From positions 1-64,000 of the forward strand of contig NZ_NFJZ01000006.1 in NCBI RefSeq assembly GCF_002160135.1: 64,000 nt of DNA. The letters are read 5' to 3'. The stretch is from Lachnoclostridium sp. An196. Its GTDB lineage: Bacteria; Bacillota; Clostridia; Lachnospirales; Lachnospiraceae. The notes beneath the pieces were generated by a model. It was not told the origin of the DNA, ran no database searches, and saw only the letters and a program-made list of their open reading frames with translations. The translations under genes were made by a program, and so were the position numbers. Position 1 is the stretch's first letter. The number at the start of each line of letters is the position of its first letter. This document shows, one piece after another, positions 1 to 64,000 of the stretch.

Positions 1-13
1 CTACGGGTAGTAG

Positions 14-1455
14 CGTTTACTTCTGCACAGTTGATATTTACTCTTTCATACATCCATGGTATGGTTATCTCTCCTTCTGACAGCAGTAGAAGGAGGCTCA
101 TCATGAGTAAATATATTCCTGGTAACCAAAAACACCTTACCCTTGAAAACCGTATCTATATCGAAAACGAACTGAATAAGGGCACTTCCTTTAAGGATAT
201 TGCCAGGTTCCTGTGTAAGGATCCTACCACGATCTCTAAAGAAATCAGGGCTCACCGTCTCTCAGACTGGTATCACAAAGGGACTTTCTATAATGCCAAA
301 AACTTCTGCATCCACCGCTATCACTGCAAGAAGACTAACGCCTGCGGAAAGATTATCCTGTGCGGAATCAAATGCGCATCCTGTCCTACCTGCAACCAAA
401 CCTGCAGAGACTTTGAGAAAGAGCACTGCGTCAGGCTTGACCGGGCTCCCTATGTCTGCAACGGCTGTACGAAAAAAATCAATCACTGCACGATTGCCCA
501 CAAATACTCTTATAACGCCAGGTTCGCTGACAGGAAATACCGGGAAAAACTCCGGGATTCCAGAACAGGGATCAACATGACCAAACGGGAGCTTCACAAA
601 AAGGATCAGATCATTTCCCCGTTGATCGAACAGGGACAGTCCCCCTATCATATCCTGACAAACCACCCGGAGCTGGATATGTCCGTCCGCACCCTGTATT
701 CGTATCTTGACCAGGGGCTCTTTACGGCAAGGAACATAGATCTGAAGCGGAAAGCCCATTTCAAACCAAGAAAGTGCCATAAAACACAGATCACGGACAG
801 GACAGTCTTTACCAACCGATTATATCGTGACTTCTGTTCCCTTGCCCTTACAGGCTATGTCCAAATGGATACGGTCCATTCTTCCAGGGAATCAAAAAAG
901 ACCTTGCTGACCATGTTTTTCACCAAAGAAAAACTCTTCCTTGCTTTTCTGATGAACCGATGTACGAAAGGCGCTGTCCGCCTTGTTTTTGACCGTCTGG
1001 AAAAGCGTATGGGAACCTATGAATTCGCTTCCGTGTTTGAATATATCCTGACGGACCGGGGCTCTGAATTTGGTGATCCGGATGCTTTGGAAACCGGCGT
1101 GAACGGAATACAGCGTTCCAGCATTTATTACTGTGACCCGATGCAGAGCGGGCAGAAAGGCGGGCTGGAACAGGCACATACGATGCTCCGGATGGTTCTG
1201 CCAAAGGGAACCTGTTTTGAGTTCCTTACACAATGGGACATAAACCTGATCGTAAACCATATCAATTCCACACCCAGGGAAAGCCTGGATGGAAGGACGC
1301 CATACAGCGTCGCCTTGGAAACACTTGGAGAAGAGGTCTTAAACGCATTTCAGCTTAGGCCGATTGCCCCGGATGAGGTAAACCTGACGCCTAAGCTGAT
1401 CCGCTTTAACCACTAATCAACTAATCGAAACCTGCTGTCAGACTGGAAGTAAACG
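14..1455 (+). mobile_element. IS30-family insertion sequence (ends approximate)
   Basis: A single transposase gene is flanked by a short inverted repeat: CGTTTACTTC at 14-23 and its exact complement at 1446-1455. This is short for IS30 family ends, which are usually imperfect repeats of 20-30 bases, and pairing beyond these 10 bases is weak. The true ends may therefore lie a few bases further out, and the left end may be close to or outside the start of the window. No target duplication could be identified. A 13-base stretch at 1634-1646 matches left-end positions 16-28 in direct orientation (12 of 13), which complicates placing the right end. Confidence 0.6.
103..1416 (+). CDS. IS30 family transposase with Cys-rich N-terminal region
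   Basis: A 437-residue DDE transposase that would cut and paste its own element. The start at 103 follows AGGAGG at 91-96; the frame is open further upstream but without a comparable site. Residues about 10-50 form the IS30-type helix-turn-helix (KDIARFLCKDPTTISKEI). A cluster of more than ten cysteines follows at about residues 70-140 (for example CGIKCASCPTC and CNGC), which suggests a zinc ribbon. The catalytic core shows QMDTVH (first Asp), LTDRGSEF (second Asp) and GGLEQAH (Glu), then the typical NSTPRESLDGRTP segment. The gene is full length without frameshift, so it may be active. Confidence 0.93.
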   Translation: MSKYIPGNQKHLTLENRIYIENELNKGTSFKDIARFLCKDPTTISKEIRAHRLSDWYHKGTFYNAKNFCIHRYHCKKTNACGKIILCGIKCASCPTCNQTCRDFEKEHCVRLDRAPYVCNGCTKKINHCTIAHKYSYNARFADRKYREKLRDSRTGINMTKRELHKKDQIISPLIEQGQSPYHILTNHPELDMSVRTLYSYLDQGLFTARNIDLKRKAHFKPRKCHKTQITDRTVFTNRLYRDFCSLALTGYVQMDTVHSSRESKKTLLTMFFTKEKLFLAFLMNRCTKGAVRLVFDRLEKRMGTYEFASVFEYILTDRGSEFGDPDALETGVNGIQRSSIYYCDPMQSGQKGGLEQAHTMLRMVLPKGTCFEFLTQWDINLIVNHINSTPRESLDGRTPYSVALETLGEEVLNAFQLRPIAPDEVNLTPKLIRFNH

Positions 1456-1687
1456 TTTCACATTTTTTAGATGTGGCCGGTGGAATTCAGTCTCGCACAC
1501 TGTTTTTCAGCGGTCCGTTTCCCATACCCAGAAATCAAGTATTTTTCGATGAGTTTAGCTAATTATAGCAGAAAACAGGAGATTTCGCTCAAAAATTTCC
1601 TGCAAAATCAGCAAAAAATAAAGTATGGTGGAATTTACCTCTGCACTGGAATTTAAAATTTCAATTTAGCGTCGATTTATGTCAAAA

Positions 1688-2326
1688 TCACTGTTCTTCC
1701 GGCACAGTATAGGAATAGCAATAATAATCGAACCAGTCGATCCATGATTTTTTCTTCCAGGTCAGCTTAAATGGAGTATTCTGTATAATATATTCATGGC
1801 ATACCGGATGCAGATAGATCATCGTGCAGGATCTCGGCTTTCGTTTCAGGCTGTCCATAAGATGACCGATCATGACACGGAATACTTCCTCCGGAAACGG
1901 GTTAAACAGATAGAAATAATTATATTCGTCATAGTCCTGAAATTCCAGCGCATCTGCCTGGAACGCCTGACAGCGGTCCTCTATTCCAAGCCTGTGAAAA
2001 TTATCATTGGCGGTCCTGGTCAGGGCTTCTGACAGATCATATCCCCGGACCGCGCCAAAAGGATAACGGCTCATCAGATACATGGCCTTTCCCTTCCCGC
2101 AGCCAATATCCAGGATGCGGTCCTCCTGGCTGATCGGATATCTTTTCAGGATACGTACCAACGCGTCTGTAGACGGCTGATATTGATTGCCGTGGTCCTG
2201 GGAGAATCCGGCATTTTCCTGGGACACCCATCCGGAAAAGTCCGCGTTTCCGCGGAATATCCGGTCATTCAGGCGTGCGAACCACTGCCAGATTCCACAG
2301 AATATATCATGCAGAAATGATTTCAT
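1688..2326 (-). CDS. class I SAM-dependent methyltransferase
   Basis: A 212-residue cytosolic protein. Motif I of the Rossmann methyltransferase fold is clear at about residues 72-80 (ILDIGCGKGKA), followed by an acidic residue after the next strand (VRGYDLSEA) and FQADALEF as motif II/III. Motif IV appears as LFNPFPEEVF, where NPF replaces the NPPY of base methyltransferases. The start at 2326 follows AAGGAG with ordinary spacing. It stands alone between the IS element and a region of broken genes, so context gives no substrate. It resembles small clostridial methyltransferases of unknown target; the fold is certain, the substrate is not. Confidence 0.82.
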   Translation of the reverse strand: MKSFLHDIFCGIWQWFARLNDRIFRGNADFSGWVSQENAGFSQDHGNQYQPSTDALVRILKRYPISQEDRILDIGCGKGKAMYLMSRYPFGAVRGYDLSEALTRTANDNFHRLGIEDRCQAFQADALEFQDYDEYNYFYLFNPFPEEVFRVMIGHLMDSLKRKPRSCTMIYLHPVCHEYIIQNTPFKLTWKKKSWIDWFDYYCYSYTVPEEQ

Positions 2327-2580
2327 GTGCAGTCACTCCTTATATCTTTCATTCCTGGTGTCTGAATTCTCAGACCCTGCCATTAATAATATAAATTGCC
2401 ATGACTGCCGCGTCTAATACTTAAATTTCATAATAAACAATACCTTTTAGGTATAGAATACCGGCCAGTTTCTGGCAGGGCTAAACTCAAAAAAACGACA
2501 AAATTCTATCAATTATCAAAGTAAGATGTGTAAAAATGGCTATGTCCGCCCTGCCGGAAAAAGTCCGTGGTATCTATCAT

Positions 2581-3201
2581 TTACACGTTCTGCCGGATCC
2601 AGTTCTCTATGTGTTCTGCAATTACGTCATTATTCAGATCCTGGAACATGAAATGATCATTTCCGGTGATACCTTCTTCAGGCAGATCAACAACCGTACA
2701 GTTGCCGCCCTGGGAGTGTGTTACCAGTATGGAATCTTTTCCTGTCCGGTCATATACTTCATCGATCTTCGCCGCCACGGCTCTCGCCACTGTCTCGTTG
2801 TCAAAGTCGGCGCCCATATCCGATGTCATACCGGTATCGGGAGTCATCTGACGGAAGAACTGGTCCAAAGATTCTTCATCATTGGGGAACTGCGATCCTT
2901 CATTCGGAACAGATTCTCCATTCTCCCAGCGGCCGATACGGAATTGTGTATACCATCTCTGGTCCAGTGTCTTTGTACTGATCTCTCCGCTGACAGAAGT
3001 CGCTCCTGCCTCTCCTCTTCTCGGCTCGTCGATCAGAAATACACTGTGGCCCATCCGAAGGAACATGTCAGACCAGCCTTCCCGGCCGTCCGGAGTCGTC
3101 ATCCATCCCATACGGGACTGTCCGTATCCATGAAGAAATACCATGGGGAGTCCTGTCTCGTCTTCCGGAATCTGATAGAGGACATTGGCATGAACTCCGC
3201 C
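2581..3201 (-). pseudogene. alpha/beta hydrolase remnant, 5' truncated and internally deleted
   Basis: The reading frame is open across this stretch. It carries family landmarks: LPMVFLHGYGQS (oxyanion region), TTPDGREGW, LIDEPRRGEAG, FFRQMTP and the nucleophile elbow VTHSQGG. Directly after that Gly-Gly the protein jumps to NCTVVDLPEEGITGNDHF, which in relatives lies about 100 residues further on and ends with the catalytic His. The missing segment normally carries the catalytic acid. The N-terminal signal region is also absent, because the frame runs into the permease remnant near 3201-3211. From the first Met (3144) only 187 residues remain, against roughly 320-400 in intact relatives. I judge it non-functional. 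Confidence 0.75.
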
Positions 3202-3210
3202 CAGGGCGCT

Positions 3211-3822
3211 ACCCGGGAGAACAATCTGGCTTCACTGGGATATGTGGATTTTGATAATCCGAGTGAAATCAGCATCTACCCGGTCGACTTTGACAGCAAA
3301 GAACATGTAGCCGAGATCCTGAGCGCATACAACAGCCGCATGGAGGCGGAAGGAATGGACGATCAGGTGATCACGTATACGGACATGGTGGGTACTCTGA
3401 TGTCCTCCGTCACAGATATCATCGATATCATCAGTTACGTGCTGATCGCGTTTGTGGCCATCTCCCTGGTTGTATCTTCCATCATGATCGGGGTGATCAC
3501 TTACATCAGCGTACTGGAACGGAAAAAGGAGATCGGGATCCTCAGGGCCATCGGCGCTTCCAAAGGGAATATCTCCCAGGTCTTCAACGCCGAGACTTTC
3601 ATTATCGAACTGATCGGCATCGGACTGACGCTGCTTTTGCTGATCCCCGGCAATGCGCTGATCCATCACCTGGCAGGCACTGACAACATCAATGCGTTCC
3701 TGCCCGCCGGATACGCAGTCATCCTGATCGCGCTGAGCGTCTTTCTCACGCTTCTGGGTGGACTGATCCCTTCCAGAAAAGCGGCCATGAGCGACCCGGT
3801 GACGGCGCTGCGGACGGAGTAA
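3211..3822 (+). pseudogene. C-terminal remnant of an FtsX/MacB-type ABC transporter permease
   Basis: About 200 residues match the end of large ABC permeases: a periplasmic-type segment (SLGYVDFDNPSEISIYP), a transmembrane helix (VLIAFVAISLVVSSIMIG), the coupling segment ISVLERKKEIGILRAIGASK, two more hydrophobic segments and the closing ARKAA-like SRKAAMSDPVTALRTE. No start codon belongs to it. The open frame continues upstream to 2536, but that part is the antisense of the hydrolase remnant, so the 428-residue frame is a chimera. The join lies near 3201-3211. The remnant is clean, without internal stops, which suggests a fairly recent rearrangement. Confidence 0.75.
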
Positions 3823-3833
3823 CTTTTCGCTTT

Positions 3834-5186
3834 TTAAATCAGCATGGTCATATAGGCAGGTATATACATAATACCATCCTGATAATTCAGATCTTTGGTA
3901 TATATGATATACCTGTCTTCCATTTTCATCTGGTATTTCTTTACCAAATAATCAAAAGATTTATGGGACAGGTAATTGGAAGATTTGACTTCTATCGGAC
4001 ATATTTTTTTCTTTTTTACCACCAAAAAATCCACTTCGTACTTTTTTTCCATGGCTGATCCATCCGGCTTGTAGAGATATTCGTGAAAATATAATGAATA
4101 TCCGGCGGCCCTCAACATCTGAGCAACCATATTTTCTAAAATCATTCCCTGATTAATTCCTAACCGGTCAATGATCAAGGACTTATACAGATCTTCATCT
4201 AAGTCGTCCCGGTTTTGCATAATTCTGGTTACCAGAAGTCCTGTATCCCCCATATACAATTTAAAATTACTTCTATCCGCGAACAACTCCAACGCAACTT
4301 CTGGTTTTGTAACGTTAATGCATTCATTTCCTATCATCGACTCCGAGATAAAACTGACCGCATCCATGTAATTCTGGAATCTCGCATTTTTATTTATTAA
4401 AGACCATTTAAAATGTGAGTTTTTGTTTTCCAGCTGTTCCGGTATTGTTTTATATATGACGGAAGCCTTTTCTCTATTTTCATCATCGTATTTTTTCAAA
4501 TCTTCTTCGTACAAATCCAGAATATTTCTTTTTATAAAATCGATTTGTGCAAAAGTTCTGCCGTTTACAAAAGCTTCCACAGCCTGAGGCATTCCTCCTA
4601 CCGCCATATACGTACGAAAATTTTTCATGACTTTTCGGTGAATGCTGTCTCCTAATGGCTTTTTCCTTTTAAATGCATCCTGAATGATCGGAATTGTAAC
4701 AGTATCTCCTAATGCCCAGAGATATTCTTCAAAATCCATCGGATACATTTTGATGCGATATTCTTCTGATGGGATCAGAATATCTTTTACATTTTTTTTG
4801 ATTGAGATCAAAGATCCTGTCTCTATATATTCATATCTTCCATCCGCCACCAGATATTTGATTGCTTGTCTGGCAAGAGGAAACAATTGAATCTCATCAA
4901 AAATCAAGGCACACTTTTTCCCCTGAAGCGCTCTTCCTTTAAGCAGGAACAAATTTCGAAAAAAAGTATCCAAGTCATTTATGTTTTCTGTGAAATTATT
5001 CCGAATATCTTCGCTCTCTCTGGCAAAATCAAGGATCATATAATCATCATATTCATTCTTGGCAAATTCTTCTACGATTGTAGTTTTACCAATACGCCTT
5101 GCTCCTTCCAGCAATATGGCCGAAGAACCCGCAGACAACTCTTTCCATTCCAAAAGTTTATCGTATACTTTCCTTTTAAAAATCAC
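3834..5186 (-). CDS. AAA family ATPase with DUF4143 domain
   Basis: A 450-residue protein of the AAA_14 plus DUF4143 type. Walker A is LLEGARRIGKTTIVEEF near residues 25-40 and Walker B is CALIFDEIQLFP near 110-120. The C-terminal part (MGDTGLLVTRIM, KYEVDFLVVKKKKICPIEVKSS) has the acidic and EVK motif of a PD-(D/E)XK-like fold usual at the end of these proteins. The start is GTG at 5186 with GGAG about 11 bases upstream. The gene is clearly richer in A+T than its neighbours, as expected for horizontally acquired members. These ATPases are common and mostly uncharacterised; some have been proposed as toxin or defence components, but nothing here shows that. Confidence 0.88.
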   Translation of the reverse strand: MIFKRKVYDKLLEWKELSAGSSAILLEGARRIGKTTIVEEFAKNEYDDYMILDFARESEDIRNNFTENINDLDTFFRNLFLLKGRALQGKKCALIFDEIQLFPLARQAIKYLVADGRYEYIETGSLISIKKNVKDILIPSEEYRIKMYPMDFEEYLWALGDTVTIPIIQDAFKRKKPLGDSIHRKVMKNFRTYMAVGGMPQAVEAFVNGRTFAQIDFIKRNILDLYEEDLKKYDDENREKASVIYKTIPEQLENKNSHFKWSLINKNARFQNYMDAVSFISESMIGNECINVTKPEVALELFADRSNFKLYMGDTGLLVTRIMQNRDDLDEDLYKSLIIDRLGINQGMILENMVAQMLRAAGYSLYFHEYLYKPDGSAMEKKYEVDFLVVKKKKICPIEVKSSNYLSHKSFDYLVKKYQMKMEDRYIIYTKDLNYQDGIMYIPAYMTMLI

Positions 5187-5215
5187 TTTATATACACTCC
5201 GTTTCTTTTAAAAGC

Positions 5216-5224
5216 ATTATATCA
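5216..5224 (-). promoter_or_regulatory. extended -10 promoter element of the AAA/DUF4143 gene
   Basis: Read on the minus strand the sequence is TGATATAAT, a perfect TATAAT preceded by the TGn extension. It lies 30 bases upstream of the GTG start at 5186. No good -35 hexamer is found 17 bases upstream, which suits an extended -10 promoter. The repeat array at 5221-5319 occupies the position of the -35 box and beyond. Confidence 0.6.
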
Positions 5225-5319
5225 CGAAAACAAGAAAAGTATACCTTGTATTTTTAACGAAAATAAGAAATGTTTTATGTAATATTTTAACGAAAATAAA
5301 AAATGTTTATATCCATATC
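5221..5319. repeat. three repeats with a 33-base period upstream of the ATPase gene
   Basis: Copies start at 5221, 5254 and 5287. The core of copy 2 (TTTTAACGAAAATAAG, 5252-5267) is repeated in copy 3 at 5285; over 24 bases (5252-5275 and 5285-5308) they differ at one position. Copy 1 (5221-5240) matches copy 2 at 16 of 20 positions. The strict 33-base spacing, about three helical turns, places all copies on one DNA face directly upstream of the -10 box. Confidence 0.75.
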
Positions 5320-5321
5320 CC

Positions 5322-6113
5322 TTATCTCCACACAATATCCGCCTTTTTCCTGGGGGCTGTCCTCTTATAGGATACGGCCGGATATCCGATCAGCATACAG
5401 CAGACCAGAGGCGTATCCGGGATTCCAAGCCACTCTTCCAGTTCCGGACAGGCTTTTATGATCCGGGTCAGATATCCGCTGTAGAGGACGCCCAGTCCTT
5501 TGGCAACCGCCATATTTTCAATATTGGCTGCCGCAAGCCCGCCGTCCAGCGCGTTATCCGCGGCGATCATGATGCAGGCGGGAGTATTGAAAAACAATCC
5601 GTCATCCTCCGGGTGCCTGCTCCGTCTGCGGTGCATGAATTTAAACAGCGCAGCATAATGGGGCATCTCCGCTTTCATCTTCTCCACCATCTCCAGAACC
5701 TGATCCCAGAGCAGGTCCTTAAACTGGTCAAGTTCCTCCTGAATCACGATAAAGCGGCAGGCCTGCCTGTTCTTCGCCGTGGCAGTATATCTTCCGGCCT
5801 GCAGGATCTGCTCCATGCAGTCTTTTTCGACCTTTTTATCGCGGAAATTACGGATACTTCTTCTGAATTTTACCGCGTGAAGAAAATTCTCCGGAGCGAC
5901 AGAAAATGTTTCCGCATCATATTCTTCCACATCCGCCATATCGTACTCCGGAATACTTACCGCTCCTTTCGGGCAGACAGCCACGCAGTGGCCGCACTGG
6001 ATACATTCCGGTGTGTAGACCGCTTTTCCGTCATGAACCGATATCTTCGCCGCCGGACAGTCCTTGGCGCAAAGACCGCATCCCACACATTTTTTCTCAT
6101 CAATTTCAACCAT
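5322..6113 (-). CDS. nitroreductase family protein with N-terminal 2[4Fe-4S] ferredoxin domain
   Basis: A 263-residue flavoprotein. Residues 1-60 hold two ferredoxin clusters, CVGCGLCAKDCPAAK and CIQCGHCVAVCPKGA. The nitroreductase domain follows (FRRSIRNFRDKKV, RYTATAKNRQA), with GVLYSGYLTRI and a C-terminal CMLIGYPAVSYKRTAPRKKADIVW-type end usual in the group. I chose the start at 6113 because GGAG lies just upstream; a longer frame to 6209 would overlap the GtrA gene and has no binding site. It probably passes electrons from reduced ferredoxin to an FMN-bound substrate. It is the last gene of the operon that begins with the aminotransferase, but may be functionally independent. Confidence 0.88.
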   Translation of the reverse strand: MVEIDEKKCVGCGLCAKDCPAAKISVHDGKAVYTPECIQCGHCVAVCPKGAVSIPEYDMADVEEYDAETFSVAPENFLHAVKFRRSIRNFRDKKVEKDCMEQILQAGRYTATAKNRQACRFIVIQEELDQFKDLLWDQVLEMVEKMKAEMPHYAALFKFMHRRRSRHPEDDGLFFNTPACIMIAADNALDGGLAAANIENMAVAKGLGVLYSGYLTRIIKACPELEEWLGIPDTPLVCCMLIGYPAVSYKRTAPRKKADIVWR

Positions 6114-6147
6114 ACCGCTGCTCTCCTTTTCCAATAAAAATTTCATA

Positions 6148-6573
6148 CTAATGCTTCTTCGCCAGCTCATTGGTATCCAGGCTGTCCCGGAACACAAAGA
6201 ACCGGTCATACAAAAACTCCAGGGTAAAATTTGCCACCATATTGATGACGGTTACCAGGTATTCATTCCAGTGCAGGCTTTCCACGAGGAAATTGCCAAG
6301 TACCGTGGAAGCCGGCGTAAACACACAGTAAAAGGCAAAAACCTTAATCATGGCAGCCGGCACGTTGCTGGCAGACTGGAACGTGTATCTGCGGTTCAGT
6401 GTAAAATTCCACAGCACCGACAGTACCAGCGCAATCAGGTAACAGGGCCAGTAACTCCATCCGGTCAGTTCATTGAGAAGGGAAAAGGCCGCGATCTCAA
6501 TGACTCCCGCAGAGATAGAAAATAATAAAAATTTCAGCGAGCGCAAAAGCTCCTTATGCCTGACATTGCTCAT
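6148..6573 (-). CDS. GtrA-like membrane protein
   Basis: A 141-residue protein with four predicted transmembrane helices (for example FLLFSISAGVIEIAAFSLL and YLIALVLSVLWNFTLNRRYTF). The N-R-x-Y-T-F motif after helix two is a hallmark of GtrA/DPMS-type proteins, which are linked to transfer of polyprenyl-linked sugars across the membrane. Its start overlaps the stop of the FGGY kinase by four bases (6570-6573), so the two are translationally linked. Whether it serves cell-surface glycosylation or the operon's own pathway is unknown. Confidence 0.85.
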   Translation of the reverse strand: MSNVRHKELLRSLKFLLFSISAGVIEIAAFSLLNELTGWSYWPCYLIALVLSVLWNFTLNRRYTFQSASNVPAAMIKVFAFYCVFTPASTVLGNFLVESLHWNEYLVTVINMVANFTLEFLYDRFFVFRDSLDTNELAKKH

Positions 6574-8162
6574 TGAGAAAGCCTCCTGTAGTTTTTCTTG
6601 TTGCTCTGATACAGTCTTTTGAAGATGTCGAAGTATTTATCATAGATCTTCTTTTTCTCCGGATCCGGCTCAAAGCGGCCGGACACAGGGATGAAATCTT
6701 TCACCCGGTCCAGATCCCCGATGGCGCCCAGTCCCACGGCAGCCACAGCGGCCGCGCCTACGGCGCCCACATTCTGGGGATTCTCCACTACTTCAATGGT
6801 ACGTCCCGTTATATCCGCCAGGATCTGAGAAGTCACCGGGGACAAAGCGCCTCCTCCAACAAACCGTATTACAGAGGAAGTCTTTACTTTTCTTTCTTCA
6901 CACTCCAGCATCCAGCGCAGATGATAGCAGATGCCTTCCAGCACCGCGCGGATCAGTTCTGATTTTCCCGTCTCCAGGCGGATGCCGAAAAACATGCCCG
7001 CCGCAGCCGGATCTTCAAAAGGACAGCGGTTTCCGTGCAGCCAGGGTGTGAATATCACGCCGCCGGAGCCTTCCGGCACCTGGCTTACCACTTCGGTCAT
7101 ATAATCGTACAGGCTCCGGTATACCGCCTCATGGCTTTCCGACACATCTACTTTCTTCAGATAAATCCCGATCTCGTCCAGCGCCAGATGGTCTTTTACC
7201 CATTCCAGACATTTCCCGGCTGTCTCCATCTCTGCAAAATAATTATATCTTCCGGTCTGTGCTCCCACGATCGCCGCGATCATGGCGGAGACGTCCACTA
7301 TCTGCCGGTCTGTCACGGTACCGACCCATCCGGAGGTGCCGCAGTAGATATGCGTCTCACCCACGCCCACGCACCCGGAGCCGACGCCGATCAGGGAAGC
7401 GTCCCCGCCTCCTCCAAAGACCGGAATGCCCGCCGGAAGCCCCAGTTCCTCCGCCGCCTGCGCGGTCAGGGATCCTGCCCGGTCGGAAGATCTGATGATG
7501 CGCGGCAGATGCTCCATCTGAATGCCGAACATGCGGCAGAGACTTGCGCTCCACCCTTCTTTCCCTTTTCTGGTGTCATAGAGCAGCGTCGCGAATGCGG
7601 AGTCTTCCGTCATGACGCATTCTCCGGTCAGCCGGCGGATAAAATACTCTTTTACATCCAGCCACTTGTCTGCCCGCCGGAAGTTCTCCGGTTCATGATT
7701 TTCGATCCATTTATATTTCCACATAGGATCTTTGACGCTGGTGGACACGGCTCCGGTGATGCGCAGGCATTTCAGCAGCCGGAACACATTGGCTCCGGCG
7801 ATCTGCGGACCGTAAGCAAGGCCTTTCCGTATCTCAGCCTTTGCCCGCTGATCCATATAACTCATAGGGCGGTGCACCGGCTTCCCATCCTTGTCCACCA
7901 GCACCAGCCCCTGCATCTGGGAGCAGAAAGAGATCCCTGCCACTTCGTCCGGTCTCACTTCTGTCCCGGCAAACAGTTCCTTTGTCGTATCGCAGACTGC
8001 CTGCCACCATTCTTCTTCATCCTGTTCGGCTCCGCCGTCTTCCAGAATATAGAGACGGTATCCTTTGCTCACGCCTGCCAGCAGCGTGATCGTATCATCC
8101 ACACGGAACAGACAGGTTTTTACGCCTGTCGTTCCGATATCGTAAGCCAGCACATAAATCAT
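6570..8162 (-). CDS. FGGY family carbohydrate kinase (xylulokinase-like)
   Basis: A 530-residue sugar kinase that would phosphorylate a pentose, pentitol or related polyol with ATP. The N-terminal phosphate motif is YDIGTTGVKTCLF. Further FGGY landmarks are GISFCSQMQGLVLVD, MSYMDQRA, FGGGGDASLIGVGSG and the C-terminal signature IRFVGGGALSPVTSQILADI, then VGAVGAAAVAAVGLG. The start at 8162 has GGGAGG about nine bases upstream and falls just after the TetR stop; two upstream ATGs (8192, 8183) overlap that gene. Class II aldolase and aminotransferase genes upstream suggest phosphorylation followed by aldol cleavage. The family is certain, the substrate is not. Confidence 0.88.
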   Translation of the reverse strand: MIYVLAYDIGTTGVKTCLFRVDDTITLLAGVSKGYRLYILEDGGAEQDEEEWWQAVCDTTKELFAGTEVRPDEVAGISFCSQMQGLVLVDKDGKPVHRPMSYMDQRAKAEIRKGLAYGPQIAGANVFRLLKCLRITGAVSTSVKDPMWKYKWIENHEPENFRRADKWLDVKEYFIRRLTGECVMTEDSAFATLLYDTRKGKEGWSASLCRMFGIQMEHLPRIIRSSDRAGSLTAQAAEELGLPAGIPVFGGGGDASLIGVGSGCVGVGETHIYCGTSGWVGTVTDRQIVDVSAMIAAIVGAQTGRYNYFAEMETAGKCLEWVKDHLALDEIGIYLKKVDVSESHEAVYRSLYDYMTEVVSQVPEGSGGVIFTPWLHGNRCPFEDPAAAGMFFGIRLETGKSELIRAVLEGICYHLRWMLECEERKVKTSSVIRFVGGGALSPVTSQILADITGRTIEVVENPQNVGAVGAAAVAAVGLGAIGDLDRVKDFIPVSGRFEPDPEKKKIYDKYFDIFKRLYQSNKKNYRRLSQ

Positions 8163-8166
8163 ATCT

Positions 8167-8823
8167 TCATTTTCCTCCCTCATGGGGAACATCCTCCCTG
8201 GAAAATGTAAACGCGGATTCCAGAAATCTTAACAGCTGTTCCCTGACCATATCATCCTCCGGCAGATCCCCGCCGCAGTACAGTTTCCACCGTTCCCTGT
8301 AATAATCACAGCAGAGTCCGAACTGCAGCATCATCAGAAGATTATCGAAAAAAAACGCAGCCGTCCCGGGATCCATGTCCTCTCTGACAGTCCCGTTCTT
8401 CTGCGCTTTTCCTATAATGTCTGTATATAGTCCTGCCGTCATCTTCTCGATCTCCTCCGCCAGGTCCGCCGCGCAGCGGCTGTTTCTGACGGATGTGATC
8501 TCGTGATACATGCGGATATCATCCCCGTGCTCCGCCGCATGCCTCTGCAGTATGCGGATCACCTGGTCCGCGTACCCCAGTATCTTATCCTCCCGGACAA
8601 GCACTTCCTTCAGCGCCTCTTCCAGCCTGCCCACGCTGCGGCGTACACAGGCCAGGAAAAAACTCTCTTTATCCGAATAATACTTGTACAGTACCCCTAC
8701 GCTGATGCCCGCTCTTCCGGCGATGGACGCCATACTGGCCTTTTCCATGCCCCTCTCCGCGAACTCATGGATCCCTGCTTCCAGGATCTCCGCGAGTTTT
8801 GCTTCTGTCAGCTTTTCATGCAT
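8167..8823 (-). CDS. TetR/AcrR family transcriptional regulator
   Basis: A 218-residue repressor-type protein. The N-terminal helix-turn-helix at residues 9-55 reads EILEAGIHEFAERGMEKAS, then IAGRAGISVGVLYKYYSDK. The rest is the variable helical ligand domain. The start at 8823 follows GAAGGAGAG. It sits inside the operon between the aldolase and the kinase, so it probably controls the whole unit. A likely operator is the GTGAA-N6-TTCAC palindrome at 11486-11501, just downstream of the operon promoter. The inducer is expected to be a metabolite of this pathway. Confidence 0.9.
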   Translation of the reverse strand: MHEKLTEAKLAEILEAGIHEFAERGMEKASMASIAGRAGISVGVLYKYYSDKESFFLACVRRSVGRLEEALKEVLVREDKILGYADQVIRILQRHAAEHGDDIRMYHEITSVRNSRCAADLAEEIEKMTAGLYTDIIGKAQKNGTVREDMDPGTAAFFFDNLLMMLQFGLCCDYYRERWKLYCGGDLPEDDMVREQLLRFLESAFTFSREDVPHEGGK

Positions 8824-8828
8824 CCGGA

Positions 8829-9944
8829 CTACCTCTCCTTCTTCCGGGAGTATTTGTTCACATAGACCGTTCTCTGGATCAGGCCGTCCAGTCTGCCCAG
8901 AGGCTTACATTCCGGAAAGTTTTCCGCGAACAGCGCCGCTCTGCAGCCTTTTTCCAAAAGGGCCGCCACTGCCCCCACGTCGTCTCTTGTCCTGCCGGTA
9001 CAGAACGCTCCTTCCCCGCGGATCAGAACTGCGTTTCTGCCCGCAAGCTTTTTCGCCGCGCCCGCCGGATCATGGCCGTCCGCGCAGCGGATCGTAGTCC
9101 CCGCGATCTGAATCAGATCTTCCAGATAGGGAGAAAAATCTTCTCCGCTCCGGCTCACTCTGCGCACTGCGTTGCTGGTGTCCCACAGGATATATTTTGC
9201 GTCCGTATGCCGGTAAATCTCCGCATGGAAAGCCGCTTCTTCCGGCAGGTCATCCGGCAGCCTGTTCAGCCAGTAGACTTTTTTCTCTCCGTTCAGCTGC
9301 AGACAGAATCGTCTGTCTTTGCGTATGCTTCTCCCGTAATCACGGGCAGGAGGAAGCTGCTCCCGGTTCTTATTTCCAAGAAGTCCGATCTGCTCCCTGC
9401 AGACCCGCTCCAGTTCTCTGGCGGCAAGAAACGCGTCCTCCTCGTCCGTTCCCATACAAAGAGCGCCGTGATATCTCATAAGCACAGCTTTGGTCTGCGG
9501 ATAACCCTGCAGCACATCCACTACCGCATTCTTAAGTTTCTTCGTGGACGGCATGCCGTACTGCGCGCAGGGAACTTCCGTTCCCAGCCGTTCAGAATCT
9601 ATATGCGTCAGATCCCTGCCTGTTATTCCGTAGACAGAAGCTGCCTCCTGATGGGTATGAATGACAAAATTCACTTCCGGGCGCATACTGTAAACAGCCG
9701 CATGGATTCCTTTTTCACTGGACGGTTTCCGGGGACCGTCGTAAGAACAGTCCTCGATATTCACCGTCACCAGATCTTCCGGCCTCATATGCTCATATCC
9801 CATCCCGCTGGGAGTGATGACAAACTGGGTGGCAGATATCCTGGCGCTTAAATTGCCCCATGTCCTTGCCACCAGTCCGGTACGGAGCAGTTTCCTGGCA
9901 GACTCTGTCACCAGATTTCTTGCAGTTTCTTCTGTATAAGCCAT
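8829..9944 (-). CDS. two-domain class II aldolase/adducin family protein
   Basis: A 371-residue protein made of two class II aldolase-like halves. The first (about 1-190) keeps the expected residues: SSEKGIHAAVY (Glu), VIHTHQEAA (His-x-His) and MRYHGALCMG (third His), so it can bind zinc and catalyse retro-aldol cleavage like fuculose-phosphate aldolase. The second half repeats the fold, but HTH is replaced by DTS (ILWDTSNAV) and RYHGA by RGEGA, so it is probably a non-catalytic partner. The start at 9944 follows GGGGAGG; the frame extending to 10007 overlaps the aminotransferase gene. A sugar-phosphate substrate from the neighbouring kinase is plausible but inferred. Confidence 0.85.
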   Translation of the reverse strand: MAYTEETARNLVTESARKLLRTGLVARTWGNLSARISATQFVITPSGMGYEHMRPEDLVTVNIEDCSYDGPRKPSSEKGIHAAVYSMRPEVNFVIHTHQEAASVYGITGRDLTHIDSERLGTEVPCAQYGMPSTKKLKNAVVDVLQGYPQTKAVLMRYHGALCMGTDEEDAFLAARELERVCREQIGLLGNKNREQLPPARDYGRSIRKDRRFCLQLNGEKKVYWLNRLPDDLPEEAAFHAEIYRHTDAKYILWDTSNAVRRVSRSGEDFSPYLEDLIQIAGTTIRCADGHDPAGAAKKLAGRNAVLIRGEGAFCTGRTRDDVGAVAALLEKGCRAALFAENFPECKPLGRLDGLIQRTVYVNKYSRKKER

Positions 9945-9978
9945 CTCTATAACCTCCCCTGCTGTATGTCTGCTGTGC

Positions 9979-11463
9979 TCAGACGTCGATGCGTCCACAG
10001 TTTTCAAAGACTCTGTCGAAACGAGCGAGCACGTCGTCGATCATCTCTTCGGTATATGCCGCGCTGGTATACAGCCTGGAACCGGCCAGCGTCACGATCC
10101 CCTCCGCCATGTAAGCGGCTCCCATGTGTTCCATTTCCTTCTGACGGATGCCGGTCTGCTTCAACACCTCCGGAATCGTCCAGGGCTTCGACCAGTCCAC
10201 CACAAAATGCATGGTTCCCACACTGTCCAGATGGCAGATAGAACCCTGGTTGAACGCCACGAACGGAAGATGATGCTTTTCGATCAGCTTCTGCAGTCCC
10301 TTTGTCAGACGGTCGCCCATTCGCCCGGCTTTCTCGCAGGCATTGGTTCTCTCGATCTCGCACAGCGTGTAATATCCTGCCACGCAGGAAATCGGCGTCG
10401 CCGCCAGCGTTCCTCCGCACATGGCTTTGGACACTTTCTTTCCGGAAGAGTCGAGCCCTGCGCCCAGGTATGCCATACAGTCGTCATGGCCGCCGACTCC
10501 GCCTGCTCCAGGATATCCTCCCGCAATAATCTTTCCGAAAATTGTAAGATCCGGATCCACGTCAAAATAGCTCTGCGCGCCTCCCGGCCCGATGCGGAAT
10601 CCGGTCACCACTTCGTCAAAAATCAGAAGCGCCCCGTATTTATGCGCCAGATATTCTGCGCCTTTGATAAAACGTTTGGATACCGGCCTGGTCCCGCTCT
10701 CCGGCCCCACTGGCTCGATATAGACGGCTGCCGTGCCTCCGGACAGACGGTTTCTCTGGAGTTTCCTCTCCAGATCTTCCAGGTCATTCGGGAAGAACTC
10801 ATCTGTATGCCTGAATACGAACCCGGGTACTCCCTTGGACATAAGTCCTTTCGTGCCCGGCACACGGATGCCGTACGCCAGCTGGTCCGACCAGCCGTGG
10901 TAAGCCCCGCCCATCTTCAGGATGTTCTTTTTCCCGGTCTTTAATCTGGCGATTCTGGCCGCGCACATACATGCCTCGGTGCCGGACCCCAGCATACGGA
11001 ACTTCTGTACAGAAGGAACCATCTCCGAGATCTTCTTCGCCAGTTTATATTCATATTCATGGAACAGTCCTGTGGAAGGACCGCAGGTATTCAGAAGATC
11101 GATGACCCGTTCCCGCACTTCCGGCGGATTGCTGCCCAGGATCGTGGGGCCGCCCGCCTGCAGCAGGTCATAATACCAGTTCCCGTCGATGTCGTAGAGC
11201 TTCGCTCCCTCCGCCTTATTGACCACGATGGGGAAAGGATAGTTGAACGCCAGATTGTGCTGCACACCTCCGGGGATCACCTCTTTGGCTTTCTCGATCA
11301 TCTCTTTTGATTTCGCGCATTTTTTCTCAAAATAGTTCTCCACGTAATCGTCCAGCTTATCCGGGCGGATGGAGTAGACCGGCTTTTTGATCAGCTCGTC
11401 CAGCTGTCTGGTCACTTCTTCCGCGTTCAGATACTTGTCAATCGCAAATCCGTTGTACGCCAT
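9979..11463 (-). CDS. class III PLP-dependent aminotransferase (glutamate-1-semialdehyde aminomutase-like)
   Basis: A 494-residue enzyme of aminotransferase fold type I, class III. The cofactor-phosphate region is LGSGTEACMCAARIAR, the Asp contacting the PLP ring is in LLIFDEVVTGFR (D283), and the Schiff-base lysine is K311 in TIFGKIIAGGYP. Relatives include glutamate-1-semialdehyde aminomutase, but this protein is about 60 residues longer, mainly at the N-terminus. No heme-pathway genes are nearby. As the first gene of a sugar-kinase/aldolase operon it more likely handles an amino sugar or amino-polyol intermediate. The start at 11463 has AGGAGG upstream. Confidence 0.87.
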   Translation of the reverse strand: MAYNGFAIDKYLNAEEVTRQLDELIKKPVYSIRPDKLDDYVENYFEKKCAKSKEMIEKAKEVIPGGVQHNLAFNYPFPIVVNKAEGAKLYDIDGNWYYDLLQAGGPTILGSNPPEVRERVIDLLNTCGPSTGLFHEYEYKLAKKISEMVPSVQKFRMLGSGTEACMCAARIARLKTGKKNILKMGGAYHGWSDQLAYGIRVPGTKGLMSKGVPGFVFRHTDEFFPNDLEDLERKLQRNRLSGGTAAVYIEPVGPESGTRPVSKRFIKGAEYLAHKYGALLIFDEVVTGFRIGPGGAQSYFDVDPDLTIFGKIIAGGYPGAGGVGGHDDCMAYLGAGLDSSGKKVSKAMCGGTLAATPISCVAGYYTLCEIERTNACEKAGRMGDRLTKGLQKLIEKHHLPFVAFNQGSICHLDSVGTMHFVVDWSKPWTIPEVLKQTGIRQKEMEHMGAAYMAEGIVTLAGSRLYTSAAYTEEMIDDVLARFDRVFENCGRIDV

Positions 11464-11485
11464 GGCTTGCCTCCTGTTCTACCTT

Positions 11486-11501
11486 GTGAATAGTTGTTCA
11501 C
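11486..11501. promoter_or_regulatory. palindromic operator candidate for the TetR regulator
   Basis: GTGAATAGTTGTTCAC is a 5-6-5 inverted repeat (GTGAA and TTCAC). It lies between the operon promoter (-10 at 11517-11522) and the aminotransferase start, about where the transcript would begin. Its size and place suit a TetR dimer acting as roadblock. Assignment to the TetR protein at 8167-8823 is inference. Confidence 0.6.
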
Positions 11502-11516
11502 GTATTTTCTGATGCT

Positions 11517-11546
11517 ATTTTACCACCAGTCAGACCGCCTTGACAA
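11517..11546 (-). promoter_or_regulatory. sigma-A type promoter of the aminotransferase-aldolase-kinase operon
   Basis: On the minus strand a -35 TTGTCA (11541-11546) and a -10 TAAAAT (11517-11522) are separated by 18 bases. Each box matches consensus at five of six positions. It lies about 55 bases upstream of the aminotransferase start. Confidence 0.65.
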
Positions 11547-11568
11547 CAACTTATTGTCTGCCAAAATA

Positions 11569-11616
11569 AAAAGAGCACATGCTTTGACTGTCCAGTCATC
11601 TTTCATGCACTCTTTT
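11569..11616 (-). terminator. intrinsic terminator after xpt
   Basis: Arms of 13 bases at 11569-11581 and 11604-11616 pair with two mismatches, and an inner GACTG/CAGTC helix extends the hairpin. On the minus strand the stem ends in CTCTTTTTATTTTG, a good U-tract. It lies just after the xpt stop and before the next operon promoter. The other strand also ends in TCTTTT, so it may work both ways. Confidence 0.8.
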
Positions 11617-11621
11617 ACCTA

Positions 11622-12206
11622 TCATTTTTCATGACGGAAACGGATTTCCCCGGTCTCATCGTCCATGCTGTCTATGATGGCAAGGGATTCCACCTGATAT
11701 CCCTTCTCCCTGAGCATGCGTCCGCCGATCTGCTGACCCTTTTCGATGGCGATCCCGATTCCTTCCACCGTAGCGCCGGCATGTTCGATGATATCGATCA
11801 GGCCGCTTACCGCGCAGCCGTTGGCCAGGAAATCATCGATGATCAGGATATGGTCTTCCGGCCCCAAATATTTTCTGGAGACAATCACATCGTACACTCT
11901 CTTGTGGGTGAAAGACTCGATCTTGGTACTGTAAACCTCTCCGTCGATATTGATGCTCTGTGTCTTTTTCGCGAAGACCACCGGCACATGAAAATACTGA
12001 GCGACGATACATGCGATCCCGATCCCTGACGCTTCGATAGTCAAAATCTTGTTGATCGTCTTTCCTTCGAACAGCCTGCGGAACTCTTTCCCCATCTCAT
12101 TGAACAGATCGATATCCATCTGATGATTGAGAAAGTTATCCACCTTCAGCACATTCCCTTTCTTTACGATCCCGTCTTCCCGGATTCTTCTCTCCAACAA
12201 TTCCAT
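11622..12206 (-). CDS. xpt: xanthine phosphoribosyltransferase
   Basis: A 194-residue purine salvage enzyme converting xanthine and PRPP to XMP. It opens with [12 protein letters not shown] and [13 protein letters not shown], typical of Xpt. The PRPP loop is [18 protein letters not shown] near residues 120-137, and [14 protein letters not shown] forms the pyrophosphate loop. Length matches the family. In many Firmicutes this gene follows a guanine riboswitch; here only 67 bases separate it from the upstream gene and I see no such element. It is probably read from an upstream promoter and ends at the hairpin at 11569-11616. Confidence 0.95.
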
Positions 12207-12273
12207 ACTTTTTTCCTCTGTTTTCCAGTTTGATTTTGTCTATTGTATCATCTGGACAGCCGCTCGTAAAGAG

Positions 12274-12549
12274 TCAGTTCCAGGACTCCGCAAATGCGGA
12301 CAGCCGCGTCTGCAGATCATTGTCCGTCACCGCTTCCACAATCTCATCAGCTGTTATATGAAAAATACTTCCGCCTGTAAAGCTCAGATACGCAAATCCG
12401 GCAAACAAAAGCAGGCATATCATAAATTTCAGTTTAAAAAGAGCAAGCGTCCGGGACGGAGTCTCCTCCACGGGATGTCCGTAGATCTGATCGCTTCGTC
12501 CGCCGTATGTCTCTCTGAGAAGTTGTTCTCTGTATGCACCCATCTTCAT
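12274..12549 (-). CDS. small single-pass membrane protein of unknown function
   Basis: A 91-residue protein with one hydrophobic helix at about residues 38-58 (LKFMICLLLFAGFAYLSF) between a charged N-terminal half and an acidic C-terminal half. The start region has AGGAGGAGGA followed by ATG AAG ATG; either Met 1 (12549) or Met 3 (12543) may be used. It lies between the his fusion gene and xpt in the same direction. I do not recognise the family. Its good ribosome binding site and fit between neighbours argue that it is real. Confidence 0.65.
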   Translation of the reverse strand: MKMGAYREQLLRETYGGRSDQIYGHPVEETPSRTLALFKLKFMICLLLFAGFAYLSFTGGSIFHITADEIVEAVTDNDLQTRLSAFAESWN

Positions 12550-12602
12550 TCCTCCTCCTGTTGTATCTTATGATGCGGAGGAAGAAAACATGCCTTCCGT
12601 TT

Positions 12603-13847
12603 CTAACGGTTTGCCAGCTCTTCGGTAATATCTTCCCAGGTCACGCCTTTCTCGGCCATCAGAACCATGGCATGGTACAGAAGATCCGACATCTCGTATT
12701 TTACTTCTTCCGGATCCGGATTCTTGGCGGCAATCACCAGCTCCGTCGCTTCTTCTCCTACCTTTTTCAAAATCTTGTCGATTCCTTTGTCAAACAGATA
12801 GTTGGTGTAGGAACCTTCTTTGGGATGCACTTTCCGGTCCAGTATCACATGATACACGTCTTCCAGTACATGAAGCGGATTCTTGCCTTCATTCTCCCGC
12901 TCTACCAGATCGCGGTAAAAGCAGGTCCGGTTTCCCGTATGGCAGGCCGCGCCGATCTGGCTGACTCTGGCCAGAATCGTATCATTGTCGCAGTCTATAG
13001 ATAAAGACTTTACATACTGAAAATGGCCGCTGGTCATCCCCTTGGTCCAGAGTTCGTTCCGGCTGCGGCTCCAGTATGTCATCTTTCCGATACGCAGCGT
13101 GGTCTGAAACGCCTCTTCGTTCATATAGGCGAGCATCAGAACTTCCGATGTCCGGTAGTCCTGCACGATGACCGGAACCAGTCCGTCCGCGTCCGTCTTC
13201 ATCTCGCTCCATGGAATGCTGCTCTCCAGAACGTTCATCTCCAGGCCCCGCTTTGCCGCTTCTTCTTTCAATCCCATAAAATCCGCCACTTCTGTGGAAA
13301 AATAAATACTGGCGATCCCTGCTGCCCATTTATTGGCAAGCACATTAATGACCGCATCTTTTGTAGCAGCGGAGCTGACGCTGATCACAGGCAGTTCTCC
13401 TGTATATGGACAATGGGTATCCGATCCGGACCACAGAATCAGACTTCCTTTCTCATCCAGTTCTCTGGTGAGCTGCGTCTCATCCGCAATGGAAAAACCG
13501 ATCTTTTCCCTGCCGAACCGCTTTGAGACCTCATCCGTCATGTCCACATTGCTTTCCCGGCCATAATTCAAAATAGCTTTTTCACACCCCGCATAAAGGA
13601 TTTTCTTCACATCCTCTGTACGGCGGATGTGTCCTCCTGCGTAGACCGGGATCTCCGCCGCGCGCGTTATCTCTTTCATAAGTCCGATATTTGCTTCGTG
13701 CTCTTCATCCGACTCGGACAAATCAAAAAGGAGGATTGCGTCCGCTCCGTTATCACTGTAAAATTCTGCAAGTTTTACGCCGTCCTGTCCGTTGACCCTG
13801 CCTCCGCGCAGAGGCATTACAGGAACCAGATACTTTTTTTTCATCAT
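12603..13847 (-). CDS. hisIE: HisA/HisF-like domain fused to phosphoribosyl-AMP cyclohydrolase and phosphoribosyl-ATP diphosphatase
   Basis: A 414-residue histidine pathway protein with three parts. Residues 1-205 resemble a HisA/HisF half-barrel protein ([29 protein letters not shown]). The usual first catalytic Asp is missing: [12 protein letters not shown] stands where relatives have PALDL or PCLDV. Residues 213-315 are HisI, with the metal residues in [15 protein letters not shown] and [11 protein letters not shown]. Residues 325-414 are HisE, with [14 protein letters not shown] and YEMSDLLYH. HisIE performs steps two and three of the pathway. The start overlaps the hisB stop by four bases. 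The barrel domain is probably not a working isomerase or cyclase. Confidence 0.9.
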
Positions 13848-14434
13848 TCCAAACTGCCTTTCGTTGATAATACACCTGTGATTCTCTCATCTATGGAAAC
13901 CGCCATATCCAGCGCCTTCGCAAATGCCTTGAACATAGCCTCGCAGATATGATGGCTGTTGCTTCCCGAAAGCATCTGGAAATGCAGGTTCATCTCCGCA
14001 CTGTAGGAAATGGCGTAAAAGAATTCCCGTACCATTTCTGTATCCATGTCTCCGATCTTCTGTGACGGGAACTCCACATTGGACACATAGTAAGGACGGC
14101 CAGAAAGATCTACGGCGCAGAGTACCAGCGCTTCATCCATCGGCAGGATGCAGCTGCCGTAACGCCGGATTCCTTTTTTGTCTCCTACTGCCTCTTTGAT
14201 GGCTTTTCCAAGCACAATCCCGGTATCCTCGATGGTATGGTGGCAGTCCACTTCCAGATCTCCGTCCGCGCTTATTGCTAAATCAAAAAAACCGTGTCTG
14301 GCAAATCCGTCCAGCATATGATCAAAAAAACCGATCCCTGTATCCAGCTGCGCGGTTCCGCTTCCGTCCAGATTCAGGGTCACACTGACGTTGGTCTCTT
14401 TGGTATTCCTCTCTATCGTCGCCCTGCGATCCAT
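13844..14434 (-). CDS. hisB: imidazoleglycerol-phosphate dehydratase
   Basis: A 196-residue enzyme of histidine biosynthesis, removing water from imidazole glycerol phosphate. The two metal-binding repeats are visible: [13 protein letters not shown] with [14 protein letters not shown], and later [11 protein letters not shown]-type [11 protein letters not shown] with [18 protein letters not shown]. This is the monofunctional bacterial form, without a phosphatase domain. I place the start at 14434 because AAAGGAGG lies seven bases upstream; the frame runs further up but only into hisD. It begins right after the hisD stop. Confidence 0.95.
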
Positions 14435-14435
14435 C

Positions 14436-15743
14436 TCATACCTCCTTTCCCGGCTCTTCAAAGCGCACGTGGATAGAGTTGGCATGCGCCGTGAGCTGCT
14501 CCTGCTTCGCAAAATATTCAATATCTTCGTGTGCTTTTTCCAACGCCTCTCTGGAATAATAAATAATACTTGATTTCTTTACGAAATCATCCACAGACAC
14601 CGGGGAGAAAAATCTCGCCGTTCCGTTGGTTGGAAGGATGTGGTTCGGCCCCGCAAAATAGTCTCCCAAAGGTTCGCTGCTGTATTCTCCCAGGAAAATA
14701 GCCCCCGCGTTGCGGATCTTCGTCATGACTTCAAAGGGATTGCGCGTCACGATCTCCAGATGTTCGGAAGCGATCAGATTGACCGTCTCCACCGCGTCTT
14801 CCAGCGAATCCGCCAGAAGAATCCAGCCATAATTGTCCAGGGATTTCTGGATGATCTCCTTCCTGGAAAGACCTTTTACAAACTCATCCACTTCCTCGGA
14901 CACTCTTCTGCCCAGCTCCTCGCTGGTGGTCACCAGAATCGCACTGGCCATCTCGTCATGTTCCGCCTGAGAAAGCAGGTCTGCCGCTACGTACCTGGGA
15001 TTGGCAGTCTCATCCGCCAATACCAGAATCTCGCTGGGACCGGCGATGGAATCGATTCCCACATACCCGGATACAGCTTTTTTCGCCAGTGCCACAAAAA
15101 TATTTCCCGGGCCTGTGATCTTGTCAACTTTGGGGATACTTTCCGTACCGAATGCCATGGCGGCGATCGCCTGCGCGCCGCCTATTTTATATACGGCGTC
15201 TGCTCCCGACTCTTTCGCAGCTACCAGAACCGACGGATTGACCCTGCCGTCCTTGCCGCAGGGCGTAGCCATAATTACCTGGCTGACCCCGGCAATCTTT
15301 GCCGGAACTATATTCATCAGCACAGAAGACGGATACACTGCTTTTCCGCCCGGCACATATACGCCTGCCGCCCGAAGCGGCGTCACCTTCTGCCCCAGAA
15401 TCGTCCCTTCCGGAGTGGAGTCAAACCAGCTGTACTGACGCTGTTTTTCATGATATTCACGGATGTTTTTCAGAGATTTCCGAATCGTTTCAAGAAGCCT
15501 CTTGTCAATTTTCTCATACGCCTCCCGAAACTCTTCTTCCGTCACCTGCACATTGGCCGCTCCGATCCCGTCCCAGTCGAATTTCCGGGTCAGCTCAAAA
15601 AGCGCCTGATCCCCTTCCGTGCGCACCCGCTCCACGATCTCCGTGACCGTATCGTTATACTCTCCGTAATTGCCCGGACTTCTCTTTAACAGAGTGTCCA
15701 GCAGATTTTTTTTCGTTGTATCATCCAGTTTTACTGTCCGCAT
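14436..15743 (-). CDS. hisD: histidinol dehydrogenase
   Basis: A 435-residue zinc enzyme that oxidises histidinol to histidine with two NAD+. It shows VYVPGGKAVYPSSVLMN, the glycine-rich KIGGAQAIAAMAFGT, KITGPGNIFVALAKK, IDSIAGPSEILVLAD and the catalytic region LIASEHLEIVTRNP. The C-terminal GPNHILPTNGTARFFSPVSV is fully typical. Length is normal. It follows hisG after 10 bases. Confidence 0.97.
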   Translation of the reverse strand: MRTVKLDDTTKKNLLDTLLKRSPGNYGEYNDTVTEIVERVRTEGDQALFELTRKFDWDGIGAANVQVTEEEFREAYEKIDKRLLETIRKSLKNIREYHEKQRQYSWFDSTPEGTILGQKVTPLRAAGVYVPGGKAVYPSSVLMNIVPAKIAGVSQVIMATPCGKDGRVNPSVLVAAKESGADAVYKIGGAQAIAAMAFGTESIPKVDKITGPGNIFVALAKKAVSGYVGIDSIAGPSEILVLADETANPRYVAADLLSQAEHDEMASAILVTTSEELGRRVSEEVDEFVKGLSRKEIIQKSLDNYGWILLADSLEDAVETVNLIASEHLEIVTRNPFEVMTKIRNAGAIFLGEYSSEPLGDYFAGPNHILPTNGTARFFSPVSVDDFVKKSSIIYYSREALEKAHEDIEYFAKQEQLTAHANSIHVRFEEPGKEV

Positions 15744-15753
15744 AGTCCGCCTC

Positions 15754-16389
15754 CTATAGTACCGCTTTTAATTCCTGGATCAGTTTCCCGATCCGGTCGT
15801 TTTCCATCTTCATGCTGACCTGGTTCACCACCATGCGGGCGGACAGCGGGCAGATCTCCTCCAGAACCTTCAGTCCGTTCTCCCTCAGCGTAGATCCGGT
15901 CTCCACGATATCCACGATCACTTCCGACAGGCCTACGATAGGCGCCAGTTCTATGGAACCGTTCAGTTTGATGATCTCCACTGTCTGGTGTTTCTGGTCA
16001 TAGAAATAATTTCTGGCAATGTGCGGATATTTGGTGGCCACCCGGATCAGTTCCTGTTTCTTAAGCAGATTCCTGGCAGATTCCGGACCGCAGACGCACA
16101 TCCTGCATTTTCCGTATCCCAGATCCAGAACCTCATACATTCTGCGGTTTTCTTCCAGGATCACGTCTTTTCCTACCACCCCGATATCCGCCGCCCCGTA
16201 TTCCACATAAGTAGGTACGTCCGGCCCTTTGGCCAGGAAAAATTTCAGTTTTCTCTCTTCATTTACAAAGATCAGTTTTCTGGTATCCGGGTCCTTCATC
16301 TCCTCGCAGGTAATGCCCACTTTCTCCAGCAGCTCCATGGTCTTTTTCGCCAGGCGCCCTTTACACAGGGCAAATGTCAAATATCTCAT
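15754..16389 (-). CDS. hisG: ATP phosphoribosyltransferase, short form catalytic subunit
   Basis: A 211-residue HisG of the short type that needs HisZ. It begins YLTFALCKGRLAKKTMELLEK, has GAADIGVVGKDVI, and near residues 150-170 the PRPP-binding stretch IVDIVETGSTLRENGL. The regulatory C-terminal domain of long HisG is absent, consistent with hisZ next to it 13 bases upstream. It catalyses the first committed step of histidine synthesis. Confidence 0.96.
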   Translation of the reverse strand: MRYLTFALCKGRLAKKTMELLEKVGITCEEMKDPDTRKLIFVNEERKLKFFLAKGPDVPTYVEYGAADIGVVGKDVILEENRRMYEVLDLGYGKCRMCVCGPESARNLLKKQELIRVATKYPHIARNYFYDQKHQTVEIIKLNGSIELAPIVGLSEVIVDIVETGSTLRENGLKVLEEICPLSARMVVNQVSMKMENDRIGKLIQELKAVL

Positions 16390-16402
16390 ACTATACAGTC
16401 CT

Positions 16403-17581
16403 CTATCCTTCTATAAAGATTATATCCTGGATCCCGTTCTTTTCTGCGTAGGACGCGTAATCTCTGCCTATGCGTTCCTGCACCAGTTCTGCCGCGACTC
16501 CTTCCCTGCGGAGCTCTCTCGCCTTCGCGATGGCTTTTTCCGCCTGGGAAGCCCGGTATATGATCAGCGCTCTGGGGATATGTGTATCTATTTCGATCTT
16601 CTGCCTGGACAGCGCGCTCATCAGCCGGTCCACCACAAACGCAAATCCGGTGGCAGGCGCCGGCTTGCCGAAATGATCCATCAGCGTGTCATAACGGCCG
16701 CCCTTGGCCACCGGCTCTCCGGTTCCGTAAGTATATGCCTGGAAGATAATGCCCGTATAATATTTATACTTGCTCACGGCTCCCAGGTCAAAAGTCAGGT
16801 ATTTTTCAAATCCATAGCAGGATACCAGATCCCAGATCCGTCTCAGACGTTCCGTGGCGCGTTTGGCATCCTCTGTCACCGCGCACCGCTCTGCCCTCTC
16901 CAGCACTTCCGCGGAACCGAACAGATTCGGCAGCTCCGCAAAGGATTCCTTCAGCGCCGCAGCCACCGGCAGAGGCTCCAGGAGTTCCCTTACGCCGAAT
17001 ATATTTTTGTTGGAGATGTATTCCCGAAGTTCCAGCTCCATCTCTTCATCCAGATGGGATTCTTTCAGAAGACTTTTGAAAAAGCCCACATGGCCCACGC
17101 TGACCTGGAATTCTTCCAGGCCGACCGCCAGCAAGGATTCAATCACCATGGCGATCATCTCGGCATCCGCTTCCACGCTGCCGTCCCCGATCAGCTCCGC
17201 GCCGGTCTGCGTCGTCTCTTTCAGGCGGCCCTGATAATCCGAATGGTTGATAAATGTATTCGCCATATAACACAGACGGACCGGCATATCCTCCTCAGTG
17301 AAATATTTTGCCGCTGCTCTGGCGATGGACGGGGTGATATCCGGACGAAGCACTAGCGTGTGGCCTTCCCGGTCAAAAAACTTATATAATTCTCTTGACG
17401 GCACGGTCCCTACTTCCCGGCTGAACACGTCGAAAAATTCAAAAGTAGGCGTCTGGATATCCTCGTATCCGTAACTCTGCAGTACCCGGCACAGCGACTC
17501 CTGAATATATTTTTTCCTCCGGCATTCCCCGTTATAAATATCCCGAACGCCTTCCGGCGTATGCAGAATCTGATTATACAT
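16403..17581 (-). CDS. hisZ: ATP phosphoribosyltransferase regulatory subunit
   Basis: A 392-residue paralogue of histidyl-tRNA synthetase. The catalytic core resembles HisRS (TPEGVRDIYNGE, motif 2-like VLRPDITPSIARAAAKYF, and YYTGIIFQAYTYGTGEPVAKGGRYDTLM), but the anticodon-binding domain is replaced by a short C-terminal domain. Adjacent short-form hisG supports HisZ over a second HisRS. First gene of the his group, with a promoter at 17652-17681. Confidence 0.93.
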   Translation of the reverse strand: MYNQILHTPEGVRDIYNGECRRKKYIQESLCRVLQSYGYEDIQTPTFEFFDVFSREVGTVPSRELYKFFDREGHTLVLRPDITPSIARAAAKYFTEEDMPVRLCYMANTFINHSDYQGRLKETTQTGAELIGDGSVEADAEMIAMVIESLLAVGLEEFQVSVGHVGFFKSLLKESHLDEEMELELREYISNKNIFGVRELLEPLPVAAALKESFAELPNLFGSAEVLERAERCAVTEDAKRATERLRRIWDLVSCYGFEKYLTFDLGAVSKYKYYTGIIFQAYTYGTGEPVAKGGRYDTLMDHFGKPAPATGFAFVVDRLMSALSRQKIEIDTHIPRALIIYRASQAEKAIAKARELRREGVAAELVQERIGRDYASYAEKNGIQDIIFIEG

Positions 17582-17651
17582 TCCTGTCAGTCTCCTTGTC
17601 TCTCGATGCTTTCGTATGGTAAAGTGCTACTATGAAAAAGCCAGCATCAGT

Positions 17652-17681
17652 ATTGTATACCATGGCCCCGTCAGTTGTCAA
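17652..17681 (-). promoter_or_regulatory. hisZ: sigma-A type promoter for the his genes
   Basis: A perfect -35 TTGACA (17676-17681, overlapping the end of recU) and a -10 TACAAT (17652-17657) are 18 bases apart on the minus strand, about 70 bases before the hisZ start. The short leader shows no T-box or attenuator that I can recognise. Confidence 0.65.
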
Positions 17682-18210
17682 CTTCTGACTCCAGATCCAT
17701 GCAGAGCGGTTCCAGATACGGAACCAGATATCCTTTGGATGATTCAAAGAAATACTGCGGATCCAGTTCTTCCATCCGGAAGCTCTTCCGCCCTCCTTCC
17801 TCCGCCCTTTTCCAGAACTTCAGAAGCTGGCGGATATGCAGGTAATAAAACCGCTGCTCGGAGGTATAGTGGATGATCAGGAAGGCCTTTCCTCCCTGGT
17901 TTTCAAAGTCCCTCATAAATGCCATCTGATGCTCATGCACGTTCTGAAGAGGAAAAGTCTTCTCATGACACTCCTTGGCATCGAAGCAGACCGGAATCCC
18001 CTGTACCGCCCCAATATAGTCCACCGTACTTTTCTGGTCGAAATATGCCAGCGTGATATGCCTGTTCTCTTTATCGATTTTAATCGGGGTGATCGGCGTA
18101 GGCACTTTCTGGATCAGAGCAAGCCCCTGTTCCCGATAACGCTCATTGGTTCGATTGATCATATCCTCCAGAGTCGATCCCCGGAGTCCTCTGGTATTCC
18201 AAGTTGACAT
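17671..18210 (-). CDS. recU: Holliday junction resolvase RecU
   Basis: A 179-residue nuclease resolving recombination junctions in Firmicutes. The family opening WNTRGLRGSTLEDMINRTN is present, followed by ALIQKVPTPI, the active-site region KSTVDYIGAVQGIPVCFDAKE with the Asp and E/K residues, and HQMAFMRDFENQGGKAFLII. The C-terminus has DYLVPYL-like KGYLVPYLEPLC. It is in the same direction as and eight bases from the pseudouridine synthase gene upstream. Confidence 0.93.
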   Translation of the reverse strand: MSTWNTRGLRGSTLEDMINRTNERYREQGLALIQKVPTPITPIKIDKENRHITLAYFDQKSTVDYIGAVQGIPVCFDAKECHEKTFPLQNVHEHQMAFMRDFENQGGKAFLIIHYTSEQRFYYLHIRQLLKFWKRAEEGGRKSFRMEELDPQYFFESSKGYLVPYLEPLCMDLESEVDN

Positions 18211-18217
18211 AATATTT

Positions 18218-19189
18218 TTATGTTCCCTTCTTGTCCAGTATCCGTCTCATGACAGGCGGGAATTCCGCCTCAAACACCCTGCCGGACAGAGCTTCCAACG
18301 GAGCCGGAAGTTCTGGAAGCTCCAGGCGGAAAGAGTGCAGAAACTGGCTCTTTAGTCCATATTCCTTCCGGTATCTGTCGTTGACTTCCGGATCGCCGTA
18401 TTTTGTATCTCCCACCACCGGATGGCCGGTAGAAGCCAGATGCGCCCGGATCTGATGGGATCTTCCGGTGATCAGACATACTTCCAGAAGCGTGTCTTCG
18501 CGGACCCGCCCCACCGGACGGTATTCTGTGGCAATATACTGTGCCCCTTCCCGCTCCTTGTCCAGGATCCGCACCCGATTGGCAGCCGGATCTTTCCATA
18601 GGTATCCCTCCAGATACTGCTCTTCCCGCAGTGCTCCTTTGACCAGACAGCGGTAATATTTGTGAAGGCTTCTGTCCCGCAGGACCTGGGACATGACCCG
18701 AAGTCCCGGCAGAGATTTCCCGCAGACCACGATCCCGCTGGTATTCCGGTCCAGACGGTTGCAGACGGAAGGCCGGAAAGGATCTGATTCTTTCCACTGC
18801 CCGCCGCGCAGCAGGTATCCCAGCACATATTCATTCAGGGAGATATCGGAAGCTTTCGCTTTCTGGGACAGCATGCCGGGCGGCTTGTTGACCAGCAGCA
18901 CATGCTCGTCCTCGTAGATAATATCCAGATTTGCCCGGGGAAACTCTGCCTTCCCGGTATCTTCCTGCTTCCCGGCGAATTTGTCCCAGGTCTCATCCGA
19001 AAAAAATACTCTGATCTCGTCTCCGGGAGAGAGACGTTCACTGCCGTCCGCTTTTTTCCCGTTCAGGATGATATTCTTCTTACGCAGCATCCGGTACAGG
19101 AAGCTCTTCGGCGCTTCCTTCAGATACCTTCCAAGCAGCCTGTCCAGGCGCTGCCCCGCATCGTTCTCCTTTATCAATATCTGTTTCAT
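18218..19189 (-). CDS. RluA family pseudouridine synthase
   Basis: A 323-residue RNA modification enzyme. Residues 1-75 form an S4 RNA-binding domain (AGQRLDRLLGRYL, MLRKKNIILNGKK). The catalytic motif is VCNRLDRNTSGIVVCGKS, with the nucleophilic Asp in RLDRNTSG. The later motif ITGRSHQIRAHLASTGHPVVGD is also intact. The target is likely 23S rRNA, as in RluC/RluD, but the exact uridine cannot be read from sequence. Confidence 0.93.
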   Translation of the reverse strand: MKQILIKENDAGQRLDRLLGRYLKEAPKSFLYRMLRKKNIILNGKKADGSERLSPGDEIRVFFSDETWDKFAGKQEDTGKAEFPRANLDIIYEDEHVLLVNKPPGMLSQKAKASDISLNEYVLGYLLRGGQWKESDPFRPSVCNRLDRNTSGIVVCGKSLPGLRVMSQVLRDRSLHKYYRCLVKGALREEQYLEGYLWKDPAANRVRILDKEREGAQYIATEYRPVGRVREDTLLEVCLITGRSHQIRAHLASTGHPVVGDTKYGDPEVNDRYRKEYGLKSQFLHSFRLELPELPAPLEALSGRVFEAEFPPVMRRILDKKGT

Positions 19190-19199
19190 AATCCCGCCC

Positions 19200-19796
19200 T
19201 TACAAAGAAATTGCCGTAATCAGACTCTGTATGATCTCATCCCTGGAAAGCCCCGGATACCGGTCGTCTCCTTTAAAGGGAACCTCCTCCGGCGTATGCC
19301 CTGCAATCACGGACACACGCTCCAGAAATGCCTTCTTCTCCGTAAAGATTTTCACATTCTGCTTATAGGAATTGGCCTTCAGCGTCTTTTTGACATGTTC
19401 TCCCGCCCGGTTCGCGTCCGTCTTTGGGTCGCTGGTGTATCCGGCCACGTCCCGTCCCGAAACCACCAGGCAGTCTATATAATACGTCTCTTCATAGCTG
19501 GTCAGCACATTTTCGTAAAGCGCCGGGCAGGCGCCCCGGGCCTCTTCCGTCTCCTCGTATAACGTCCGGTCTATGGAATGATACCGGCTGGAGACGATGG
19601 CGTGCACGATCTGGTTGCAGCCCGGAAGACACAGGACCACCGCGATCACCGTGACCACGTTCAGGCGCGTGCCGTTCACCGCCCATCCCGCGATCAAAAG
19701 AATAAAAGGCCCCAGCAGCATCAAAAACGCTTTGAGCCAGGCTCTTTTTTTATTCTGATTCAGATATCCGTAAGTTCCTTTTTGTAATTTTTTCAT
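19200..19796 (-). CDS. membrane protein of unknown function with two N-terminal helices
   Basis: A 198-residue protein. Two adjacent hydrophobic helices (AFLMLLGPFILLIAGWAV and VVTVIAVVLCLPG, about residues 22-58) are followed by a soluble domain of about 130 residues. I place the start at 19796, where ATG overlaps the YgiQ stop by four bases; the longer frame to 19910 is antisense-like and lies within ygiQ. The soluble part (YYIDCLVVSGRDVAGYT, FTEKKAFLERVSVIAG) suggests an alpha/beta fold but no recognisable active site. Found between ygiQ and the RluA-family gene, so it is likely cotranscribed. Confidence 0.75.
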   Translation of the reverse strand: MKKLQKGTYGYLNQNKKRAWLKAFLMLLGPFILLIAGWAVNGTRLNVVTVIAVVLCLPGCNQIVHAIVSSRYHSIDRTLYEETEEARGACPALYENVLTSYEETYYIDCLVVSGRDVAGYTSDPKTDANRAGEHVKKTLKANSYKQNVKIFTEKKAFLERVSVIAGHTPEEVPFKGDDRYPGLSRDEIIQSLITAISL

Positions 19797-21685
19797 TTCT
19801 GACTGCTCCTGCGATGAATATTGCGGATTGTTTTCTTTTTTCTCCTGCCATCCTGCTTTTTCCCATAAACGGCGGCTTTCTGTCCGTTCCCGGCAGGCCG
19901 GAGCAGGCATTTGGGGCCATAACCGATCAGATCCGTACGGCCCGCCTTCCTCAGGGCTTCCTCCACCAGCGGCCGGTTCTTTGGATCCCGGTACTGGATC
20001 AGCGCTCTCTGCATGGCTTTTTCATGAGGATCCTTCGGCACGTACACTGGTTTCATGTTCCTGGGATCCAGGCCCGTATAATACATACAGGCAGAGATCG
20101 TGGACGGAGTCGGGTAAAAATCCTGCACCTGCTCGGGCATGTAGCCCAGATCCCGGCAGTATTCTGCCAGTTCCACCGCCTCTTTTATGGTGCTTCCCGG
20201 ATGGGAAGACATGAGATACGGTACCAGATACTGCTTCATTCCCAGTTTTTCATTCATCTTCCGGTAACGCGCGGCAAATTCCTCATAGACCGCATGCTTT
20301 GGTTTTCCCAGGCAGGCAAGCACCTTGTCCGACACATGCTCAGGCGCCACTTTCAGCTGTCCGCTCACATGATAGCGGCAAAGTTCTTCCAGGAAACGGC
20401 CCTTTTTATCTGCCAGCACATAGTCAAAACGGATGCCGGAGCGGATAAAGACCTTTTTCACCCCGGGCAATGCTCTCAGTTTCCGAAGCAGCGCGATATA
20501 ATCTTCATGATCCGCCTTCAGACGAGGGCATGGTTCCGGAAACAGGCACTGGCGTCCAGGGCATGCTCCTTTCGTTCCCTGTTTCTCACAGGCCGGTCCC
20601 CGGAAATCCGCCGTGGGGCCTCCCACATCATGAATATATCCCTTAAAATCCGGCTCTTGCGTCATAATCCCGGCTTCGCGAAGCAGAGAATCATGGCTTC
20701 TGGCCTGGACAATCCTCCCCTGGTGAAAGGTCAGCGCGCAGAACGAACAGGCGCCGAAACACCCTCTGCAGCTGGTCAGACTGAATTTTACTTCCGCCAG
20801 GGCAGGGATGCCTCCTGCCTCGTCATACATGGGATGCCAGGTTCTCTGATAAGGAAGCCCGTACACGTCGTCCATCTCTTCTGTGGACAGAGGCTTTGAC
20901 GCCGGATTCTGCACTACAAAGCAATGGTCCGAATACGGCTCTGCAAGACGTTTTCCCAGGAACGGATCCGTATTGCAGTACTGGATATAAAAGCTCTCGG
21001 CGTATTTTCTGCGGTCTTTCTGCATGTCCCGGTAGTCCGGAAGCAGGATACAGTCCTTGATCTGCTCCGGAGAACGGACTTTACAGACTGTTCCGGGGAT
21101 ATAAGTCAGATCCCGGACCGCGATCCCCGCGTCCAGCGCTTCCGCGATGGCCAGAATCGACCGCTCTCCCATCCCGTAAGAGATCAGATCCGCCCCGCTC
21201 TCCAGAAGAACCGAACGGCGCAGGGAATCCGACCAGTAATCATAATGAGCCAGTCTGCGCAGAGACGCCTCGATGCCTCCGGCAATCACCGGTACATCCT
21301 TATATACCTGGCGTATCAGATTGCAGTAGACGATCACTGCCCGGTCCGGCCGGCGGCCCATCTGGCCGCCCGGAGAATAGGCGTCTGTCTTCCGGTGCTT
21401 TTTCGCCACGGTATAATGATTCACCATGGAATCCATGTTCCCGGCAGACACCAGAAACGCCAGCCGCGGCCTGCCCAGGGCAGCGATGCTCTCCACGTCC
21501 CGGTAATCCGGCTGGGGAATGATCCCTACCGTATATCCATGATCCTGCAGCAGCCGGCTGATGATCGCCGTGCCAAAAGACGGATGATCCACATAAGCGT
21601 CCCCCGAAATATAGACAAAATCCAGCTGTTCTATATGAAGTTTCTCCATATCCGCCCGGTTCACAGGCAGAAAATCTTCTCTCAT
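19793..21685 (-). CDS. YgiQ family radical SAM protein
   Basis: A 630-residue radical SAM enzyme. The N-terminal domain (VYISGDAYVDHPSFGTAII) resembles a cobalamin-binding fold. The cluster motif is CRGCFGACSFCAL (C-x3-C-x2-C) near residue 310. The conserved VKKVFIRSGIRFDYVL and VAPEHVSDKVL segments follow, and the C-terminal tail is basic and disordered. Length agrees with the family, whose substrate is unknown. It overlaps rsuA by four bases upstream. Confidence 0.92.
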   Translation of the reverse strand: MREDFLPVNRADMEKLHIEQLDFVYISGDAYVDHPSFGTAIISRLLQDHGYTVGIIPQPDYRDVESIAALGRPRLAFLVSAGNMDSMVNHYTVAKKHRKTDAYSPGGQMGRRPDRAVIVYCNLIRQVYKDVPVIAGGIEASLRRLAHYDYWSDSLRRSVLLESGADLISYGMGERSILAIAEALDAGIAVRDLTYIPGTVCKVRSPEQIKDCILLPDYRDMQKDRRKYAESFYIQYCNTDPFLGKRLAEPYSDHCFVVQNPASKPLSTEEMDDVYGLPYQRTWHPMYDEAGGIPALAEVKFSLTSCRGCFGACSFCALTFHQGRIVQARSHDSLLREAGIMTQEPDFKGYIHDVGGPTADFRGPACEKQGTKGACPGRQCLFPEPCPRLKADHEDYIALLRKLRALPGVKKVFIRSGIRFDYVLADKKGRFLEELCRYHVSGQLKVAPEHVSDKVLACLGKPKHAVYEEFAARYRKMNEKLGMKQYLVPYLMSSHPGSTIKEAVELAEYCRDLGYMPEQVQDFYPTPSTISACMYYTGLDPRNMKPVYVPKDPHEKAMQRALIQYRDPKNRPLVEEALRKAGRTDLIGYGPKCLLRPAGNGQKAAVYGKKQDGRRKKKTIRNIHRRSSQK

Positions 21686-22398
21686 TCCGTCTGCTCCTTC
21701 AAACGTTCTGTCTCCTCCGGTCTCAGCGCCCGGTACTCTCCCGGTGCCAGACTCCCGTCCAGCTGAAGGCTTCCCATGGACAATCTCTTAAGCCACAGAA
21801 CCCGGCACCCCACCGCTTCAAACATTCTTTTGATCTGATGAAATTTTCCTTCCCGGATCGTGATGCGCACGCGGCTTTCTTCCCCGGATGACAGGATCTC
21901 AAGCACCGCGGGAAGCGTCGGCCTCTTTTCTCCGATCTCCAGACCTTCTTCAAACCGGCGGACATGCTCCCCTGTCACCCTTCCTTCCACCCTTGCCTCG
22001 TAGATCTTATCCACATGCTTTTTGGGAGACAGCAGTCTGTGTGCCAGTTCCCCGTCATTGGTCAGCAGAAGCAGTCCTTCTGTATCCTTATCCAGTCTGC
22101 CCACCGGAAAAATCCCGTCCGGGACAGGCTCCTCCACCAGATCCAGCACCGTCTTCTGGCGGCGGTCCTCCGTGGCAGAAAGCACTCCCGGCGGTTTATT
22201 CATCATCAAATAGATATACTTCTGATAAACCGCAGCCGCTCCGCCGCAGAACACCTGCGCCCGTTCCTCGTCAATCTTCAGTTCCGCCTTTTTTACAATC
22301 TCTCCGTCTACCTGCACCAGTCCTTTTTTCAACAGGGCCTTCACCTGGCTCCTGGTACCAAAACCGGTCTCGCACAGATATCTGTCCAGCCGCATCAT
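21682..22398 (-). CDS. rsuA: small-subunit rRNA pseudouridine synthase of the RsuA/RluB/E/F group
   Basis: A 238-residue enzyme with an N-terminal S4 domain (RLDRYLCETGFGTRSQVKALL). The catalytic motif is PVGRLDKDTEGLLLLTNDG, with the nucleophilic Asp in RLDKDTEG, and the C-terminal REGKFHQIKRMFEAVG is typical. I prefer the start at 22398 because GGAGG lies seven bases upstream and ATG overlaps the stop of the methyltransferase gene. It is closest to RsuA-type (16S U516) enzymes, but related 23S enzymes cannot be excluded. Confidence 0.9.
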   Translation of the reverse strand: MMRLDRYLCETGFGTRSQVKALLKKGLVQVDGEIVKKAELKIDEERAQVFCGGAAAVYQKYIYLMMNKPPGVLSATEDRRQKTVLDLVEEPVPDGIFPVGRLDKDTEGLLLLTNDGELAHRLLSPKKHVDKIYEARVEGRVTGEHVRRFEEGLEIGEKRPTLPAVLEILSSGEESRVRITIREGKFHQIKRMFEAVGCRVLWLKRLSMGSLQLDGSLAPGEYRALRPEETERLKEQTE

Positions 22399-23771
22399 GC
22401 GTTCATCCTCCATCCGGAGAAATATTTATTGCGCAGAGTTCCCCGGATCAGTTTTCCCCAGCCCAGAGGATAACCGTCCACGCAGACCAGCTGCCAGCCT
22501 TCCGGCCTGGAACTCTCGCCGTCTTCGATCTCCAGAGTCTCCCCCTTCAGATAACGGATGACCCGGTCGTCCGCTGCGGAAAGATCAATCACCGAAGCGT
22601 ATTCTTCTTTTTTCAGCGCCATGGCGAATGCCTGGCTGGGCTCGAAGCGTTTCTTCAAAAGCTCGCCCAGATACAGTCCGGAACGCAGGAACCGAAGCCC
22701 TGGGCACCGTCCCACTCCTTCCGGCATCAGAAATACCTTTGTGTCTTTGACCACAATCCTGGACAGTTCCATGGGCATCGATACATCCTGTAAAAAAGCT
22801 TCCAGCTCCGCGGGAATCCTGCCGGGTCTGCCGGCAGGTTCCGGCGCGCCCGGGATCTTCTCTCCCGCTTTTTTCAGAAGAGCCAGGAAATGGCCTTCCC
22901 CATCTATCTTGTGAGGGAACAGCCGGACGCATCTCTCCAGCGGGAAACGACTTCCCACCAGTTCCGGCATGCCGGAACAGAAACCCTCCTGCCGGGGGAT
23001 CTCTTCCAGTGTGAATTCCGGATGTTCTGCCAGGAATCCGTCTATACTGCCCTCATTCTCCAGCTTTGAAAAAGTACAGGTGGAGTAGAGCATCGTCCCG
23101 CCCGGTTTCAGCAGTTCTGCCGCCTGGCGCAGGATCTCCCGCTGCATATTCGCGAATACTTCCGGCCCCTGTTTCTCCCACGCCGGGATCATATGGGCCT
23201 GCTTGCGGAACATGCCCTCGCCCGAGCACGGCGCGTCAATCAGGATCTTATCAAAATACTCATGAAAATACCGGTCCAGACGGTCTCCCATCTCGCTGGT
23301 CACCAGAAGATTCGGGATTCCGAATACTTCCAGATTCTTGAGAAGCGCTTTCGTCCTGGAGGCGCTGGCGTCGTTGGCTACCAGAAGTCCCGTATGATTC
23401 AGCTTCGCGCCCAGTTCGGTGGCTTTTCCTCCGGGAGCCGCGCACAGATCCAGTACCCGTTCCCCTCTCTCCACCGGCAGGACAGCCGCCGGAGCCATGG
23501 CGCTGGGCTCCTGGATATAATACAGCCCTGCATAATAATAGGGATGATGTGTGGGCGAATCTTCCTCTGTATAATAAAACCCATTCTCCGTCCACGGAAC
23601 TCTGCGCAGCTTAAACGGACTGATGCGCAGAAACTCTTCCACGGAAATCTTGGAAGTATTCACCCGAAGCCCGGTAAACTTAGGCTTCTCAAAGCTGTCC
23701 AGATATTCGGCCAGCCCCTCCTCTCCCAGGATCTCTCTCATATTTTTTATAAATGCAACAGGAAGTCCCAT
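22395..23771 (-). CDS. RsmF-like rRNA cytosine-C5 methyltransferase (NOL1/NOP2/Sun family)
   Basis: A 458-residue enzyme. The SAM motif is VLDLCAAPGGKATELGAKL near residues 107-125. The two cysteines of m5C methyltransferases appear in LIDAPCSGEGMFRK and MLYSTCTFSKLEN. The C-terminal 170 residues match the RsmF second domain and end with a PUA-like segment (LVCVDGYPLGWGKLI). It follows the PBP gene by 10 bases. Target is a cytosine in rRNA, probably 16S, by family. Confidence 0.93.
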   Translation of the reverse strand: MGLPVAFIKNMREILGEEGLAEYLDSFEKPKFTGLRVNTSKISVEEFLRISPFKLRRVPWTENGFYYTEEDSPTHHPYYYAGLYYIQEPSAMAPAAVLPVERGERVLDLCAAPGGKATELGAKLNHTGLLVANDASASRTKALLKNLEVFGIPNLLVTSEMGDRLDRYFHEYFDKILIDAPCSGEGMFRKQAHMIPAWEKQGPEVFANMQREILRQAAELLKPGGTMLYSTCTFSKLENEGSIDGFLAEHPEFTLEEIPRQEGFCSGMPELVGSRFPLERCVRLFPHKIDGEGHFLALLKKAGEKIPGAPEPAGRPGRIPAELEAFLQDVSMPMELSRIVVKDTKVFLMPEGVGRCPGLRFLRSGLYLGELLKKRFEPSQAFAMALKKEEYASVIDLSAADDRVIRYLKGETLEIEDGESSRPEGWQLVCVDGYPLGWGKLIRGTLRNKYFSGWRMNA

Positions 23772-23780
23772 AACTGCTCC

Positions 23781-25211
23781 TTACTCCGCATAATATGCGT
23801 CAAATATTCTTTTTGCGATCGGAACCGCGTATTCGCTGCCCGACCCCGCCTCCTCTACCAGCACGCAGACCGCCAGATCCGGCTTGCTGCCAGTCACGTA
23901 CCCGATAAACCATGCGTGGCTTTTGCTCTTGTCACTGCTGTATTCTGCGGTGCCGGTTTTACCGGAAGCCGTGTAAGAGTCACTCTGAAGCGCCGAAGCC
24001 GTGCCGTCCTCAACGACTGCCCGCATATATTCCTGCAGGACCTGCGCCTCTTCCTGCGTCATCAGCGCTCCGTAAGTCTCCGTAGAATAGCGCTCCACCA
24101 ACTGTCCAGTATAATTCTCTGTCCGATCCAGGAAACGTGGAACCATCAATACTCCGTCATTTGCAACAGCAGATGCCAGCATCGCCATATGCATAGGCGT
24201 CACCAGCGTGTCTCCCTGTCCGATAGCTGTCATCATCTTTATGGCTTCCGTATCATTTTCTTCCAGAGAAAAGGAACTCCTGCTGTATGGAAAAGACAAC
24301 GGCAAATCGGAGTTGAACAAAAGCTGGAAAGCCAGGTTCTGAAGCTCTTCCACATCCAGATCTCTTCCCATATCGGCAAACGCGCTGTTGCAGGATTTTG
24401 CAAACGCTTCTTTCAAATCCAGGTCTCCATGAGCATTTCCATGATAACAGCTGATGGAAGAATTGCCCACGCCGACACTGCCGGTACAGGTAAACGAAAA
24501 GTCTTCGTCCATATTATGTTCACGCAGGTATTCCAGGAGCGTAACTGTTTTAAATATGGAACCCGGCGGATAAAGCCCCTGCATGGCCCGGTTCAAAAGG
24601 ATACTGTCCTCAGAGGTACTCAGTTCCTCCCAATTCTCCGCCACCGTGCCCGGATCATAATCCGGTTTGGACACCAGCGCCCGCACATTCCCGGTGGAAG
24701 GTTCGATCACGATCACAGCGCCTTCTCTGGTACTGAGCGCGTCGTGGGCCGCGGTCTGCAGGTCCACATCCAGCGTCGTCACCAGACTGTCCCCGATGTT
24801 TTTTTCGCCCTGCAGCTCATTGAGGAACCGTTCAATGAAATAAGCATTGGATGTGAGCAGCTGGAAATTTCCGAGGCTTTCGATCCCGGTTTTCCCATAG
24901 TCAGCGTATCCCAGAACATGAGAAAATGTGCAGTCGAAAGGATAGATCCGGTTCTCCGTTCCATCCGATTCCACCCGGGTATACGCCAGGATCTGACCGT
25001 CTGATGCCAGAATATTACCGCGGACCACCTTTTCCTCAAAAGTATCCAGTCTGGCGTTGTATGGGTTGTTGATCACATCACGGCTGTCCACAATCTGAAA
25101 CCAGACCAGATATCCCACCATCAGCACGAAAACGCCTGTGATGATCCAGAGCACATTTGTGTATTCCCGGTTAGTTCTTTTTGCCTTGCCCTTTTCCTTT
25201 TTCCTTTTCAT
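23781..25211 (-). CDS. class B penicillin-binding protein (transpeptidase)
   Basis: A 476-residue membrane-anchored transpeptidase. A basic tail (RKKEKGKAKR) precedes one transmembrane helix (VLWIITGVFVLMVGYLVW). The catalytic motifs are PPGSIFKTVT (SxxK), KSCNSAF (SxN) and ASGKTGTAE (KTG). The N-terminal region is short, as in PbpA-type proteins that pair with a RodA/FtsW protein. I chose the start at 25211, which follows GAGGTGG; 25226 lacks a binding site. It overlaps the FtsW-like gene by 41 bases, so both are coexpressed and probably form one peptidoglycan synthase. Confidence 0.92.
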   Translation of the reverse strand: MKRKKEKGKAKRTNREYTNVLWIITGVFVLMVGYLVWFQIVDSRDVINNPYNARLDTFEEKVVRGNILASDGQILAYTRVESDGTENRIYPFDCTFSHVLGYADYGKTGIESLGNFQLLTSNAYFIERFLNELQGEKNIGDSLVTTLDVDLQTAAHDALSTREGAVIVIEPSTGNVRALVSKPDYDPGTVAENWEELSTSEDSILLNRAMQGLYPPGSIFKTVTLLEYLREHNMDEDFSFTCTGSVGVGNSSISCYHGNAHGDLDLKEAFAKSCNSAFADMGRDLDVEELQNLAFQLLFNSDLPLSFPYSRSSFSLEENDTEAIKMMTAIGQGDTLVTPMHMAMLASAVANDGVLMVPRFLDRTENYTGQLVERYSTETYGALMTQEEAQVLQEYMRAVVEDGTASALQSDSYTASGKTGTAEYSSDKSKSHAWFIGYVTGSKPDLAVCVLVEEAGSGSEYAVPIAKRIFDAYYAE

Positions 25212-26517
25212 TTTCAGCCACCTCATCGCCGCGTTTCAGATACATTCCCTGTACAATCGCCCAGACCGCAAACATACTCAGGAGAGAACTTCCCCCGTAG
25301 CTGATGAACGGAAGCGTCACCCCCGTAGACGGTATGAATTTAATCACGCCGCCGATGGAAAGGAACACCTGGAAGATCAACAATGTCCCCAGGCCCAGGG
25401 CCACCAGTTTGTAGTAGGCATCCTTCAGACACATGGCAATATTCAAAATCATATAAAAACAGCAAAGATAGACAAACACCAGCAGAACAGCAAACAAAAT
25501 CCCCATCTCTTCGGCAATAGCAGAAAAAATAAAGTCCTCTTCCACCACAGGGATCTTATTCGGCATCCCCTGCCCCAGACCCATACCGAACCATCCTCCC
25601 GTTCCGATGGCAAACAGAGACTGAGCAATCTGATATCCTTCCTCTTCAATCACCGCAAAAGGATTGCTCCATGCCAGCACGCGTGCCTGGACATGCGAAA
25701 ACAGGCGCCATGCCACAAATGACGCCGCGCATCCGGCGCCCAAACCGGCGAGAAAATACAGCGGCTGTTTCGTCGCCACATAAAGCATGACCAGATAAGT
25801 CACAAAAAATATCAGAGCGCCGCCCAGATCTCTGGACAAAACCAGCACCAGAACATGGGCCGCCGCCGCGCAGGTAGTGATCACGACTCTTCTCAGATCC
25901 TGTGTCTCATAGAGCATACCGGCAACAAAAAAGACAAACAGAATCTTCACAAATTCAGACGGCTGTATCGTCACATCGTAAATCGTCAGAGACAGCCGGG
26001 CTCCAAAAGCCGTATTGCCCAGAATCAGCACGGCGATCAGCGTAAGCAGTCCGCCCGCTCCGTAAACCCAGTACAGTTCCCGGAGCCTTCCCGCCTTCCG
26101 AATGATCCACGGAATCAGAAAAGTAAGTCCTCCTGCCAGCACGGCGATCTGAAACTGTCTCTCCGCCCGGTCAAAGGAAAGCCGCGACAGCATGAGAAGA
26201 CCTACGCTGAGCAGCAAGAGCAGATTATGATTCAAAAGTTTATCCGATCTGGGATATACGATCCTCTGCAGCAGCAGAAATATCAGAAATGCCAGAAGCT
26301 GCATCCCGTAAAAATACAGAAGCTCTTTATTCTCCGTATTCAGGAACAACACTGCGTTCCCTGTGAAATGCAGCGCAAACAGTAGAAAATCCTGTACCCA
26401 GAGAGCGGCGCGTTTTTCTTCCTCCGGCCCCCGCACGAGCCGGAATCCCAGCAGCGTAAAGACTGCCAGTAATATTATCATGACATATTTTGCAAGATCG
26501 GTAATAATATTTACCAT
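25171..26517 (-). CDS. FtsW/RodA/SpoVE family peptidoglycan glycosyltransferase
   Basis: A 448-residue polytopic membrane protein (SEDS family) that polymerises lipid II. Conserved signatures are TIQPSEFVKI, LSRDLGGALIFF (with the catalytic-region Asp), the GMGLGQG loop, and near the C-terminus FIPSTGVTLPFISYGGSSLL. About 120 residues at the N-terminus form extra hydrophobic helices before the core. The class B PBP gene downstream overlaps it, giving a polymerase/transpeptidase pair. Whether it serves elongation, division or sporulation cannot be decided from sequence. Confidence 0.92.
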   Translation of the reverse strand: MVNIITDLAKYVMIILLAVFTLLGFRLVRGPEEEKRAALWVQDFLLFALHFTGNAVLFLNTENKELLYFYGMQLLAFLIFLLLQRIVYPRSDKLLNHNLLLLLSVGLLMLSRLSFDRAERQFQIAVLAGGLTFLIPWIIRKAGRLRELYWVYGAGGLLTLIAVLILGNTAFGARLSLTIYDVTIQPSEFVKILFVFFVAGMLYETQDLRRVVITTCAAAAHVLVLVLSRDLGGALIFFVTYLVMLYVATKQPLYFLAGLGAGCAASFVAWRLFSHVQARVLAWSNPFAVIEEEGYQIAQSLFAIGTGGWFGMGLGQGMPNKIPVVEEDFIFSAIAEEMGILFAVLLVFVYLCCFYMILNIAMCLKDAYYKLVALGLGTLLIFQVFLSIGGVIKFIPSTGVTLPFISYGGSSLLSMFAVWAIVQGMYLKRGDEVAENEKEKGKGQGKKN

Positions 26518-26520
26518 TGT

Positions 26521-28707
26521 TTACTCCACGCCCCGTTTAAAATGTCCTCTGGTTATCTCCGCCTCCAGCCGCTCCCGCTTCATCCATGCATCCAGGACTT
26601 TTGATACCTGTTCTTTTCCCTCTGTGGTGAAGCTGAGCCGGAACGCGCCGATTCCTCTTATTTTCTCTTCCAGATCCAGCAGGCAGAGCGGCTGGCTGTT
26701 ATATATGATATTATAACAGTCCCTGCAGTAATTTTTCACCGGGAACTCTTTGGCATAGCGGTCTCTCAACGTCCAGACCTCCGGCTTATTCCCGCACCGG
26801 TCCAGAGTCCGGTGCAGACATCCCGCCGTGACCATCATGGGATATCTCCCATATATCATGCGGACGCTGTCCTCACCGGAAACTGCCCTCAGTTCTCCCG
26901 CATTCAGTTCCAGCGGATCTGTAAACATCCACGCGCCCTGTTCTTTCCAGAACCGGCGGCTGCGTCGGTTCCAGGTATAGACATTGTGATCCAGGATGAT
27001 CCTGCCGTCCGCCCTGTTCTCTTTCAAAAACATATACTCTTCCGGATTCCTGACCAGAAAACCGTCCATGTATGCCCCGTTCCAGAGTTCCGGATGTCTA
27101 TAAAAACGGTTCTCCGTCCCCATACGGAAGATGTGCGGCAGAGCCGTCCATGCTTCCAGACCCTGTCTGTGTACTTTCTCCGTCAGCTCTGACATATATT
27201 CTTCCATGGTCTCCTGCTCCAGGAAAATAGCCGTAAGCGGGATTCTGTCCCGTCTCAGATCTTCTGCCGCGGAAAGCACTGCTCCCAGCTGTTCCTCCGT
27301 CTCCACGGAAATATGGAGAGCCGTCCGTTCTGCCGGGACCGGACGCCGGAGAGGATTTATACATTCCCGGGCTTTACCCGCTGCCCTTCTCCCGTGCGCC
27401 AGGAGCGCTGCTTCATATCCGGATAACGCTTCTCTCCGGATCCGGTTCAGTTCCTGCACCGGGATGAAAAGCGGTCCCTCCATACGGATCTGCAGGTCCT
27501 CCCAGACAAACGGAGTATTTCCTGTCTTCATAAGCTGTCTGCAGATCTGTTCCTCCTCCATCGGACGGGTTTTAGGGACCTGGGGCATCTCTCCCTCAAC
27601 AGTTATCTCTGCACCGCGTCCCCGGACATGCAGAGTCAGCGGAGTCCCTTCAGCAGCCAGGAACGTCCCTCTGACCGGGATCTTTTTCTCCGTCTCCACA
27701 TAAGCCGCCCGCAGACGGCCGATCAATTTTTCATACGCTTTTTTCTCCGCGTCCTTTGCCGGCCGGTCCGAAAGCGCCATCATATTTTTCCCGTTGTGCT
27801 GTTCATAATAGCCTCCGGAAAAACCGTCCCGGTTAAACAGACGCAGAAGCTCCCGCCGGTCAGCCTCATCCACCCGGTACTTTTCCTTTCCGTCTTTCAG
27901 ATAACGGTCTATATATTTCCGATAGATGCGTACCACTCCGGCCGCGTATTCGGGCCGTTTCATGCGTCCTTCGATCTTCAGAGAATACACTCCCGCTTCG
28001 GCGATCCGGGGAATCAGATCCAGCGTACAGATGTCTTTGGGACTAAGCAGGGGCTTTACTGCTTTTCCGGAGACCGGATTTCCATGATCCAGAGCCTCAT
28101 AGGACAGGCGGCATGGCTGGGCGCAGCGCCCCCTGTTCCCGCTCCTGCCTCCCAGAATGCTGCTGAAGAGACACTGGCCCGAATAACAGTAGCAAAGCGC
28201 GCCATGCACAAAGGTTTCCAGTTCCATGCCCGTCTCCTGATGAATCCGGGCAATCTCCGCAAGGGACAGTTCCCTGGCCAGCACCGCGCGGCTGACCCCG
28301 GCCTCCTCAAGCAGACGGACGCTTCCCGAACCGCACAGATTCATCTGTGTGCTGGCGTGCACCGGAAGGTCCGGAAACCATTCTCGTATGGCGGCAAGCA
28401 CACCCATATCCTGAACCAGCACCGCGTCCACGCCCCTCTCATAGCAGGGCCGCAGGTACTCGTATAATTCCTGTTCCAGCTCCGCGTCCTTCAGAAGCGT
28501 ATTGACAGTCAGATACAGCTTCACTCCATATAAATGGGCATAATCAATCGCTTCCAGGAGGGCTTCTCCTCCCGGGTTCTCCGCGTAAGCCCGCGCGCCA
28601 AAACGGGTTCCACCCATATAAACAGCGTCCGCTCCTGCCTGAACGGCCGCTTTCAGACTTTCTAAAGAACCCGCCGGGGCCAGGAGTTCCAGTCCTCTCT
28701 CTTCCAT
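26521..28707 (-). CDS. peptidase U32 family protein with DUF3656 domain
   Basis: A 728-residue protein. It opens with LELLAPAGSLESLKAAVQAG and DAVYMGGTRFGARAYA, both typical of U32. The signature FVHGALCYCYSGQCLFSS is followed by the Cys-containing NRGRCAQPCRLSYE. The C-terminal half includes DUF3656 and a segment with CRDCYN that may bind an iron-sulfur cluster. Large relatives such as RlhA hydroxylate 23S rRNA, so that role fits better than protease. The start at 28707 follows AAGGATG; the longer frame to 28734 lacks a good site. Four bases separate it from the FtsW-like gene. Confidence 0.9.
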   Translation of the reverse strand: MEERGLELLAPAGSLESLKAAVQAGADAVYMGGTRFGARAYAENPGGEALLEAIDYAHLYGVKLYLTVNTLLKDAELEQELYEYLRPCYERGVDAVLVQDMGVLAAIREWFPDLPVHASTQMNLCGSGSVRLLEEAGVSRAVLARELSLAEIARIHQETGMELETFVHGALCYCYSGQCLFSSILGGRSGNRGRCAQPCRLSYEALDHGNPVSGKAVKPLLSPKDICTLDLIPRIAEAGVYSLKIEGRMKRPEYAAGVVRIYRKYIDRYLKDGKEKYRVDEADRRELLRLFNRDGFSGGYYEQHNGKNMMALSDRPAKDAEKKAYEKLIGRLRAAYVETEKKIPVRGTFLAAEGTPLTLHVRGRGAEITVEGEMPQVPKTRPMEEEQICRQLMKTGNTPFVWEDLQIRMEGPLFIPVQELNRIRREALSGYEAALLAHGRRAAGKARECINPLRRPVPAERTALHISVETEEQLGAVLSAAEDLRRDRIPLTAIFLEQETMEEYMSELTEKVHRQGLEAWTALPHIFRMGTENRFYRHPELWNGAYMDGFLVRNPEEYMFLKENRADGRIILDHNVYTWNRRSRRFWKEQGAWMFTDPLELNAGELRAVSGEDSVRMIYGRYPMMVTAGCLHRTLDRCGNKPEVWTLRDRYAKEFPVKNYCRDCYNIIYNSQPLCLLDLEEKIRGIGAFRLSFTTEGKEQVSKVLDAWMKRERLEAEITRGHFKRGVE

Positions 28708-28774
28708 ACTCTCATCCTTCTGCACGAACATCACAGGCCAGCGCGTAAAAGAGCTGGCCTGCTGTAGTATCTAT

Positions 28775-29203
28775 CTATAATTTCTGTTCCGGTCTGTTCA
28801 GCTTCCGATTCGCCGCAGACTGAGCCAGACGGTTCTGCCTTTTCTCCTCATCCTTCAGGCGGGCTTCCAGATCCCGAATCTGTTTCTGGAGCTTTTCCTT
28901 ATCCATCTCGGCGTCGATCAGGTCGTGCTTCAGACCATAGATCTCCTTGTCTTTCTGCTCAATCTCCTTTTCCAGCTGATCTCTGGCATCGCTGGCTTTA
29001 AAATAAGCGTCTGCCAGATTCATATTCTTCAAAAGCTGCTTCTCCTCCGAACTTAAACGGCGGTACCCTTCCATACCGGATACCTGTTCTTCTATCTCAT
29101 TCAGATAGGCGGCAACCTTCTGCAGATACGCCGTACTTTCATATCCGCTGATGGTATATACCTTTCCGCCTATCAGTACATCGGCCGTATTTTTCTTTGC
29201 CAT
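28775..29203 (-). CDS. zapA: cell division protein ZapA
   Basis: A 142-residue FtsZ-associated protein. The N-terminal head is DVLIGGKVYTISGYESTAYL, followed by ring-binding helix KVAAYLNEIEEQV. From residue 75 on there is a long coiled coil (EKEIEQKDKEIYGLKHDL and KLQKQIRDLEARLKDEEKR), longer than in proteobacterial ZapA, as is usual in Firmicutes. It bundles FtsZ filaments at mid-cell. It is preceded by ruvB and followed by the U32 gene. Confidence 0.92.
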   Translation of the reverse strand: MAKKNTADVLIGGKVYTISGYESTAYLQKVAAYLNEIEEQVSGMEGYRRLSSEEKQLLKNMNLADAYFKASDARDQLEKEIEQKDKEIYGLKHDLIDAEMDKEKLQKQIRDLEARLKDEEKRQNRLAQSAANRKLNRPEQKL

Positions 29204-29269
29204 ATCATCCCTTTTCCTTCCGTTCCGGGTCTGGCCCTTCGGGACCGTTTCTATGTATATTATACCGGT

Positions 29270-30271
29270 TTAGCCCGGAAAAGCAATCCCCAAATGACGG
29301 TAGGCCTCTTCCGTCGCCACCCGTCCCCGCGCCGTGCGGTTCAGAAATCCGTTCTGCAAAAGATATGGTTCATAGACGTCTTCCAACGTCCCCGCGTCCT
29401 CTCCAAGGGCTGCCGCCAGCGTATCCAGCCCAACCGGCCCGCCGGCAAATTTTTCAATAATCGTGCGCAGGATCATGCGGTCGGACTGATCCAGTCCGTG
29501 ACGGTCCACTTCCAGAAGATCCAGCGCGAACATGGCCACATCTTCTGTGATCCTGCCGTCATATTTTACCTGCGCGAAATCACGTACTCTCTTCAGAAGA
29601 CGGTTGGCAAGGCGCGGCGTGCCTCTGGAACGTCTGGCCAGCTCTGCCGCTCCTTTCTCATCGATCTCCACTCCCAGGACCACCGCCGACCGGCGGATGA
29701 TCGTGGTCAGTTCTCCCACAGTATAATACTCCAGATGATGCACGACTCCGAAACGGTCCCTCAGCGGAGCCGTCAGAAGCCCTGCTCTGGTGGTGGCGCC
29801 TACCAGAGTAAACTTCGGCAGGTCCAGCCGAATGCTTCTGGCCGAAGGGCCTTTCCCGATCATGATGTCAATGGCATAGTCCTCCATGGCCGGATACAGC
29901 ACCTCCTCCACCTGCCGGTTCAGACGGTGGATCTCATCCACAAAGAGAACGTCCCCTTCCTGCAGATTATTCAGGATCGCCGCCATCTCCCCCGGTTTTT
30001 CGATGGCCGGGCCGCTGGTCACTTTCATGTGCGTGCCCATCTCGTTGGCAATGATCCCTGCCAGGGTCGTCTTGCCAAGACCCGGAGGGCCGTAAAACAG
30101 CACATGATCCAGCGGCTCGCCTCTGGTTTTGGCTGCCTCTATATAAATCTTCAGATTGTTTTTTGCCTTTTCCTGTCCGATGTATTCATCCAGGCTCCTG
30201 GGCCGGAGGCTTCCTTCGATGCGGATGTCTTCCTCCGCCGCCTCCGTAGTGATAATCCTGCGCTTCTCCAT
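29270..30271 (-). CDS. ruvB: Holliday junction branch migration helicase RuvB
   Basis: A 333-residue AAA+ motor. It shows [19 protein letters not shown], Walker [17 protein letters not shown], Walker [17 protein letters not shown], sensor [11 protein letters not shown] and arginine finger region [14 protein letters not shown]. The C-terminal winged helix ends with [18 protein letters not shown] set the start at ATG 30271, with GGAG eight bases upstream; a TTG at 30277 is too close to the site. Directly downstream of ruvA. Confidence 0.97.
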
Positions 30272-30302
30272 GTCCAACTCTCCTGCCCGTTTCTTCTCTC
30301 TG

Positions 30303-30920
30303 TCAGAAAGCCATCCGTTTCAGCGCTTCCTTAAGGATCGCCTCCGCATCCATGTCTTCCGTCGGCTTCACCTGCCGTACCGCCTTCAAGGCGTCCGTAC
30401 TTCCGTATCCCAGAGCAGTCAGCGCCTCCACCGCGTCCTGTACCGCTCCGTTCCCGGACAGCGCATACGCTTCCGGCGAACTCTGTTCAGAAGCCAGTTT
30501 CTTCTCAAAGGCTTCTTCCACATCCAGCTTATCCTTCAGTTCCAGGATGATCTTCTGCGCCGTCTTCGCTCCGATCCCCGGCGCCTTCGAGATCTTCCTG
30601 GCGTCGTCCGCCAGAATCGCGAAACGCAGATCATCCGCTCCCAGTGCAGAAAGAATACTAAGGCCCGCTTTTGGCCCCACTCCGCCTACTCCGATCAGCA
30701 TCTTATACATCTGCAGATCATCCCTGGTCAGAAAACCAAACAGCGCCACCGCGTCCTCTCTCACCTGCATATATGTATACAGCTTCAGTTCCTGACCGAC
30801 ACCTTCCAGCATATCGATCAGCTGTCCCGGCACCAGCACCTCATATCCCACGCCATTTACATCCAATACCACGCTGCCTTCTGTCAGATCAGCCACCGTG
30901 CCTCTCAAAAATGCAATCAT
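30303..30920 (-). CDS. ruvA: Holliday junction branch migration protein RuvA
   Basis: A 205-residue protein forming the tetramer that holds the junction and loads RuvB. It opens with [20 protein letters not shown], has the two helix-hairpin-helix motifs ([20 protein letters not shown] and [19 protein letters not shown]) and the C-terminal RuvB-binding domain [12 protein letters not shown]. The start at 30920 follows AAGGAC; the frame extends further upstream into non-coding AT-rich DNA. A promoter lies at 30954-30982. Confidence 0.96.
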
Positions 30921-30953
30921 ATTTTTCGTCCTTATCCTTTTCGATTCTTTAAA

Positions 30954-30982
30954 ATCATACCACGGGGGAAGAAAAACTGCAA
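30954..30982 (-). promoter_or_regulatory. ruvA: sigma-A type promoter of ruvAB
   Basis: On the minus strand TTGCAG (30977-30982) and TATGAT (30954-30959) are separated by 17 bases, about 35 bases before the ruvA start. The wider gap 30921-31284 has no gene; beyond the two divergent promoters it holds only AT-rich DNA and a weak GCAGG/CCTGC inverted repeat near 31031-31050. Confidence 0.6.
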
Positions 30983-31197
30983 CCGTATGTTCGATCCGGT
31001 TTGACAGTTGAATAATCAAAAAAGTACTTGCAGGCTGCATAAAACCTGCATTTTACACCATTAATATCTAAAAACGGATCCATATATAATTCTTTGTCTG
31101 CTCTTATTAAAGATACTGTTCATTGGCTTTCCAGTATCTGGAAGTAATATCCGGTTCCGTATAACATAGTTTATCACCTTATTTTCCACATTATCTA

Positions 31198-31226
31198 TTT
31201 TCAAAAGCAAATTGCAGTTATATAAT
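31198..31226 (+). promoter_or_regulatory. sigma-A type promoter of the small membrane protein/DUF3786 pair
   Basis: TTTTCA (31198-31203) and a perfect TATAAT (31221-31226) are 17 bases apart, about 60 bases upstream of the first start codon at 31285. It points away from the ruvA promoter. Confidence 0.6.
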
Positions 31227-31284
31227 AGATTTAGCAATGCAGCAATAATTATATGTTTTCACTCAAAACAGGGAGAGTATTCGT

Positions 31285-31404
31285 ATGGGTTTGATCGGTG
31301 TAATCATTATTATATTAGTACTTCTATATTGGATAATTCGAGCGGCAGTCAGAGACGGTATCAAAGACGCCAAAAAAGACGCCAATAATATCACGGAGGA
31401 GTAA
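31285..31404 (+). CDS. 39-residue single-pass membrane peptide
   Basis: An ATG at 31285, six bases after GGGAGAG, opens a 39-codon frame ending at TAA 31402-31404. The peptide starts GLIGVIIIILVLLYWII, a complete transmembrane helix, then turns basic/acidic (RAAVRDGIKDAKKDANN). It fits tightly before the DUF3786 gene: its last codons contain the GGAGGAG that serves as that gene's ribosome binding site, two bases separate them, and the promoter at 31198-31226 reads both. Function unknown. Confidence 0.7.
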   Translation: MGLIGVIIIILVLLYWIIRAAVRDGIKDAKKDANNITEE

Positions 31405-31406
31405 CT

Positions 31407-32030
31407 ATGGAACAACAAAAGAAAATTTCCAATTATGAAAAAATGAAAAACGACATGGCGGGCGAGTTTCTGCGGTACGACCAGAACGCCATGATACACA
31501 AATTCAATCTGGAGCATGACGAAAACTATCTCTATATTTATTTTGTATGCCGGAAATACCGCATTGACCGTTTGAGCGGGAAAATAACCTGGTCCGAAGA
31601 CGCTTTCCGGACCGAAAAAGATGCGGATTATAATGAAGCGATGACCATCTACGACGTGCTCTGCTCTTCCAAAAAACACTGCCATCTCTCCCATGAATGG
31701 GTAAATATAGGCAGCTTATCTTCTGTTCAAGGCGGATCCTTATCCAAAGGAAGTAATTTTTTTCAGAACGCCGGAGAATATTTTGACAGGAAAAAGGATG
31801 CTCTTGCCCTCGCATGTGAATCTTTACACGGGAAAAAGATCGAAAGAGGCGACGTGGCCTATGAACTGGATCTGTTTCCCTTTCTTCCCGTCTGTCTGCG
31901 CTTCTGGGAGTCCGACGAAGAATTCCCCGCAAGCCTGCAGATCTTTGTGGACAAGAACATCCTGGATTATATGCACTATGAAACACTGATGTTTGCGGTT
32001 ACACACCTGCTGAACCGCCTGAAGCCGTAA
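31407..32030 (+). CDS. DUF3786 domain-containing protein
   Basis: A 207-residue soluble protein. Landmarks of the family are YDQNAMIHKFNLEHDENYL near the N-terminus, the central VLCSSKKHCHLSHEWVNIG segment, and the C-terminal FPFLPVCLRFWESDEEFPAS with the closing MFAVTHLLNRL. The start is immediate after GGAGGAGTAACT. One of few plus-strand genes in the window, translationally linked to the 39-residue membrane peptide. The family is found in anaerobes and has no assigned activity; I infer none. Confidence 0.8.
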   Translation: MEQQKKISNYEKMKNDMAGEFLRYDQNAMIHKFNLEHDENYLYIYFVCRKYRIDRLSGKITWSEDAFRTEKDADYNEAMTIYDVLCSSKKHCHLSHEWVNIGSLSSVQGGSLSKGSNFFQNAGEYFDRKKDALALACESLHGKKIERGDVAYELDLFPFLPVCLRFWESDEEFPASLQIFVDKNILDYMHYETLMFAVTHLLNRLKP

Positions 32031-32053
32031 ACAATATATTATTTCAAAATATC

Positions 32054-32731
32054 TCAGAAAAGCCCCATCACCCAGCAGAACGCCACGGGTATCACCAGAG
32101 ACGGCAGCATATTCATGGTTTTGCAGTCTTTGATATTCAGGATCGATATTCCTGAGCTGGCGATCAGGAATCCTCCCACGATGGACAGTTCTGTCATCAT
32201 GTCCGCCGTCATGAAATTCCCCAGCGCCAGCGCGCATACATAGATAAGGCCCTGCCAGCAGAAAAGCACGCCCGCCGACAGCGCCATCCCGATCCCGTAG
32301 GTAGACGCCAATACCATGGAAGTCACAAAATCCAGCGTGGCATTGGTGAACAGATATGTATGATCTCCATAAAGCGCGCTCTGAATCGGCCCCAGGATCG
32401 AAAGAGTGCCGATACAGAATAAAAGAATCCCCGTAGAAAGGCCCCGGCTGAGTTCTCCCACGGACAGCCGGTCCGTCAGCTTTTTAAAACGACCCTCGAT
32501 ATCCAGCATTGTTCCCAGAAGACTTCCCAGGGCCAGACTCACGATAAACAATACCGGATAATTGCTGTCCGGCATATTCTGGACCACCGCATTGATACCC
32601 AGTCCCGTGGCGGCCAGCCCCATAGCTGTATAAAGAGCGTTCTGCTGTTCTTTTCGAATTCCTTTTTTCAGCACACTTCCGATCACGCTTCCCGCCAGGA
32701 TCGTACAGGTGTTCACAATGGTTCCGATCAT
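32054..32731 (-). CDS. DUF554 family membrane protein (YdfK/YqgA-like)
   Basis: A 225-residue protein with about six transmembrane segments. It opens with GTIVNTCTILAGSVIGSVL and KKGIRKEQQNALYTAMGLA, then FIVSLALGSLLGTMLDIE and a central GTLSILGPIQSALYGDHTYL, all characteristic of DUF554. Its transport or other role is unknown. It follows rnfB by 27 bases in the same direction and may be read from the rnf promoter. Confidence 0.88.
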   Translation of the reverse strand: MIGTIVNTCTILAGSVIGSVLKKGIRKEQQNALYTAMGLAATGLGINAVVQNMPDSNYPVLFIVSLALGSLLGTMLDIEGRFKKLTDRLSVGELSRGLSTGILLFCIGTLSILGPIQSALYGDHTYLFTNATLDFVTSMVLASTYGIGMALSAGVLFCWQGLIYVCALALGNFMTADMMTELSIVGGFLIASSGISILNIKDCKTMNMLPSLVIPVAFCWVMGLF

Positions 32732-32758
32732 ATCTTTATAATCCTCTGCCTTCCCGGA

Positions 32759-33550
32759 TTACTCAATAATCTTTCTGGGACATTCTTCTTTACATTTCCC
32801 GCAGCCGGTACATTTATCATAGTCAATATGCGCCAGACTGCCCTCAACCGTGATGGCGCCGGCTTCGCATACCTTCGTGCATTTCATACATCCGATACAT
32901 CCTGCCTTGCAGACCTTCATGACATCTTTTCCTTTATCTCTGGACGCGCAGCGCACCTTTGACACGCCTTCCGCCGGAATGATTTCGATCAGATTCTTCG
33001 GACAGACAGCCGCGCACCGGCCGCAGGCCTTACAGGCGTCCGGATCCACCACGGCCACGCCGTCCACGATATGGATTGCGTCAAACTCACAGGCCTTCAC
33101 ACAGGAGCCATATCCCAGGCATCCGTACGCGCAGGCCTTGTCGCCTCCATTCTGCATCATGCTCACAAAACGGCAGTCGTCTGCTCCCGAATATTCGTAT
33201 GCCTTTGGAGCAATCCCGCAAGTACCCGCGCATTTGACAAACGCGGTCATCTTCTTCGTCTCTCCGGCCTCCACACCCATGACAGCCGCGATCTTCTCTC
33301 CCACCGGCGCTCCTCCCACAGGACATCCGTTCACCGGAGCCTCTCCGGCGACGATCGCCGCGGCCATGGCGTCGCAGCCTGCATAACCGCAGCCTCCGCA
33401 GTTATTGCCCGGAAGCAGTTCCCGGACCGCTTCCTCTCTCTCATCTGTCTCTACTTTGAATTTTTCACCGGCCGCTCCCAGAAACAGACCGATAAATACG
33501 CCCACGCCGCCGACAATTACGGTGGCAATGATAATTCCTGTAATACTCAT
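32759..33550 (-). CDS. rnfB: Rnf complex subunit B, iron-sulfur protein
   Basis: A 263-residue electron carrier of the Rnf complex, which couples ferredoxin oxidation by NAD+ to ion export. One N-terminal helix (IIIATVIVGGVGVFIGLFLG) anchors it. A Cys-rich domain follows (NNCGGCGYAGCDAMA and NGCPVGG), then ferredoxin-type clusters CKACGRCAAVCPKN, CIGCMKCTKVCEAGA and a C-terminal CTGCGKCKEECPRK. Last gene of rnfCDGEAB. Confidence 0.97.
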   Translation of the reverse strand: MSITGIIIATVIVGGVGVFIGLFLGAAGEKFKVETDEREEAVRELLPGNNCGGCGYAGCDAMAAAIVAGEAPVNGCPVGGAPVGEKIAAVMGVEAGETKKMTAFVKCAGTCGIAPKAYEYSGADDCRFVSMMQNGGDKACAYGCLGYGSCVKACEFDAIHIVDGVAVVDPDACKACGRCAAVCPKNLIEIIPAEGVSKVRCASRDKGKDVMKVCKAGCIGCMKCTKVCEAGAITVEGSLAHIDYDKCTGCGKCKEECPRKIIE

Positions 33551-33560
33551 CGCACGCCTC

Positions 33561-34136
33561 CTATATCATCCCGGAAAATCCGCAGAATGCAATCGCCATC
33601 AGCCCGGCCGTCACCAATACGATTGGAAATCCCTGAAGGGTCTGCGGAATATCGCTGTATTCCAGTTTTCCGCGGATTCCCGCCATCAGGACGATGGAGA
33701 TCAAAAACCCGGTCGCCACAGCAAAGCCGTTTACCGTACTGGTCAGGATTCCGTATCCGCTCTGCACATTGGTCAGCGCCACACCCAGCACCGCGCAGTT
33801 GGTGGTGATCAGAGGCAGATAAACGCCCAGCGCCTCATACAGTCCTTTCATCGTCTTTTTCAGGAACATCTCCACAAACTGAACCAGACAGGCGATAACC
33901 AGAATAAAGACAATGGTCTGTAAATATTCCGTATGAGTAGGCACCAGCAAAAACTCATAGAGTACACTGGCCACAAAAGATGCCAGTGTAATGACAAATA
34001 CTACGGCTCCGCCCATACCGGCCGCCGTATCGATCTTTTTGGACACGCCAAGAAACGCGCAGATTCCCAGAAACTGGCTCAGTACCACATTGTTGACCAG
34101 CGCTGATCCGATGGCGATCAATAACAATTCTCTCAT
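33561..34136 (-). CDS. rnfA: Rnf complex subunit A
   Basis: A 191-residue integral membrane subunit with six helices. It opens with LLLIAIGSALVNNVVLSQFLG and continues with GICAFLGVSKK. The internal TNCAVLGVALTN carries the conserved Cys thought to help bind an intramembrane iron-sulfur centre with RnfE. I start it at 34136 (GGGAGGG upstream), where ATG overlaps the rnfE stop by four bases; the frame continuing to 34205 is shadow. Confidence 0.96.
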   Translation of the reverse strand: MRELLLIAIGSALVNNVVLSQFLGICAFLGVSKKIDTAAGMGGAVVFVITLASFVASVLYEFLLVPTHTEYLQTIVFILVIACLVQFVEMFLKKTMKGLYEALGVYLPLITTNCAVLGVALTNVQSGYGILTSTVNGFAVATGFLISIVLMAGIRGKLEYSDIPQTLQGFPIVLVTAGLMAIAFCGFSGMI

Positions 34137-34834
34137 GCTTTCGTTCCTCCCTGTCCCGTCATACTGCCGCATCCGGACGCGCAGGCGGCGCAGTCCCCGC
34201 CGCATCCGCTCTGAATTTTCGAAGTATCTTTACCTTTTTTCGCCAGATTCATCTTCACCCGGTTCTGTACCGCGGTCAGAAACGCCAGTACAAAGAACGC
34301 TCCGGGAGCCATGACGAAAATGGACACCGGCTCATAAGATTCCGGCAGTATCTGGAAACCGAAGATCGTTCCCACACCGATCAGTTCACGGATAATACCG
34401 ATACTGGTCAGACCGATCGTAAATCCAAGACCCATACCGATCCCGTCAAAAAGAGACGCCGCGGGCGGATTTTTGGACGCGTACGCTTCCGCGCGTCCCA
34501 GGATAATACAGTTTACAACGATCAGCGGTATATAAAGTCCCAGACTGTCATTTAGAGACGGGATGTACGCTTCCAGCAGGAACTGTACAATCGTCACAAA
34601 AGACGCCACTACTACGATAAAAGCCGGTACCCGGACTCCATCCGGAATGATCTTCCGGAGCATGGAGATCATCAGATTTGACAGCGCAAGAATCACCGTC
34701 GTCGTCAGCCCCATACCGATTCCGTTGATGGCGCTGGTCGTCACGGCCAGCGTGGGGCACATGCCGAGCATCAGTACAAAAGTGGGATTTTCCTTCACCA
34801 TCCCGTTCCAAAGACGTTCCATAGCCGTACTCAT
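34133..34834 (-). CDS. rnfE: Rnf complex subunit E with Cys-rich C-terminal tail
   Basis: A 233-residue membrane subunit related to RnfA. The core has KENPTFVLMLGMCPTLAVTT near the N-terminus, VNCIILGRAEAYAS with the conserved Cys, and six helices. After the last helix a soluble tail carries four cysteines at 211, 215, 218 and 222 (CGGDCAACASGC), a Cx3Cx2Cx3C pattern that could bind a metal or cluster. Most RnfE proteins I know end about 20-30 residues earlier. Confidence 0.95.
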   Translation of the reverse strand: MSTAMERLWNGMVKENPTFVLMLGMCPTLAVTTSAINGIGMGLTTTVILALSNLMISMLRKIIPDGVRVPAFIVVVASFVTIVQFLLEAYIPSLNDSLGLYIPLIVVNCIILGRAEAYASKNPPAASLFDGIGMGLGFTIGLTSIGIIRELIGVGTIFGFQILPESYEPVSIFVMAPGAFFVLAFLTAVQNRVKMNLAKKGKDTSKIQSGCGGDCAACASGCGSMTGQGGTKA

Positions 34835-34837
34835 ATC

Positions 34838-35440
34838 TTATACCCCCTGTTCCGCATAATAATCTGCCAGACCAAGCGCCGCGTTGACCGCTCCGGTCAC
34901 CGCGCCTGTAGTGACCGTCGCGCTGCTGATCGCGTCGATCTCACCCTCCGCGCTCTTCCCGGTTTTTGTATACACGATCTCATCCGCCTGGATTCCCCGG
35001 AATTGAGCCTTCCATTCTTCCGTGTCCGCGTTCATGCCCAGTCCCGCGGTCTCGCTGATGGAGAGGAAAGAGATGCCCAGAATCGTCTTGTCGTTCCGGA
35101 TTCCTACCGTCAGCTGGATATCTCCGCCATAACCTTCCGGCGTCGTCAGATTGAATACATGCCCCAGAACATTTCCGGAAGCATCACATGCTTCTGCCAC
35201 TTCGTTGATCTCCACCGTGCTATATTCTGTGGAAGCCAGGTACACAGCGGCGCCTTCCAGATCTTCCAGTTCACGGAATGAATCCGCATCCGGAAAAACT
35301 TCCGCGTAAGCCTCCGTCTTTGCCAGCTCCTCCTGCCGTGCAATCGGTTCTTTTGTCAGTTCATATACAAATCCCAACAGTAATCCGGATACCACGGTGA
35401 TCGCCGTCAGGATCAGGGTGTTTTTCAGTATCCTGTTCAT
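34838..35440 (-). CDS. rnfG: Rnf complex subunit G, FMN-binding
   Basis: A 200-residue protein with one N-terminal helix (NTLILTAITVVSGLLLGFVYE) and an extracytoplasmic FMN domain. The flavinylation site is in IDAISSATVTTGAVTGAV, where the Thr of SATVT would carry covalent FMN. The start overlaps the rnfD stop (ATGA). It sits between rnfD and rnfE as usual. Confidence 0.95.
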   Translation of the reverse strand: MNRILKNTLILTAITVVSGLLLGFVYELTKEPIARQEELAKTEAYAEVFPDADSFRELEDLEGAAVYLASTEYSTVEINEVAEACDASGNVLGHVFNLTTPEGYGGDIQLTVGIRNDKTILGISFLSISETAGLGMNADTEEWKAQFRGIQADEIVYTKTGKSAEGEIDAISSATVTTGAVTGAVNAALGLADYYAEQGV

Positions 35441-36381
35441 GCCTTTTTCCCCCTTTTCATCCTTGCGATCCCAAAGGCCGCGGGAATCGTGACCCGTTCA
35501 ATCAGAGGCACCAGAAGGTTGGAAAGAATAATCGCATAAGAAACTCCTTCCGCCGAAGCGCCGAAACAACGGAACACGCCGGTCAATAGGCCCAGGCAGA
35601 CGCCGTATACGATCTGACCGGCCGGCGTGATCGGACTTGTCACATAATCGGTAGCCATAAACCAGGCTCCCAGCATCAGTCCTCCTCCGCATACCTGAGC
35701 CGCAAGATAAGACAGATCCAGTCCGTGACCTCCGAACAGCGCAATAAAAATCACGAATGTGAACAGATAGATGCCCGGAATCCTTATACTGATGACTTTT
35801 TTCCCAAGCAGGATCAAGGCTCCCAGCAGAATCGCGATCACAGACGTCTCACCGATGGTCCCGGCTGTGGTTCCCACGAACATGGATACAAGATCCACGC
35901 TTTCTCCGGCCCGCATGGCTGCCAGAGGCGTCGCGCCGGATACCGCGTCATATGCAAAATCCGTCATCCTGGCCGCAAAAGATATCAACAGAAAACATCT
36001 GGCTGCCAGGGCAGGATTCATAAAGTTCTGACCCAGTCCTCCAAACAGCTGTTTCACCACCACAATGGCGAAAACACCGCCCAGAACCGCCAGCCACCAG
36101 GGCGCGCTTACCGGCAGGTTCAGCGCCAGCAGAAGTCCCGTCACCGCCGCGCTGCCATCGGTGATCGTCACTGGTTTATGCATACCTTTTTCATATAAAA
36201 ACTCCGCCGCCACACAGACAAGCACCGTAAGCACGATTAAAAACAATGCTTTCGGGCCAAAATGCCAGATTCCAAACAAAGAGGCGGGCAAAAGCGCGAT
36301 AAGCACCCACCGCATCAGATCCGCGCTGCTCTCCTGTGCTCTCACATGCGGAGATGATGACACATTTCTCAAGTCGTTCAT
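35437..36381 (-). CDS. rnfD: Rnf complex subunit D, FMN-binding membrane protein
   Basis: A 314-residue membrane subunit with about eight helices. The opening NVSSSPHVRAQES and the covalent FMN site DAVSGATPLAAM (Thr of SGAT) are diagnostic. MATDYVTSPITPAGQIVYG is the other family landmark. I place the start at 36381, preceded by GGAGGG at a long spacing; the frame extending to 36519 overlaps rnfC and is not expected to be translated. Confidence 0.95.
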   Translation of the reverse strand: MNDLRNVSSSPHVRAQESSADLMRWVLIALLPASLFGIWHFGPKALFLIVLTVLVCVAAEFLYEKGMHKPVTITDGSAAVTGLLLALNLPVSAPWWLAVLGGVFAIVVVKQLFGGLGQNFMNPALAARCFLLISFAARMTDFAYDAVSGATPLAAMRAGESVDLVSMFVGTTAGTIGETSVIAILLGALILLGKKVISIRIPGIYLFTFVIFIALFGGHGLDLSYLAAQVCGGGLMLGAWFMATDYVTSPITPAGQIVYGVCLGLLTGVFRCFGASAEGVSYAIILSNLLVPLIERVTIPAAFGIARMKRGKKA

Positions 36382-36386
36382 AGATT

Positions 36387-37715
36387 CTATTTTCCTCCCT
36401 GCTTCTTGCGTTCTGCCATGGCTATGCGCCTTGTATTGCGGATCATCTGCGCCAGCGGCCTTTTCGCCGGACAGACGTAGCTGCAGCATCCGCATTCCAC
36501 ACATTCCATACCGTGCCATTTTTCAAAAGACTCCAGATCTCCCTTCTCCGCGAACTGGGACAGTCTTGCGGGAACCAGGCCTTCTGAGCATGCTTTCACA
36601 CACCGGCCGCAGTTGATGCACGCGGTCACCGGCGATGATTTTACGTCATCATGAAGAAAACAGGTGATCGCAGATGTGGTCTTTACTGTCGGTACATCCA
36701 GATCAAACATGGCAACTCCCATCATTGGTCCTCCGGCGATCACTTTTTCCGCGCCTTCTTTCAGGCCGCCTGCCGCTTCCAGAATCACATTCACGTTCGT
36801 TCCTATTTTACACTCAAAATTTCCCGGGCTTACGACTCCGTCGCCGGATACCGTCACCACCCTGGACAGCAGCGGTCTGCCCAGAACAACCGCGTCATAG
36901 ATCGAACAGACCGTATCGCAGTTGTCCACGATACAACCCACATCCGCGGGAAGCATGGACGAATTCAGTTTTCTCCCCGTCGCCGCATAAATCAGCATTC
37001 TTTCGGCTCCCTGCGGGTATTTCTTCTTTAATACCTTCACCTGGATACGGGACTCATTCTCGCACGCTTTCCGGAGTATCTCTATAGCCTCCGGTTTATT
37101 GTCTTCGATGCAGAGATACCCGGCCGCCCGGTCAAAAATACTTAAGATAACCTGAAGCCCGCCGATGATTTTCTCCGGCCGTTCCATCATGAGGCGATAA
37201 TCCGAAGTCAGATACGGCTCGCATTCCGCACAGTTTACCAGGATCGTATCGATCTTGTCCGGCTCTTTCGGAGACAACTTTACATGAGTAGGGAATCCGG
37301 CTCCTCCGAGGCCAACCACTCCGGCCTCCCGGATCAGCTGGATCATTTCGTCCCGGCTCATCTCGGCCAGAGGTTTTACCGGAAATGGCGCAGCCTCTTC
37401 GTACATCCCGTCATCCTCTACCACAATTGAATCGACCTTGTTTCCCGAAGGAGTCATATGAGACTCAATACTTTTAACAATTCCGGATACAGAAGCATAC
37501 ACGGGCGCAGATACGAATCCCCCCGCCTCCGCGATTTTCTGTCCTGCCAGCACCCGGTCGCCTTTCTTCACCACCGGGAGCGCCGGAGCGCCGATATGCT
37601 GAGAAAGAGGATAGATCAGATCGCCTTTCGGCGGACAGGGCGTGATAGGCCTGTCTTTGGACAGTTCTTTTCCATCATATGGATGCACGCCGCCTTTAAA
37701 TGTCAATAATGCCAT
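36387..37715 (-). CDS. rnfC: Rnf complex subunit C, NADH-oxidoreducing iron-sulfur subunit
   Basis: A 442-residue peripheral subunit. The N-terminal RnfC barrel (FKGGVHPYDGKELS) precedes the nucleotide/FMN domain with REAGVVGLGGAGFPTHVKL and LVNCAECEPYLTSDYRLM. An SLBB segment and two 4Fe-4S motifs follow (CINCGRCVKACSEG and CVECGCCSYVCPAKRP). First gene of the operon; GGAAGG precedes the start. Confidence 0.97.
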   Translation of the reverse strand: MALLTFKGGVHPYDGKELSKDRPITPCPPKGDLIYPLSQHIGAPALPVVKKGDRVLAGQKIAEAGGFVSAPVYASVSGIVKSIESHMTPSGNKVDSIVVEDDGMYEEAAPFPVKPLAEMSRDEMIQLIREAGVVGLGGAGFPTHVKLSPKEPDKIDTILVNCAECEPYLTSDYRLMMERPEKIIGGLQVILSIFDRAAGYLCIEDNKPEAIEILRKACENESRIQVKVLKKKYPQGAERMLIYAATGRKLNSSMLPADVGCIVDNCDTVCSIYDAVVLGRPLLSRVVTVSGDGVVSPGNFECKIGTNVNVILEAAGGLKEGAEKVIAGGPMMGVAMFDLDVPTVKTTSAITCFLHDDVKSSPVTACINCGRCVKACSEGLVPARLSQFAEKGDLESFEKWHGMECVECGCCSYVCPAKRPLAQMIRNTRRIAMAERKKQGGK

Positions 37716-37769
37716 AACAATTTTCCTTCCTGCTTGTGAAAAAATGGACGAACCCTTAACACCAACAGA

Positions 37770-37798
37770 AGGACATACAGATCAGCTCCGCATGTCCT
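37770..37798. other. short inverted repeat between ispH-S1 and rnfC
   Basis: AGGACAT (37770-37776) and ATGTCCT (37792-37798) can form a 7-base stem with a 15-base loop. Read on the minus strand it follows the ispH-S1 stop and precedes rnfC by about 55 bases. No clear U-tract follows, so it is at best a weak terminator or an rnf leader element. Confidence 0.35.
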
Positions 37799-37830
37799 CC
37801 TTGCACAATTCTTTTATTCAGTTATCCTGA

Positions 37831-39756
37831 TTATTCTTCGGTTTCTTCTTCCTGATCGGATTCCGCTTCATTGTTCTCAAGCGCTTTCATACTCAGGCTG
37901 ATCTTTCTGTCCTCGCCGTTAAAATCTACAACTTTCGCAGTGATCACCTGACCGATCTTCAGAACATCAGACGGCTTGTCTACATGTTCTTTGGAAATCT
38001 GAGATACATGGAGCAATGCGTCCACACCCGGCTCCAGTTCTACAAACGCACCGAAATCTGTCATACGCGCAACAATACCTTCTACTACGTTGCCAACCGC
38101 ATACTTCTCATCCGCTGTAAGCCACGGATTGGAATCCTCAAACTTCATGCTGAGAGCAATCTTGGAATCCTTGATCTCCTTGATCAGGACTTTCACTTTA
38201 TCTCCGACTTTAAACAATTTCTTAGGATGCTCTACGCGTCCCCAGGACATCTCGGAAATATGAAGCAGTCCGTCCGCTCCTCCCAGATCGATAAATGCGC
38301 CGAAGTCCGTCACATTCTTCACAGTTCCTTCTACCACATCACCTTCATGGATACGTGCGAACAACTCTTTCTGCATCTCTGCCTTCTTGGCAACCAGAAG
38401 CTGTCTGCGGTCTCCGATAATCCTTCTTCTCTTCGGATTAAACTCGGTGATGACGAACTCAATCTCCTGATCCGCATATTTTCCAAGATTCTTTTCATAC
38501 GTATCGGATACCAGGCTGGCCGGAATGAAAATCCTCGTCTCATCTACAACTACGCTCAGTCCTCCATCCAGAACCTGAGACACCTTTGCTTTCAGTACTT
38601 CCTTGTTCTCAAAGGCTTCCTCCAGACGCTTGCTTCCTTTTTCCGCAGCCACTCTGCGGTAAGACAGCTGAACCTGTCCTTCTCCGTCATTCACTTTCAG
38701 AACTTTTACTTCCATGGTATCTCCCACATGAACCATCGCAGTAAGATCGGCATTCGGTACATTTGTGTACTCGCTTCTGGATACGATACCATCGGACTTA
38801 TAACCTATATTTAAGATGATCTCATCTTCTTTGACATCAATGACCGTGCCCTCTACGATTTCTCCTGTTCTGATAGTTTTTAATGAATCTTCCAGCATTT
38901 GTTCAAAACTTAAATCTGCCACGTGTTTTTGAACCTCCTCAATTATTTTCTTTGGGGTGGAAGCCCCTGCTGTAATACCTACAAGCCCAGTAGATCGTAA
39001 TACTTCTAAATTCAAATCGTGAACCGTCTGTATATAGAAAGTATCCGCACACTCTTTTTTACAAATCTCAAATAGCTTTTGTGTATTTGAACTGTGGCTG
39101 CCGCCAATTACAATCATGGCGTCTGCCTCTCCTGCAATCTGGCGGGCTTCTGTCTGACGCTCTTCCGTCGCATTGCATATTGTATTTACAACAAGTCTAT
39201 CATACCTCTTTTTATCCAGAATTTCAACTAAATCTTGAAATTTCTTGTAGTTAAATGTCGTCTGGGAAACAATACACACCGGGGTTCCTTCTGAAATGCC
39301 GATAGTTTCCGCCTGCTGCGCATTTTCAATCACAGTTGCGGGACTGTGACACCATCCTTTGATTCCCTCCACTTCCGGATGTCTGTCATTTCCGATTATA
39401 ATAATATGCCTTCCCGCCGCGCTTTCTTTTTCCACAATACGATGAATCTTCTTCACAAACGGGCAGGTGGCGTCCACGCATATCAGTCCTTTGTCCTGAA
39501 TCAGATCATAGATCTCTTTTCCTACTCCATGAGACCGTATAATGACAGTGCCTTCGGCAAGCTGTTCAAGCTCTTCCCTGCTGTTTAAAACGTGTACTCC
39601 TTTTTCTTCCAGGTCACGGACTACCACTTCATTATGAATAATAGGGCCATACGTATAGATCGGTTTATATCCTGCATCCGCCTGTTCATATACCGTATCC
39701 ACCGCTCTTTGTACTCCAAAACAAAAACCGGCGCTCTTTGCTGTCTTTACCTGCAT
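37831..39756 (-). CDS. ispH: 4-hydroxy-3-methylbut-2-enyl diphosphate reductase fused to ribosomal protein S1-like domains
   Basis: A 641-residue fusion. Residues 1-285 are IspH, last step of the MEP isoprenoid pathway, with the three cluster cysteines in SAGFCFGVQRAVD, CVDATCPFVKKIH and NTICNATEERQTEA. From about residue 300 on there are four S1 RNA-binding repeats, the last two clear (TDFGAFIDLGGADGLLHIS and TDFGAFVELEPGVDALLHVS). The C-terminus is acidic. Such fusions are common in Clostridia and may be the organism's only S1-type protein. Its start overlaps the end of cmk by ten bases. Confidence 0.96.
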   Translation of the reverse strand: MQVKTAKSAGFCFGVQRAVDTVYEQADAGYKPIYTYGPIIHNEVVVRDLEEKGVHVLNSREELEQLAEGTVIIRSHGVGKEIYDLIQDKGLICVDATCPFVKKIHRIVEKESAAGRHIIIIGNDRHPEVEGIKGWCHSPATVIENAQQAETIGISEGTPVCIVSQTTFNYKKFQDLVEILDKKRYDRLVVNTICNATEERQTEARQIAGEADAMIVIGGSHSSNTQKLFEICKKECADTFYIQTVHDLNLEVLRSTGLVGITAGASTPKKIIEEVQKHVADLSFEQMLEDSLKTIRTGEIVEGTVIDVKEDEIILNIGYKSDGIVSRSEYTNVPNADLTAMVHVGDTMEVKVLKVNDGEGQVQLSYRRVAAEKGSKRLEEAFENKEVLKAKVSQVLDGGLSVVVDETRIFIPASLVSDTYEKNLGKYADQEIEFVITEFNPKRRRIIGDRRQLLVAKKAEMQKELFARIHEGDVVEGTVKNVTDFGAFIDLGGADGLLHISEMSWGRVEHPKKLFKVGDKVKVLIKEIKDSKIALSMKFEDSNPWLTADEKYAVGNVVEGIVARMTDFGAFVELEPGVDALLHVSQISKEHVDKPSDVLKIGQVITAKVVDFNGEDRKISLSMKALENNEAESDQEEETEE

Positions 39757-40403
39757 AAAGCCAGTATCCTTTCTATAACTTCCTCTATAGTAAGATCCGA
39801 AGAATCGATGAGCACTGCGTCATCCGCCTGGCGGAGAGGTGCGTATTCTCTGTTGGAATCCCTTTCATCTCTCTCTCTGATATCTGCCTCTATCGCGGCC
39901 AGATCGCAGTTTTCGCCTTTTGCGGCAAGTTCGTCGTACCGGCGCCTGGCCCTGCACGCCGTAGTGGCGGTCAGATATACTTTCACATCGGCATCCGGCA
40001 GAACGCACGTACCGATATCTCTGCCGTCCATCACCACATTCTCTCTGGCGGCCAGATCCTGCTGCAGCTCCACCAGCTTTCTGCGGACATCCGGATTCAC
40101 GGAAGAAGCGGACGCCATATTTCCTACTTCTTCTGTCCGCAGATACGCCGTGACATTTTCTCCGTTCAAAAACACCTGCTGCACACCGTTCTCGTAGGCA
40201 ATATTGATCACAGCATCACGGCTGGCCTCACTGATCCTGTCCGCATCAGCCGAAGAAATGTGGAGACGAAGCAGATACAGAGCCATGGCACGGTACATGG
40301 CACCGGTGTCCACATAAATATAACCAAGTTTTTTTGCCACTGCCCTGGCCACAGTGCTCTTCCCGGCTCCCGCCGGGCCGTCGATCGCGATCTGATAACT
40401 CAT
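39747..40403 (-). CDS. cmk: cytidylate kinase
   Basis: A 218-residue enzyme phosphorylating CMP and dCMP. The P-loop is IAIDGPAGAGKSTVARAVA, followed by YVDTGAMYRAMALYLL and MDGRDIGTCVLPDADVKVYL. RERDERDSNREYAPL and DSSDLTIEEVIERI are typical. I set the start at 40403, although the upstream GGTGAAAGG is a weak site; the longer frame adds residues not found in the family. In clostridia cmk often precedes ispH, as here. Confidence 0.95.
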   Translation of the reverse strand: MSYQIAIDGPAGAGKSTVARAVAKKLGYIYVDTGAMYRAMALYLLRLHISSADADRISEASRDAVINIAYENGVQQVFLNGENVTAYLRTEEVGNMASASSVNPDVRRKLVELQQDLAARENVVMDGRDIGTCVLPDADVKVYLTATTACRARRRYDELAAKGENCDLAAIEADIRERDERDSNREYAPLRQADDAVLIDSSDLTIEEVIERILALCR

Positions 40404-40465
40404 ACCTTTCACCTGTTCCTGTTTTCTTTTCGATACATTATATCCGAATTGCATTTTCTATGCAA

Positions 40466-41698
40466 TCACATTTTAACGGCATTCGCCGCCGCATACGCCG
40501 TCGACCAGGCGATCTGAAGATTGAATCCGCCGGTCACCGCGTCCAGGTCCAGCACTTCCCCGATAAAAAAGAGTCCCGGCACTTTCTTTGACTCCATAGT
40601 AGAAGGATTGATCTCCCTGACGGACACGCCTCCTTTGGTAATGATCGCTTCATTATATCCCCGAAGGCCGGTGACTGTCATCTCCAGCCCCTTCATCAGA
40701 CGCAGGAACCTGAATCTTTCTTCCTTCGTGATCTCATGGATCTTCTTATCCGCCGAGATCCCTGACAGTTTCTGCATCACCGGGACCAGCTTGGCGGGGA
40801 AGAAAGACGGAAGGACATTCTTGAACTGCCTGTTCCGGTTATTCTCAAACTCCCGCAGGATCCTTGCATCCAGCTGCTCTTCCGACAGCGCCGGTTTCAG
40901 ATCCAGGGTCAGTTTCAGTTCCTTTTCTTTCAGTTTTCTCGCGCAGACGCTGCTGGCCGTAAGGATCAGGGGTCCGCTGACGCCGAAATGTGTAAAAAGC
41001 ATCTCTCCAAAATCTTCATACAGAACTTTTCTTCCGTCTGCAATCTGAATGGATACATTCTTCAGAGACAGCCCCTGCAGCTCTTTTACAAATTCTTCCC
41101 GCACGTTGAAAGGTACCAATGAAGGGCATGGATACACAATCTTCATGCCAAAGTCTTCCGCGAAACGATATCCGTCTCCGGTGGATCCGGTGCTTGTATA
41201 AGAGACCCCGCCGGTCGCTACAAATACAGCGTCCGCCTCTTTTTTCGCCCCTTCGGAGAATTCAAGCACAAAGCTGCCGTCCGGCTCCTGGCGGAGTTTT
41301 TTTACTTCGCTGTGCAGGTGTATATGGACACCTGCCTTTTTCATGGAACGCCTTAGTGTATCAAGCACATCCGCGGACCGGTCGGAGACCGGGAATACCC
41401 GGCCGCCGCGTTCCACCTTCAATTCAAGTCCTTCCTTCTCAAAGAAATCCATGGCATCCTGATTGGTGAATCCGTAGAACGCGCTGTATAAAAACTTCGG
41501 ATTGCTCTTGACGCTTTCCAGCAGATCTTCCATAGAACAGGCATTGGTCAGATTGCATCTGCCCTTCCCGGTAATATATAATTTTTTCCCTGTCTTTTCA
41601 TTTTTTTCATATAGATGGACTTCCAGTCCCCGTCTTGCGGCAAAGACCGAAGCCAGCATTCCGGCGGCTCCGCCGCCCACGATCGCAAGTGTCGCCAT
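40466..41698 (-). CDS. NAD(P)/FAD-dependent oxidoreductase of the HI0933/YhiN family
   Basis: A 410-residue flavoprotein. The FAD Rossmann motif is LAIVGGGAAGMLASVFAARRG, then KKLYITGKGRCNLTN, a family hallmark. FVATGGVSYTSTGSTGDGY and the C-terminal FFIGEVLDLDAVTGGFNLQIAWSTAY complete the FAD site. The function of the family is unresolved. It precedes cmk with about 60 bases of gap, so they may form one operon. Confidence 0.92.
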   Translation of the reverse strand: MATLAIVGGGAAGMLASVFAARRGLEVHLYEKNEKTGKKLYITGKGRCNLTNACSMEDLLESVKSNPKFLYSAFYGFTNQDAMDFFEKEGLELKVERGGRVFPVSDRSADVLDTLRRSMKKAGVHIHLHSEVKKLRQEPDGSFVLEFSEGAKKEADAVFVATGGVSYTSTGSTGDGYRFAEDFGMKIVYPCPSLVPFNVREEFVKELQGLSLKNVSIQIADGRKVLYEDFGEMLFTHFGVSGPLILTASSVCARKLKEKELKLTLDLKPALSEEQLDARILREFENNRNRQFKNVLPSFFPAKLVPVMQKLSGISADKKIHEITKEERFRFLRLMKGLEMTVTGLRGYNEAIITKGGVSVREINPSTMESKKVPGLFFIGEVLDLDAVTGGFNLQIAWSTAYAAANAVKM

Positions 41699-41717
41699 CT
41701 GCTTTTTCCCTTCCCAT

Positions 41718-41767
41718 AAAAAGGAGGGTGCCTTCAGGCTTTAAACAGCCTGCAAAGGCATCCTCCC
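41718..41767 (-). terminator. oadA: intrinsic terminator of the decarboxylase operon
   Basis: A strong hairpin: GGAGG(A)TGCCTT pairs with AAGGCA(C)CCTCC, with an inner GCAGGCT/AGCCTG helix. On the minus strand it is followed by TTTTTATG. It lies just after the oadA stop and before the HI0933-family gene. Confidence 0.88.
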
Positions 41768-41793
41768 GTTTTCACTTATATCGCTGTCTTTTC

Positions 41794-43206
41794 TCAGACA
41801 GGATAGGCTCCGTTCTTGGTATCTGCCACCGCGGCATCCACCCCTGTTTTCTGCGCGTCCCGATACTTGAAGAATTCTGTTGCAACCTGCGGGAACAGCG
41901 CGTAGGACAAAACATCCTCATCCTGCTCTTTATACTGCTCCATCTCGGACTCCAGTTTCGGGAGCTCATTTCCGATCAGATCCGCAGGACGACAGGTGAT
42001 GACTTCCTCGTCGCCGATGCATTTTTTCTGCACTTCCGGATTGAAAGGCTTGACGGTCTTGCCATATTTGCCAAGCAGCACATCCTTGGTTTCTTTGGTA
42101 ACCATCTTATAACGCTCGCCCGTAAGCACATTGAACACAGCCTGGGTGCCTACGATCTGAGAGGATGGCGTTACCAGCGGACACTGGCCTAAATCTTCCC
42201 GAACGCGGGGAACTTCTTCCAGCACATCATAGAATTTGTCTTCCGCATGCTGCTCTTTCAGCTGGGAAGTCAGGTTCGACAGCATGCCTCCCGGCACCTG
42301 ATACAGAAGCGTCTTGATATTGACTCCCAGGTTCTTCGGATTCAGCAGACCGCTGTCCAGAGCTTCGTCACGAATCGGGCGGAAATAATCTGCAATCTCG
42401 GAGAGCAGCGTCTGATCGAAACCGGTATCATACGGAGTTCCTCTGAAGGTCTCTACCATAACCTCTGTTGCCGGCTGAGAAGTTCCAAGAGCGAACGGAG
42501 AGACAGCCGTATCAATCACGTCAACGCCCGCTTCTACTGCTTTCAGATAAGTCATGGAAGCCACGCCGGATGTATAATGGCTGTGGAGCTGAATCGGAAT
42601 CTTCACAGTCTCTTTCAGCGCCTTGATCAGCTCTGTTGCCGTATACGGAAGCAGAAGACCTGCCATATCCTTGATACAGATAGAGTCCGCTCCCATTTCC
42701 TCAATCTCTTTTGCAATATTAGTCCAATACTCAAGCGTATACGCGTCGCCAATCGTGTAAGACAGCGCCACCTGCGCATGTCCTTTTTCCTTATTGGCTG
42801 CCTTTACCGCTGTCTGCAGGTTGCGCAGATCGTTCATACAGTCAAAAATACGGATAATATCGATGCCGTTGGCAATAGACTTCTGCACAAAATACTCTAC
42901 CACATCGTCTCCATACGGACGGTATCCGAGAATATTCTGTCCGCGGAACAGCATCTGCAGCTTTGTATTTTTCACCTTATCACGGATCTTTCTCAGTCTG
43001 TCCCATGGATCTTCTTTTAAGAAGCGAAGACAGGAGTCAAAAGTGGCGCCTCCCCAGCACTCCAGAGAATAATATCCTACCCGATCCAGTTTATCCAGGA
43101 TCGGCAGCATCTGCTCCGTCGTCATACGAGTGGCAATCAGGGACTGATGCGCGTCACGCAGGATGGTTTCTGTAATTTTAATCGGTTTTTTTGCGATTTC
43201 TGTCAT
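41794..43206 (-). CDS. oadA: oxaloacetate decarboxylase alpha / pyruvate carboxylase subunit B-type carboxyltransferase
   Basis: A 470-residue carboxyltransferase barrel. It opens with ITETILRDAHQSLIATRMTTE, the metal Asp being in RDAHQS. YSLECWGGATFDSCLRFLKEDPW, LLRGQN-like MLFRGQNILGYRPYGDD and IKDMAGLLLPYTATELIKALK follow, with the metal-binding HSHYTSG. The biotin-carrier domain found at the end of many OadA proteins is absent; it is encoded separately at 44418-44810. It would move the carboxyl group of oxaloacetate (or pyruvate, in reverse) to biotin. Confidence 0.94.
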   Translation of the reverse strand: MTEIAKKPIKITETILRDAHQSLIATRMTTEQMLPILDKLDRVGYYSLECWGGATFDSCLRFLKEDPWDRLRKIRDKVKNTKLQMLFRGQNILGYRPYGDDVVEYFVQKSIANGIDIIRIFDCMNDLRNLQTAVKAANKEKGHAQVALSYTIGDAYTLEYWTNIAKEIEEMGADSICIKDMAGLLLPYTATELIKALKETVKIPIQLHSHYTSGVASMTYLKAVEAGVDVIDTAVSPFALGTSQPATEVMVETFRGTPYDTGFDQTLLSEIADYFRPIRDEALDSGLLNPKNLGVNIKTLLYQVPGGMLSNLTSQLKEQHAEDKFYDVLEEVPRVREDLGQCPLVTPSSQIVGTQAVFNVLTGERYKMVTKETKDVLLGKYGKTVKPFNPEVQKKCIGDEEVITCRPADLIGNELPKLESEMEQYKEQDEDVLSYALFPQVATEFFKYRDAQKTGVDAAVADTKNGAYPV

Positions 43207-43226
43207 GATCTTTTCCTCCTACTTAT

Positions 43227-44378
43227 TTACATCACACCAAAGATAGCCATAAACGTACCGGCCGCCACTGCGGTACCGATCACCCCGGCCACGTTCGGAC
43301 CCATTGCGTGCATCAGAAGGAAGTTTGTGGGATCTGCCTCTGATCCTACCTTCTGTGATACGCGGGCCGCCATAGGCACCGCAGACACGCCTGCCGAACC
43401 GATCAGCGGATTCACCTTGCCTCCGCTTACCTTGCAGAGCAGGCGTCCGAAAAGAACACCTGCAGCAGTTCCGAAAGCAAATGCGATCAGACCAAGAGCT
43501 ACGATTTTAAGAGTATCCCAGTTCAGAAATGCCTCGGCACTGGTAGTCGCTCCTACGGATGTTCCCAGCAGAATAACCACTATGTACATCATGGCGTTGG
43601 ACGCAGTCTCTGTAAGCTGGCGAACCACTCCGCTTTCACGGAACAGATTTCCAAGCATCAACATACCGACCAGCGGAGCCGTCGTCGGAAGGATCAGGCA
43701 GACAACTGCGGTAACAATAATCGGGAACAGAATTTTCTCCAGCTTAGATACCGGACGAAGCTGTTCCATCTTGATTTTGCGCTCCTCTTCCGTTGTCAGA
43801 AGCTTCATAATAGGCGGCTGAATGATCGGCACCAGTGCCATGTAAGAATACGCTGCCACCGCGATAGGCCCCAGAATCGCAGTCTGTTCCAGCTTCCCGG
43901 CCAGGAATATGGATGTGGGGCCGTCCGCGCCTCCGATAATGGAGATCGCCGCTGCCGCGCGGTCAGAGAATCCCATCGCCATAGCTCCCAGGTACGCCGC
44001 AAAGATACCGAACTGCGCGGCCGCGCCCAGCAGAAAACTCTTGGGATTGGCAATCAGCGGGCCGAAGTCTGTCATTGCACCTACTCCCATAAAGATCAGG
44101 GACGGCAGAATGGACCATTCGTCCAGTTTATAGAAATACCAGAGCATACCGCCTGTGCCGTTTGCCGTTTCTTCGGCAGCCTGCATAATATCCGGATAGA
44201 TATTGACCAGCAGCATACCAAAAGAAATAGGCACCAGCAGCAGGGGTTCATACCCTTTGGCGATAGCCAGATAAAGGAAGATACATGCAACAATGATCAT
44301 GATGAAGTTTCCAAAGGTCAGGTTGAAAAATGCGGTCTGCTGCACGAGGTTCCCTAAAGTATCAGCAATATAACTCAT
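43227..44378 (-). CDS. oadB: sodium ion-translocating decarboxylase subunit beta
   Basis: A 383-residue membrane protein with about nine to eleven helices. It decarboxylates carboxybiotin and exports sodium. The conserved central motifs [18 protein letters not shown] and [20 protein letters not shown] are present, and the C-terminal [23 protein letters not shown] is typical. It would be shared by both carboxyltransferases in this operon. Confidence 0.95.
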
Positions 44379-44417
44379 GTCGTAACCTCCAATGATTTAT
44401 TCATGCGCTTCATCCAG

Positions 44418-44810
44418 TCAGTTCATGGTTGCCAGCACGTCTCCGGATTCCACAGCATCTCCGACCGCCACGTTGATGCTGGCGATCGTCCCGTCTTCCT
44501 GAGCCACCACGTCAACCTCCATCTTCATAGCTTCCAGAACGATGACCGCCTCTCCCCTCTTCACGGCCTGTCCCACCGATACCGGTACTTTGAATACTTT
44601 CCCGGGAACCTGGGCGGTCACTTCTTTGGATCCGGCAGTGCCTGCCGGTGCAGGAGCGGGTTTTTCCGGTGCGGGAGCCGCTTTTGCAGGAGCCGGTGCC
44701 GGCTTCGGCGCAGGCTTCGGGGCTGCCGGTGCAGGAGCCCTTCCGGAAACATTCTCTTCTACAGTCACATCATATACAGTTCCATTTACAGTAATGGTAT
44801 AATTTTTCAT
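44418..44810 (-). CDS. biotin/lipoyl carrier protein of the decarboxylase
   Basis: A 130-residue biotin carrier. Residues 1-20 form a short strand region, 25-60 an Ala/Pro-rich flexible linker, and 60-130 the biotinyl domain with VIVLEAMKMEVDV, in which the Lys of EAMKM is biotinylated. It carries CO2 between the carboxyltransferases and the beta subunit. Corresponds to MmdC/GcdC-type gamma subunits. Preceded by the OadG-like gene, followed by oadB. Confidence 0.93.
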   Translation of the reverse strand: MKNYTITVNGTVYDVTVEENVSGRAPAPAAPKPAPKPAPAPAKAAPAPEKPAPAPAGTAGSKEVTAQVPGKVFKVPVSVGQAVKRGEAVIVLEAMKMEVDVVAQEDGTIASINVAVGDAVESGDVLATMN

Positions 44811-44829
44811 TTTTATATCCTCCTATATC

Positions 44830-45642
44830 TCAAGCTCTGTTCCAGGAGGTTCTGTCCGCCCTCCGGATGGAACGTACTACAAATCCGTCTGCGGAAGTTC
44901 CTTCATATGCGCAGATGGCCGCTGTAATGGCTGCCACCAGCTCTGTATCATCCGCAAGTTCTTCTTCCGGTTCCTGCACTGCCGCCGCAGATGCCGGTTC
45001 CAGAGCTGCCGGAGCCGCAGGTTCTGCGTCCCCGCTCTTTTTCTTCCTGCCGAATTTCTTCTGAATCGCCGGGATAAATTTAAAACAGTAGATTACCAGG
45101 CTGATGAAGATCAGTACCAGGAACACGGTTCCCATACCTATGATGGTATTCATGACCGCTTTATACAGGATCTCTCCCATAGTATAATGGGGACTGACAT
45201 CCACCGACTGTACAATGCTGTCCGCATCAAATACAAGGCTGATGTCCGCGGTGCGGTGTTCATACTGTACCTCCACGTCCAGCGTAATCTCGTCACCGCT
45301 GACCACCGGCGTACTGTATTCGACCGTATCCACATAAGCGCCCAGATCTTCGGCAACTCCTGCATAGGCGCTGAAACCGGTAGTGAACGCGTCTGCTTCA
45401 AAAGGAAGTCCATTGGCGTCAATCAGCGCCTGCGCGTCATCAGCATCCAGCTCCGAAATAGAAGCAATCTCTGATTCGGACATTCCTGCCCAGTTGGCAA
45501 TCAGGAAGTCCGCTACAGAATCCAGATACGCTTCATTGTATGTAACGGCATTCTGAGAAGCGTTCTGTCCGCACGCGGTCACTCCTGCTACCGTCATTGC
45601 CAGGACAAGGACGGTGAATATTTTTGTTTTATAATGTTTCAT
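44830..45642 (-). CDS. OadG-family lipoprotein, decarboxylase delta/gamma-type membrane subunit
   Basis: A 270-residue protein. An N-terminal lipoprotein signal (VLVLAMTVAGVTACGQ; lipobox ending VTAC) is followed by an extracellular domain of about 130 residues. One transmembrane helix comes next (GMGTVFLVLIFISLVIYCF), which is OadG-like with its preceding NTIIGMG. After the helix come a basic stretch and an Ala/Pro/Glu-rich linker ending in a small C-terminal domain. It probably docks the carboxyltransferase on the beta subunit. I prefer the ATG at 45642; a GTG at 45651 is possible. Typical OadG proteins lack the large outer domain. Confidence 0.85.
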   Translation of the reverse strand: MKHYKTKIFTVLVLAMTVAGVTACGQNASQNAVTYNEAYLDSVADFLIANWAGMSESEIASISELDADDAQALIDANGLPFEADAFTTGFSAYAGVAEDLGAYVDTVEYSTPVVSGDEITLDVEVQYEHRTADISLVFDADSIVQSVDVSPHYTMGEILYKAVMNTIIGMGTVFLVLIFISLVIYCFKFIPAIQKKFGRKKKSGDAEPAAPAALEPASAAAVQEPEEELADDTELVAAITAAICAYEGTSADGFVVRSIRRADRTSWNRA

Positions 45643-45657
45643 CCTCTTCACCCCGCT

Positions 45658-47094
45658 TTAAACCGTTCCGTGCTTTTTCGCCGGCCGGTCCTCTCTCTTG
45701 GTGAACAGCATCTCAAACGCGCCGATAACATATTTTCTGGTATCCTGCGCTTCGATCACCGTATCCACATAACCTCTTCTCGCGGCGGATTCCACATGGT
45801 TCTGAAGCCCCGCGTATTCTTCTGCCTTTTCTTTCAGCAAATCCGCACCCGCATCCGGATACATAATCTTTGCCGCCATGCCTGCGTCCATCATGCCGAT
45901 CTGCGCGTCAGGCCATGCATAGACATAATCCGCACCCAGGCCTTTGCTGTTCATAACCACGCAGGCGCTTCCATAAGCCTTGCCGGTCACCACATTTACC
46001 TTCGGCACACTGGCGTCCGCAAAAGCGTAGGCAAGCCCCGCCACAGCTTTTGCCAACCGTTTTTCAGAACATTTCGCCGCCTTAAAACCGGTCACGTTGG
46101 TCAGCGTCAGGATCGGAATATTGAACGCGTCACAGAACTTCACGAATTTCGCCGCTTTCTCGCAGCCTCTCGCAGACAGCTCCGGTCCGAATTCCTGTAC
46201 CAGAGAACCGTTCTCATCATAAAGTGCGGCGCGGTTCGCCACCGCTCCCACCGTATTGCCGTTTAATTTAATAAATCCGGTCACCATGTCTTTTCCATAT
46301 GTCGATTTTGTCTCAAAGAAAATTCCGGAATCGGAGATCATGGGAAGTGCGACTGCCGGATCCGCTGCGGCGTCCTTCAGATCTGCGCAGACACGGTTCA
46401 GGTCATCGTCACAGTCCATATAAGAAAGATCGTCTTCATTGTTAGCCGGAATCAGCGAAACGAGTTCCCGGATCCTGGCGATCAGTTCTGTTTCGCCGCC
46501 GGTCACATCTACAATTCCCGCCTCTTCACTCTGGAACGCTGCTGAAGCTGTATCGCATTTGGACGCATCGTTGTCTTTCAGCGCATTGGGCGCATTCACA
46601 AACAATTTCGCTTTGCCGCTCTCCATAAAAGTAAAATCCGACAGTGCCGACGCGACAGCCATACCGCCTCCGCAGCTGCCAAATATCGCTGTGATCTGGG
46701 GAATAACGCCGGAGGCCATCACCTGTTTCAGATACAAATCGCCGAACGCGTTGAGCGCGTCTGTGGCTTCCTGCAGCCTTAAACCGGCACAGTCCACCAG
46801 CCCGATAACCGGAGCACCCATCTTCATTGCCATGTCGTAAATCCGGATGATCTTCTTCGCATGCATCTCACCCATGGATCCGCCTAAAACGGACGCATCC
46901 TGGCTGTATACATACACAAGGCCGCCGTTAATCACGCCATATCCGGTAATAACGCCATCCGACGGCGTATCCGTGTTGTTCATGTTGAAATCTGTGGCCC
47001 GCGCTGTAACTGCCGCACCGATCTCAACAAAACTGTTCTCGTCAAGCAGCGCCTGAATTCTGCCGCCTGCCAAGCTTTGTGCTGTACTGCTCAT
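45658..47094 (-). CDS. acyl-CoA carboxyltransferase, methylmalonyl-CoA decarboxylase alpha / propionyl-CoA carboxylase beta-like
   Basis: A 478-residue carboxyltransferase of the crotonase-like type. Both halves are recognisable: an N-terminal acyl-CoA side (YVYSQDASVLGGSMGEMHAKK, FGSCGGGMAVASALSDF) and a C-terminal carboxybiotin side (ILTLTNVTGFKAAKCSEKRL, KAYGSACVVMNSKGLGADY). The start at 47094 follows GGAGGG; the upstream frame to 47175 covers the promoter. It is first in an operon with OadG, biotin carrier, OadB and OadA. Substrate is probably methylmalonyl- or malonyl-type CoA; this is family inference. Confidence 0.87.
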   Translation of the reverse strand: MSSTAQSLAGGRIQALLDENSFVEIGAAVTARATDFNMNNTDTPSDGVITGYGVINGGLVYVYSQDASVLGGSMGEMHAKKIIRIYDMAMKMGAPVIGLVDCAGLRLQEATDALNAFGDLYLKQVMASGVIPQITAIFGSCGGGMAVASALSDFTFMESGKAKLFVNAPNALKDNDASKCDTASAAFQSEEAGIVDVTGGETELIARIRELVSLIPANNEDDLSYMDCDDDLNRVCADLKDAAADPAVALPMISDSGIFFETKSTYGKDMVTGFIKLNGNTVGAVANRAALYDENGSLVQEFGPELSARGCEKAAKFVKFCDAFNIPILTLTNVTGFKAAKCSEKRLAKAVAGLAYAFADASVPKVNVVTGKAYGSACVVMNSKGLGADYVYAWPDAQIGMMDAGMAAKIMYPDAGADLLKEKAEEYAGLQNHVESAARRGYVDTVIEAQDTRKYVIGAFEMLFTKREDRPAKKHGTV

Positions 47095-47146
47095 TTTTAG
47101 CCCTCCATATATTAATTTATAGCAAAACCTTATTTTATCGTCTAAT

Positions 47147-47175
47147 ATTGTAGCAATTTGTACAAGTTTTTTCAA
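47147..47175 (-). promoter_or_regulatory. sigma-A type promoter of the decarboxylase operon
   Basis: On the minus strand TTGAAA (47170-47175) and TACAAT (47147-47152) are 17 bases apart, about 50 bases before the carboxyltransferase start. Both match consensus at five or four of six positions. Confidence 0.65.
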
Positions 47176-47226
47176 GGCAATTTTGTATGATTACTCATTT
47201 TGACCATTTATTGAGACATTTATATT

Positions 47227-48378
47227 TTAAATCCATTTTTGCAATATCCGGTTCAGGCACCACCAATAGTCAATTTTTTGAACTGTTTCCGCCGCGTATA
47301 CAGGAAAAATGTCTACAATCTCATTATTCAGATAGTAGGCGACCGTTCCTACGATCTCCCCTGCTTCCACCGGCGCCTGCAGTTCGGACGGACGGTCTGT
47401 TTCTATTCGAAACAGATCGTCTTCTTTCAGGAGCATCTGTACCGTACCGATGTCTGCCCTGAGTTCCACTGATTCTTTACGTCCGTCCTGTACTGCCGCC
47501 GGTTCCATACGGATCATTTCCTCCCCGATTGTCTCATGATGATAAGTGTCAAGACCATAATTCATCAATGTCTGTGTATCCGACCATTTCCAGGTGCGGT
47601 TACCCGGCCATCCGCAGGCGAGCAGCGCTACGATCAGCCGTTTCCCCTCCCGTTCCAGCGCTCCGACATAACAATACCCTGCATCGTTGGTAAAACCGGT
47701 CTTTCCCGTCAGCGCCCCTTCCATCATATTCAGAAACGCATTTTTGTTATTTACCGTAAAGCTTCTGGTCCCGTCCAGATCTGTAAAATTCCAGGAAGGT
47801 TCCCGGGTAATAGAAAGGAAAGTATCATTTTGCATACAGAATCGCATGATTCTGGCCAGATCTTCCGCCGTGGTGGAATGAACTCCATGTTCGTCCTCCG
47901 CGTCCAGACCGTTGGGCGTGATGAAATAAGTATGATAACATCCCAGATCCCTGGCCTTTTGATTCATCATGGACGCAAATCCTTCCACACTGCCTCCCAC
48001 ATGCTCCGCGATTGCCGCCGCGGCGTCATTGTGAGATTCCAGCATCATAGAATAACACAGATCTTTCAGCCGGTACCGTTCCCCTTCCCGGATGTTAAGC
48101 TGCACATCGGGCATGGAAGCCGCGTAAGACGATACGGTTACCGTTCCTTCCAGATCCGCATTTTCCAGCGTCACCAGCAGCGTCATGATCTTGGTGGTAC
48201 TGGCCATGGGAAGGACTTCCTCCCCGTTTTTTTCATACAAAATACGCCCGGTATCAGCATCCATTAACACTGCCGACCGGGCATACAGATTTTCCGGCTC
48301 TTCCTGGGCGCGCACACTTATATCCGGCGCCAGCAAAGCCAGAAAAACACTTGTATATATTATTAAACGTTTCTTCAT
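47227..48378 (-). CDS. D-alanyl-D-alanine carboxypeptidase (DacF/PBP5 family)
   Basis: A 383-residue secreted, probably membrane-attached wall enzyme that trims the terminal D-Ala of stem peptides. A signal peptide (LIIYTSVFLALLAPDISVRAQ) is followed by the catalytic motifs MASTTKIMTLL (SxxK), MLESHNDAAAA (SxN) and ALTGKTGFTND (KTG). The C-terminal domain after residue 290 resembles the PBP5 C-terminal beta domain and ends in an amphipathic, possibly membrane-binding helix. It is one of two such genes flanking scpAB. Confidence 0.93.
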   Translation of the reverse strand: MKKRLIIYTSVFLALLAPDISVRAQEEPENLYARSAVLMDADTGRILYEKNGEEVLPMASTTKIMTLLVTLENADLEGTVTVSSYAASMPDVQLNIREGERYRLKDLCYSMMLESHNDAAAAIAEHVGGSVEGFASMMNQKARDLGCYHTYFITPNGLDAEDEHGVHSTTAEDLARIMRFCMQNDTFLSITREPSWNFTDLDGTRSFTVNNKNAFLNMMEGALTGKTGFTNDAGYCYVGALEREGKRLIVALLACGWPGNRTWKWSDTQTLMNYGLDTYHHETIGEEMIRMEPAAVQDGRKESVELRADIGTVQMLLKEDDLFRIETDRPSELQAPVEAGEIVGTVAYYLNNEIVDIFPVYAAETVQKIDYWWCLNRILQKWI

Positions 48379-48437
48379 GGAACACCTGCACCTGTACTCT
48401 CTCTTTCATAATGTATGGCAGGAATTCCTGGTTCATG

Positions 48438-49043
48438 CTAAAGATTCAGTTTAAGCTGAACTTCTTCTTCTGCTTCGTTTTTCATTTCCTCCGCTACTTC
48501 AGGCTGAACAGATGGCAGATCCTCTGTGGAGCGGACCCCGAAGTTACGAAGAAATTCCTCCGTGGTTCCAAACAGAATCGGTCTTCCCGGCGCGTCCATA
48601 CGGCCGGCTTCCTGTACCAGTCCGTACTCCACCAGACGATTCAGCGCATGATCGGAATTTACGCCGCGGATCTTCTCAATCTCCTGACGTGTAACCGGCT
48701 GTCTGTATGCCACCACGGAAAGCACCTCCAGCTGAACATCTGTCAAAGAGTATTTCTTCGGCTGTTTCGCCACACGGATCAGCGCGTCATAATACTCTTT
48801 CCTTGTACAGAGCTGAAAAGAATCTTCCAGTTCTATAATCTCCATCCCGCCTGCTCTGCTGTTGTACCGGTCCATCATCTGATGTACCAGCCGTCTTGTA
48901 GTATCTGTATCATGTCCTATAGCGGCAGCGATTTTGTCCACTTCTACCGCGTCTCCCATGGCAAAAAGCACTGCTTCCACGGCAGCCTCCAGTTTTTCCA
49001 GTTCCAAATCTGTGTCCTCGTTTCTCCGTAATTCTCCGCTCAT
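48438..49043 (-). CDS. scpB: segregation and condensation protein B
   Basis: A 201-residue partner of SMC-ScpA in chromosome condensation. It shows KLEAAVEAVLFAMGDAVEVDKIA, two winged-helix domains with LTDVQLEVLSVVAYRQPVTR, and IRGVNSDHALNRLVEYGLV plus GRPILFGTTEEFLRNFG. The C-terminus is acidic. The start overlaps the stop of scpA by four bases. Confidence 0.95.
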   Translation of the reverse strand: MSGELRRNEDTDLELEKLEAAVEAVLFAMGDAVEVDKIAAAIGHDTDTTRRLVHQMMDRYNSRAGGMEIIELEDSFQLCTRKEYYDALIRVAKQPKKYSLTDVQLEVLSVVAYRQPVTRQEIEKIRGVNSDHALNRLVEYGLVQEAGRMDAPGRPILFGTTEEFLRNFGVRSTEDLPSVQPEVAEEMKNEAEEEVQLKLNL

Positions 49044-49783
49044 GAAACCCTCCGGATGCGGATATCCCCGAACGGATGATCCTGTACAGCCTGAATCTCT
49101 CCTGTTTTCATCAGTTCCAGCACTGCCAGAAAAGTAACAATCACCTGAATACGTCCTTTCTGACGTTCCAGAAGCCCGGAAAAGCAGAAAGACTCATGCC
49201 CGGCCACATATTCGCGGATCTCTATAATCTTTTCATCCAGACTGATCTCTTCCTGTTCAATCCTTCCGAACCGGCTCCGGATCGGGTCAATCTTTTCATT
49301 CTGTCTGCGTATGACATTCTGAAATATCTGGTTTAAGCGGCTTAAGGTCAGATCGCCCACCAGTTCCTCTATATCCAGAGGCTGTTCATAGGCTGCGACC
49401 TCATCAGGGATCGCCGGCCCTCGGTAGAAAGCCCTTTCCGCCACAACCATACGGTCCTTCAGTTCTGCCGCCATATATTTATACATTTTGTATTCCAGCA
49501 ATTTACGAACCAGTTCTTCTCTGGGATCCACTTCCTCCCCTTCCTCGTCCACTTCCACGGGAAGGAGCATCCTGGCCTTGATCTCCAGCAGCGTGGCCGC
49601 CATGACCAGAAATTCGCTCATGGTGTTCAGGTCCCGGTTCTCCATATTCTTAATATACTCCATATACTGGTCCGTGATCTCAACGATGGGGATATCAAAA
49701 ATATTGAATTTGTTGATGTCAATCAGATGTAAAAGCAGATCCAGCGGTCCTTCAAAATTATCCAGCTTTACCGATAACGCCAT
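49040..49783 (-). CDS. scpA: segregation and condensation protein A
   Basis: A 247-residue kleisin bridging SMC heads. The N-terminus is LDNFEGPLDLLLHLIDINKFNIFD, with EITDQYMEYI and MSEFLVMAATLLEIKARMLLP, all diagnostic. The C-terminal winged helix contains VIVTFLAVLELMKTGEI. Immediately upstream of scpB, and one base downstream of the phosphoesterase stop. Confidence 0.96.
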   Translation of the reverse strand: MALSVKLDNFEGPLDLLLHLIDINKFNIFDIPIVEITDQYMEYIKNMENRDLNTMSEFLVMAATLLEIKARMLLPVEVDEEGEEVDPREELVRKLLEYKMYKYMAAELKDRMVVAERAFYRGPAIPDEVAAYEQPLDIEELVGDLTLSRLNQIFQNVIRRQNEKIDPIRSRFGRIEQEEISLDEKIIEIREYVAGHESFCFSGLLERQKGRIQVIVTFLAVLELMKTGEIQAVQDHPFGDIRIRRVS

Positions 49784-49784
49784 C

Positions 49785-50582
49785 TCAGCCTGTCCCCTTT
49801 ACCACAATACAGATCAGCTGGGGAGGATTCAGGAACCGAATCGGTACCGTGTGTTCTCCCAGCCCCGCGCTGACCACCATATATTTTCCGTTTTCTTCAA
49901 AAAATCCTCGGTCGTACTTGGGAAACAGCTTTGCCTGCGGGGTGATCAGACCGCCGATTCCCGGCAGACGGATAATCCCGCCATGCAAATGACCGGAAAG
50001 CGTCAGATCTGCCCCCCAATGAGCATATGTTTCGAAATATACCGGATTGTGCGCCAATAAAATATGAAAATCCCCATCATGGATTCCTCCAAACTTCTGA
50101 CGCAGGTCTCTGGTATCATAAGGAAGCATGCAAAGTTTCCGGTAATATTTCAGCGGCATCTCATAGCCATGTATCTGCAGCCTCGCCGTGCCGATCTTTA
50201 CCGTTTCCGTCTCATTCTCCAATATCTTTATGCCATAACTGCGAAGCTGTCTGGCATACTGTTGATACTGCCGCCCATAAATTGCGAGCTGCTGGCGCAT
50301 TCTGGACTCATGATTGCCGTTGCTGCAGTAAACAGGGACATCTCTTTTCCCCAGTTCCCGAAAAAGCAGGATCGCGTTCTCCATCCTTGACTGTTCTTTA
50401 CCGATCAGCATATCTCCCGCACAGAGTATCAGGTCCCCGTTCAGCCGATCTATAGCATCCAGAAGGATCTTCTGCTTTTCCCCCCACAGCCGGTCATGCA
50501 GATCCGAGAGCATTACCAGCCGAAGAGCTTTTTCTTCTTTTTTAATCTTCTTTGTCTGTATCTCGTAAGTTTTAATCTCCAT
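49785..50582 (-). CDS. metallophosphoesterase
   Basis: A 265-residue calcineurin-like enzyme. The metal-binding motifs are MLSDLHDRLWG (Asp-x-His), LILCAGDMLIG (GD), YCSNGNHESRM (GNHE), LLAHNP and LSGHLHGG. No signal peptide or transmembrane helix is obvious, so it probably acts in the cytosol, unlike membrane relatives such as YkuE. The start is uncertain: ATG at 50582 gives a clean N-terminus but no clear binding site; GTG at 50594 is the alternative. Confidence 0.87.
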   Translation of the reverse strand: MEIKTYEIQTKKIKKEEKALRLVMLSDLHDRLWGEKQKILLDAIDRLNGDLILCAGDMLIGKEQSRMENAILLFRELGKRDVPVYCSNGNHESRMRQQLAIYGRQYQQYARQLRSYGIKILENETETVKIGTARLQIHGYEMPLKYYRKLCMLPYDTRDLRQKFGGIHDGDFHILLAHNPVYFETYAHWGADLTLSGHLHGGIIRLPGIGGLITPQAKLFPKYDRGFFEENGKYMVVSAGLGEHTVPIRFLNPPQLICIVVKGTG

Positions 50583-50598
50583 ATCAGGTATCACACCA

Positions 50599-51732
50599 TT
50601 ACAGTAAAAATGTTCGGAATGTCTTATGAAAATAATCTTTATATCCAGCTTTTTCGACAGTGCCCGCCGCCAGAATCTCCGTGGTGCCGATCACCTCGCC
50701 GTCCAGCGAATAAACTGCTTTGCCTACTACGCGTCCCTCTTCCACCGGAGCTTCCATACTCTCCGGAAGTTCCAGTGTTTTTTCGACCTGGGCAAGGTTG
50801 CGTCCGTCAGTTGATACATAAGAAAAATCTCCCGCATATCTCAGCGGAACTTCTTCCTCGACGCCTCCTTCCACCGGCAGATTCTGAAGCGTCTCCCGGT
50901 CTTCGTCACGGTAGAGACTGCAGCAGGCAAATCCGCTGTTCAACAGCGTAACCGCATCCTGAAACCGGCTTTTACTGTCTGCTCCTCCCATGATCACCGC
51001 CACCAGTTCAATATCGTCCTTTTTCGCGCTGGCGGAAATGCAGAATCCCGCAACGCTGGTATATCCCGTTTTAAGTCCCGTAGAATATTCGTACTGGCGG
51101 ATCAATTTGTTTGTATTGGTCAGTCCGAACTCAAAACTTCCTCTCGCCGTAGTATGAACAATATTTTCCATCCATATGGTACAGTATTCATGAATCTGAG
51201 GATGATTGAGCAAAAGTTCCCGCGACATCAAAGCCACATCCCTGGCTGTAGTCAGATGTGTGTCCTCATCCAGGCCGCAGCTGTTCGCGAAATGCGTATT
51301 TGACATTCCCAGCTCTTCCGCACGGCTGTTCATCTGCTGGACAAAATCACCCTCGCTTCCGCTGACATATTCTGCCATCGCGACGCAGGCGTCATTGGCG
51401 CTGGCAACCGCAATACATTTCAGCAGTGTCTCTACTGTCTGCTGTTCATGAGGTTCCAGATACACCTGGGATCCTCCCATCGACGCCGCGTGCTCCGATA
51501 CCGTCACCACATCGTCCAGACCGATCCTGCCTTCCTCGACCGCTTCCAGGATCAGCAGCATGGTCATGATCTTGGTCACACTGGCCGGGTGAACCTTTTC
51601 GTCCGCCGCCTTTTCCATCAGTACAGTTCCCGTAGATACCTCCATAAGAAGGGCATGGGGCGCGGCCACCTCCGCTGCCACCTGATTTTCTTCCGCATAT
51701 ACAGATACGGGCCGGAACAAAAGCGTCAGCAT
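50599..51732 (-). CDS. second D-alanyl-D-alanine carboxypeptidase
   Basis: A wall carboxypeptidase of the PBP5 family with HPASVTKIMTML (SxxK), AVASANDACVA (SxN) and STGLKTGYT (KTG). Counting from the first ATG (51732) it has 377 residues, but this start gives a signal peptide without basic residues and no binding site. A CTG at 51759, five bases after GAGGTG, would add KKIGACILM and give a normal signal peptide. No in-frame ATG, GTG or TTG lies there, so the coordinates given here are the conservative start. The C-terminal domain and tail match the gene at 47227-48378 in layout. Confidence 0.88.
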   Translation of the reverse strand: MLTLLFRPVSVYAEENQVAAEVAAPHALLMEVSTGTVLMEKAADEKVHPASVTKIMTMLLILEAVEEGRIGLDDVVTVSEHAASMGGSQVYLEPHEQQTVETLLKCIAVASANDACVAMAEYVSGSEGDFVQQMNSRAEELGMSNTHFANSCGLDEDTHLTTARDVALMSRELLLNHPQIHEYCTIWMENIVHTTARGSFEFGLTNTNKLIRQYEYSTGLKTGYTSVAGFCISASAKKDDIELVAVIMGGADSKSRFQDAVTLLNSGFACCSLYRDEDRETLQNLPVEGGVEEEVPLRYAGDFSYVSTDGRNLAQVEKTLELPESMEAPVEEGRVVGKAVYSLDGEVIGTTEILAAGTVEKAGYKDYFHKTFRTFLL

Positions 51733-51822
51733 CAGTATACAGGCACCTATCTTTTTCAGAATATCACCTCGGAATCCCTTTGCTATATGTGTAGCATGGA
51801 AACCGAAAAATATGCCTTGTTT

Positions 51823-52311
51823 TTACCAGAGGTTCAAAAGCAGGGCGACAATGATGCCCAAAACACAGCCCACAATCACCTGAAGCGGCGTATGTCCCAC
51901 AAATTCTTTCAGGCTTGCTTCCCAGAACGCATAGTTTTTATCATTTTTCTTAAAAGCCTCCGTAAAACCCTCTACCCGGAAAAACTCTATCATTTCATTC
52001 AGAACTTTCCCCTGTTTTCCGGTCTCCATGCGTACGCCCATGGCGTCATGCATGACAATAATCGCCATCATGCAGGTGATGGCAAATTCAAACGTATCCA
52101 GCCCGTAGCGCATCCCTGCCGCTGTCGCCATGGCGCTGACCGTCGCGGAATGTCCGCTGGGCATACCTCCGTCTCCGAACATGCGCTCCCACCGGATCTC
52201 TTTGTGTACCAGCCCGTAGATTATGGTTTTCAGCACCTGAGCCACTGCCCAGGCACATGCTCCGCAGATCAGTATATGATTTCTCAGCAGCGCTCCTATC
52301 GCTTCGTACAT
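51823..52311 (-). CDS. DUF212 family membrane protein (divergent PAP2/acid phosphatase-like)
   Basis: A 162-residue protein with about four transmembrane helices. The family motif DGGMPSGHSATVSAMATAAG resembles the PSGH phosphatase signature of PAP2 enzymes, and MHDAMGVRMETGKQ is the second hallmark. GHTPLQVIVGCVLGIIVA closes the protein. Related proteins (YuiD) have no proven activity; lipid or undecaprenyl phosphate hydrolysis is possible. Located between a carboxypeptidase and rpsU. Confidence 0.88.
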   Translation of the reverse strand: MYEAIGALLRNHILICGACAWAVAQVLKTIIYGLVHKEIRWERMFGDGGMPSGHSATVSAMATAAGMRYGLDTFEFAITCMMAIIVMHDAMGVRMETGKQGKVLNEMIEFFRVEGFTEAFKKNDKNYAFWEASLKEFVGHTPLQVIVGCVLGIIVALLLNLW

Positions 52312-52336
52312 ATCTTTTTGCTCCTGTAAACTGAGT

Positions 52337-52366
52337 AAAAATGCCTTGACTTTACAGTCAAGGCAT
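52337..52366 (-). terminator. rpsU: intrinsic terminator of rpsU
   Basis: A perfect 11-base stem, ATGCCTTGACT (52341-52351) with its complement at 52356-52366, closes a four-base loop. On the minus strand TTTT follows. It lies 12 bases after the rpsU stop codon. Confidence 0.88.
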
Positions 52367-52378
52367 TACTGCACAATT

Positions 52379-52555
52379 CTAGTTATATTTACGCTTTCTT
52401 GCAGCTTCGGATTTTTTCTTGCGCTTTACGCTTGGCTTCTCATAATGCTCTCTCTTGCGGATCTCCTGCTGAATTCCCGCTTTCGCGCAGTTTCTTTTGA
52501 AACGACGTAATGCGCTGTCCAAAGTCTCGTTCTCTTTAACGATTACATTTGACAT
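52379..52555 (-). CDS. rpsU: 30S ribosomal protein S21
   Basis: A 58-residue basic ribosomal protein. Translation from ATG at 52555 gives [18 protein letters not shown], then [19 protein letters not shown] and a Lys/Arg-rich tail ([14 protein letters not shown]). S21 helps base pairing of the anti-Shine-Dalgarno sequence. The gene is monocistronic, with a consensus promoter, a leader of about 70 bases carrying a hairpin, and its own terminator. Confidence 0.95.
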
Positions 52556-52577
52556 ACTATCACACCTAACCTCCCTC

Positions 52578-52605
52578 CAGTTGTGTATTGTGCCAAATAC
52601 AACTG
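52578..52605 (-). promoter_or_regulatory. rpsU: leader hairpin of rpsU
   Basis: In the transcript leader CAGTTGTATT and AATACACAACTG pair into a stem with a two-base bulge and a short loop. It lies between the promoter and the ribosome binding site GGAGGGAGG. It could be a site of feedback control, as known for other ribosomal protein leaders, but no function is proven. Confidence 0.45.
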
Positions 52606-52631
52606 TCTGGGTATTTTATCGCACTGCATTT

Positions 52632-52660
52632 ATTATATGGGGCACATCTCGTTTTGTCAA
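52632..52660 (-). promoter_or_regulatory. rpsU: consensus sigma-A promoter of rpsU
   Basis: TTGACA (52655-52660) and TATAAT (52632-52637) are both perfect and 17 bases apart on the minus strand, the best promoter in the window. It starts about 15 bases after the alaS stop. Confidence 0.9.
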
Positions 52661-52674
52661 CAGATTTTTCAATT

Positions 52675-55314
52675 TTATTTCATCTGGTCTTCCAGGACTT
52701 CTGTTACTTTAGCGAGCGCCTCATCGATGCCGGCAGGATTCTTGCCTCCGGCCTGCGCCATGTTCGGACGTCCGCCTCCTCCTCCGCCTACGCATACGGC
52801 GATGGCTTTGATCAGATTTCCTGCATGAGCTCCTGCTTTCATCGCTCCGTCCGTCGCTGTAGCCATCAGACTGACTTTGCCGTCCGCCGCCGACGCCAGG
52901 ACAACCACGCCTTCTCCCAGCTTCTCTTTGAGCTGGTCTCCGAGATCCCGAAGGCCGTTCATATCCACGCCGTCCACGCGGGCAGCCAGAACCTTCACGC
53001 CTTTTACTTCTTTTATCTGATCCATCACATCGCCCAGAGCGTCCTTCGCAGCCTTGCTCTTCAGAGACTCATTCTCGCTCTGCAGAGCTTTTACCTCGGC
53101 CAGCAGATGTCCGATCTTCTCCGGTACAGACGCCGGGGACGCTTTCAGAAGCTTCGCCGCCTCCGCGAGCACTGCTTCCTGCTCTCTGTAATACGCGAAC
53201 ACGCCCTCGCCGGTCAGCGCTTCGATACGGCGCACACCGGCCGCGATACCGGATTCCGAAACAATCTTGAACGCCGTGATCACGCCGGTATTCGCCACAT
53301 GGGTGCCGCCGCAGAGCTCCCTGGAGAAATCTCCCATGGATACCACGCGCACATTCTCGGAATATTTTTCATCGAAAAGAGCCATGGCCCCGTTCTTCTT
53401 CGCTTCCTCCAGGCTCATCACCTGTGTCGTCACCGGAAGAGCCGCACTGATCTCTTTATTGACCAGTGCCTCTGCCTGAGCGATCTCTTCCGCTGTCATA
53501 GGCTGGAAATGAGCGAAATCAAAACGCAGGCGGTCCGGAGTCACCAGAGATCCTTTCTGCTCCACATGGTTGCCCAGCACCGTCTTCAGGGCTTTCTGCA
53601 GCAGATGGGTAGCGCTGTGGTTCTTACAGGTGGCGGAACGCTCTGCTTCGTCCACATGCAGCGTTACCTGATCGCCCACACGGATCATGCCTTTGGTCAT
53701 ACGTCCTACATGACCTACTTTTCCGCCCAGCAGTTTGATGGTATCTTCTACCACAAACTCCGCGCCGTCCACGGTGATCACGCCTTTATCTCCTACCTGG
53801 CCGCCCATGGTGGCGTAGAACGGAGTCTCTTTTACAAAGACCGTGCCTGCCTGTCCGTCGGTCAGCGCCTCTACAATCTCATTCTCCGTCGTCAGCACGG
53901 TCACTTCAGATCTGTATTCCAGGTGATCGTATCCTACAAATTCTGTGGTTACAGACGGATCGATCTCATCATATACGGTAGCGTCCGCTCCCATATAGTT
54001 GGTCACTTCGCGCGCCTCTCTGGCCTTCACCCTCTGCTCTTCCATACAGGCGCGGAAGCCTTCTTCATCCACTCCGTAATCCTTCTCTTCCAGGATCTCT
54101 TTCGTCAGATCCAGCGGGAATCCATAGGTGTCGTACAGGCGGAACGCGTCTGCTCCGGACAGCGTCTTCTCCCCTGTCTCCTGCATCTTCTTTTCCAGGT
54201 CTGCCAGAATGCTTAAGCCCTGGTCGATGGTCTTGTTGAATTTATCTTCTTCCTGAGAAAGGACTTTAAAGATAAACTCCCTTCTCTCTTCCAGTTCCGG
54301 ATAACCGTCTTCGGAACCCTCGATCACGGTCTCGCTCAGACGGGACAGGAACTTTCCGTCGATCCCCAGCAGACGTCCGTGACGGGCCGCACGGCGGATC
54401 AGACGGCGGAGCACATAGCCGCGTCCTTCATTGGTGGGCATGATTCCGTCAGAGATCATGAAAGTGGCAGAACGGATATGGTCCGTGATCAGACGGATAG
54501 ACACGTCCTTATTCTCATCTTCATGATACGCGCAGCGGGCGAACTCGCAGACCTTGTCACGCAGCGCGCGCACAGTATCCACATCAAAGATAGAATCCAC
54601 GTCCTGAACTACGGACGCCAGACGCTCCAGTCCCATACCGGTATCGATATTTTTCTGTTTCAGCTCGGTATAATGGTTGTTTCCGTCATTTTCAAACTGG
54701 GTAAACACATTGTTCCAGATCTCCATATAGCGGTCGCAGTCGCATCCTACTGTGCATCCCGGTTTTCCGCAGCCGTATTTCTCTCCGCGGTCATAGTAGA
54801 TCTCAGAACAGGGGCCGCAGGGACCTGCGCCGTGCTCCCAGAAGTTGTCCTCTTTGCCGAAACGATAGATCCTGTCCGCCGGGATCCCGATCTCTTTATT
54901 CCAGATATCAAAGGCTTCGTCGTCGTCCAGATATACGGATGGATAAAGACGGTCCGGATCCAGTCCCACCACTTCTGTCAGAAATTCCCAGGACCAGTGG
55001 ATCGCCTCTCTCTTAAAATAATCGCCAAAAGAGAAGTTTCCAAGCATCTCGAAAAAGGTGCCGTGGCGGGCAGTCTTTCCCACATTCTCAATGTCTCCGG
55101 TACGGATACATTTCTGGCACGTCGTCACCCTTCTTCTGGGCGGGATCTCCGCGCCTGTAAAGTATGGCTTCAGGGGAGCCATACCTGAATTGATCAGCAG
55201 CAAGCTCTTGTCGTTGTGTGGAACGAGCGAAAAACTCTTCATCTTCAGATGCCCTTTGCTCTCAAAAAAATCCAGGAACATCCTGCGCAGCTCATTTACG
55301 CCGTATTGCTTCAC
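52675..55314 (-). CDS. alaS: alanyl-tRNA synthetase
   Basis: An 879-residue enzyme charging tRNA-Ala. The class II catalytic domain has LRRMFLDFFESKGH, INSGMAPLKPYFTG, TTCQKCIRTGDIENVG and NMGMGLERLA-like DTGMGLERLASVV. The editing domain carries the zinc motif NHSATHLLQKAL with later ELCGGTHVANTG. The C-terminal domain has coiled coil and GGGGGGRPNMAQAGG. Length is normal. Confidence 0.98.
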   Translation of the reverse strand: MKQYGVNELRRMFLDFFESKGHLKMKSFSLVPHNDKSLLLINSGMAPLKPYFTGAEIPPRRRVTTCQKCIRTGDIENVGKTARHGTFFEMLGNFSFGDYFKREAIHWSWEFLTEVVGLDPDRLYPSVYLDDDEAFDIWNKEIGIPADRIYRFGKEDNFWEHGAGPCGPCSEIYYDRGEKYGCGKPGCTVGCDCDRYMEIWNNVFTQFENDGNNHYTELKQKNIDTGMGLERLASVVQDVDSIFDVDTVRALRDKVCEFARCAYHEDENKDVSIRLITDHIRSATFMISDGIMPTNEGRGYVLRRLIRRAARHGRLLGIDGKFLSRLSETVIEGSEDGYPELEERREFIFKVLSQEEDKFNKTIDQGLSILADLEKKMQETGEKTLSGADAFRLYDTYGFPLDLTKEILEEKDYGVDEEGFRACMEEQRVKAREAREVTNYMGADATVYDEIDPSVTTEFVGYDHLEYRSEVTVLTTENEIVEALTDGQAGTVFVKETPFYATMGGQVGDKGVITVDGAEFVVEDTIKLLGGKVGHVGRMTKGMIRVGDQVTLHVDEAERSATCKNHSATHLLQKALKTVLGNHVEQKGSLVTPDRLRFDFAHFQPMTAEEIAQAEALVNKEISAALPVTTQVMSLEEAKKNGAMALFDEKYSENVRVVSMGDFSRELCGGTHVANTGVITAFKIVSESGIAAGVRRIEALTGEGVFAYYREQEAVLAEAAKLLKASPASVPEKIGHLLAEVKALQSENESLKSKAAKDALGDVMDQIKEVKGVKVLAARVDGVDMNGLRDLGDQLKEKLGEGVVVLASAADGKVSLMATATDGAMKAGAHAGNLIKAIAVCVGGGGGGRPNMAQAGGKNPAGIDEALAKVTEVLEDQMK

Positions 55315-55370
55315 TTTTATTTCCTCCTATCGAAAACCGCGTCCGCGGCTGACATACTCACATGTTGATT

Positions 55371-55399
55371 ATGATAGCACACGTTCGGGGCGACCGCAA
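55371..55399 (-). promoter_or_regulatory. alaS: sigma-A type promoter of alaS
   Basis: TTGCGG (55394-55399) and TATCAT (55371-55376) are 17 bases apart on the minus strand, about 57 bases before the alaS start. The leader is too short for a T-box and none is visible. Confidence 0.45.
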
Positions 55400-55556
55400 G
55401 ATGAAAATACGCCCGGGACGCTTTCAGGGCGCTTTCAATCTTTCACAATCTTAATAAACTCTTCCATATCTCTTAATACTACTGTAAACACTTCCGATCC
55501 CATCCATGTTATGATGATTTTAATTCATACACAGCATGATTACGGGAGGGATTCCT

Positions 55557-56828
55557 ATGAGCAATATATCAAAAATCTGCGGAATGATTTTCTTTAGTCT
55601 CACAGCTCTGTCCGGATGTTCTTTTGGAACGGTAAAGGCTCCCGAGGCGGTGCGGATCGAACCTCAGTACACAGAAGAAGAATTGGCCGCCATGCGCCGG
55701 GAGGAGGAACTGGTACCCATTCTTGACGAGGCCGCCGGACTGGCGAAAGGATATTATTATGATGAAGCGCTCGCCTGCCTGTCCCGTGTTCCGGACGAAT
55801 TTTCAGAGGATCCGGAGGTTACAGAGGCAGCCACTTCCTATTCTGCCGCCAAAGACGCTTTTGTCCCCTATGAGCAGCCTGTGCGCCATATCTTCTTTCA
55901 TTCTCTGATCGTGGATACGGATCTGGCGTTTGACGGAGACTACATGGAAAACGGGTATAATTACTGGATGACGACCGTGGATGAATTCCGGGCCATACTG
56001 GAAGAACTGTATGCCAATCAGTACATTCTGATCGACATTCATGACCTGAATGACGTGCAGACTGCAAAAGACGGTACTGTTGCTCTGGTCCCGTCCGCTC
56101 CCATGGTGCCGGAGGGAAAGATCCCCCTGGTACTGTCCGTAGACGACGTGAATTATTATGACTATATGAAAACCGACGGATTCGCCCGAAATCTGATGCT
56201 GGATGAAGAGGGAAACGTAAAGAATCTCTACATAGATGAAAACGGCCAGGAAACGGTCGGCGACTATGATGTGGTTCCGATCCTGGACGCGTTCGTGGAA
56301 GAGCATCCGGATTTTTCTCTGCGCGGAGCCAAAGGGCTGCTGGCGCTGACCGGTTATGAAGGAGCTCTGGGATACCGTACCAACGACCCGGAAAACCCGA
56401 ATCTGGAACAGGATAAAGAGACCGTCCGCTCCGTCGCCGCTCGTCTAAAAGAGACCGGATGGCAGTTCGCCTGCCACGGCTACGGTCACAAGCACACGGC
56501 ACAGATCTCTTATGACTCTCTGGCAGCCGATACTTCCCGGTGGAGAGAAGAAGTCGGCAGTCTGGTAGGCGATACGGATGTATACATCTATCCCTATGGA
56601 GAAGAGATCGAGTATCCCGGCGATAAGCTGACGCTTCTCCAATCCGAAGGCTTCCGCTACTTCTGCGGCGTATGGTCTACCCAGGCCTTCGTGTCCGTAA
56701 AAGACACCTATGTGCGTCAGACCCGCTGCAATCTGGACGGACTCACCATGAAAACCCGCCCGGAAGCAGTCGCTGATCTGATCGATGTCTCAAAAGTGCT
56801 GGATCCGGCGCGTCCGGAATTAAAGTGA
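55557..56828 (+). CDS. polysaccharide deacetylase-like lipoprotein
   Basis: A 423-residue exported protein. A lipoprotein signal (MIFFSLTALSGCSFG, lipobox LSGC) is followed by a helical segment of about 90 residues and a NodB-like domain. Motif 1 is LVLSVDDVNYY (both Asp kept, though the usual TFDDG is altered), motif 2 is CHGYGHKH (His-x3-His) and motif 3 YIYPYGEEI. It would remove acetyl groups from peptidoglycan or another surface glycan. The start at 55557 follows GGGAGGG. It is a lone plus-strand gene, and its end overlaps that of rnhA by nine bases, tail to tail. Confidence 0.82.
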   Translation: MSNISKICGMIFFSLTALSGCSFGTVKAPEAVRIEPQYTEEELAAMRREEELVPILDEAAGLAKGYYYDEALACLSRVPDEFSEDPEVTEAATSYSAAKDAFVPYEQPVRHIFFHSLIVDTDLAFDGDYMENGYNYWMTTVDEFRAILEELYANQYILIDIHDLNDVQTAKDGTVALVPSAPMVPEGKIPLVLSVDDVNYYDYMKTDGFARNLMLDEEGNVKNLYIDENGQETVGDYDVVPILDAFVEEHPDFSLRGAKGLLALTGYEGALGYRTNDPENPNLEQDKETVRSVAARLKETGWQFACHGYGHKHTAQISYDSLAADTSRWREEVGSLVGDTDVYIYPYGEEIEYPGDKLTLLQSEGFRYFCGVWSTQAFVSVKDTYVRQTRCNLDGLTMKTRPEAVADLIDVSKVLDPARPELK

Positions 56829-57296
56829 TGCCACATCGTCGATCAGGTCGTCTCCGTCTGCCGCCGAAGTGGCCAGTTTATCGCAGCGTTCATTCTGAGC
56901 ATGGCCGTCATGGCCCTTGACCCAGATAAAAGTCACCTGATGCGGTTCCATTGCTTTCAGCAGACGTTTCCACAGATCAGGATTTTTCACCGGCTTTTTC
57001 TGGCTGTTGACCCAGTTCTTCTTCACCCAGGAGTCAATCCAGTGCTGATTGAAGGCGTCCACAAGATATTTGGAATCTGAATACAATTCCACCTGGCAGG
57101 GGCGCGTAAGCGCCTCCAGCCCGGCGATGGCCGCCATCAGTTCCATGCGGTTGTTCGTCGTTTTTTTATATCCCTGGGACAATTCCCGGATATGTTCTTC
57201 TCCTTTGCTGTCGGTACAGGACAGGATCGTCCCGTACCCTCCCGGTCCGTCGGGGTTGCCCCGCGCCGACCCGTCTGTATAAATCTTCACTAGCAT
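56820..57296 (-). CDS. rnhA: ribonuclease HI
   Basis: A 158-residue nuclease cutting RNA in RNA-DNA hybrids. The four catalytic acids are in KIYTDGSARGNP (Asp), TTNNRMELMAAIAGL (Glu), LYSDSKYLVDAFN (Asp) and GHDGHAQNERCDKLA (Asp position is read in this His-rich end motif with the following Asp). The start at ATG 57296 has GGAG upstream and overlaps the stop of the metallo-hydrolase gene; GTG 57305 is less likely. Confidence 0.93.
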   Translation of the reverse strand: MLVKIYTDGSARGNPDGPGGYGTILSCTDSKGEEHIRELSQGYKKTTNNRMELMAAIAGLEALTRPCQVELYSDSKYLVDAFNQHWIDSWVKKNWVNSQKKPVKNPDLWKRLLKAMEPHQVTFIWVKGHDGHAQNERCDKLATSAADGDDLIDDVASL

Positions 57297-57985
57297 AATA
57301 TCCACTCCTGTCCCGTATATGCCACATCCTGGAAAGGCCCGAGCAGGCCTTTCATTTCATCCAGTTTTCTGACCTTCCGGCATACCGAATAGTCTCCCCA
57401 GCAGTGCATGGGAAATACTGCCTCTGCATGAGTATGCTCGAGGAAATACTTCATTCCCCAATAGTAAGCGTCTCCCAGCCGGGGATCCAGCGGTACAAAT
57501 GCCGCATCCAGCTCTTCCCCCTCCAGCTTGTCCACTTCCCGCTTATAGTTGGCGGCCATATTGTTGTTCCATGCCTTGTCCTCGCCGTCCCAGTGCCACC
57601 AGTTCAAATCGCCCGCATGATAGATCTTCTTTCCATCTGCCCGGACCACATAGGCTACGCCCATGTCCGTAGAACGTAAGGTTCGCACCTTCAGAGCGCC
57701 GAACTCATACTCTTCTCTCGCTCTCACGCTGTGGATCCAGTCCTTCCGTTCCTCCGGCCGGAAACGGATATCCCTCGACAGGATATATTCCGCATCGGGA
57801 AATACCGCTTTTAATTCCAGGATTTTTCTCTGAAAATGATCCTGATGGGCATGGCTGTTCAGAAACCATACTTTTTTTCCATCCGGGATACGCGGCAGGT
57901 CTCCTTCCCCGTAATAATCGAAAATCAGGACATTTTCCTCCAGTTCCACGGCAAAACTGCTGTGAAAAATATATGTAACTTTCAT
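57290..57985 (-). CDS. MBL-fold metallohydrolase
   Basis: A 231-residue metallo-beta-lactamase fold protein. Metal motif FLNSHAHQDHFQRKI (HxHxDH) is intact, followed by KIYHAGDLNWWHWDGED (Asp ligand) and VFPMHCWGDYSV (last His). It resembles UlaG-like/RomA-like hydrolases of broad function; the substrate is unknown. A strong hairpin lies in its leader at 58006-58045. Confidence 0.88.
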   Translation of the reverse strand: MKVTYIFHSSFAVELEENVLIFDYYGEGDLPRIPDGKKVWFLNSHAHQDHFQRKILELKAVFPDAEYILSRDIRFRPEERKDWIHSVRAREEYEFGALKVRTLRSTDMGVAYVVRADGKKIYHAGDLNWWHWDGEDKAWNNNMAANYKREVDKLEGEELDAAFVPLDPRLGDAYYWGMKYFLEHTHAEAVFPMHCWGDYSVCRKVRKLDEMKGLLGPFQDVAYTGQEWILC

Positions 57986-58005
57986 CTTTGGCTCCTTTTG
58001 TTCCT

Positions 58006-58045
58006 GCGCGGATCTATAGCGGGTGATATTCCCGCAGATCCGCGC
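58006..58045. other. strong bulged hairpin between spoIVA and the MBL-fold gene
   Basis: GCGCGGATCT (58006-58015) is a perfect complement of 58036-58045. An inner GCGGG/CCCGC stem (58019-58023 and 58031-58035) continues it after a three-base bulge, closing a seven-base loop. On the minus strand it lies after the spoIVA stop, without a U-tract, and about 20 bases before the metallo-hydrolase start. Confidence 0.6.
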
Positions 58046-58106
58046 TCTCTATTAATATACCTTACGAAGGCTGTGAAGTCAAACATCCTGTACCAGCCGG
58101 CATCCG

Positions 58107-59597
58107 TCAGATGATGATGCACACCAGTCCGCCGTTGGAGTCGTTTACGATCTTTTTCATGGTATCCTGCAGCTTCTCCTGACTTTCCTCCCCGATCTGA
58201 TACAGTTTGCTCCGGATACCGTCCTCCACCAGCTCTTCTACAGTTTTCCCGAAGATGTTGATTTTCCAAATCCCATCATCTTCCGCTCGGCCTTCCTGAA
58301 TGTAACGGATCAGGTCTTTCGCCTGTTCCTCGCTGCCCACGATAGGCGCGATCTCCGTCTCGATATCAGCCCGGATCATGTGTACCGACGGTGAAAATGC
58401 CCGGAGTTTCACGCCGTATTTTCCTCCCTGATGGATCAGCACCGGGTCTTCTATGGTGATCTCATCCCGTTCCGGCAGTACCATGCCGTATCCTTTCTGG
58501 CGGACCGCGTCCATAGCCCGGATCACTTTTCCGTACTGCCGCTGCATGGCGGACAGCTCTTTCAATTGTCCGATCAGGTCGTATTCATCCCGCAGCTCCA
58601 TACCGGTCAGTTCACTGAGCATCTGATAATACCCGGATTCCTCCATCGTAACTGTATAGATCACCACTCCACGGCTCAGCGCCACCTGTTCCAGCTTGAT
58701 CTTACGGATGGCGGGCCCTTCGCAGTCGGTTCTCACATTTCCCACGTCCCGGAGTACGCGGAATTCTCCCATCATCTCTTTTCCCTTGCGGATCACTTCC
58801 TGCTTCGCGGGATGTTCCACGGGAAGCATTTCCACCCAGCTTGGCATATGGAATTCCACCTCTATCAGAGGAAATTCCAGCAGGATCTGCTCCAGGATCA
58901 TGGAGATATCTTCTTTTTTCAGCTGTTCGCAGTTGACCGGAAGTACGGGCACCTGGTATTTTGCGAACTTTTCCTCTGCCGTCTTCCGGACGCTGTCGCT
59001 GAAGGGTCTCGTGGTATTAAGCAGGATCACGAACGGTTTCCCCAGCTTTTTCAGTTCTTCCACTGTCCGTTCTTCCGCCGGCTGATAGTTTGCCGCCGGG
59101 ATATCTCCAAAACTGCCGTCGCAGGTGACGACGATCCCGATGGTGGAGTGATCATGGATCACTTTATGAGTCCCGATCTCTGCTGCCTTTGTAAAAGGGA
59201 TCTCTTCCTGAAACCAGGGCGTCTTCACTTTCCGTTCCACCTCGTTCTCCAGATGCCCTGCCGCACCGTTCACCATATAGCCCACGCAGTCGATCAGGCG
59301 GATCTTCACAGGGATCTCTCCTCCCACCTTGATCTCAACCGCTTCCTTAGGAACAAATTTGGGTTCCGTGGTCATAATTGTCTTGCCGCCTGCCGACTGG
59401 GGAAGTTCGTCTGTGGCACGCTCCCTTTCGTGTATGTCTTCCATATTCGGAAGTACCAGAAGATCCATGAATCTTTTGATGAACGTGGATTTTCCGGTCC
59501 GCACAGGGCCGACCACTCCTATGTAGATCTCACCCCCTGTACGCTCTTTAATATCCTGATACAGGTAAAATTCTTTCTTGTCCTGAACTGATTCCAT
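58107..59597 (-). CDS. spoIVA: stage IV sporulation protein A, spore coat ATPase
   Basis: A 496-residue protein that polymerises on the forespore surface as base of the coat. The N-terminal P-loop is VGVVGPVRTGKSTFIKRF-like (GVVGPVRTGKST), then LIDCVGYMVNGAAGH and GIVVTCDGSFGDIPAANY. The C-terminal end SNGGLVCIII matches the anchoring segment of the family. Start at 59597 follows GGGAGGG; the frame opens at 59615 without a site. The presence of this gene marks the organism as a spore former. The ribosome binding site lies inside a hairpin (59605-59637). Confidence 0.97.
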   Translation of the reverse strand: MESVQDKKEFYLYQDIKERTGGEIYIGVVGPVRTGKSTFIKRFMDLLVLPNMEDIHERERATDELPQSAGGKTIMTTEPKFVPKEAVEIKVGGEIPVKIRLIDCVGYMVNGAAGHLENEVERKVKTPWFQEEIPFTKAAEIGTHKVIHDHSTIGIVVTCDGSFGDIPAANYQPAEERTVEELKKLGKPFVILLNTTRPFSDSVRKTAEEKFAKYQVPVLPVNCEQLKKEDISMILEQILLEFPLIEVEFHMPSWVEMLPVEHPAKQEVIRKGKEMMGEFRVLRDVGNVRTDCEGPAIRKIKLEQVALSRGVVIYTVTMEESGYYQMLSELTGMELRDEYDLIGQLKELSAMQRQYGKVIRAMDAVRQKGYGMVLPERDEITIEDPVLIHQGGKYGVKLRAFSPSVHMIRADIETEIAPIVGSEEQAKDLIRYIQEGRAEDDGIWKINIFGKTVEELVEDGIRSKLYQIGEESQEKLQDTMKKIVNDSNGGLVCIII

Positions 59598-59604
59598 AAA
59601 AATA

Positions 59605-59637
59605 CCCTCCCACATTTGTTCTAAATATATGGGAGGG
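59605..59637 (-). promoter_or_regulatory. spoIVA: hairpin covering the spoIVA ribosome binding site
   Basis: CCCTCCCA (59605-59612) and TGGGAGGG (59630-59637) are exact complements around a 17-base loop. On the minus strand the 3' arm is the GGGAGGG that acts as the spoIVA ribosome binding site, followed by TATTTTT before the start. The same structure, with its GC-rich stem and T-run, might end transcripts from icd. A weak sigma-E-like sequence (TCATAAAA and CATATATT) overlaps the 5' side. Confidence 0.55.
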
Positions 59638-59671
59638 ATTCTTATTTTATGATGTCAGCCGGAAAATTTTA

Positions 59672-60886
59672 TCATGCGTCCAGCATCTTCTCCATCTCTG
59701 CACGTACCTCGCGGATGAAATCCTGTGAGTTCAGCACCGTCACATCTTTCAGTTCCGTGATCAGCGCCAGATCCTTCGTCATCTTGCCGGATTCAATCGT
59801 GTGAATGGAAGCCTGCTCCAGCACGTCCGCAAAGTGTACCAGTTCCGGAAGCCGGTCCAGCTCTCCTCTCTTACGGAGCGCTCCGCTCCAGGCAAAGATC
59901 GTCGCCATAGAGTTCGTGGAAGTCTCTTCCCCTTTCAGGTGCTTGTAGTAATGTCTCTGAACTGTCCCGTGAGCCGCTTCATATTCATAATATCCGTGAG
60001 GCGACACCAGCACAGAGGTCATCATGGCAAGAGAGCCGAATGCCGTCGCCACCAGATCGCTCATCACGTCGCCGTCATAATTCTTGCAGGCCCAGATAAA
60101 TCCGCCCTCAGATTTAATCACCCGCGCTACCGCGTCGTCAATCAGAGTGTAGAAATATGTAATGCCCGCTTCCTGGAATTTTTCTTTGTATTCTTTCTCA
60201 TAAGTTTCCTGAAAAATGTCTTTGAAATGATGGTCATATTTCTTTGAAATAGTATCTTTTGTAGCAAACCACAGATCCTGCTTCGTATCCAGCGCGTACT
60301 GAAAGCAGCTCTTCGCAAAACTCTCGATGGAGTCGTCCAGATTGTGCACGCCCTGTACGATACCCGGACCCTTGAATTCATGGACAGTTACGGATTCCCG
60401 GTTCCCTTCTGTATCCGTATATACCATCTCCACCTTCCCCGGTCCCGGGACGGACATCTCAACGCCCTTATAAATATCTCCATAGGCATGACGTGCCAGA
60501 GTGATCGGCTTCTTCCAGGTCTTCACATAAGGCTCAATCCCTTTTACAATGATCGGAGCGCGGAACACGGTGCCGTCCAGGATAGCGCGGATCGTACCGT
60601 TGGGGCTCTTCCACATCTCCTTCAGCCCATATTCCTCCACTCTCGCCGCATTGGGAGTAATGGTGGCGCATTTCACCGCCACGCCGTATTTCTTGGTGGC
60701 TTCCGCAGAGTCTGCCGTCACCTGGTCGTTGGTGCGGTCGCGGTTCTTAAGTCCCAGATCATAGTACTCTGTCTTCAGATCCACAAACGGAAGCAGAAGC
60801 TCCTCTTTGATCATCTGCCAGAGAATCCTGGTCATCTCGTCGCCGTCCATTTCTACCAGAGGCGTCGTCATCTTGATCTTTTCCAT
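59672..60886 (-). CDS. icd: NADP-dependent isocitrate dehydrogenase
   Basis: A 404-residue enzyme of the eukaryote-like type II subfamily. It opens with [20 protein letters not shown], has [19 protein letters not shown], the NADP/metal region [19 protein letters not shown] and [13 protein letters not shown]. It converts isocitrate to 2-oxoglutarate. Downstream of the citrate synthase-like gene and its GntR regulator, 34 bases after the latter, so the three supply glutamate precursors. No aconitase gene is in the window. Confidence 0.95.
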
Positions 60887-60920
60887 CTGTCTGTTCTCCT
60901 TACTTTGCTATTTGGTCTGA

Positions 60921-61601
60921 CTATAAAATATTGTCCAGTCCGTACATCTGGATACTTTCTATCGCCCGGCTGATGTGCTGCCTGGCAAGTTCCTCCGCCA
61001 GATCCGGGCGCTTGTCCCGGATGGCTTCAAAGATCGCTCTGTGTTCCTGGGTCGATTTGACCGACCGGTTCTGGAACGCGATCGTCGCTTTTCGTACCCG
61101 CTTTACATAATCGTGCAGATCCGAAAGCACATGCTGCAGAATACGGCTATTGGACGCTTCATACAATTGTTCGTGAAACAGATTGTCCAGCTCATGGAGT
61201 TTTTCATAATTATTCTTCTCGGTATGATATTCTGTCAGGCAAATAATCTCCTCCATGCTGTCCAGCTGCTCTTTTGTCACCTGCTCCGCTGCCCATCTGG
61301 CGCAGAGCCCTTCCAGCGTGGAGCGGATATTATAGATATCCTTTACATCTTTTGCTGTAATGGCATTTACATACGCTCCCCTGTTGGGAATAATCGTCAC
61401 CAGTCCCTCCAGTTCCAGCTGGCGAAGGGCCTCCCGAACCGGAGTTCTGCTTACTCCCAGTTCCGTACCGATGGCTGTTTCCTTGAGTTCTGTATTCTGC
61501 TCATATTTTCCGCTCAGGATGTCTTCACGTATGCTCTCATATACTCTCCCCCTCAGAGAATACCTGTCCCGGTTCTCTTTGGGGTCGTGCATCTCATTCA
61601 T
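60921..61601 (-). CDS. GntR family regulator, FadR/FCD type
   Basis: A 226-residue regulator. The N-terminal winged helix has LRGRVYESIREDILSGKYEQ and TELGVSRTPVREALRQLELEGLV. The C-terminal FCD domain has IRSTLEGLCARWAAEQV and NSRILQHVLSDLHDYV with His ligands for a metal (HELDNLFHEQLYE). It overlaps the stop of the citrate synthase-like gene. It probably senses a carboxylate such as citrate and binds the TTGTATACAA palindrome at 63035-63044. Confidence 0.9.
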   Translation of the reverse strand: MNEMHDPKENRDRYSLRGRVYESIREDILSGKYEQNTELKETAIGTELGVSRTPVREALRQLELEGLVTIIPNRGAYVNAITAKDVKDIYNIRSTLEGLCARWAAEQVTKEQLDSMEEIICLTEYHTEKNNYEKLHELDNLFHEQLYEASNSRILQHVLSDLHDYVKRVRKATIAFQNRSVKSTQEHRAIFEAIRDKRPDLAEELARQHISRAIESIQMYGLDNIL

Positions 61602-63013
61602 GATTCTGATGTACCTCCCTGCTCCAGTGTAATGCCCAGCTTATCGCAGGCGTCCTGGATCACGGCAAGCAGCTCTTCGTCGGTCAGCACTGTTACTCTG
61701 CCGCTTTCATACTCATTATCCACCCATGCCTTCACCATATGAACCAGCTCTGTATTTTTGTCAATAGCCTGCTCTCCCTTCAGGTGGAACCAGGTATTGA
61801 TCCAGTGCGCAATACCGGCAAGTCCGGAGGTATTGGACACCGCTACCACCGGAGGCCGTTTCAGGAACTTTTCCGTATCAAAAATATTATAGATTTCTTC
61901 ATTTTTCAGAAGTCCGTCCGCATGGATACCTGCTCTTGTCACGTTAAAACTGCGTCCCACGAAAGGAGTTCTGGGCGGAATCCGATATCCGATCTCCTTT
62001 TCATAATATTCAGCCAGATCCGTAATCACTGTCGTATCCATGCCGTCCAGTGTGCCTCTGAGCTGGGCGTACTCAAATACCATGGCCTCCAGCGGAGTAT
62101 TTCCTGTACGTTCTCCGATTCCGAACAAAGAGCAGTTTACACCGGAAGCACCGTAGAGCCATGCCGTGGTAGAATTGCTGACTGCCTTATAAAAATCATT
62201 GTGCCCGTGCCACTCGATCAGTTCGGATGGAAAACCTGCATGTACCTGGATTCCGTAGATAATACCAGGCACGGATCTGGGAATCACCGCTCCCGGATAG
62301 TTCACGCCGTATCCCATAGTATCGCAGCACCGTACCTTAATCGGTATCTGGTAAAAATCCATCAGTTTTCTAAGTTCCAGGCAGAACGGAATCACATATC
62401 CGTAAATATCCGCTCTGGTGATATCTTCCAGATGGCACCTGGGACTTACGCCGATCTCCAGACAGTCTCTGATAATGTCCAGGTAATGCTGCATGGCTTC
62501 ACGGCGCGTCATCTTCATTTTATAAAATATATGATAATCGGAACAACTGACCAGAATACCTGTTTCTTTCAGGCCCAGATCCCTGACCAGCTTAAAATCC
62601 TCATGATTGGCACGGATCCAACTCGTAACCTCAGGAAACTTATATCCACGTTCCAGACACTTATACACCGCGTCTCTGTCCTTCTTGCTGTACAGAAAAA
62701 ACTCTGACTGGCGCACGATCCCTCTCGGTCCGCCAAGTTTATGCAGATAATCAAAAATCGTTACGATCTGGTCTGTAGTGTAAGGCGTCCTGGACTGTTG
62801 TCCGTCCCTGAACGTAGTATCCGTGATCCAGATTTCATCCGGCATATGATGCGGCACAATACGGTCGTTGAATGCGATTTTCGGAACTTCCGTATAGGGA
62901 AACAGATTCCGGAACGTATTCGGATATTCCACATCCACCAGCGGATACATATGTTCTTCCAGTTGAAGCAGGTTGGTATGTCTGTCAAAATGAACGGCTC
63001 TGTTATGATCCAT
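61598..63013 (-). CDS. 2-isopropylmalate synthase-like protein, probable Re-citrate synthase
   Basis: A 471-residue barrel enzyme of the LeuA/homocitrate synthase superfamily. The condensing-enzyme motif is WITDTTFRDGQQSRTPYTTDQ, the metal His residues lie in LIEWHGHNDFYKAV (HxH), and VNCSLFGIGERTGNTPLEAM is the other signature. The long N-terminal extension and the neighbours (GntR, icd) match the Re-citrate synthase cluster known from Clostridium kluyveri, which joins acetyl-CoA and oxaloacetate. No leucine genes are nearby. The assignment is a strong inference rather than proof. Confidence 0.82.
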   Translation of the reverse strand: MDHNRAVHFDRHTNLLQLEEHMYPLVDVEYPNTFRNLFPYTEVPKIAFNDRIVPHHMPDEIWITDTTFRDGQQSRTPYTTDQIVTIFDYLHKLGGPRGIVRQSEFFLYSKKDRDAVYKCLERGYKFPEVTSWIRANHEDFKLVRDLGLKETGILVSCSDYHIFYKMKMTRREAMQHYLDIIRDCLEIGVSPRCHLEDITRADIYGYVIPFCLELRKLMDFYQIPIKVRCCDTMGYGVNYPGAVIPRSVPGIIYGIQVHAGFPSELIEWHGHNDFYKAVSNSTTAWLYGASGVNCSLFGIGERTGNTPLEAMVFEYAQLRGTLDGMDTTVITDLAEYYEKEIGYRIPPRTPFVGRSFNVTRAGIHADGLLKNEEIYNIFDTEKFLKRPPVVAVSNTSGLAGIAHWINTWFHLKGEQAIDKNTELVHMVKAWVDNEYESGRVTVLTDEELLAVIQDACDKLGITLEQGGTSES

Positions 63014-63034
63014 GGTCTTCTCTCCTTTGTATTC

Positions 63035-63044
63035 TTGTATACAA
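63035..63044. promoter_or_regulatory. GntR/FadR-type operator before the citrate synthase-like gene
   Basis: TTGTATACAA is a perfect palindrome fitting the TNGTNNNACNA pattern of FCD-type GntR regulators. It lies between the -10 box and the ribosome binding site, at about +15 to +25, well placed for autoregulation by the operon's own GntR protein. Confidence 0.7.
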
Positions 63045-63057
63045 TCTTAATGTAACC

Positions 63058-63085
63058 ATTGTATCATGTTTCCTATGGTTGTCAA
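63058..63085 (-). promoter_or_regulatory. sigma-A type promoter of the citrate synthase-gntR-icd operon
   Basis: A perfect TTGACA (63080-63085) and TACAAT (63058-63063) are 16 bases apart on the minus strand, about 45 bases before the start at 63013. The -35 box overlaps the last codons of the subtilase gene. Confidence 0.75.
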
Positions 63086-64000
63086 TCGGTTTTTCCGCTG
63101 ATTGCCTGAAAACCCCCATACAGATCCAGAATCCCATATCCCCAGATCCGGTTAGGATACTCAAATACAGACGGTCTGTCGGCCCCTCTCACCAGATATC
63201 TTTGAATTGTGACGCTGTCCATGGTAGGTACGTTTCCTCTGACAATCCCCCACTCCATCATCAGCGCACAGGCTCCGGCTCCCAGGGCAGCCGCAGCGCT
63301 GGTACCGGTCAGCATCGCCGCATTGCCGAGCCGATCCACTGCAGAGACTTCCTCGGCCGGCGCTGCCAGATCAGGTTTCTGACGCTCATACCTGTTAAGG
63401 CCTCTTCCTGAATCCAGCCAGATGCTGCCTGATTTCGCGTCATAACCCGCAAAAGTGATAATCCCCTCCGCATTAGCAGGCTCCGTTATTGTGGTATCCG
63501 GAGAAGACCGCAGAAAATAGGTCTCGTCAGTGATAAATCCCGTGACCGGAAGCCAGATATGAAAACTGCTGTCCAGAGCGCCCCGGGCGTACACCCGGAT
63601 TCTCCAGATACCGGGAGTAGGATCCCGGAAAACCAGCAGCAGCCGCTCGTCTCCGGAAATCACTTCTGTCAGTTCGTATTGAATATCCAGAATTGTCTTC
63701 TCAAAAACAAACTCATATCTCTGACGCTCCAAAGGCCTCGCAAAGATCCTGGGAATCCGCTCTCCTGCCGGTGAGGTCACCTCCACCGAAAATAGTCCAG
63801 GTGTATTTCCCCAGAGATTCATCTGGAAACCCTTTTCTCCCTCCCCAACACGCAGTTCTACATCCAGATATCCGGTAGTTCCCGGAATTACTCCAAAAAA
63901 ATGATGCCCCCGGTTCCCCTCATTTCCTGCCGCCACTGCAATCGCTCTGCCTGCCCTTCTGGCAAATTCATTCAAATACAATCCCAAAGGCGTGGCACCT
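63082..64000 (-). CDS. S8 family (subtilisin-like, Csp-type) serine protease, partial
   Basis: The 3' part of a gene that runs off the window end; about 306 residues are visible and the frame stays open at 64000. The oxyanion Asn is in IAVAAGNEGNRGHH and the catalytic Ser is in AAMLTGTSAAAALGAG. Between them is an insert of about 150 residues (LDVELRVGEGEKGFQMNLW and following) that suggests the jelly-roll insert of clostridial CspB/CspC germination proteases. The Asp and His of the triad would be outside. Whether it is a germination protease or a general subtilase cannot be decided from this part. Confidence 0.85.
   Translation of the reverse strand, partial: GATPLGLYLNEFARRAGRAIAVAAGNEGNRGHHFFGVIPGTTGYLDVELRVGEGEKGFQMNLWGNTPGLFSVEVTSPAGERIPRIFARPLERQRYEFVFEKTILDIQYELTEVISGDERLLLVFRDPTPGIWRIRVYARGALDSSFHIWLPVTGFITDETYFLRSSPDTTITEPANAEGIITFAGYDAKSGSIWLDSGRGLNRYERQKPDLAAPAEEVSAVDRLGNAAMLTGTSAAAALGAGACALMMEWGIVRGNVPTMDSVTIQRYLVRGADRPSVFEYPNRIWGYGILDLYGGFQAISGKTD

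Follow-up and report, generated by a model that had tools for sequence, protein, structure and literature searches.

The 64,000-nucleotide stretch of Lachnoclostridium sp. An196 DNA that we analysed (the window) carries five closely spaced genes on one strand, encoding a class III aminotransferase (AT), a two-domain class II aldolase, a TetR-family regulator, an FGGY kinase and a GtrA/DPMS-type membrane protein (Table 1). The preliminary description had joined the first four into a single predicted unit, and this grouping was confirmed by their common strand, their Pfam domains and the short gaps between them (34 nt for AT/aldolase, 5 nt for aldolase/TetR and 4 nt for TetR/kinase). Its statement that no transporter gene is in the unit was not quite right, since the GtrA gene overlaps the kinase gene by 4 nt and a membrane protein with a proposed role in uptake thus belongs to it. 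A ferredoxin-nitroreductase gene (5322 to about 6113), included in the stretch as first delimited, lies outside the conserved unit: we rejected it as a member because tblastn matched it in just 2 of 80 related loci (L028, 95%; L086, 24%), and at L028 other genes intervene between nitroreductase and cassette.

Table 1. Coordinates of the cassette genes and upstream features in the window
Feature	Position	Strand	Basis	Proposed role
Class III aminotransferase (AT; glutamate-1-semialdehyde-aminomutase-like)	9979..11463	-	PF00202	proposed sphingoid-base 2-aminotransferase
Two-domain class II aldolase	8829..9944	-	PF00596, two stretches	proposed ketose-1-phosphate-type aldolase yielding dihydroxyacetone phosphate (DHAP)
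TetR-family regulator	8167..8823	-	PF00440	
FGGY kinase	6570..8162	-	PF00370 + PF02782	proposed sphingoid-base (or 2-keto-base) kinase
GtrA/DPMS-type membrane protein	6148..6573	-	PF04138	proposed flippase or uptake protein
Promoter-like site TTGTCA-18-TAAAAT, TG before second hexamer	11517..11546	-	consensus match only	
16-bp palindrome GTGAACAACTATTCAC	11486..11501	.	38 nt upstream of AT start	proposed TetR operator

The promoter-like site sits between the palindrome and an inverted repeat (11569-11616) that resembles a terminator for the xanthine phosphoribosyltransferase gene further upstream, and sites of this kind occur in the region at chance level (7 found versus 6.2 expected in shuffles). 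The palindrome upstream of AT is more than chance: the 150 nt preceding AT contain GTGA[AG]-N6-[CT]TCAC in 45 of the 54 TetR-carrying cases (window counted), compared to a mean of 0.015 in shuffles, and in 5 of the 26 cases without a TetR match.

Conservation of the cassette and identity of its enzymes

The conserved co-occurrence predicted for these genes was strongly upheld in related genomes, with the aldolase alongside AT in 80/80 named loci and the kinase in 73/80, the remaining 7 contigs stopping at most 1.9 kb downstream of AT. GtrA is present in 67/80 named loci, and in 19 other AT loci it is replaced by an MFS transporter, the two never occurring together; a resemblance of these MFS proteins to FLVCR-type carriers was set aside, NCBIfam giving them MFS models below cut-off only. 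No sugar isomerase or sugar transporter was conserved with the cassette across the 80 named loci. Cassettes were detected in Lachnospiraceae, Oscillospiraceae, Erysipelotrichaceae, Spirochaetes and on one Burkholderia plasmid, and 2 of the 17 genomes of the window's genus harbour one. The aldolase gave 22 matches across 299 genomes, and 11 of the 20 Lachnospiraceae loci taken for inspection have both kinase and aldolase (10 of these also AT); the other 9 have neither, and the aldolase alone was consequently discarded as a cassette marker.

AT scores 167.7 bits against PF00202 (cut-off 30.5), and its FGK...GG stretch (PLP-lysine region) aligns with glutamate-1-semialdehyde aminomutase chains. 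Nevertheless, we rejected an assignment as this aminomutase (HemL), as the NCBIfam scores are 271 against a cut-off of 398 and 252 against 527 bits; a gene at another place in the window genome is a nearer HemL-type candidate, and its product shares 38% identity with the cassette AT. The first half of the aldolase carries FucA-type metal and phosphate residues and the second half is an aldolase-like domain. In the window protein these residues are H92, H94 and H155 (metal), E73 (acid) and T26/N29/S71 (phosphate site), and this set is retained in 103-117 of 117 cassette aldolases; E73, H92, H94 and H155 with phosphate-site residues of FucA are retained in 112-117, position S71 being S in 112 and T in 5. 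The fold matches FucA and AraD, and the best solved-sequence match is to the DrdA structures 6btd/6btg (77 bits). Equivalog assignments as L-fuculose-phosphate aldolase or ribulose-phosphate epimerase failed, all listed NCBIfam models being below cut-off (best 141 versus 251).

Kinship of the kinase with partners of sphingosine-1-phosphate lyase

While the FGGY_N and FGGY_C domains of the kinase score 154.7 and 107.3 bits versus Pfam cut-offs of 28.8 and 27, none of the named FGGY sugar kinases fits under NCBIfam (XylB 298.5 against 380, gluconokinase 232 against 649, LsrK 155 against 528 and GlpK 141 against 590). A kinase of the same clade is encoded directly upstream of sphingosine-1-phosphate (S1P) lyase in 24 of 30 spirochaete loci examined (52 matches in total), and this lyase matches known S1P lyase structures, with 630 bits for 3mad and 450 bits for human 4q6r. 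In a tree of 85 rows the AT-cassette and S1P-lyase-linked kinases form one group with a support of 100/98, weaker in smaller sets (87/69 and 86/83), and the same grouping including L145/L148-type rows received 100/99, 100/99 and 100/100. This group lies apart from E. coli XylB, LyxK, RhaB, GlpK, FucK, LsrK and AraB and also from other FGGY proteins of the same genomes. Within it, the Burkholderia cassette and the spirochaete cassettes L181, L184 and L192 have kinases that fall with the S1P-lyase kinases and not with that of the window; monophyly of all AT-aldolase kinases was rejected (AU p 1.2e-7, for a group picked after the tree was seen).

S1P lyase and AT also co-occur at the level of genomes and loci. 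The lyase is present in 15/27 AT-bearing Spirochaetes genomes versus 24/220 others (Fisher p 3.3e-7, kinship ignored), and at L197 and L198 the genes for kinase, S1P lyase, TetR, kinase, AT and a RuBisCO-like protein lie side by side. The gene after the RuBisCO-like protein (L197-L199) was considered as a zinc-dependent phospholipase C and dismissed, Pfam giving no family for that of L198. Counting against a role of the window cassette in sphingoid-base breakdown, the link to S1P lyase is one of spirochaetes, not of the window's relatives, and S1P lyase was not found in the window genome (best match 28 bits over 136 residues).

We consider it somewhat more likely than not that this FGGY clade comprises sphingoid-base kinases, which would be the equivalent of sphingosine kinase that has been missing from bacteria. 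One branch may act in a horizontally spread route that treats phytosphingosine as a sugar and dispenses with S1P lyase, in which C2 transamination, C1 phosphorylation and a C3-C4 aldol split would yield DHAP and an odd-chain aldehyde; related cassettes, with a RuBisCO-like protein in place of the aldolase, would handle other bases.

A candidate route for phytosphingosine

We think it likely, on the strength of sequence comparisons, that the cassette serves the catabolism (or detoxification) of phytosphingosine by amine removal, C1 phosphorylation and a C3-C4 split, under TetR control via the palindrome. Gene content, conservation, the operator motif, the aldolase active-site residues and the kinship of the kinase with those upstream of S1P lyase are direct observations, and from them we infer every substrate, product, ligand and direction of transport given for the cassette. 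The head of phytosphingosine is HOCH2-CH(NH2)-CHOH-CHOH-. AT would convert the C2 amine into a ketone and the FGGY kinase would place a phosphate onto the C1 hydroxyl, before or after transamination, giving an alkyl-tailed ketose-1-phosphate that the FucA-type aldolase could cut between C3 and C4 into DHAP and a long-chain aldehyde, which for C18 phytosphingosine would be pentadecanal. Oxidation of this aldehyde may fall to a class-3 aldehyde dehydrogenase, or its reduction to an iron alcohol dehydrogenase, either of them encoded within certain cassettes or at other sites. The base would be carried across the membrane by GtrA, or by the MFS protein in its stead, and TetR would occupy the palindrome before the AT gene until released by the lipid.

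The reaction scheme put forward in the preliminary description (amine to ketone, phosphorylation, aldol split) is borne out as far as sequence permits. The substrate class that it proposed (amino sugars or simple amino-polyols) is probably incorrect, given the pairing of the kinase clade with S1P lyase, and the cassette substrate is probably not a sugar. Partners of a lipid type also oppose an amino sugar. A class-3 aldehyde dehydrogenase is encoded in 9/129 AT loci (Bacillota, Spirochaetes, Burkholderia) and in 3 further Lachnospiraceae cassettes; the solved chains closest to it are class-3 and fatty aldehyde dehydrogenases. Against our reading, it also fits aromatic aldehydes (5ucd, MdlD model), lies outside the window unit, with one copy elsewhere in the window genome, and is only moderately commoner in cassette genomes (34/50) than family-wide (117/290), the taxa compared being different. 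Three further kinds of partner occur in single or few cases: L265 is a seven-gene unit (AT, aldolase, TetR, kinase, class-3 aldehyde dehydrogenase, amidohydrolase, GtrA) whose amidohydrolase is of the D-aminoacylase-type N-acyl deacylases, at L174 an AMP-binding (acyl-CoA ligase type) gene follows AT-aldolase, and the gene next after the Burkholderia cassette is Mpo1-like (PF06127, '2-hydroxy-palmitic acid dioxygenase') and lies on the opposite strand, beside an IS5 transposase. Yeast Mpo1 takes part in phytosphingosine breakdown. Neutral ceramidase (PF04734) was discarded as a partner, exceeding the cut-off in just 2/50 cassette genomes and being absent (0 matches) from the window genome, which counts against our reading in that most cassette bearers would depend on free bases released by other organisms. 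Identification of the GAPDH, GatY-like and AOR-like neighbours was by visual inspection alone.

Degradation of a polar amino-polyol or amino-sugar alcohol, in which AT would give a ketose, the kinase a ketose-1-phosphate and the aldolase DHAP plus a small hydroxyaldehyde, would involve identical chemistry on the same head group, and the top models of the kinase are those of xylulokinase, albeit under the cut-off. Two distant AT relatives lie in amino-sugar-alcohol contexts that count against phytosphingosine, one (L148, 48% identity) with NagA, an FBP-type aldolase, a LacI regulator and a zinc dehydrogenase, the other (L147, 50%) with a sugar-type GPH symporter and a sugar-binding regulator. 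Just upstream of some Lachnospiraceae cassettes (L037, L040, L046 and L049) lie genes for a DeoR regulator and a PfkB (ribokinase-like) kinase, a pair absent from the other named loci and hence rejected as a general cassette part. Yet the pairing of the kinase clade with S1P lyase, the class-3 aldehyde dehydrogenase, acyl-CoA ligase and Mpo1-like partners, the lack of a conserved sugar transporter or isomerase across the 80 named loci and the TetR-type regulator all speak against a polar substrate, which we regard as rather unlikely.

The affinity of the cassette kinase to those next to S1P lyase argues for sphingoid bases generally, and the substrate might be another lipid amino alcohol (sphinganine, sphingosine or a bacterial/algal long-chain base), or the cassette might mainly detoxify membrane-active bases, as TetR control and the patchy occurrence within the genus would fit. 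FucA-type aldolases require a C4 hydroxyl, which sphinganine and sphingosine do not have, yet the aldolase accompanies AT in every named locus with its catalytic residues; we consider this group of possibilities quite improbable. The aldolase and AT reactions are reversible and GtrA proteins are found in envelope-glycolipid loci, such that the unit could instead be biosynthetic, joining DHAP to a fatty aldehyde, adding the amine and using GtrA for envelope assembly. This would oblige an ATP-dependent kinase to run in reverse, the enzymes found as partners (class-3 aldehyde dehydrogenase, N-acyl deacylase) act in catabolism and the same kinase clade adjoins S1P lyase, a degradative enzyme, making a biosynthetic role very improbable indeed.

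Phytosphingosine breakdown remains our preferred reading, and the gene set looks like a widespread, undescribed bacterial route in gut and environment, in which enzymes of a sugar type would deliver a glycolysis intermediate and a fatty aldehyde. Neither such a route nor a sphingoid-base FGGY kinase was found in full-text searches of an open-licence library, in agreement with the earlier remark that no pathway with these genes is recognised. Phytosphingosine is a main base of plant and fungal sphingolipids. It is also present in epithelial tissue, including the lining of the digestive tract (PMC10140171), and a review considers microbial sphingolipid metabolism to be inadequately understood (PMC8160510). 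If correct, our proposal would provide a genetic marker and enzymes for anaerobic sphingoid-base breakdown in cassette-bearing taxa, would point to an origin of odd-chain fatty aldehydes in the gut and would add a lipid-kinase branch to a textbook family of sugar kinases. It would also open to direct testing the question of which gut bacteria clear sphingoid bases and by what means.

Comparison with known systems

The D-apiose, 5-deoxyribose, AI-2, taurine/isethionate, ethanolamine, glucosaminate and fructosamine pathways were set aside, their gene sets being different. The 5-deoxyribose/methylthioribose DHAP shunt (DrdA/Ald2) resembles the cassette in that a FucA-type aldolase splits a hydrophobic-ended ketose-1-phosphate into DHAP and an aldehyde, but its ketose arises via an isomerase and its kinase is not known to be of the FGGY family, whereas the cassette would obtain its ketone from AT and its aldolase has a second aldolase-like domain. 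L-fucose/L-rhamnose catabolism (FucK-FucA, RhaB-RhaD, FucO) shares the FGGY kinase, the class II aldolase with its residues and an aldehyde-handling dehydrogenase; it differs by an isomerase where the cassette has AT and by a sugar permease that the cassette does not have, and E. coli FucK and RhaB are placed in the tree at a wide distance from the kinases of the cassette.

The sphingosine kinase-S1P lyase route of eukaryotes, with its bacterial lyases (e.g. 3mad), likewise phosphorylates a sphingoid base and releases a long-chain aldehyde. Eukaryotic sphingosine kinases belong to a different kinase family from FGGY, and S1P lyase cuts C2-C3 to give phosphoethanolamine, while the cassette would cut C3-C4 to give DHAP. 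In Pseudomonas aeruginosa, the SphR regulon (sphA, sphBCD, cerN) responds to sphingoid bases and probably breaks them down to a long-chain aldehyde with an oxidase and a threonine-aldolase-like enzyme, under an AraC regulator and with glycine as the predicted product; unlike for the cassette, neither an aminotransferase nor an FGGY kinase nor a class II aldolase is described for it (PMC3900636). Finally, the hydrolysed-fumonisin aminotransferase FumI (6hbs), although not the nearest relative of AT (85 bits versus 207 for glutamate-1-semialdehyde aminomutases), is likewise a class III aminotransferase and acts on a sphingoid-like 2-amine.

Organisation and spread of the cassette

The four genes named in the preliminary description, encoding a class III aminotransferase (AT), a two-domain class II aldolase (ALD), a TetR regulator and an FGGY kinase (KIN), are all confirmed on the minus strand in this order, and they share their unit with a fifth gene, that for the membrane protein GtrA. 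The ferredoxin-nitroreductase that comes next, also within the stretch then proposed as one operon, has no conserved link to the unit. As for the single promoter proposed for these genes, a promoter-like site is present upstream of AT, but the site count is no better than chance. None of AT, KIN and ALD reaches the NCBIfam cut-off of any named enzyme. Elsewhere in the window, an ORF at 31-1416, near the edge, resembles an IS30-type transposase (read by eye), and histidine biosynthesis genes (12603-16389; by eye, from the ORF list) share the strand of xpt and lie upstream of it.

Features of the cassette and its upstream region
Feature	Coordinates	Strand	Remark
AT	9979-11463	-	first gene of the unit
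ALD, two-domain class II aldolase	8829-9944	-	second gene
TetR	8167-8823	-	third gene
KIN, FGGY kinase	6570-8162	-	fourth gene
GtrA	6148-6573	-	fifth gene; 4-nt overlap with KIN
Inverted repeat	11569-11616		upstream of AT; resembles an xpt terminator
Palindrome	11486-11501		upstream of AT

Scanning one genome per species for AT yielded 543 confirmed loci, the best 80 of which are the named loci (these and loci from other searches carry L-numbers), with AT 75-99% identical to that of the window. In these best 80 of 543, tblastn detected ALD alongside AT in 80, KIN in 73, GtrA in 67, TetR in 55 (including a short stray match in L101) and the nitroreductase in 2, so that the four genes first grouped together do co-occur in a conserved manner. 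In all seven named loci without KIN the sequence ends within 1.9 kb downstream of AT; KIN is divergent in L082, L095 and L107, and the gene order differs in L044. By their titles, the best 80 of 543 include Lachnospiraceae, Oscillospiraceae, Erysipelotrichaceae, Sedimentibacter, Lutispora, Mogibacterium, Eubacterium pyruvativorans and a Treponema. Occurrence is patchy: 2/17 genomes within the genus, 13/391 in the class sample, 6/398 in the phylum sample and 27/247 in the spirochaete-phylum sample. The Treponema cassette kinase nests among Bacillota kinases (65- and 85-row trees, see below), which suggests horizontal transfer. Taken as a whole, these genes make up a cassette that is both conserved and mobile. 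Directly upstream of it, a ribokinase-like PfkB kinase lies in L037 (where it was classified and is preceded by a DeoR/GlpR-type regulator), L040, L046 and L049, and L038 and L046 further contain another FGGY kinase and two aldolases that resemble GatY by eye.

Of 54 TetR-carrying cases, the window included, 45 have the palindrome GTGA[AG]-N6-[CT]TCAC in the 150 nt before AT (200 shuffles gave a mean of 0.015 and a maximum of 1), as do 5 of the 26 that lack a TetR match, four of them being short contigs. We infer that TetR binds this palindrome.

Aldolase active site and proposed reaction order

The first half of ALD retains the FucA residues E73, H92 and H155 in 117/117 cassette aldolases, H94, N29 and G28 in 116/117 each, S71 in 112/117 (T in the other 5) and T26 in 103/117, and the AlphaFold model of the window ALD (mean pLDDT 93.3) matches AraD, FucA and DrdA structures across about 200 residues. 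In its second half ALD has a divergent aldolase domain (98.3% probability, half versus half, hhalign), which is missing from some Erysipelotrichales-type and spirochaete aldolases (32/117 are shorter than 270 aa). Five spirochaete loci and the Burkholderia locus instead encode, next to AT, a protein of 207-243 aa of its own that aligns with the second half of ALD at 97.2% and with the first at 97.1%; plain BLAST gave no significant match, and the Burkholderia protein has no Pfam or NCBIfam name.

We propose that an amphiphilic base would enter the cell aided by GtrA, AT would transfer its C2 amine to a keto acid, KIN would phosphorylate C1 and ALD, with its conserved active site, would split a C18 phytosphingosine-derived substrate into DHAP and a C15 aldehyde; the latter would be oxidised or reduced, while DHAP would enter glycolysis and the nitrogen end in an amino acid. 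Phytosphingosine was considered because HOCH2-CH(NH2)-CHOH-CHOH-R would yield DHAP and R-CHO by this enzyme order, and also because class-3 aldehyde dehydrogenase genes lie in two loci. As KIN must take the amine itself in pairs with sphingosine-1-phosphate (S1P) lyase, it may act before AT in the proposed route. The arginine in the 'VRAF' stretch of glutamate-1-semialdehyde aminomutase has a role in relation to the substrate carboxylate; it aligns to a gap in the window AT, which, from the alignment, would fit a substrate without a carboxylate. GtrA occurs in 78, an MFS transporter in 19 and both in 0 of 139 AT loci, a split largely by phylum, and because the two never occur together GtrA is a candidate for the uptake step. 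Conserved MFS proteins of about 400-450 aa stand beside AT without GtrA in L172, L176, L177, L179-L186, L188-L194 and L277. A glyceraldehyde-3-phosphate dehydrogenase-like gene (by eye) just upstream of AT in L084, L100 and L101 would fit a triose-phosphate product.

Kinase kinship and the substrate

The strongest result for a sphingoid base comes from spirochaete relatives. In L197 and L198, genes for KIN, a 503-517-aa protein, TetR, KIN, AT and a RuBisCO-like protein lie side by side, and the L198 protein of 503 aa scores 630 bits against 3mad and 450 bits against human 4q6r, both solved S1P lyases, versus at most 110 bits for other PLP decarboxylases. Searching 247 spirochaete genomes for this lyase gave 52 matches in 39 genomes, with an FGGY kinase directly upstream in 24 of 30 loci examined and, by coordinates, at two further matches (G1228 C46 and G1168 C4). 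AT (27 genomes) and lyase (39) occur together in 15 of the 247 (Fisher p 3.3e-7, ignoring kinship). The kinase-lyase pair is widespread in spirochaetes (L200-L223); L197 and L198 additionally carry a TetR and a conserved 355-451-aa protein without a Pfam name.

In three kinase trees (65, 85 and 31 rows) with seven FGGY kinases from E. coli plus further ones of genomes G000, G1168, G1228, G1267 and G327 as comparators, AT-cassette and S1P-lyase kinases always form one group separate from the comparators, with support of 87/69, 100/98 and 86/83 for exactly this set and 100/99, 100/99 and 100/100 once L145/L148-type kinases join. Kinases of the Burkholderia cassette (L150), L181, L184 and L192 are closer to S1P-lyase kinases than to that of the window, those of the AT-RuBisCO-like loci L197-L199 fall among S1P-lyase kinases (65- and 85-row trees), and a single group of all AT-aldolase kinases was rejected (31 rows, p-AU 1.2e-7, for a post hoc group with several long-branch comparators).

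This kinship and the lipid-type cassette partners argue against the amino sugar or simple amino-polyol of the preliminary description and point to a sphingoid base as the probable substrate in the window. On the other side, ceramidase is rare (2/50 cassette genomes), and no S1P lyase was found in the window genome, whose single class-3 aldehyde dehydrogenase is encoded away from the cassette; such enzymes occur in 34/50 cassette genomes versus 117/290 family genomes. The distant AT loci L147 and L148 have sugar-like contexts. L148 (5035-12898) encodes NagA (over cut-off), an FGGY kinase, AT (48%), a LacI regulator, an FBP-type class II aldolase and a zinc dehydrogenase, and looks like an N-acetyl-aminohexitol pathway via fructose- or tagatose-bisphosphate. 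Judging by these contexts and the other counter-evidence, AT enzymes as a family may accept several compounds with an HOCH2-CH(NH2)-CHOH- head, the substrate of the window cassette probably being a sphingoid base.

Cassette partners and known systems

In 9/129 loci (L048, L056, L133, L135-L138, L140, L150) a class-3 aldehyde dehydrogenase (ALDH3) is encoded no more than 6.5 kb from AT, and L265, L279 and L280 have one as well; among solved chains the closest are 6k0z along with class-3 and fatty aldehyde dehydrogenases, benzaldehyde dehydrogenase also being close. Iron alcohol dehydrogenases are near AT in 8/129 loci. L265 (Lachnospiraceae) is a tight AT-ALD-TetR-KIN-ALDH3-amidohydrolase-GtrA array whose amidohydrolase, of the D-aminoacylase kind (PF07969; 1v4y 135 bits) and with a relative in L142, is a candidate N-deacylase of phytoceramide. 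In L174, an enoyl-CoA hydratase comes before AT-ALD-ALD and an AMP-binding ligase (PF00501, 269 bits) after it. On a Burkholderia ambifaria plasmid, the cassette reads TetR-KIN-ALD-AT-second aldolase domain-SDR-ALDH3, followed on the opposite strand by an Mpo1-like gene (PF06127, 82 bits) that adjoins an IS5 transposase. A RuBisCO-like protein, with DK-MTP-1-phosphate enolase as nearest model (L142 and L146 under cut-off), replaces the aldolase beside AT in L142, L146, L147, L197, L198 and L199, of which L147 is the one locus that lacks an accompanying FGGY kinase; these loci may represent a pathway parallel to the main one, for bases that lack the 4-hydroxyl.

In open-licence full texts, we found no paper tying, by its title or abstract, FGGY kinases to sphingosine or giving the cassette gene set any substrate, in line with the initial remark that no described pathway was recognised for the set. 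The cassette differs from the bacterial alternatives that are known, the S1P lyase route and the Pseudomonas Sph regulon (PMC3900636). It probably encodes a DHAP-aldolase pathway that takes a sphingoid base as its substrate.
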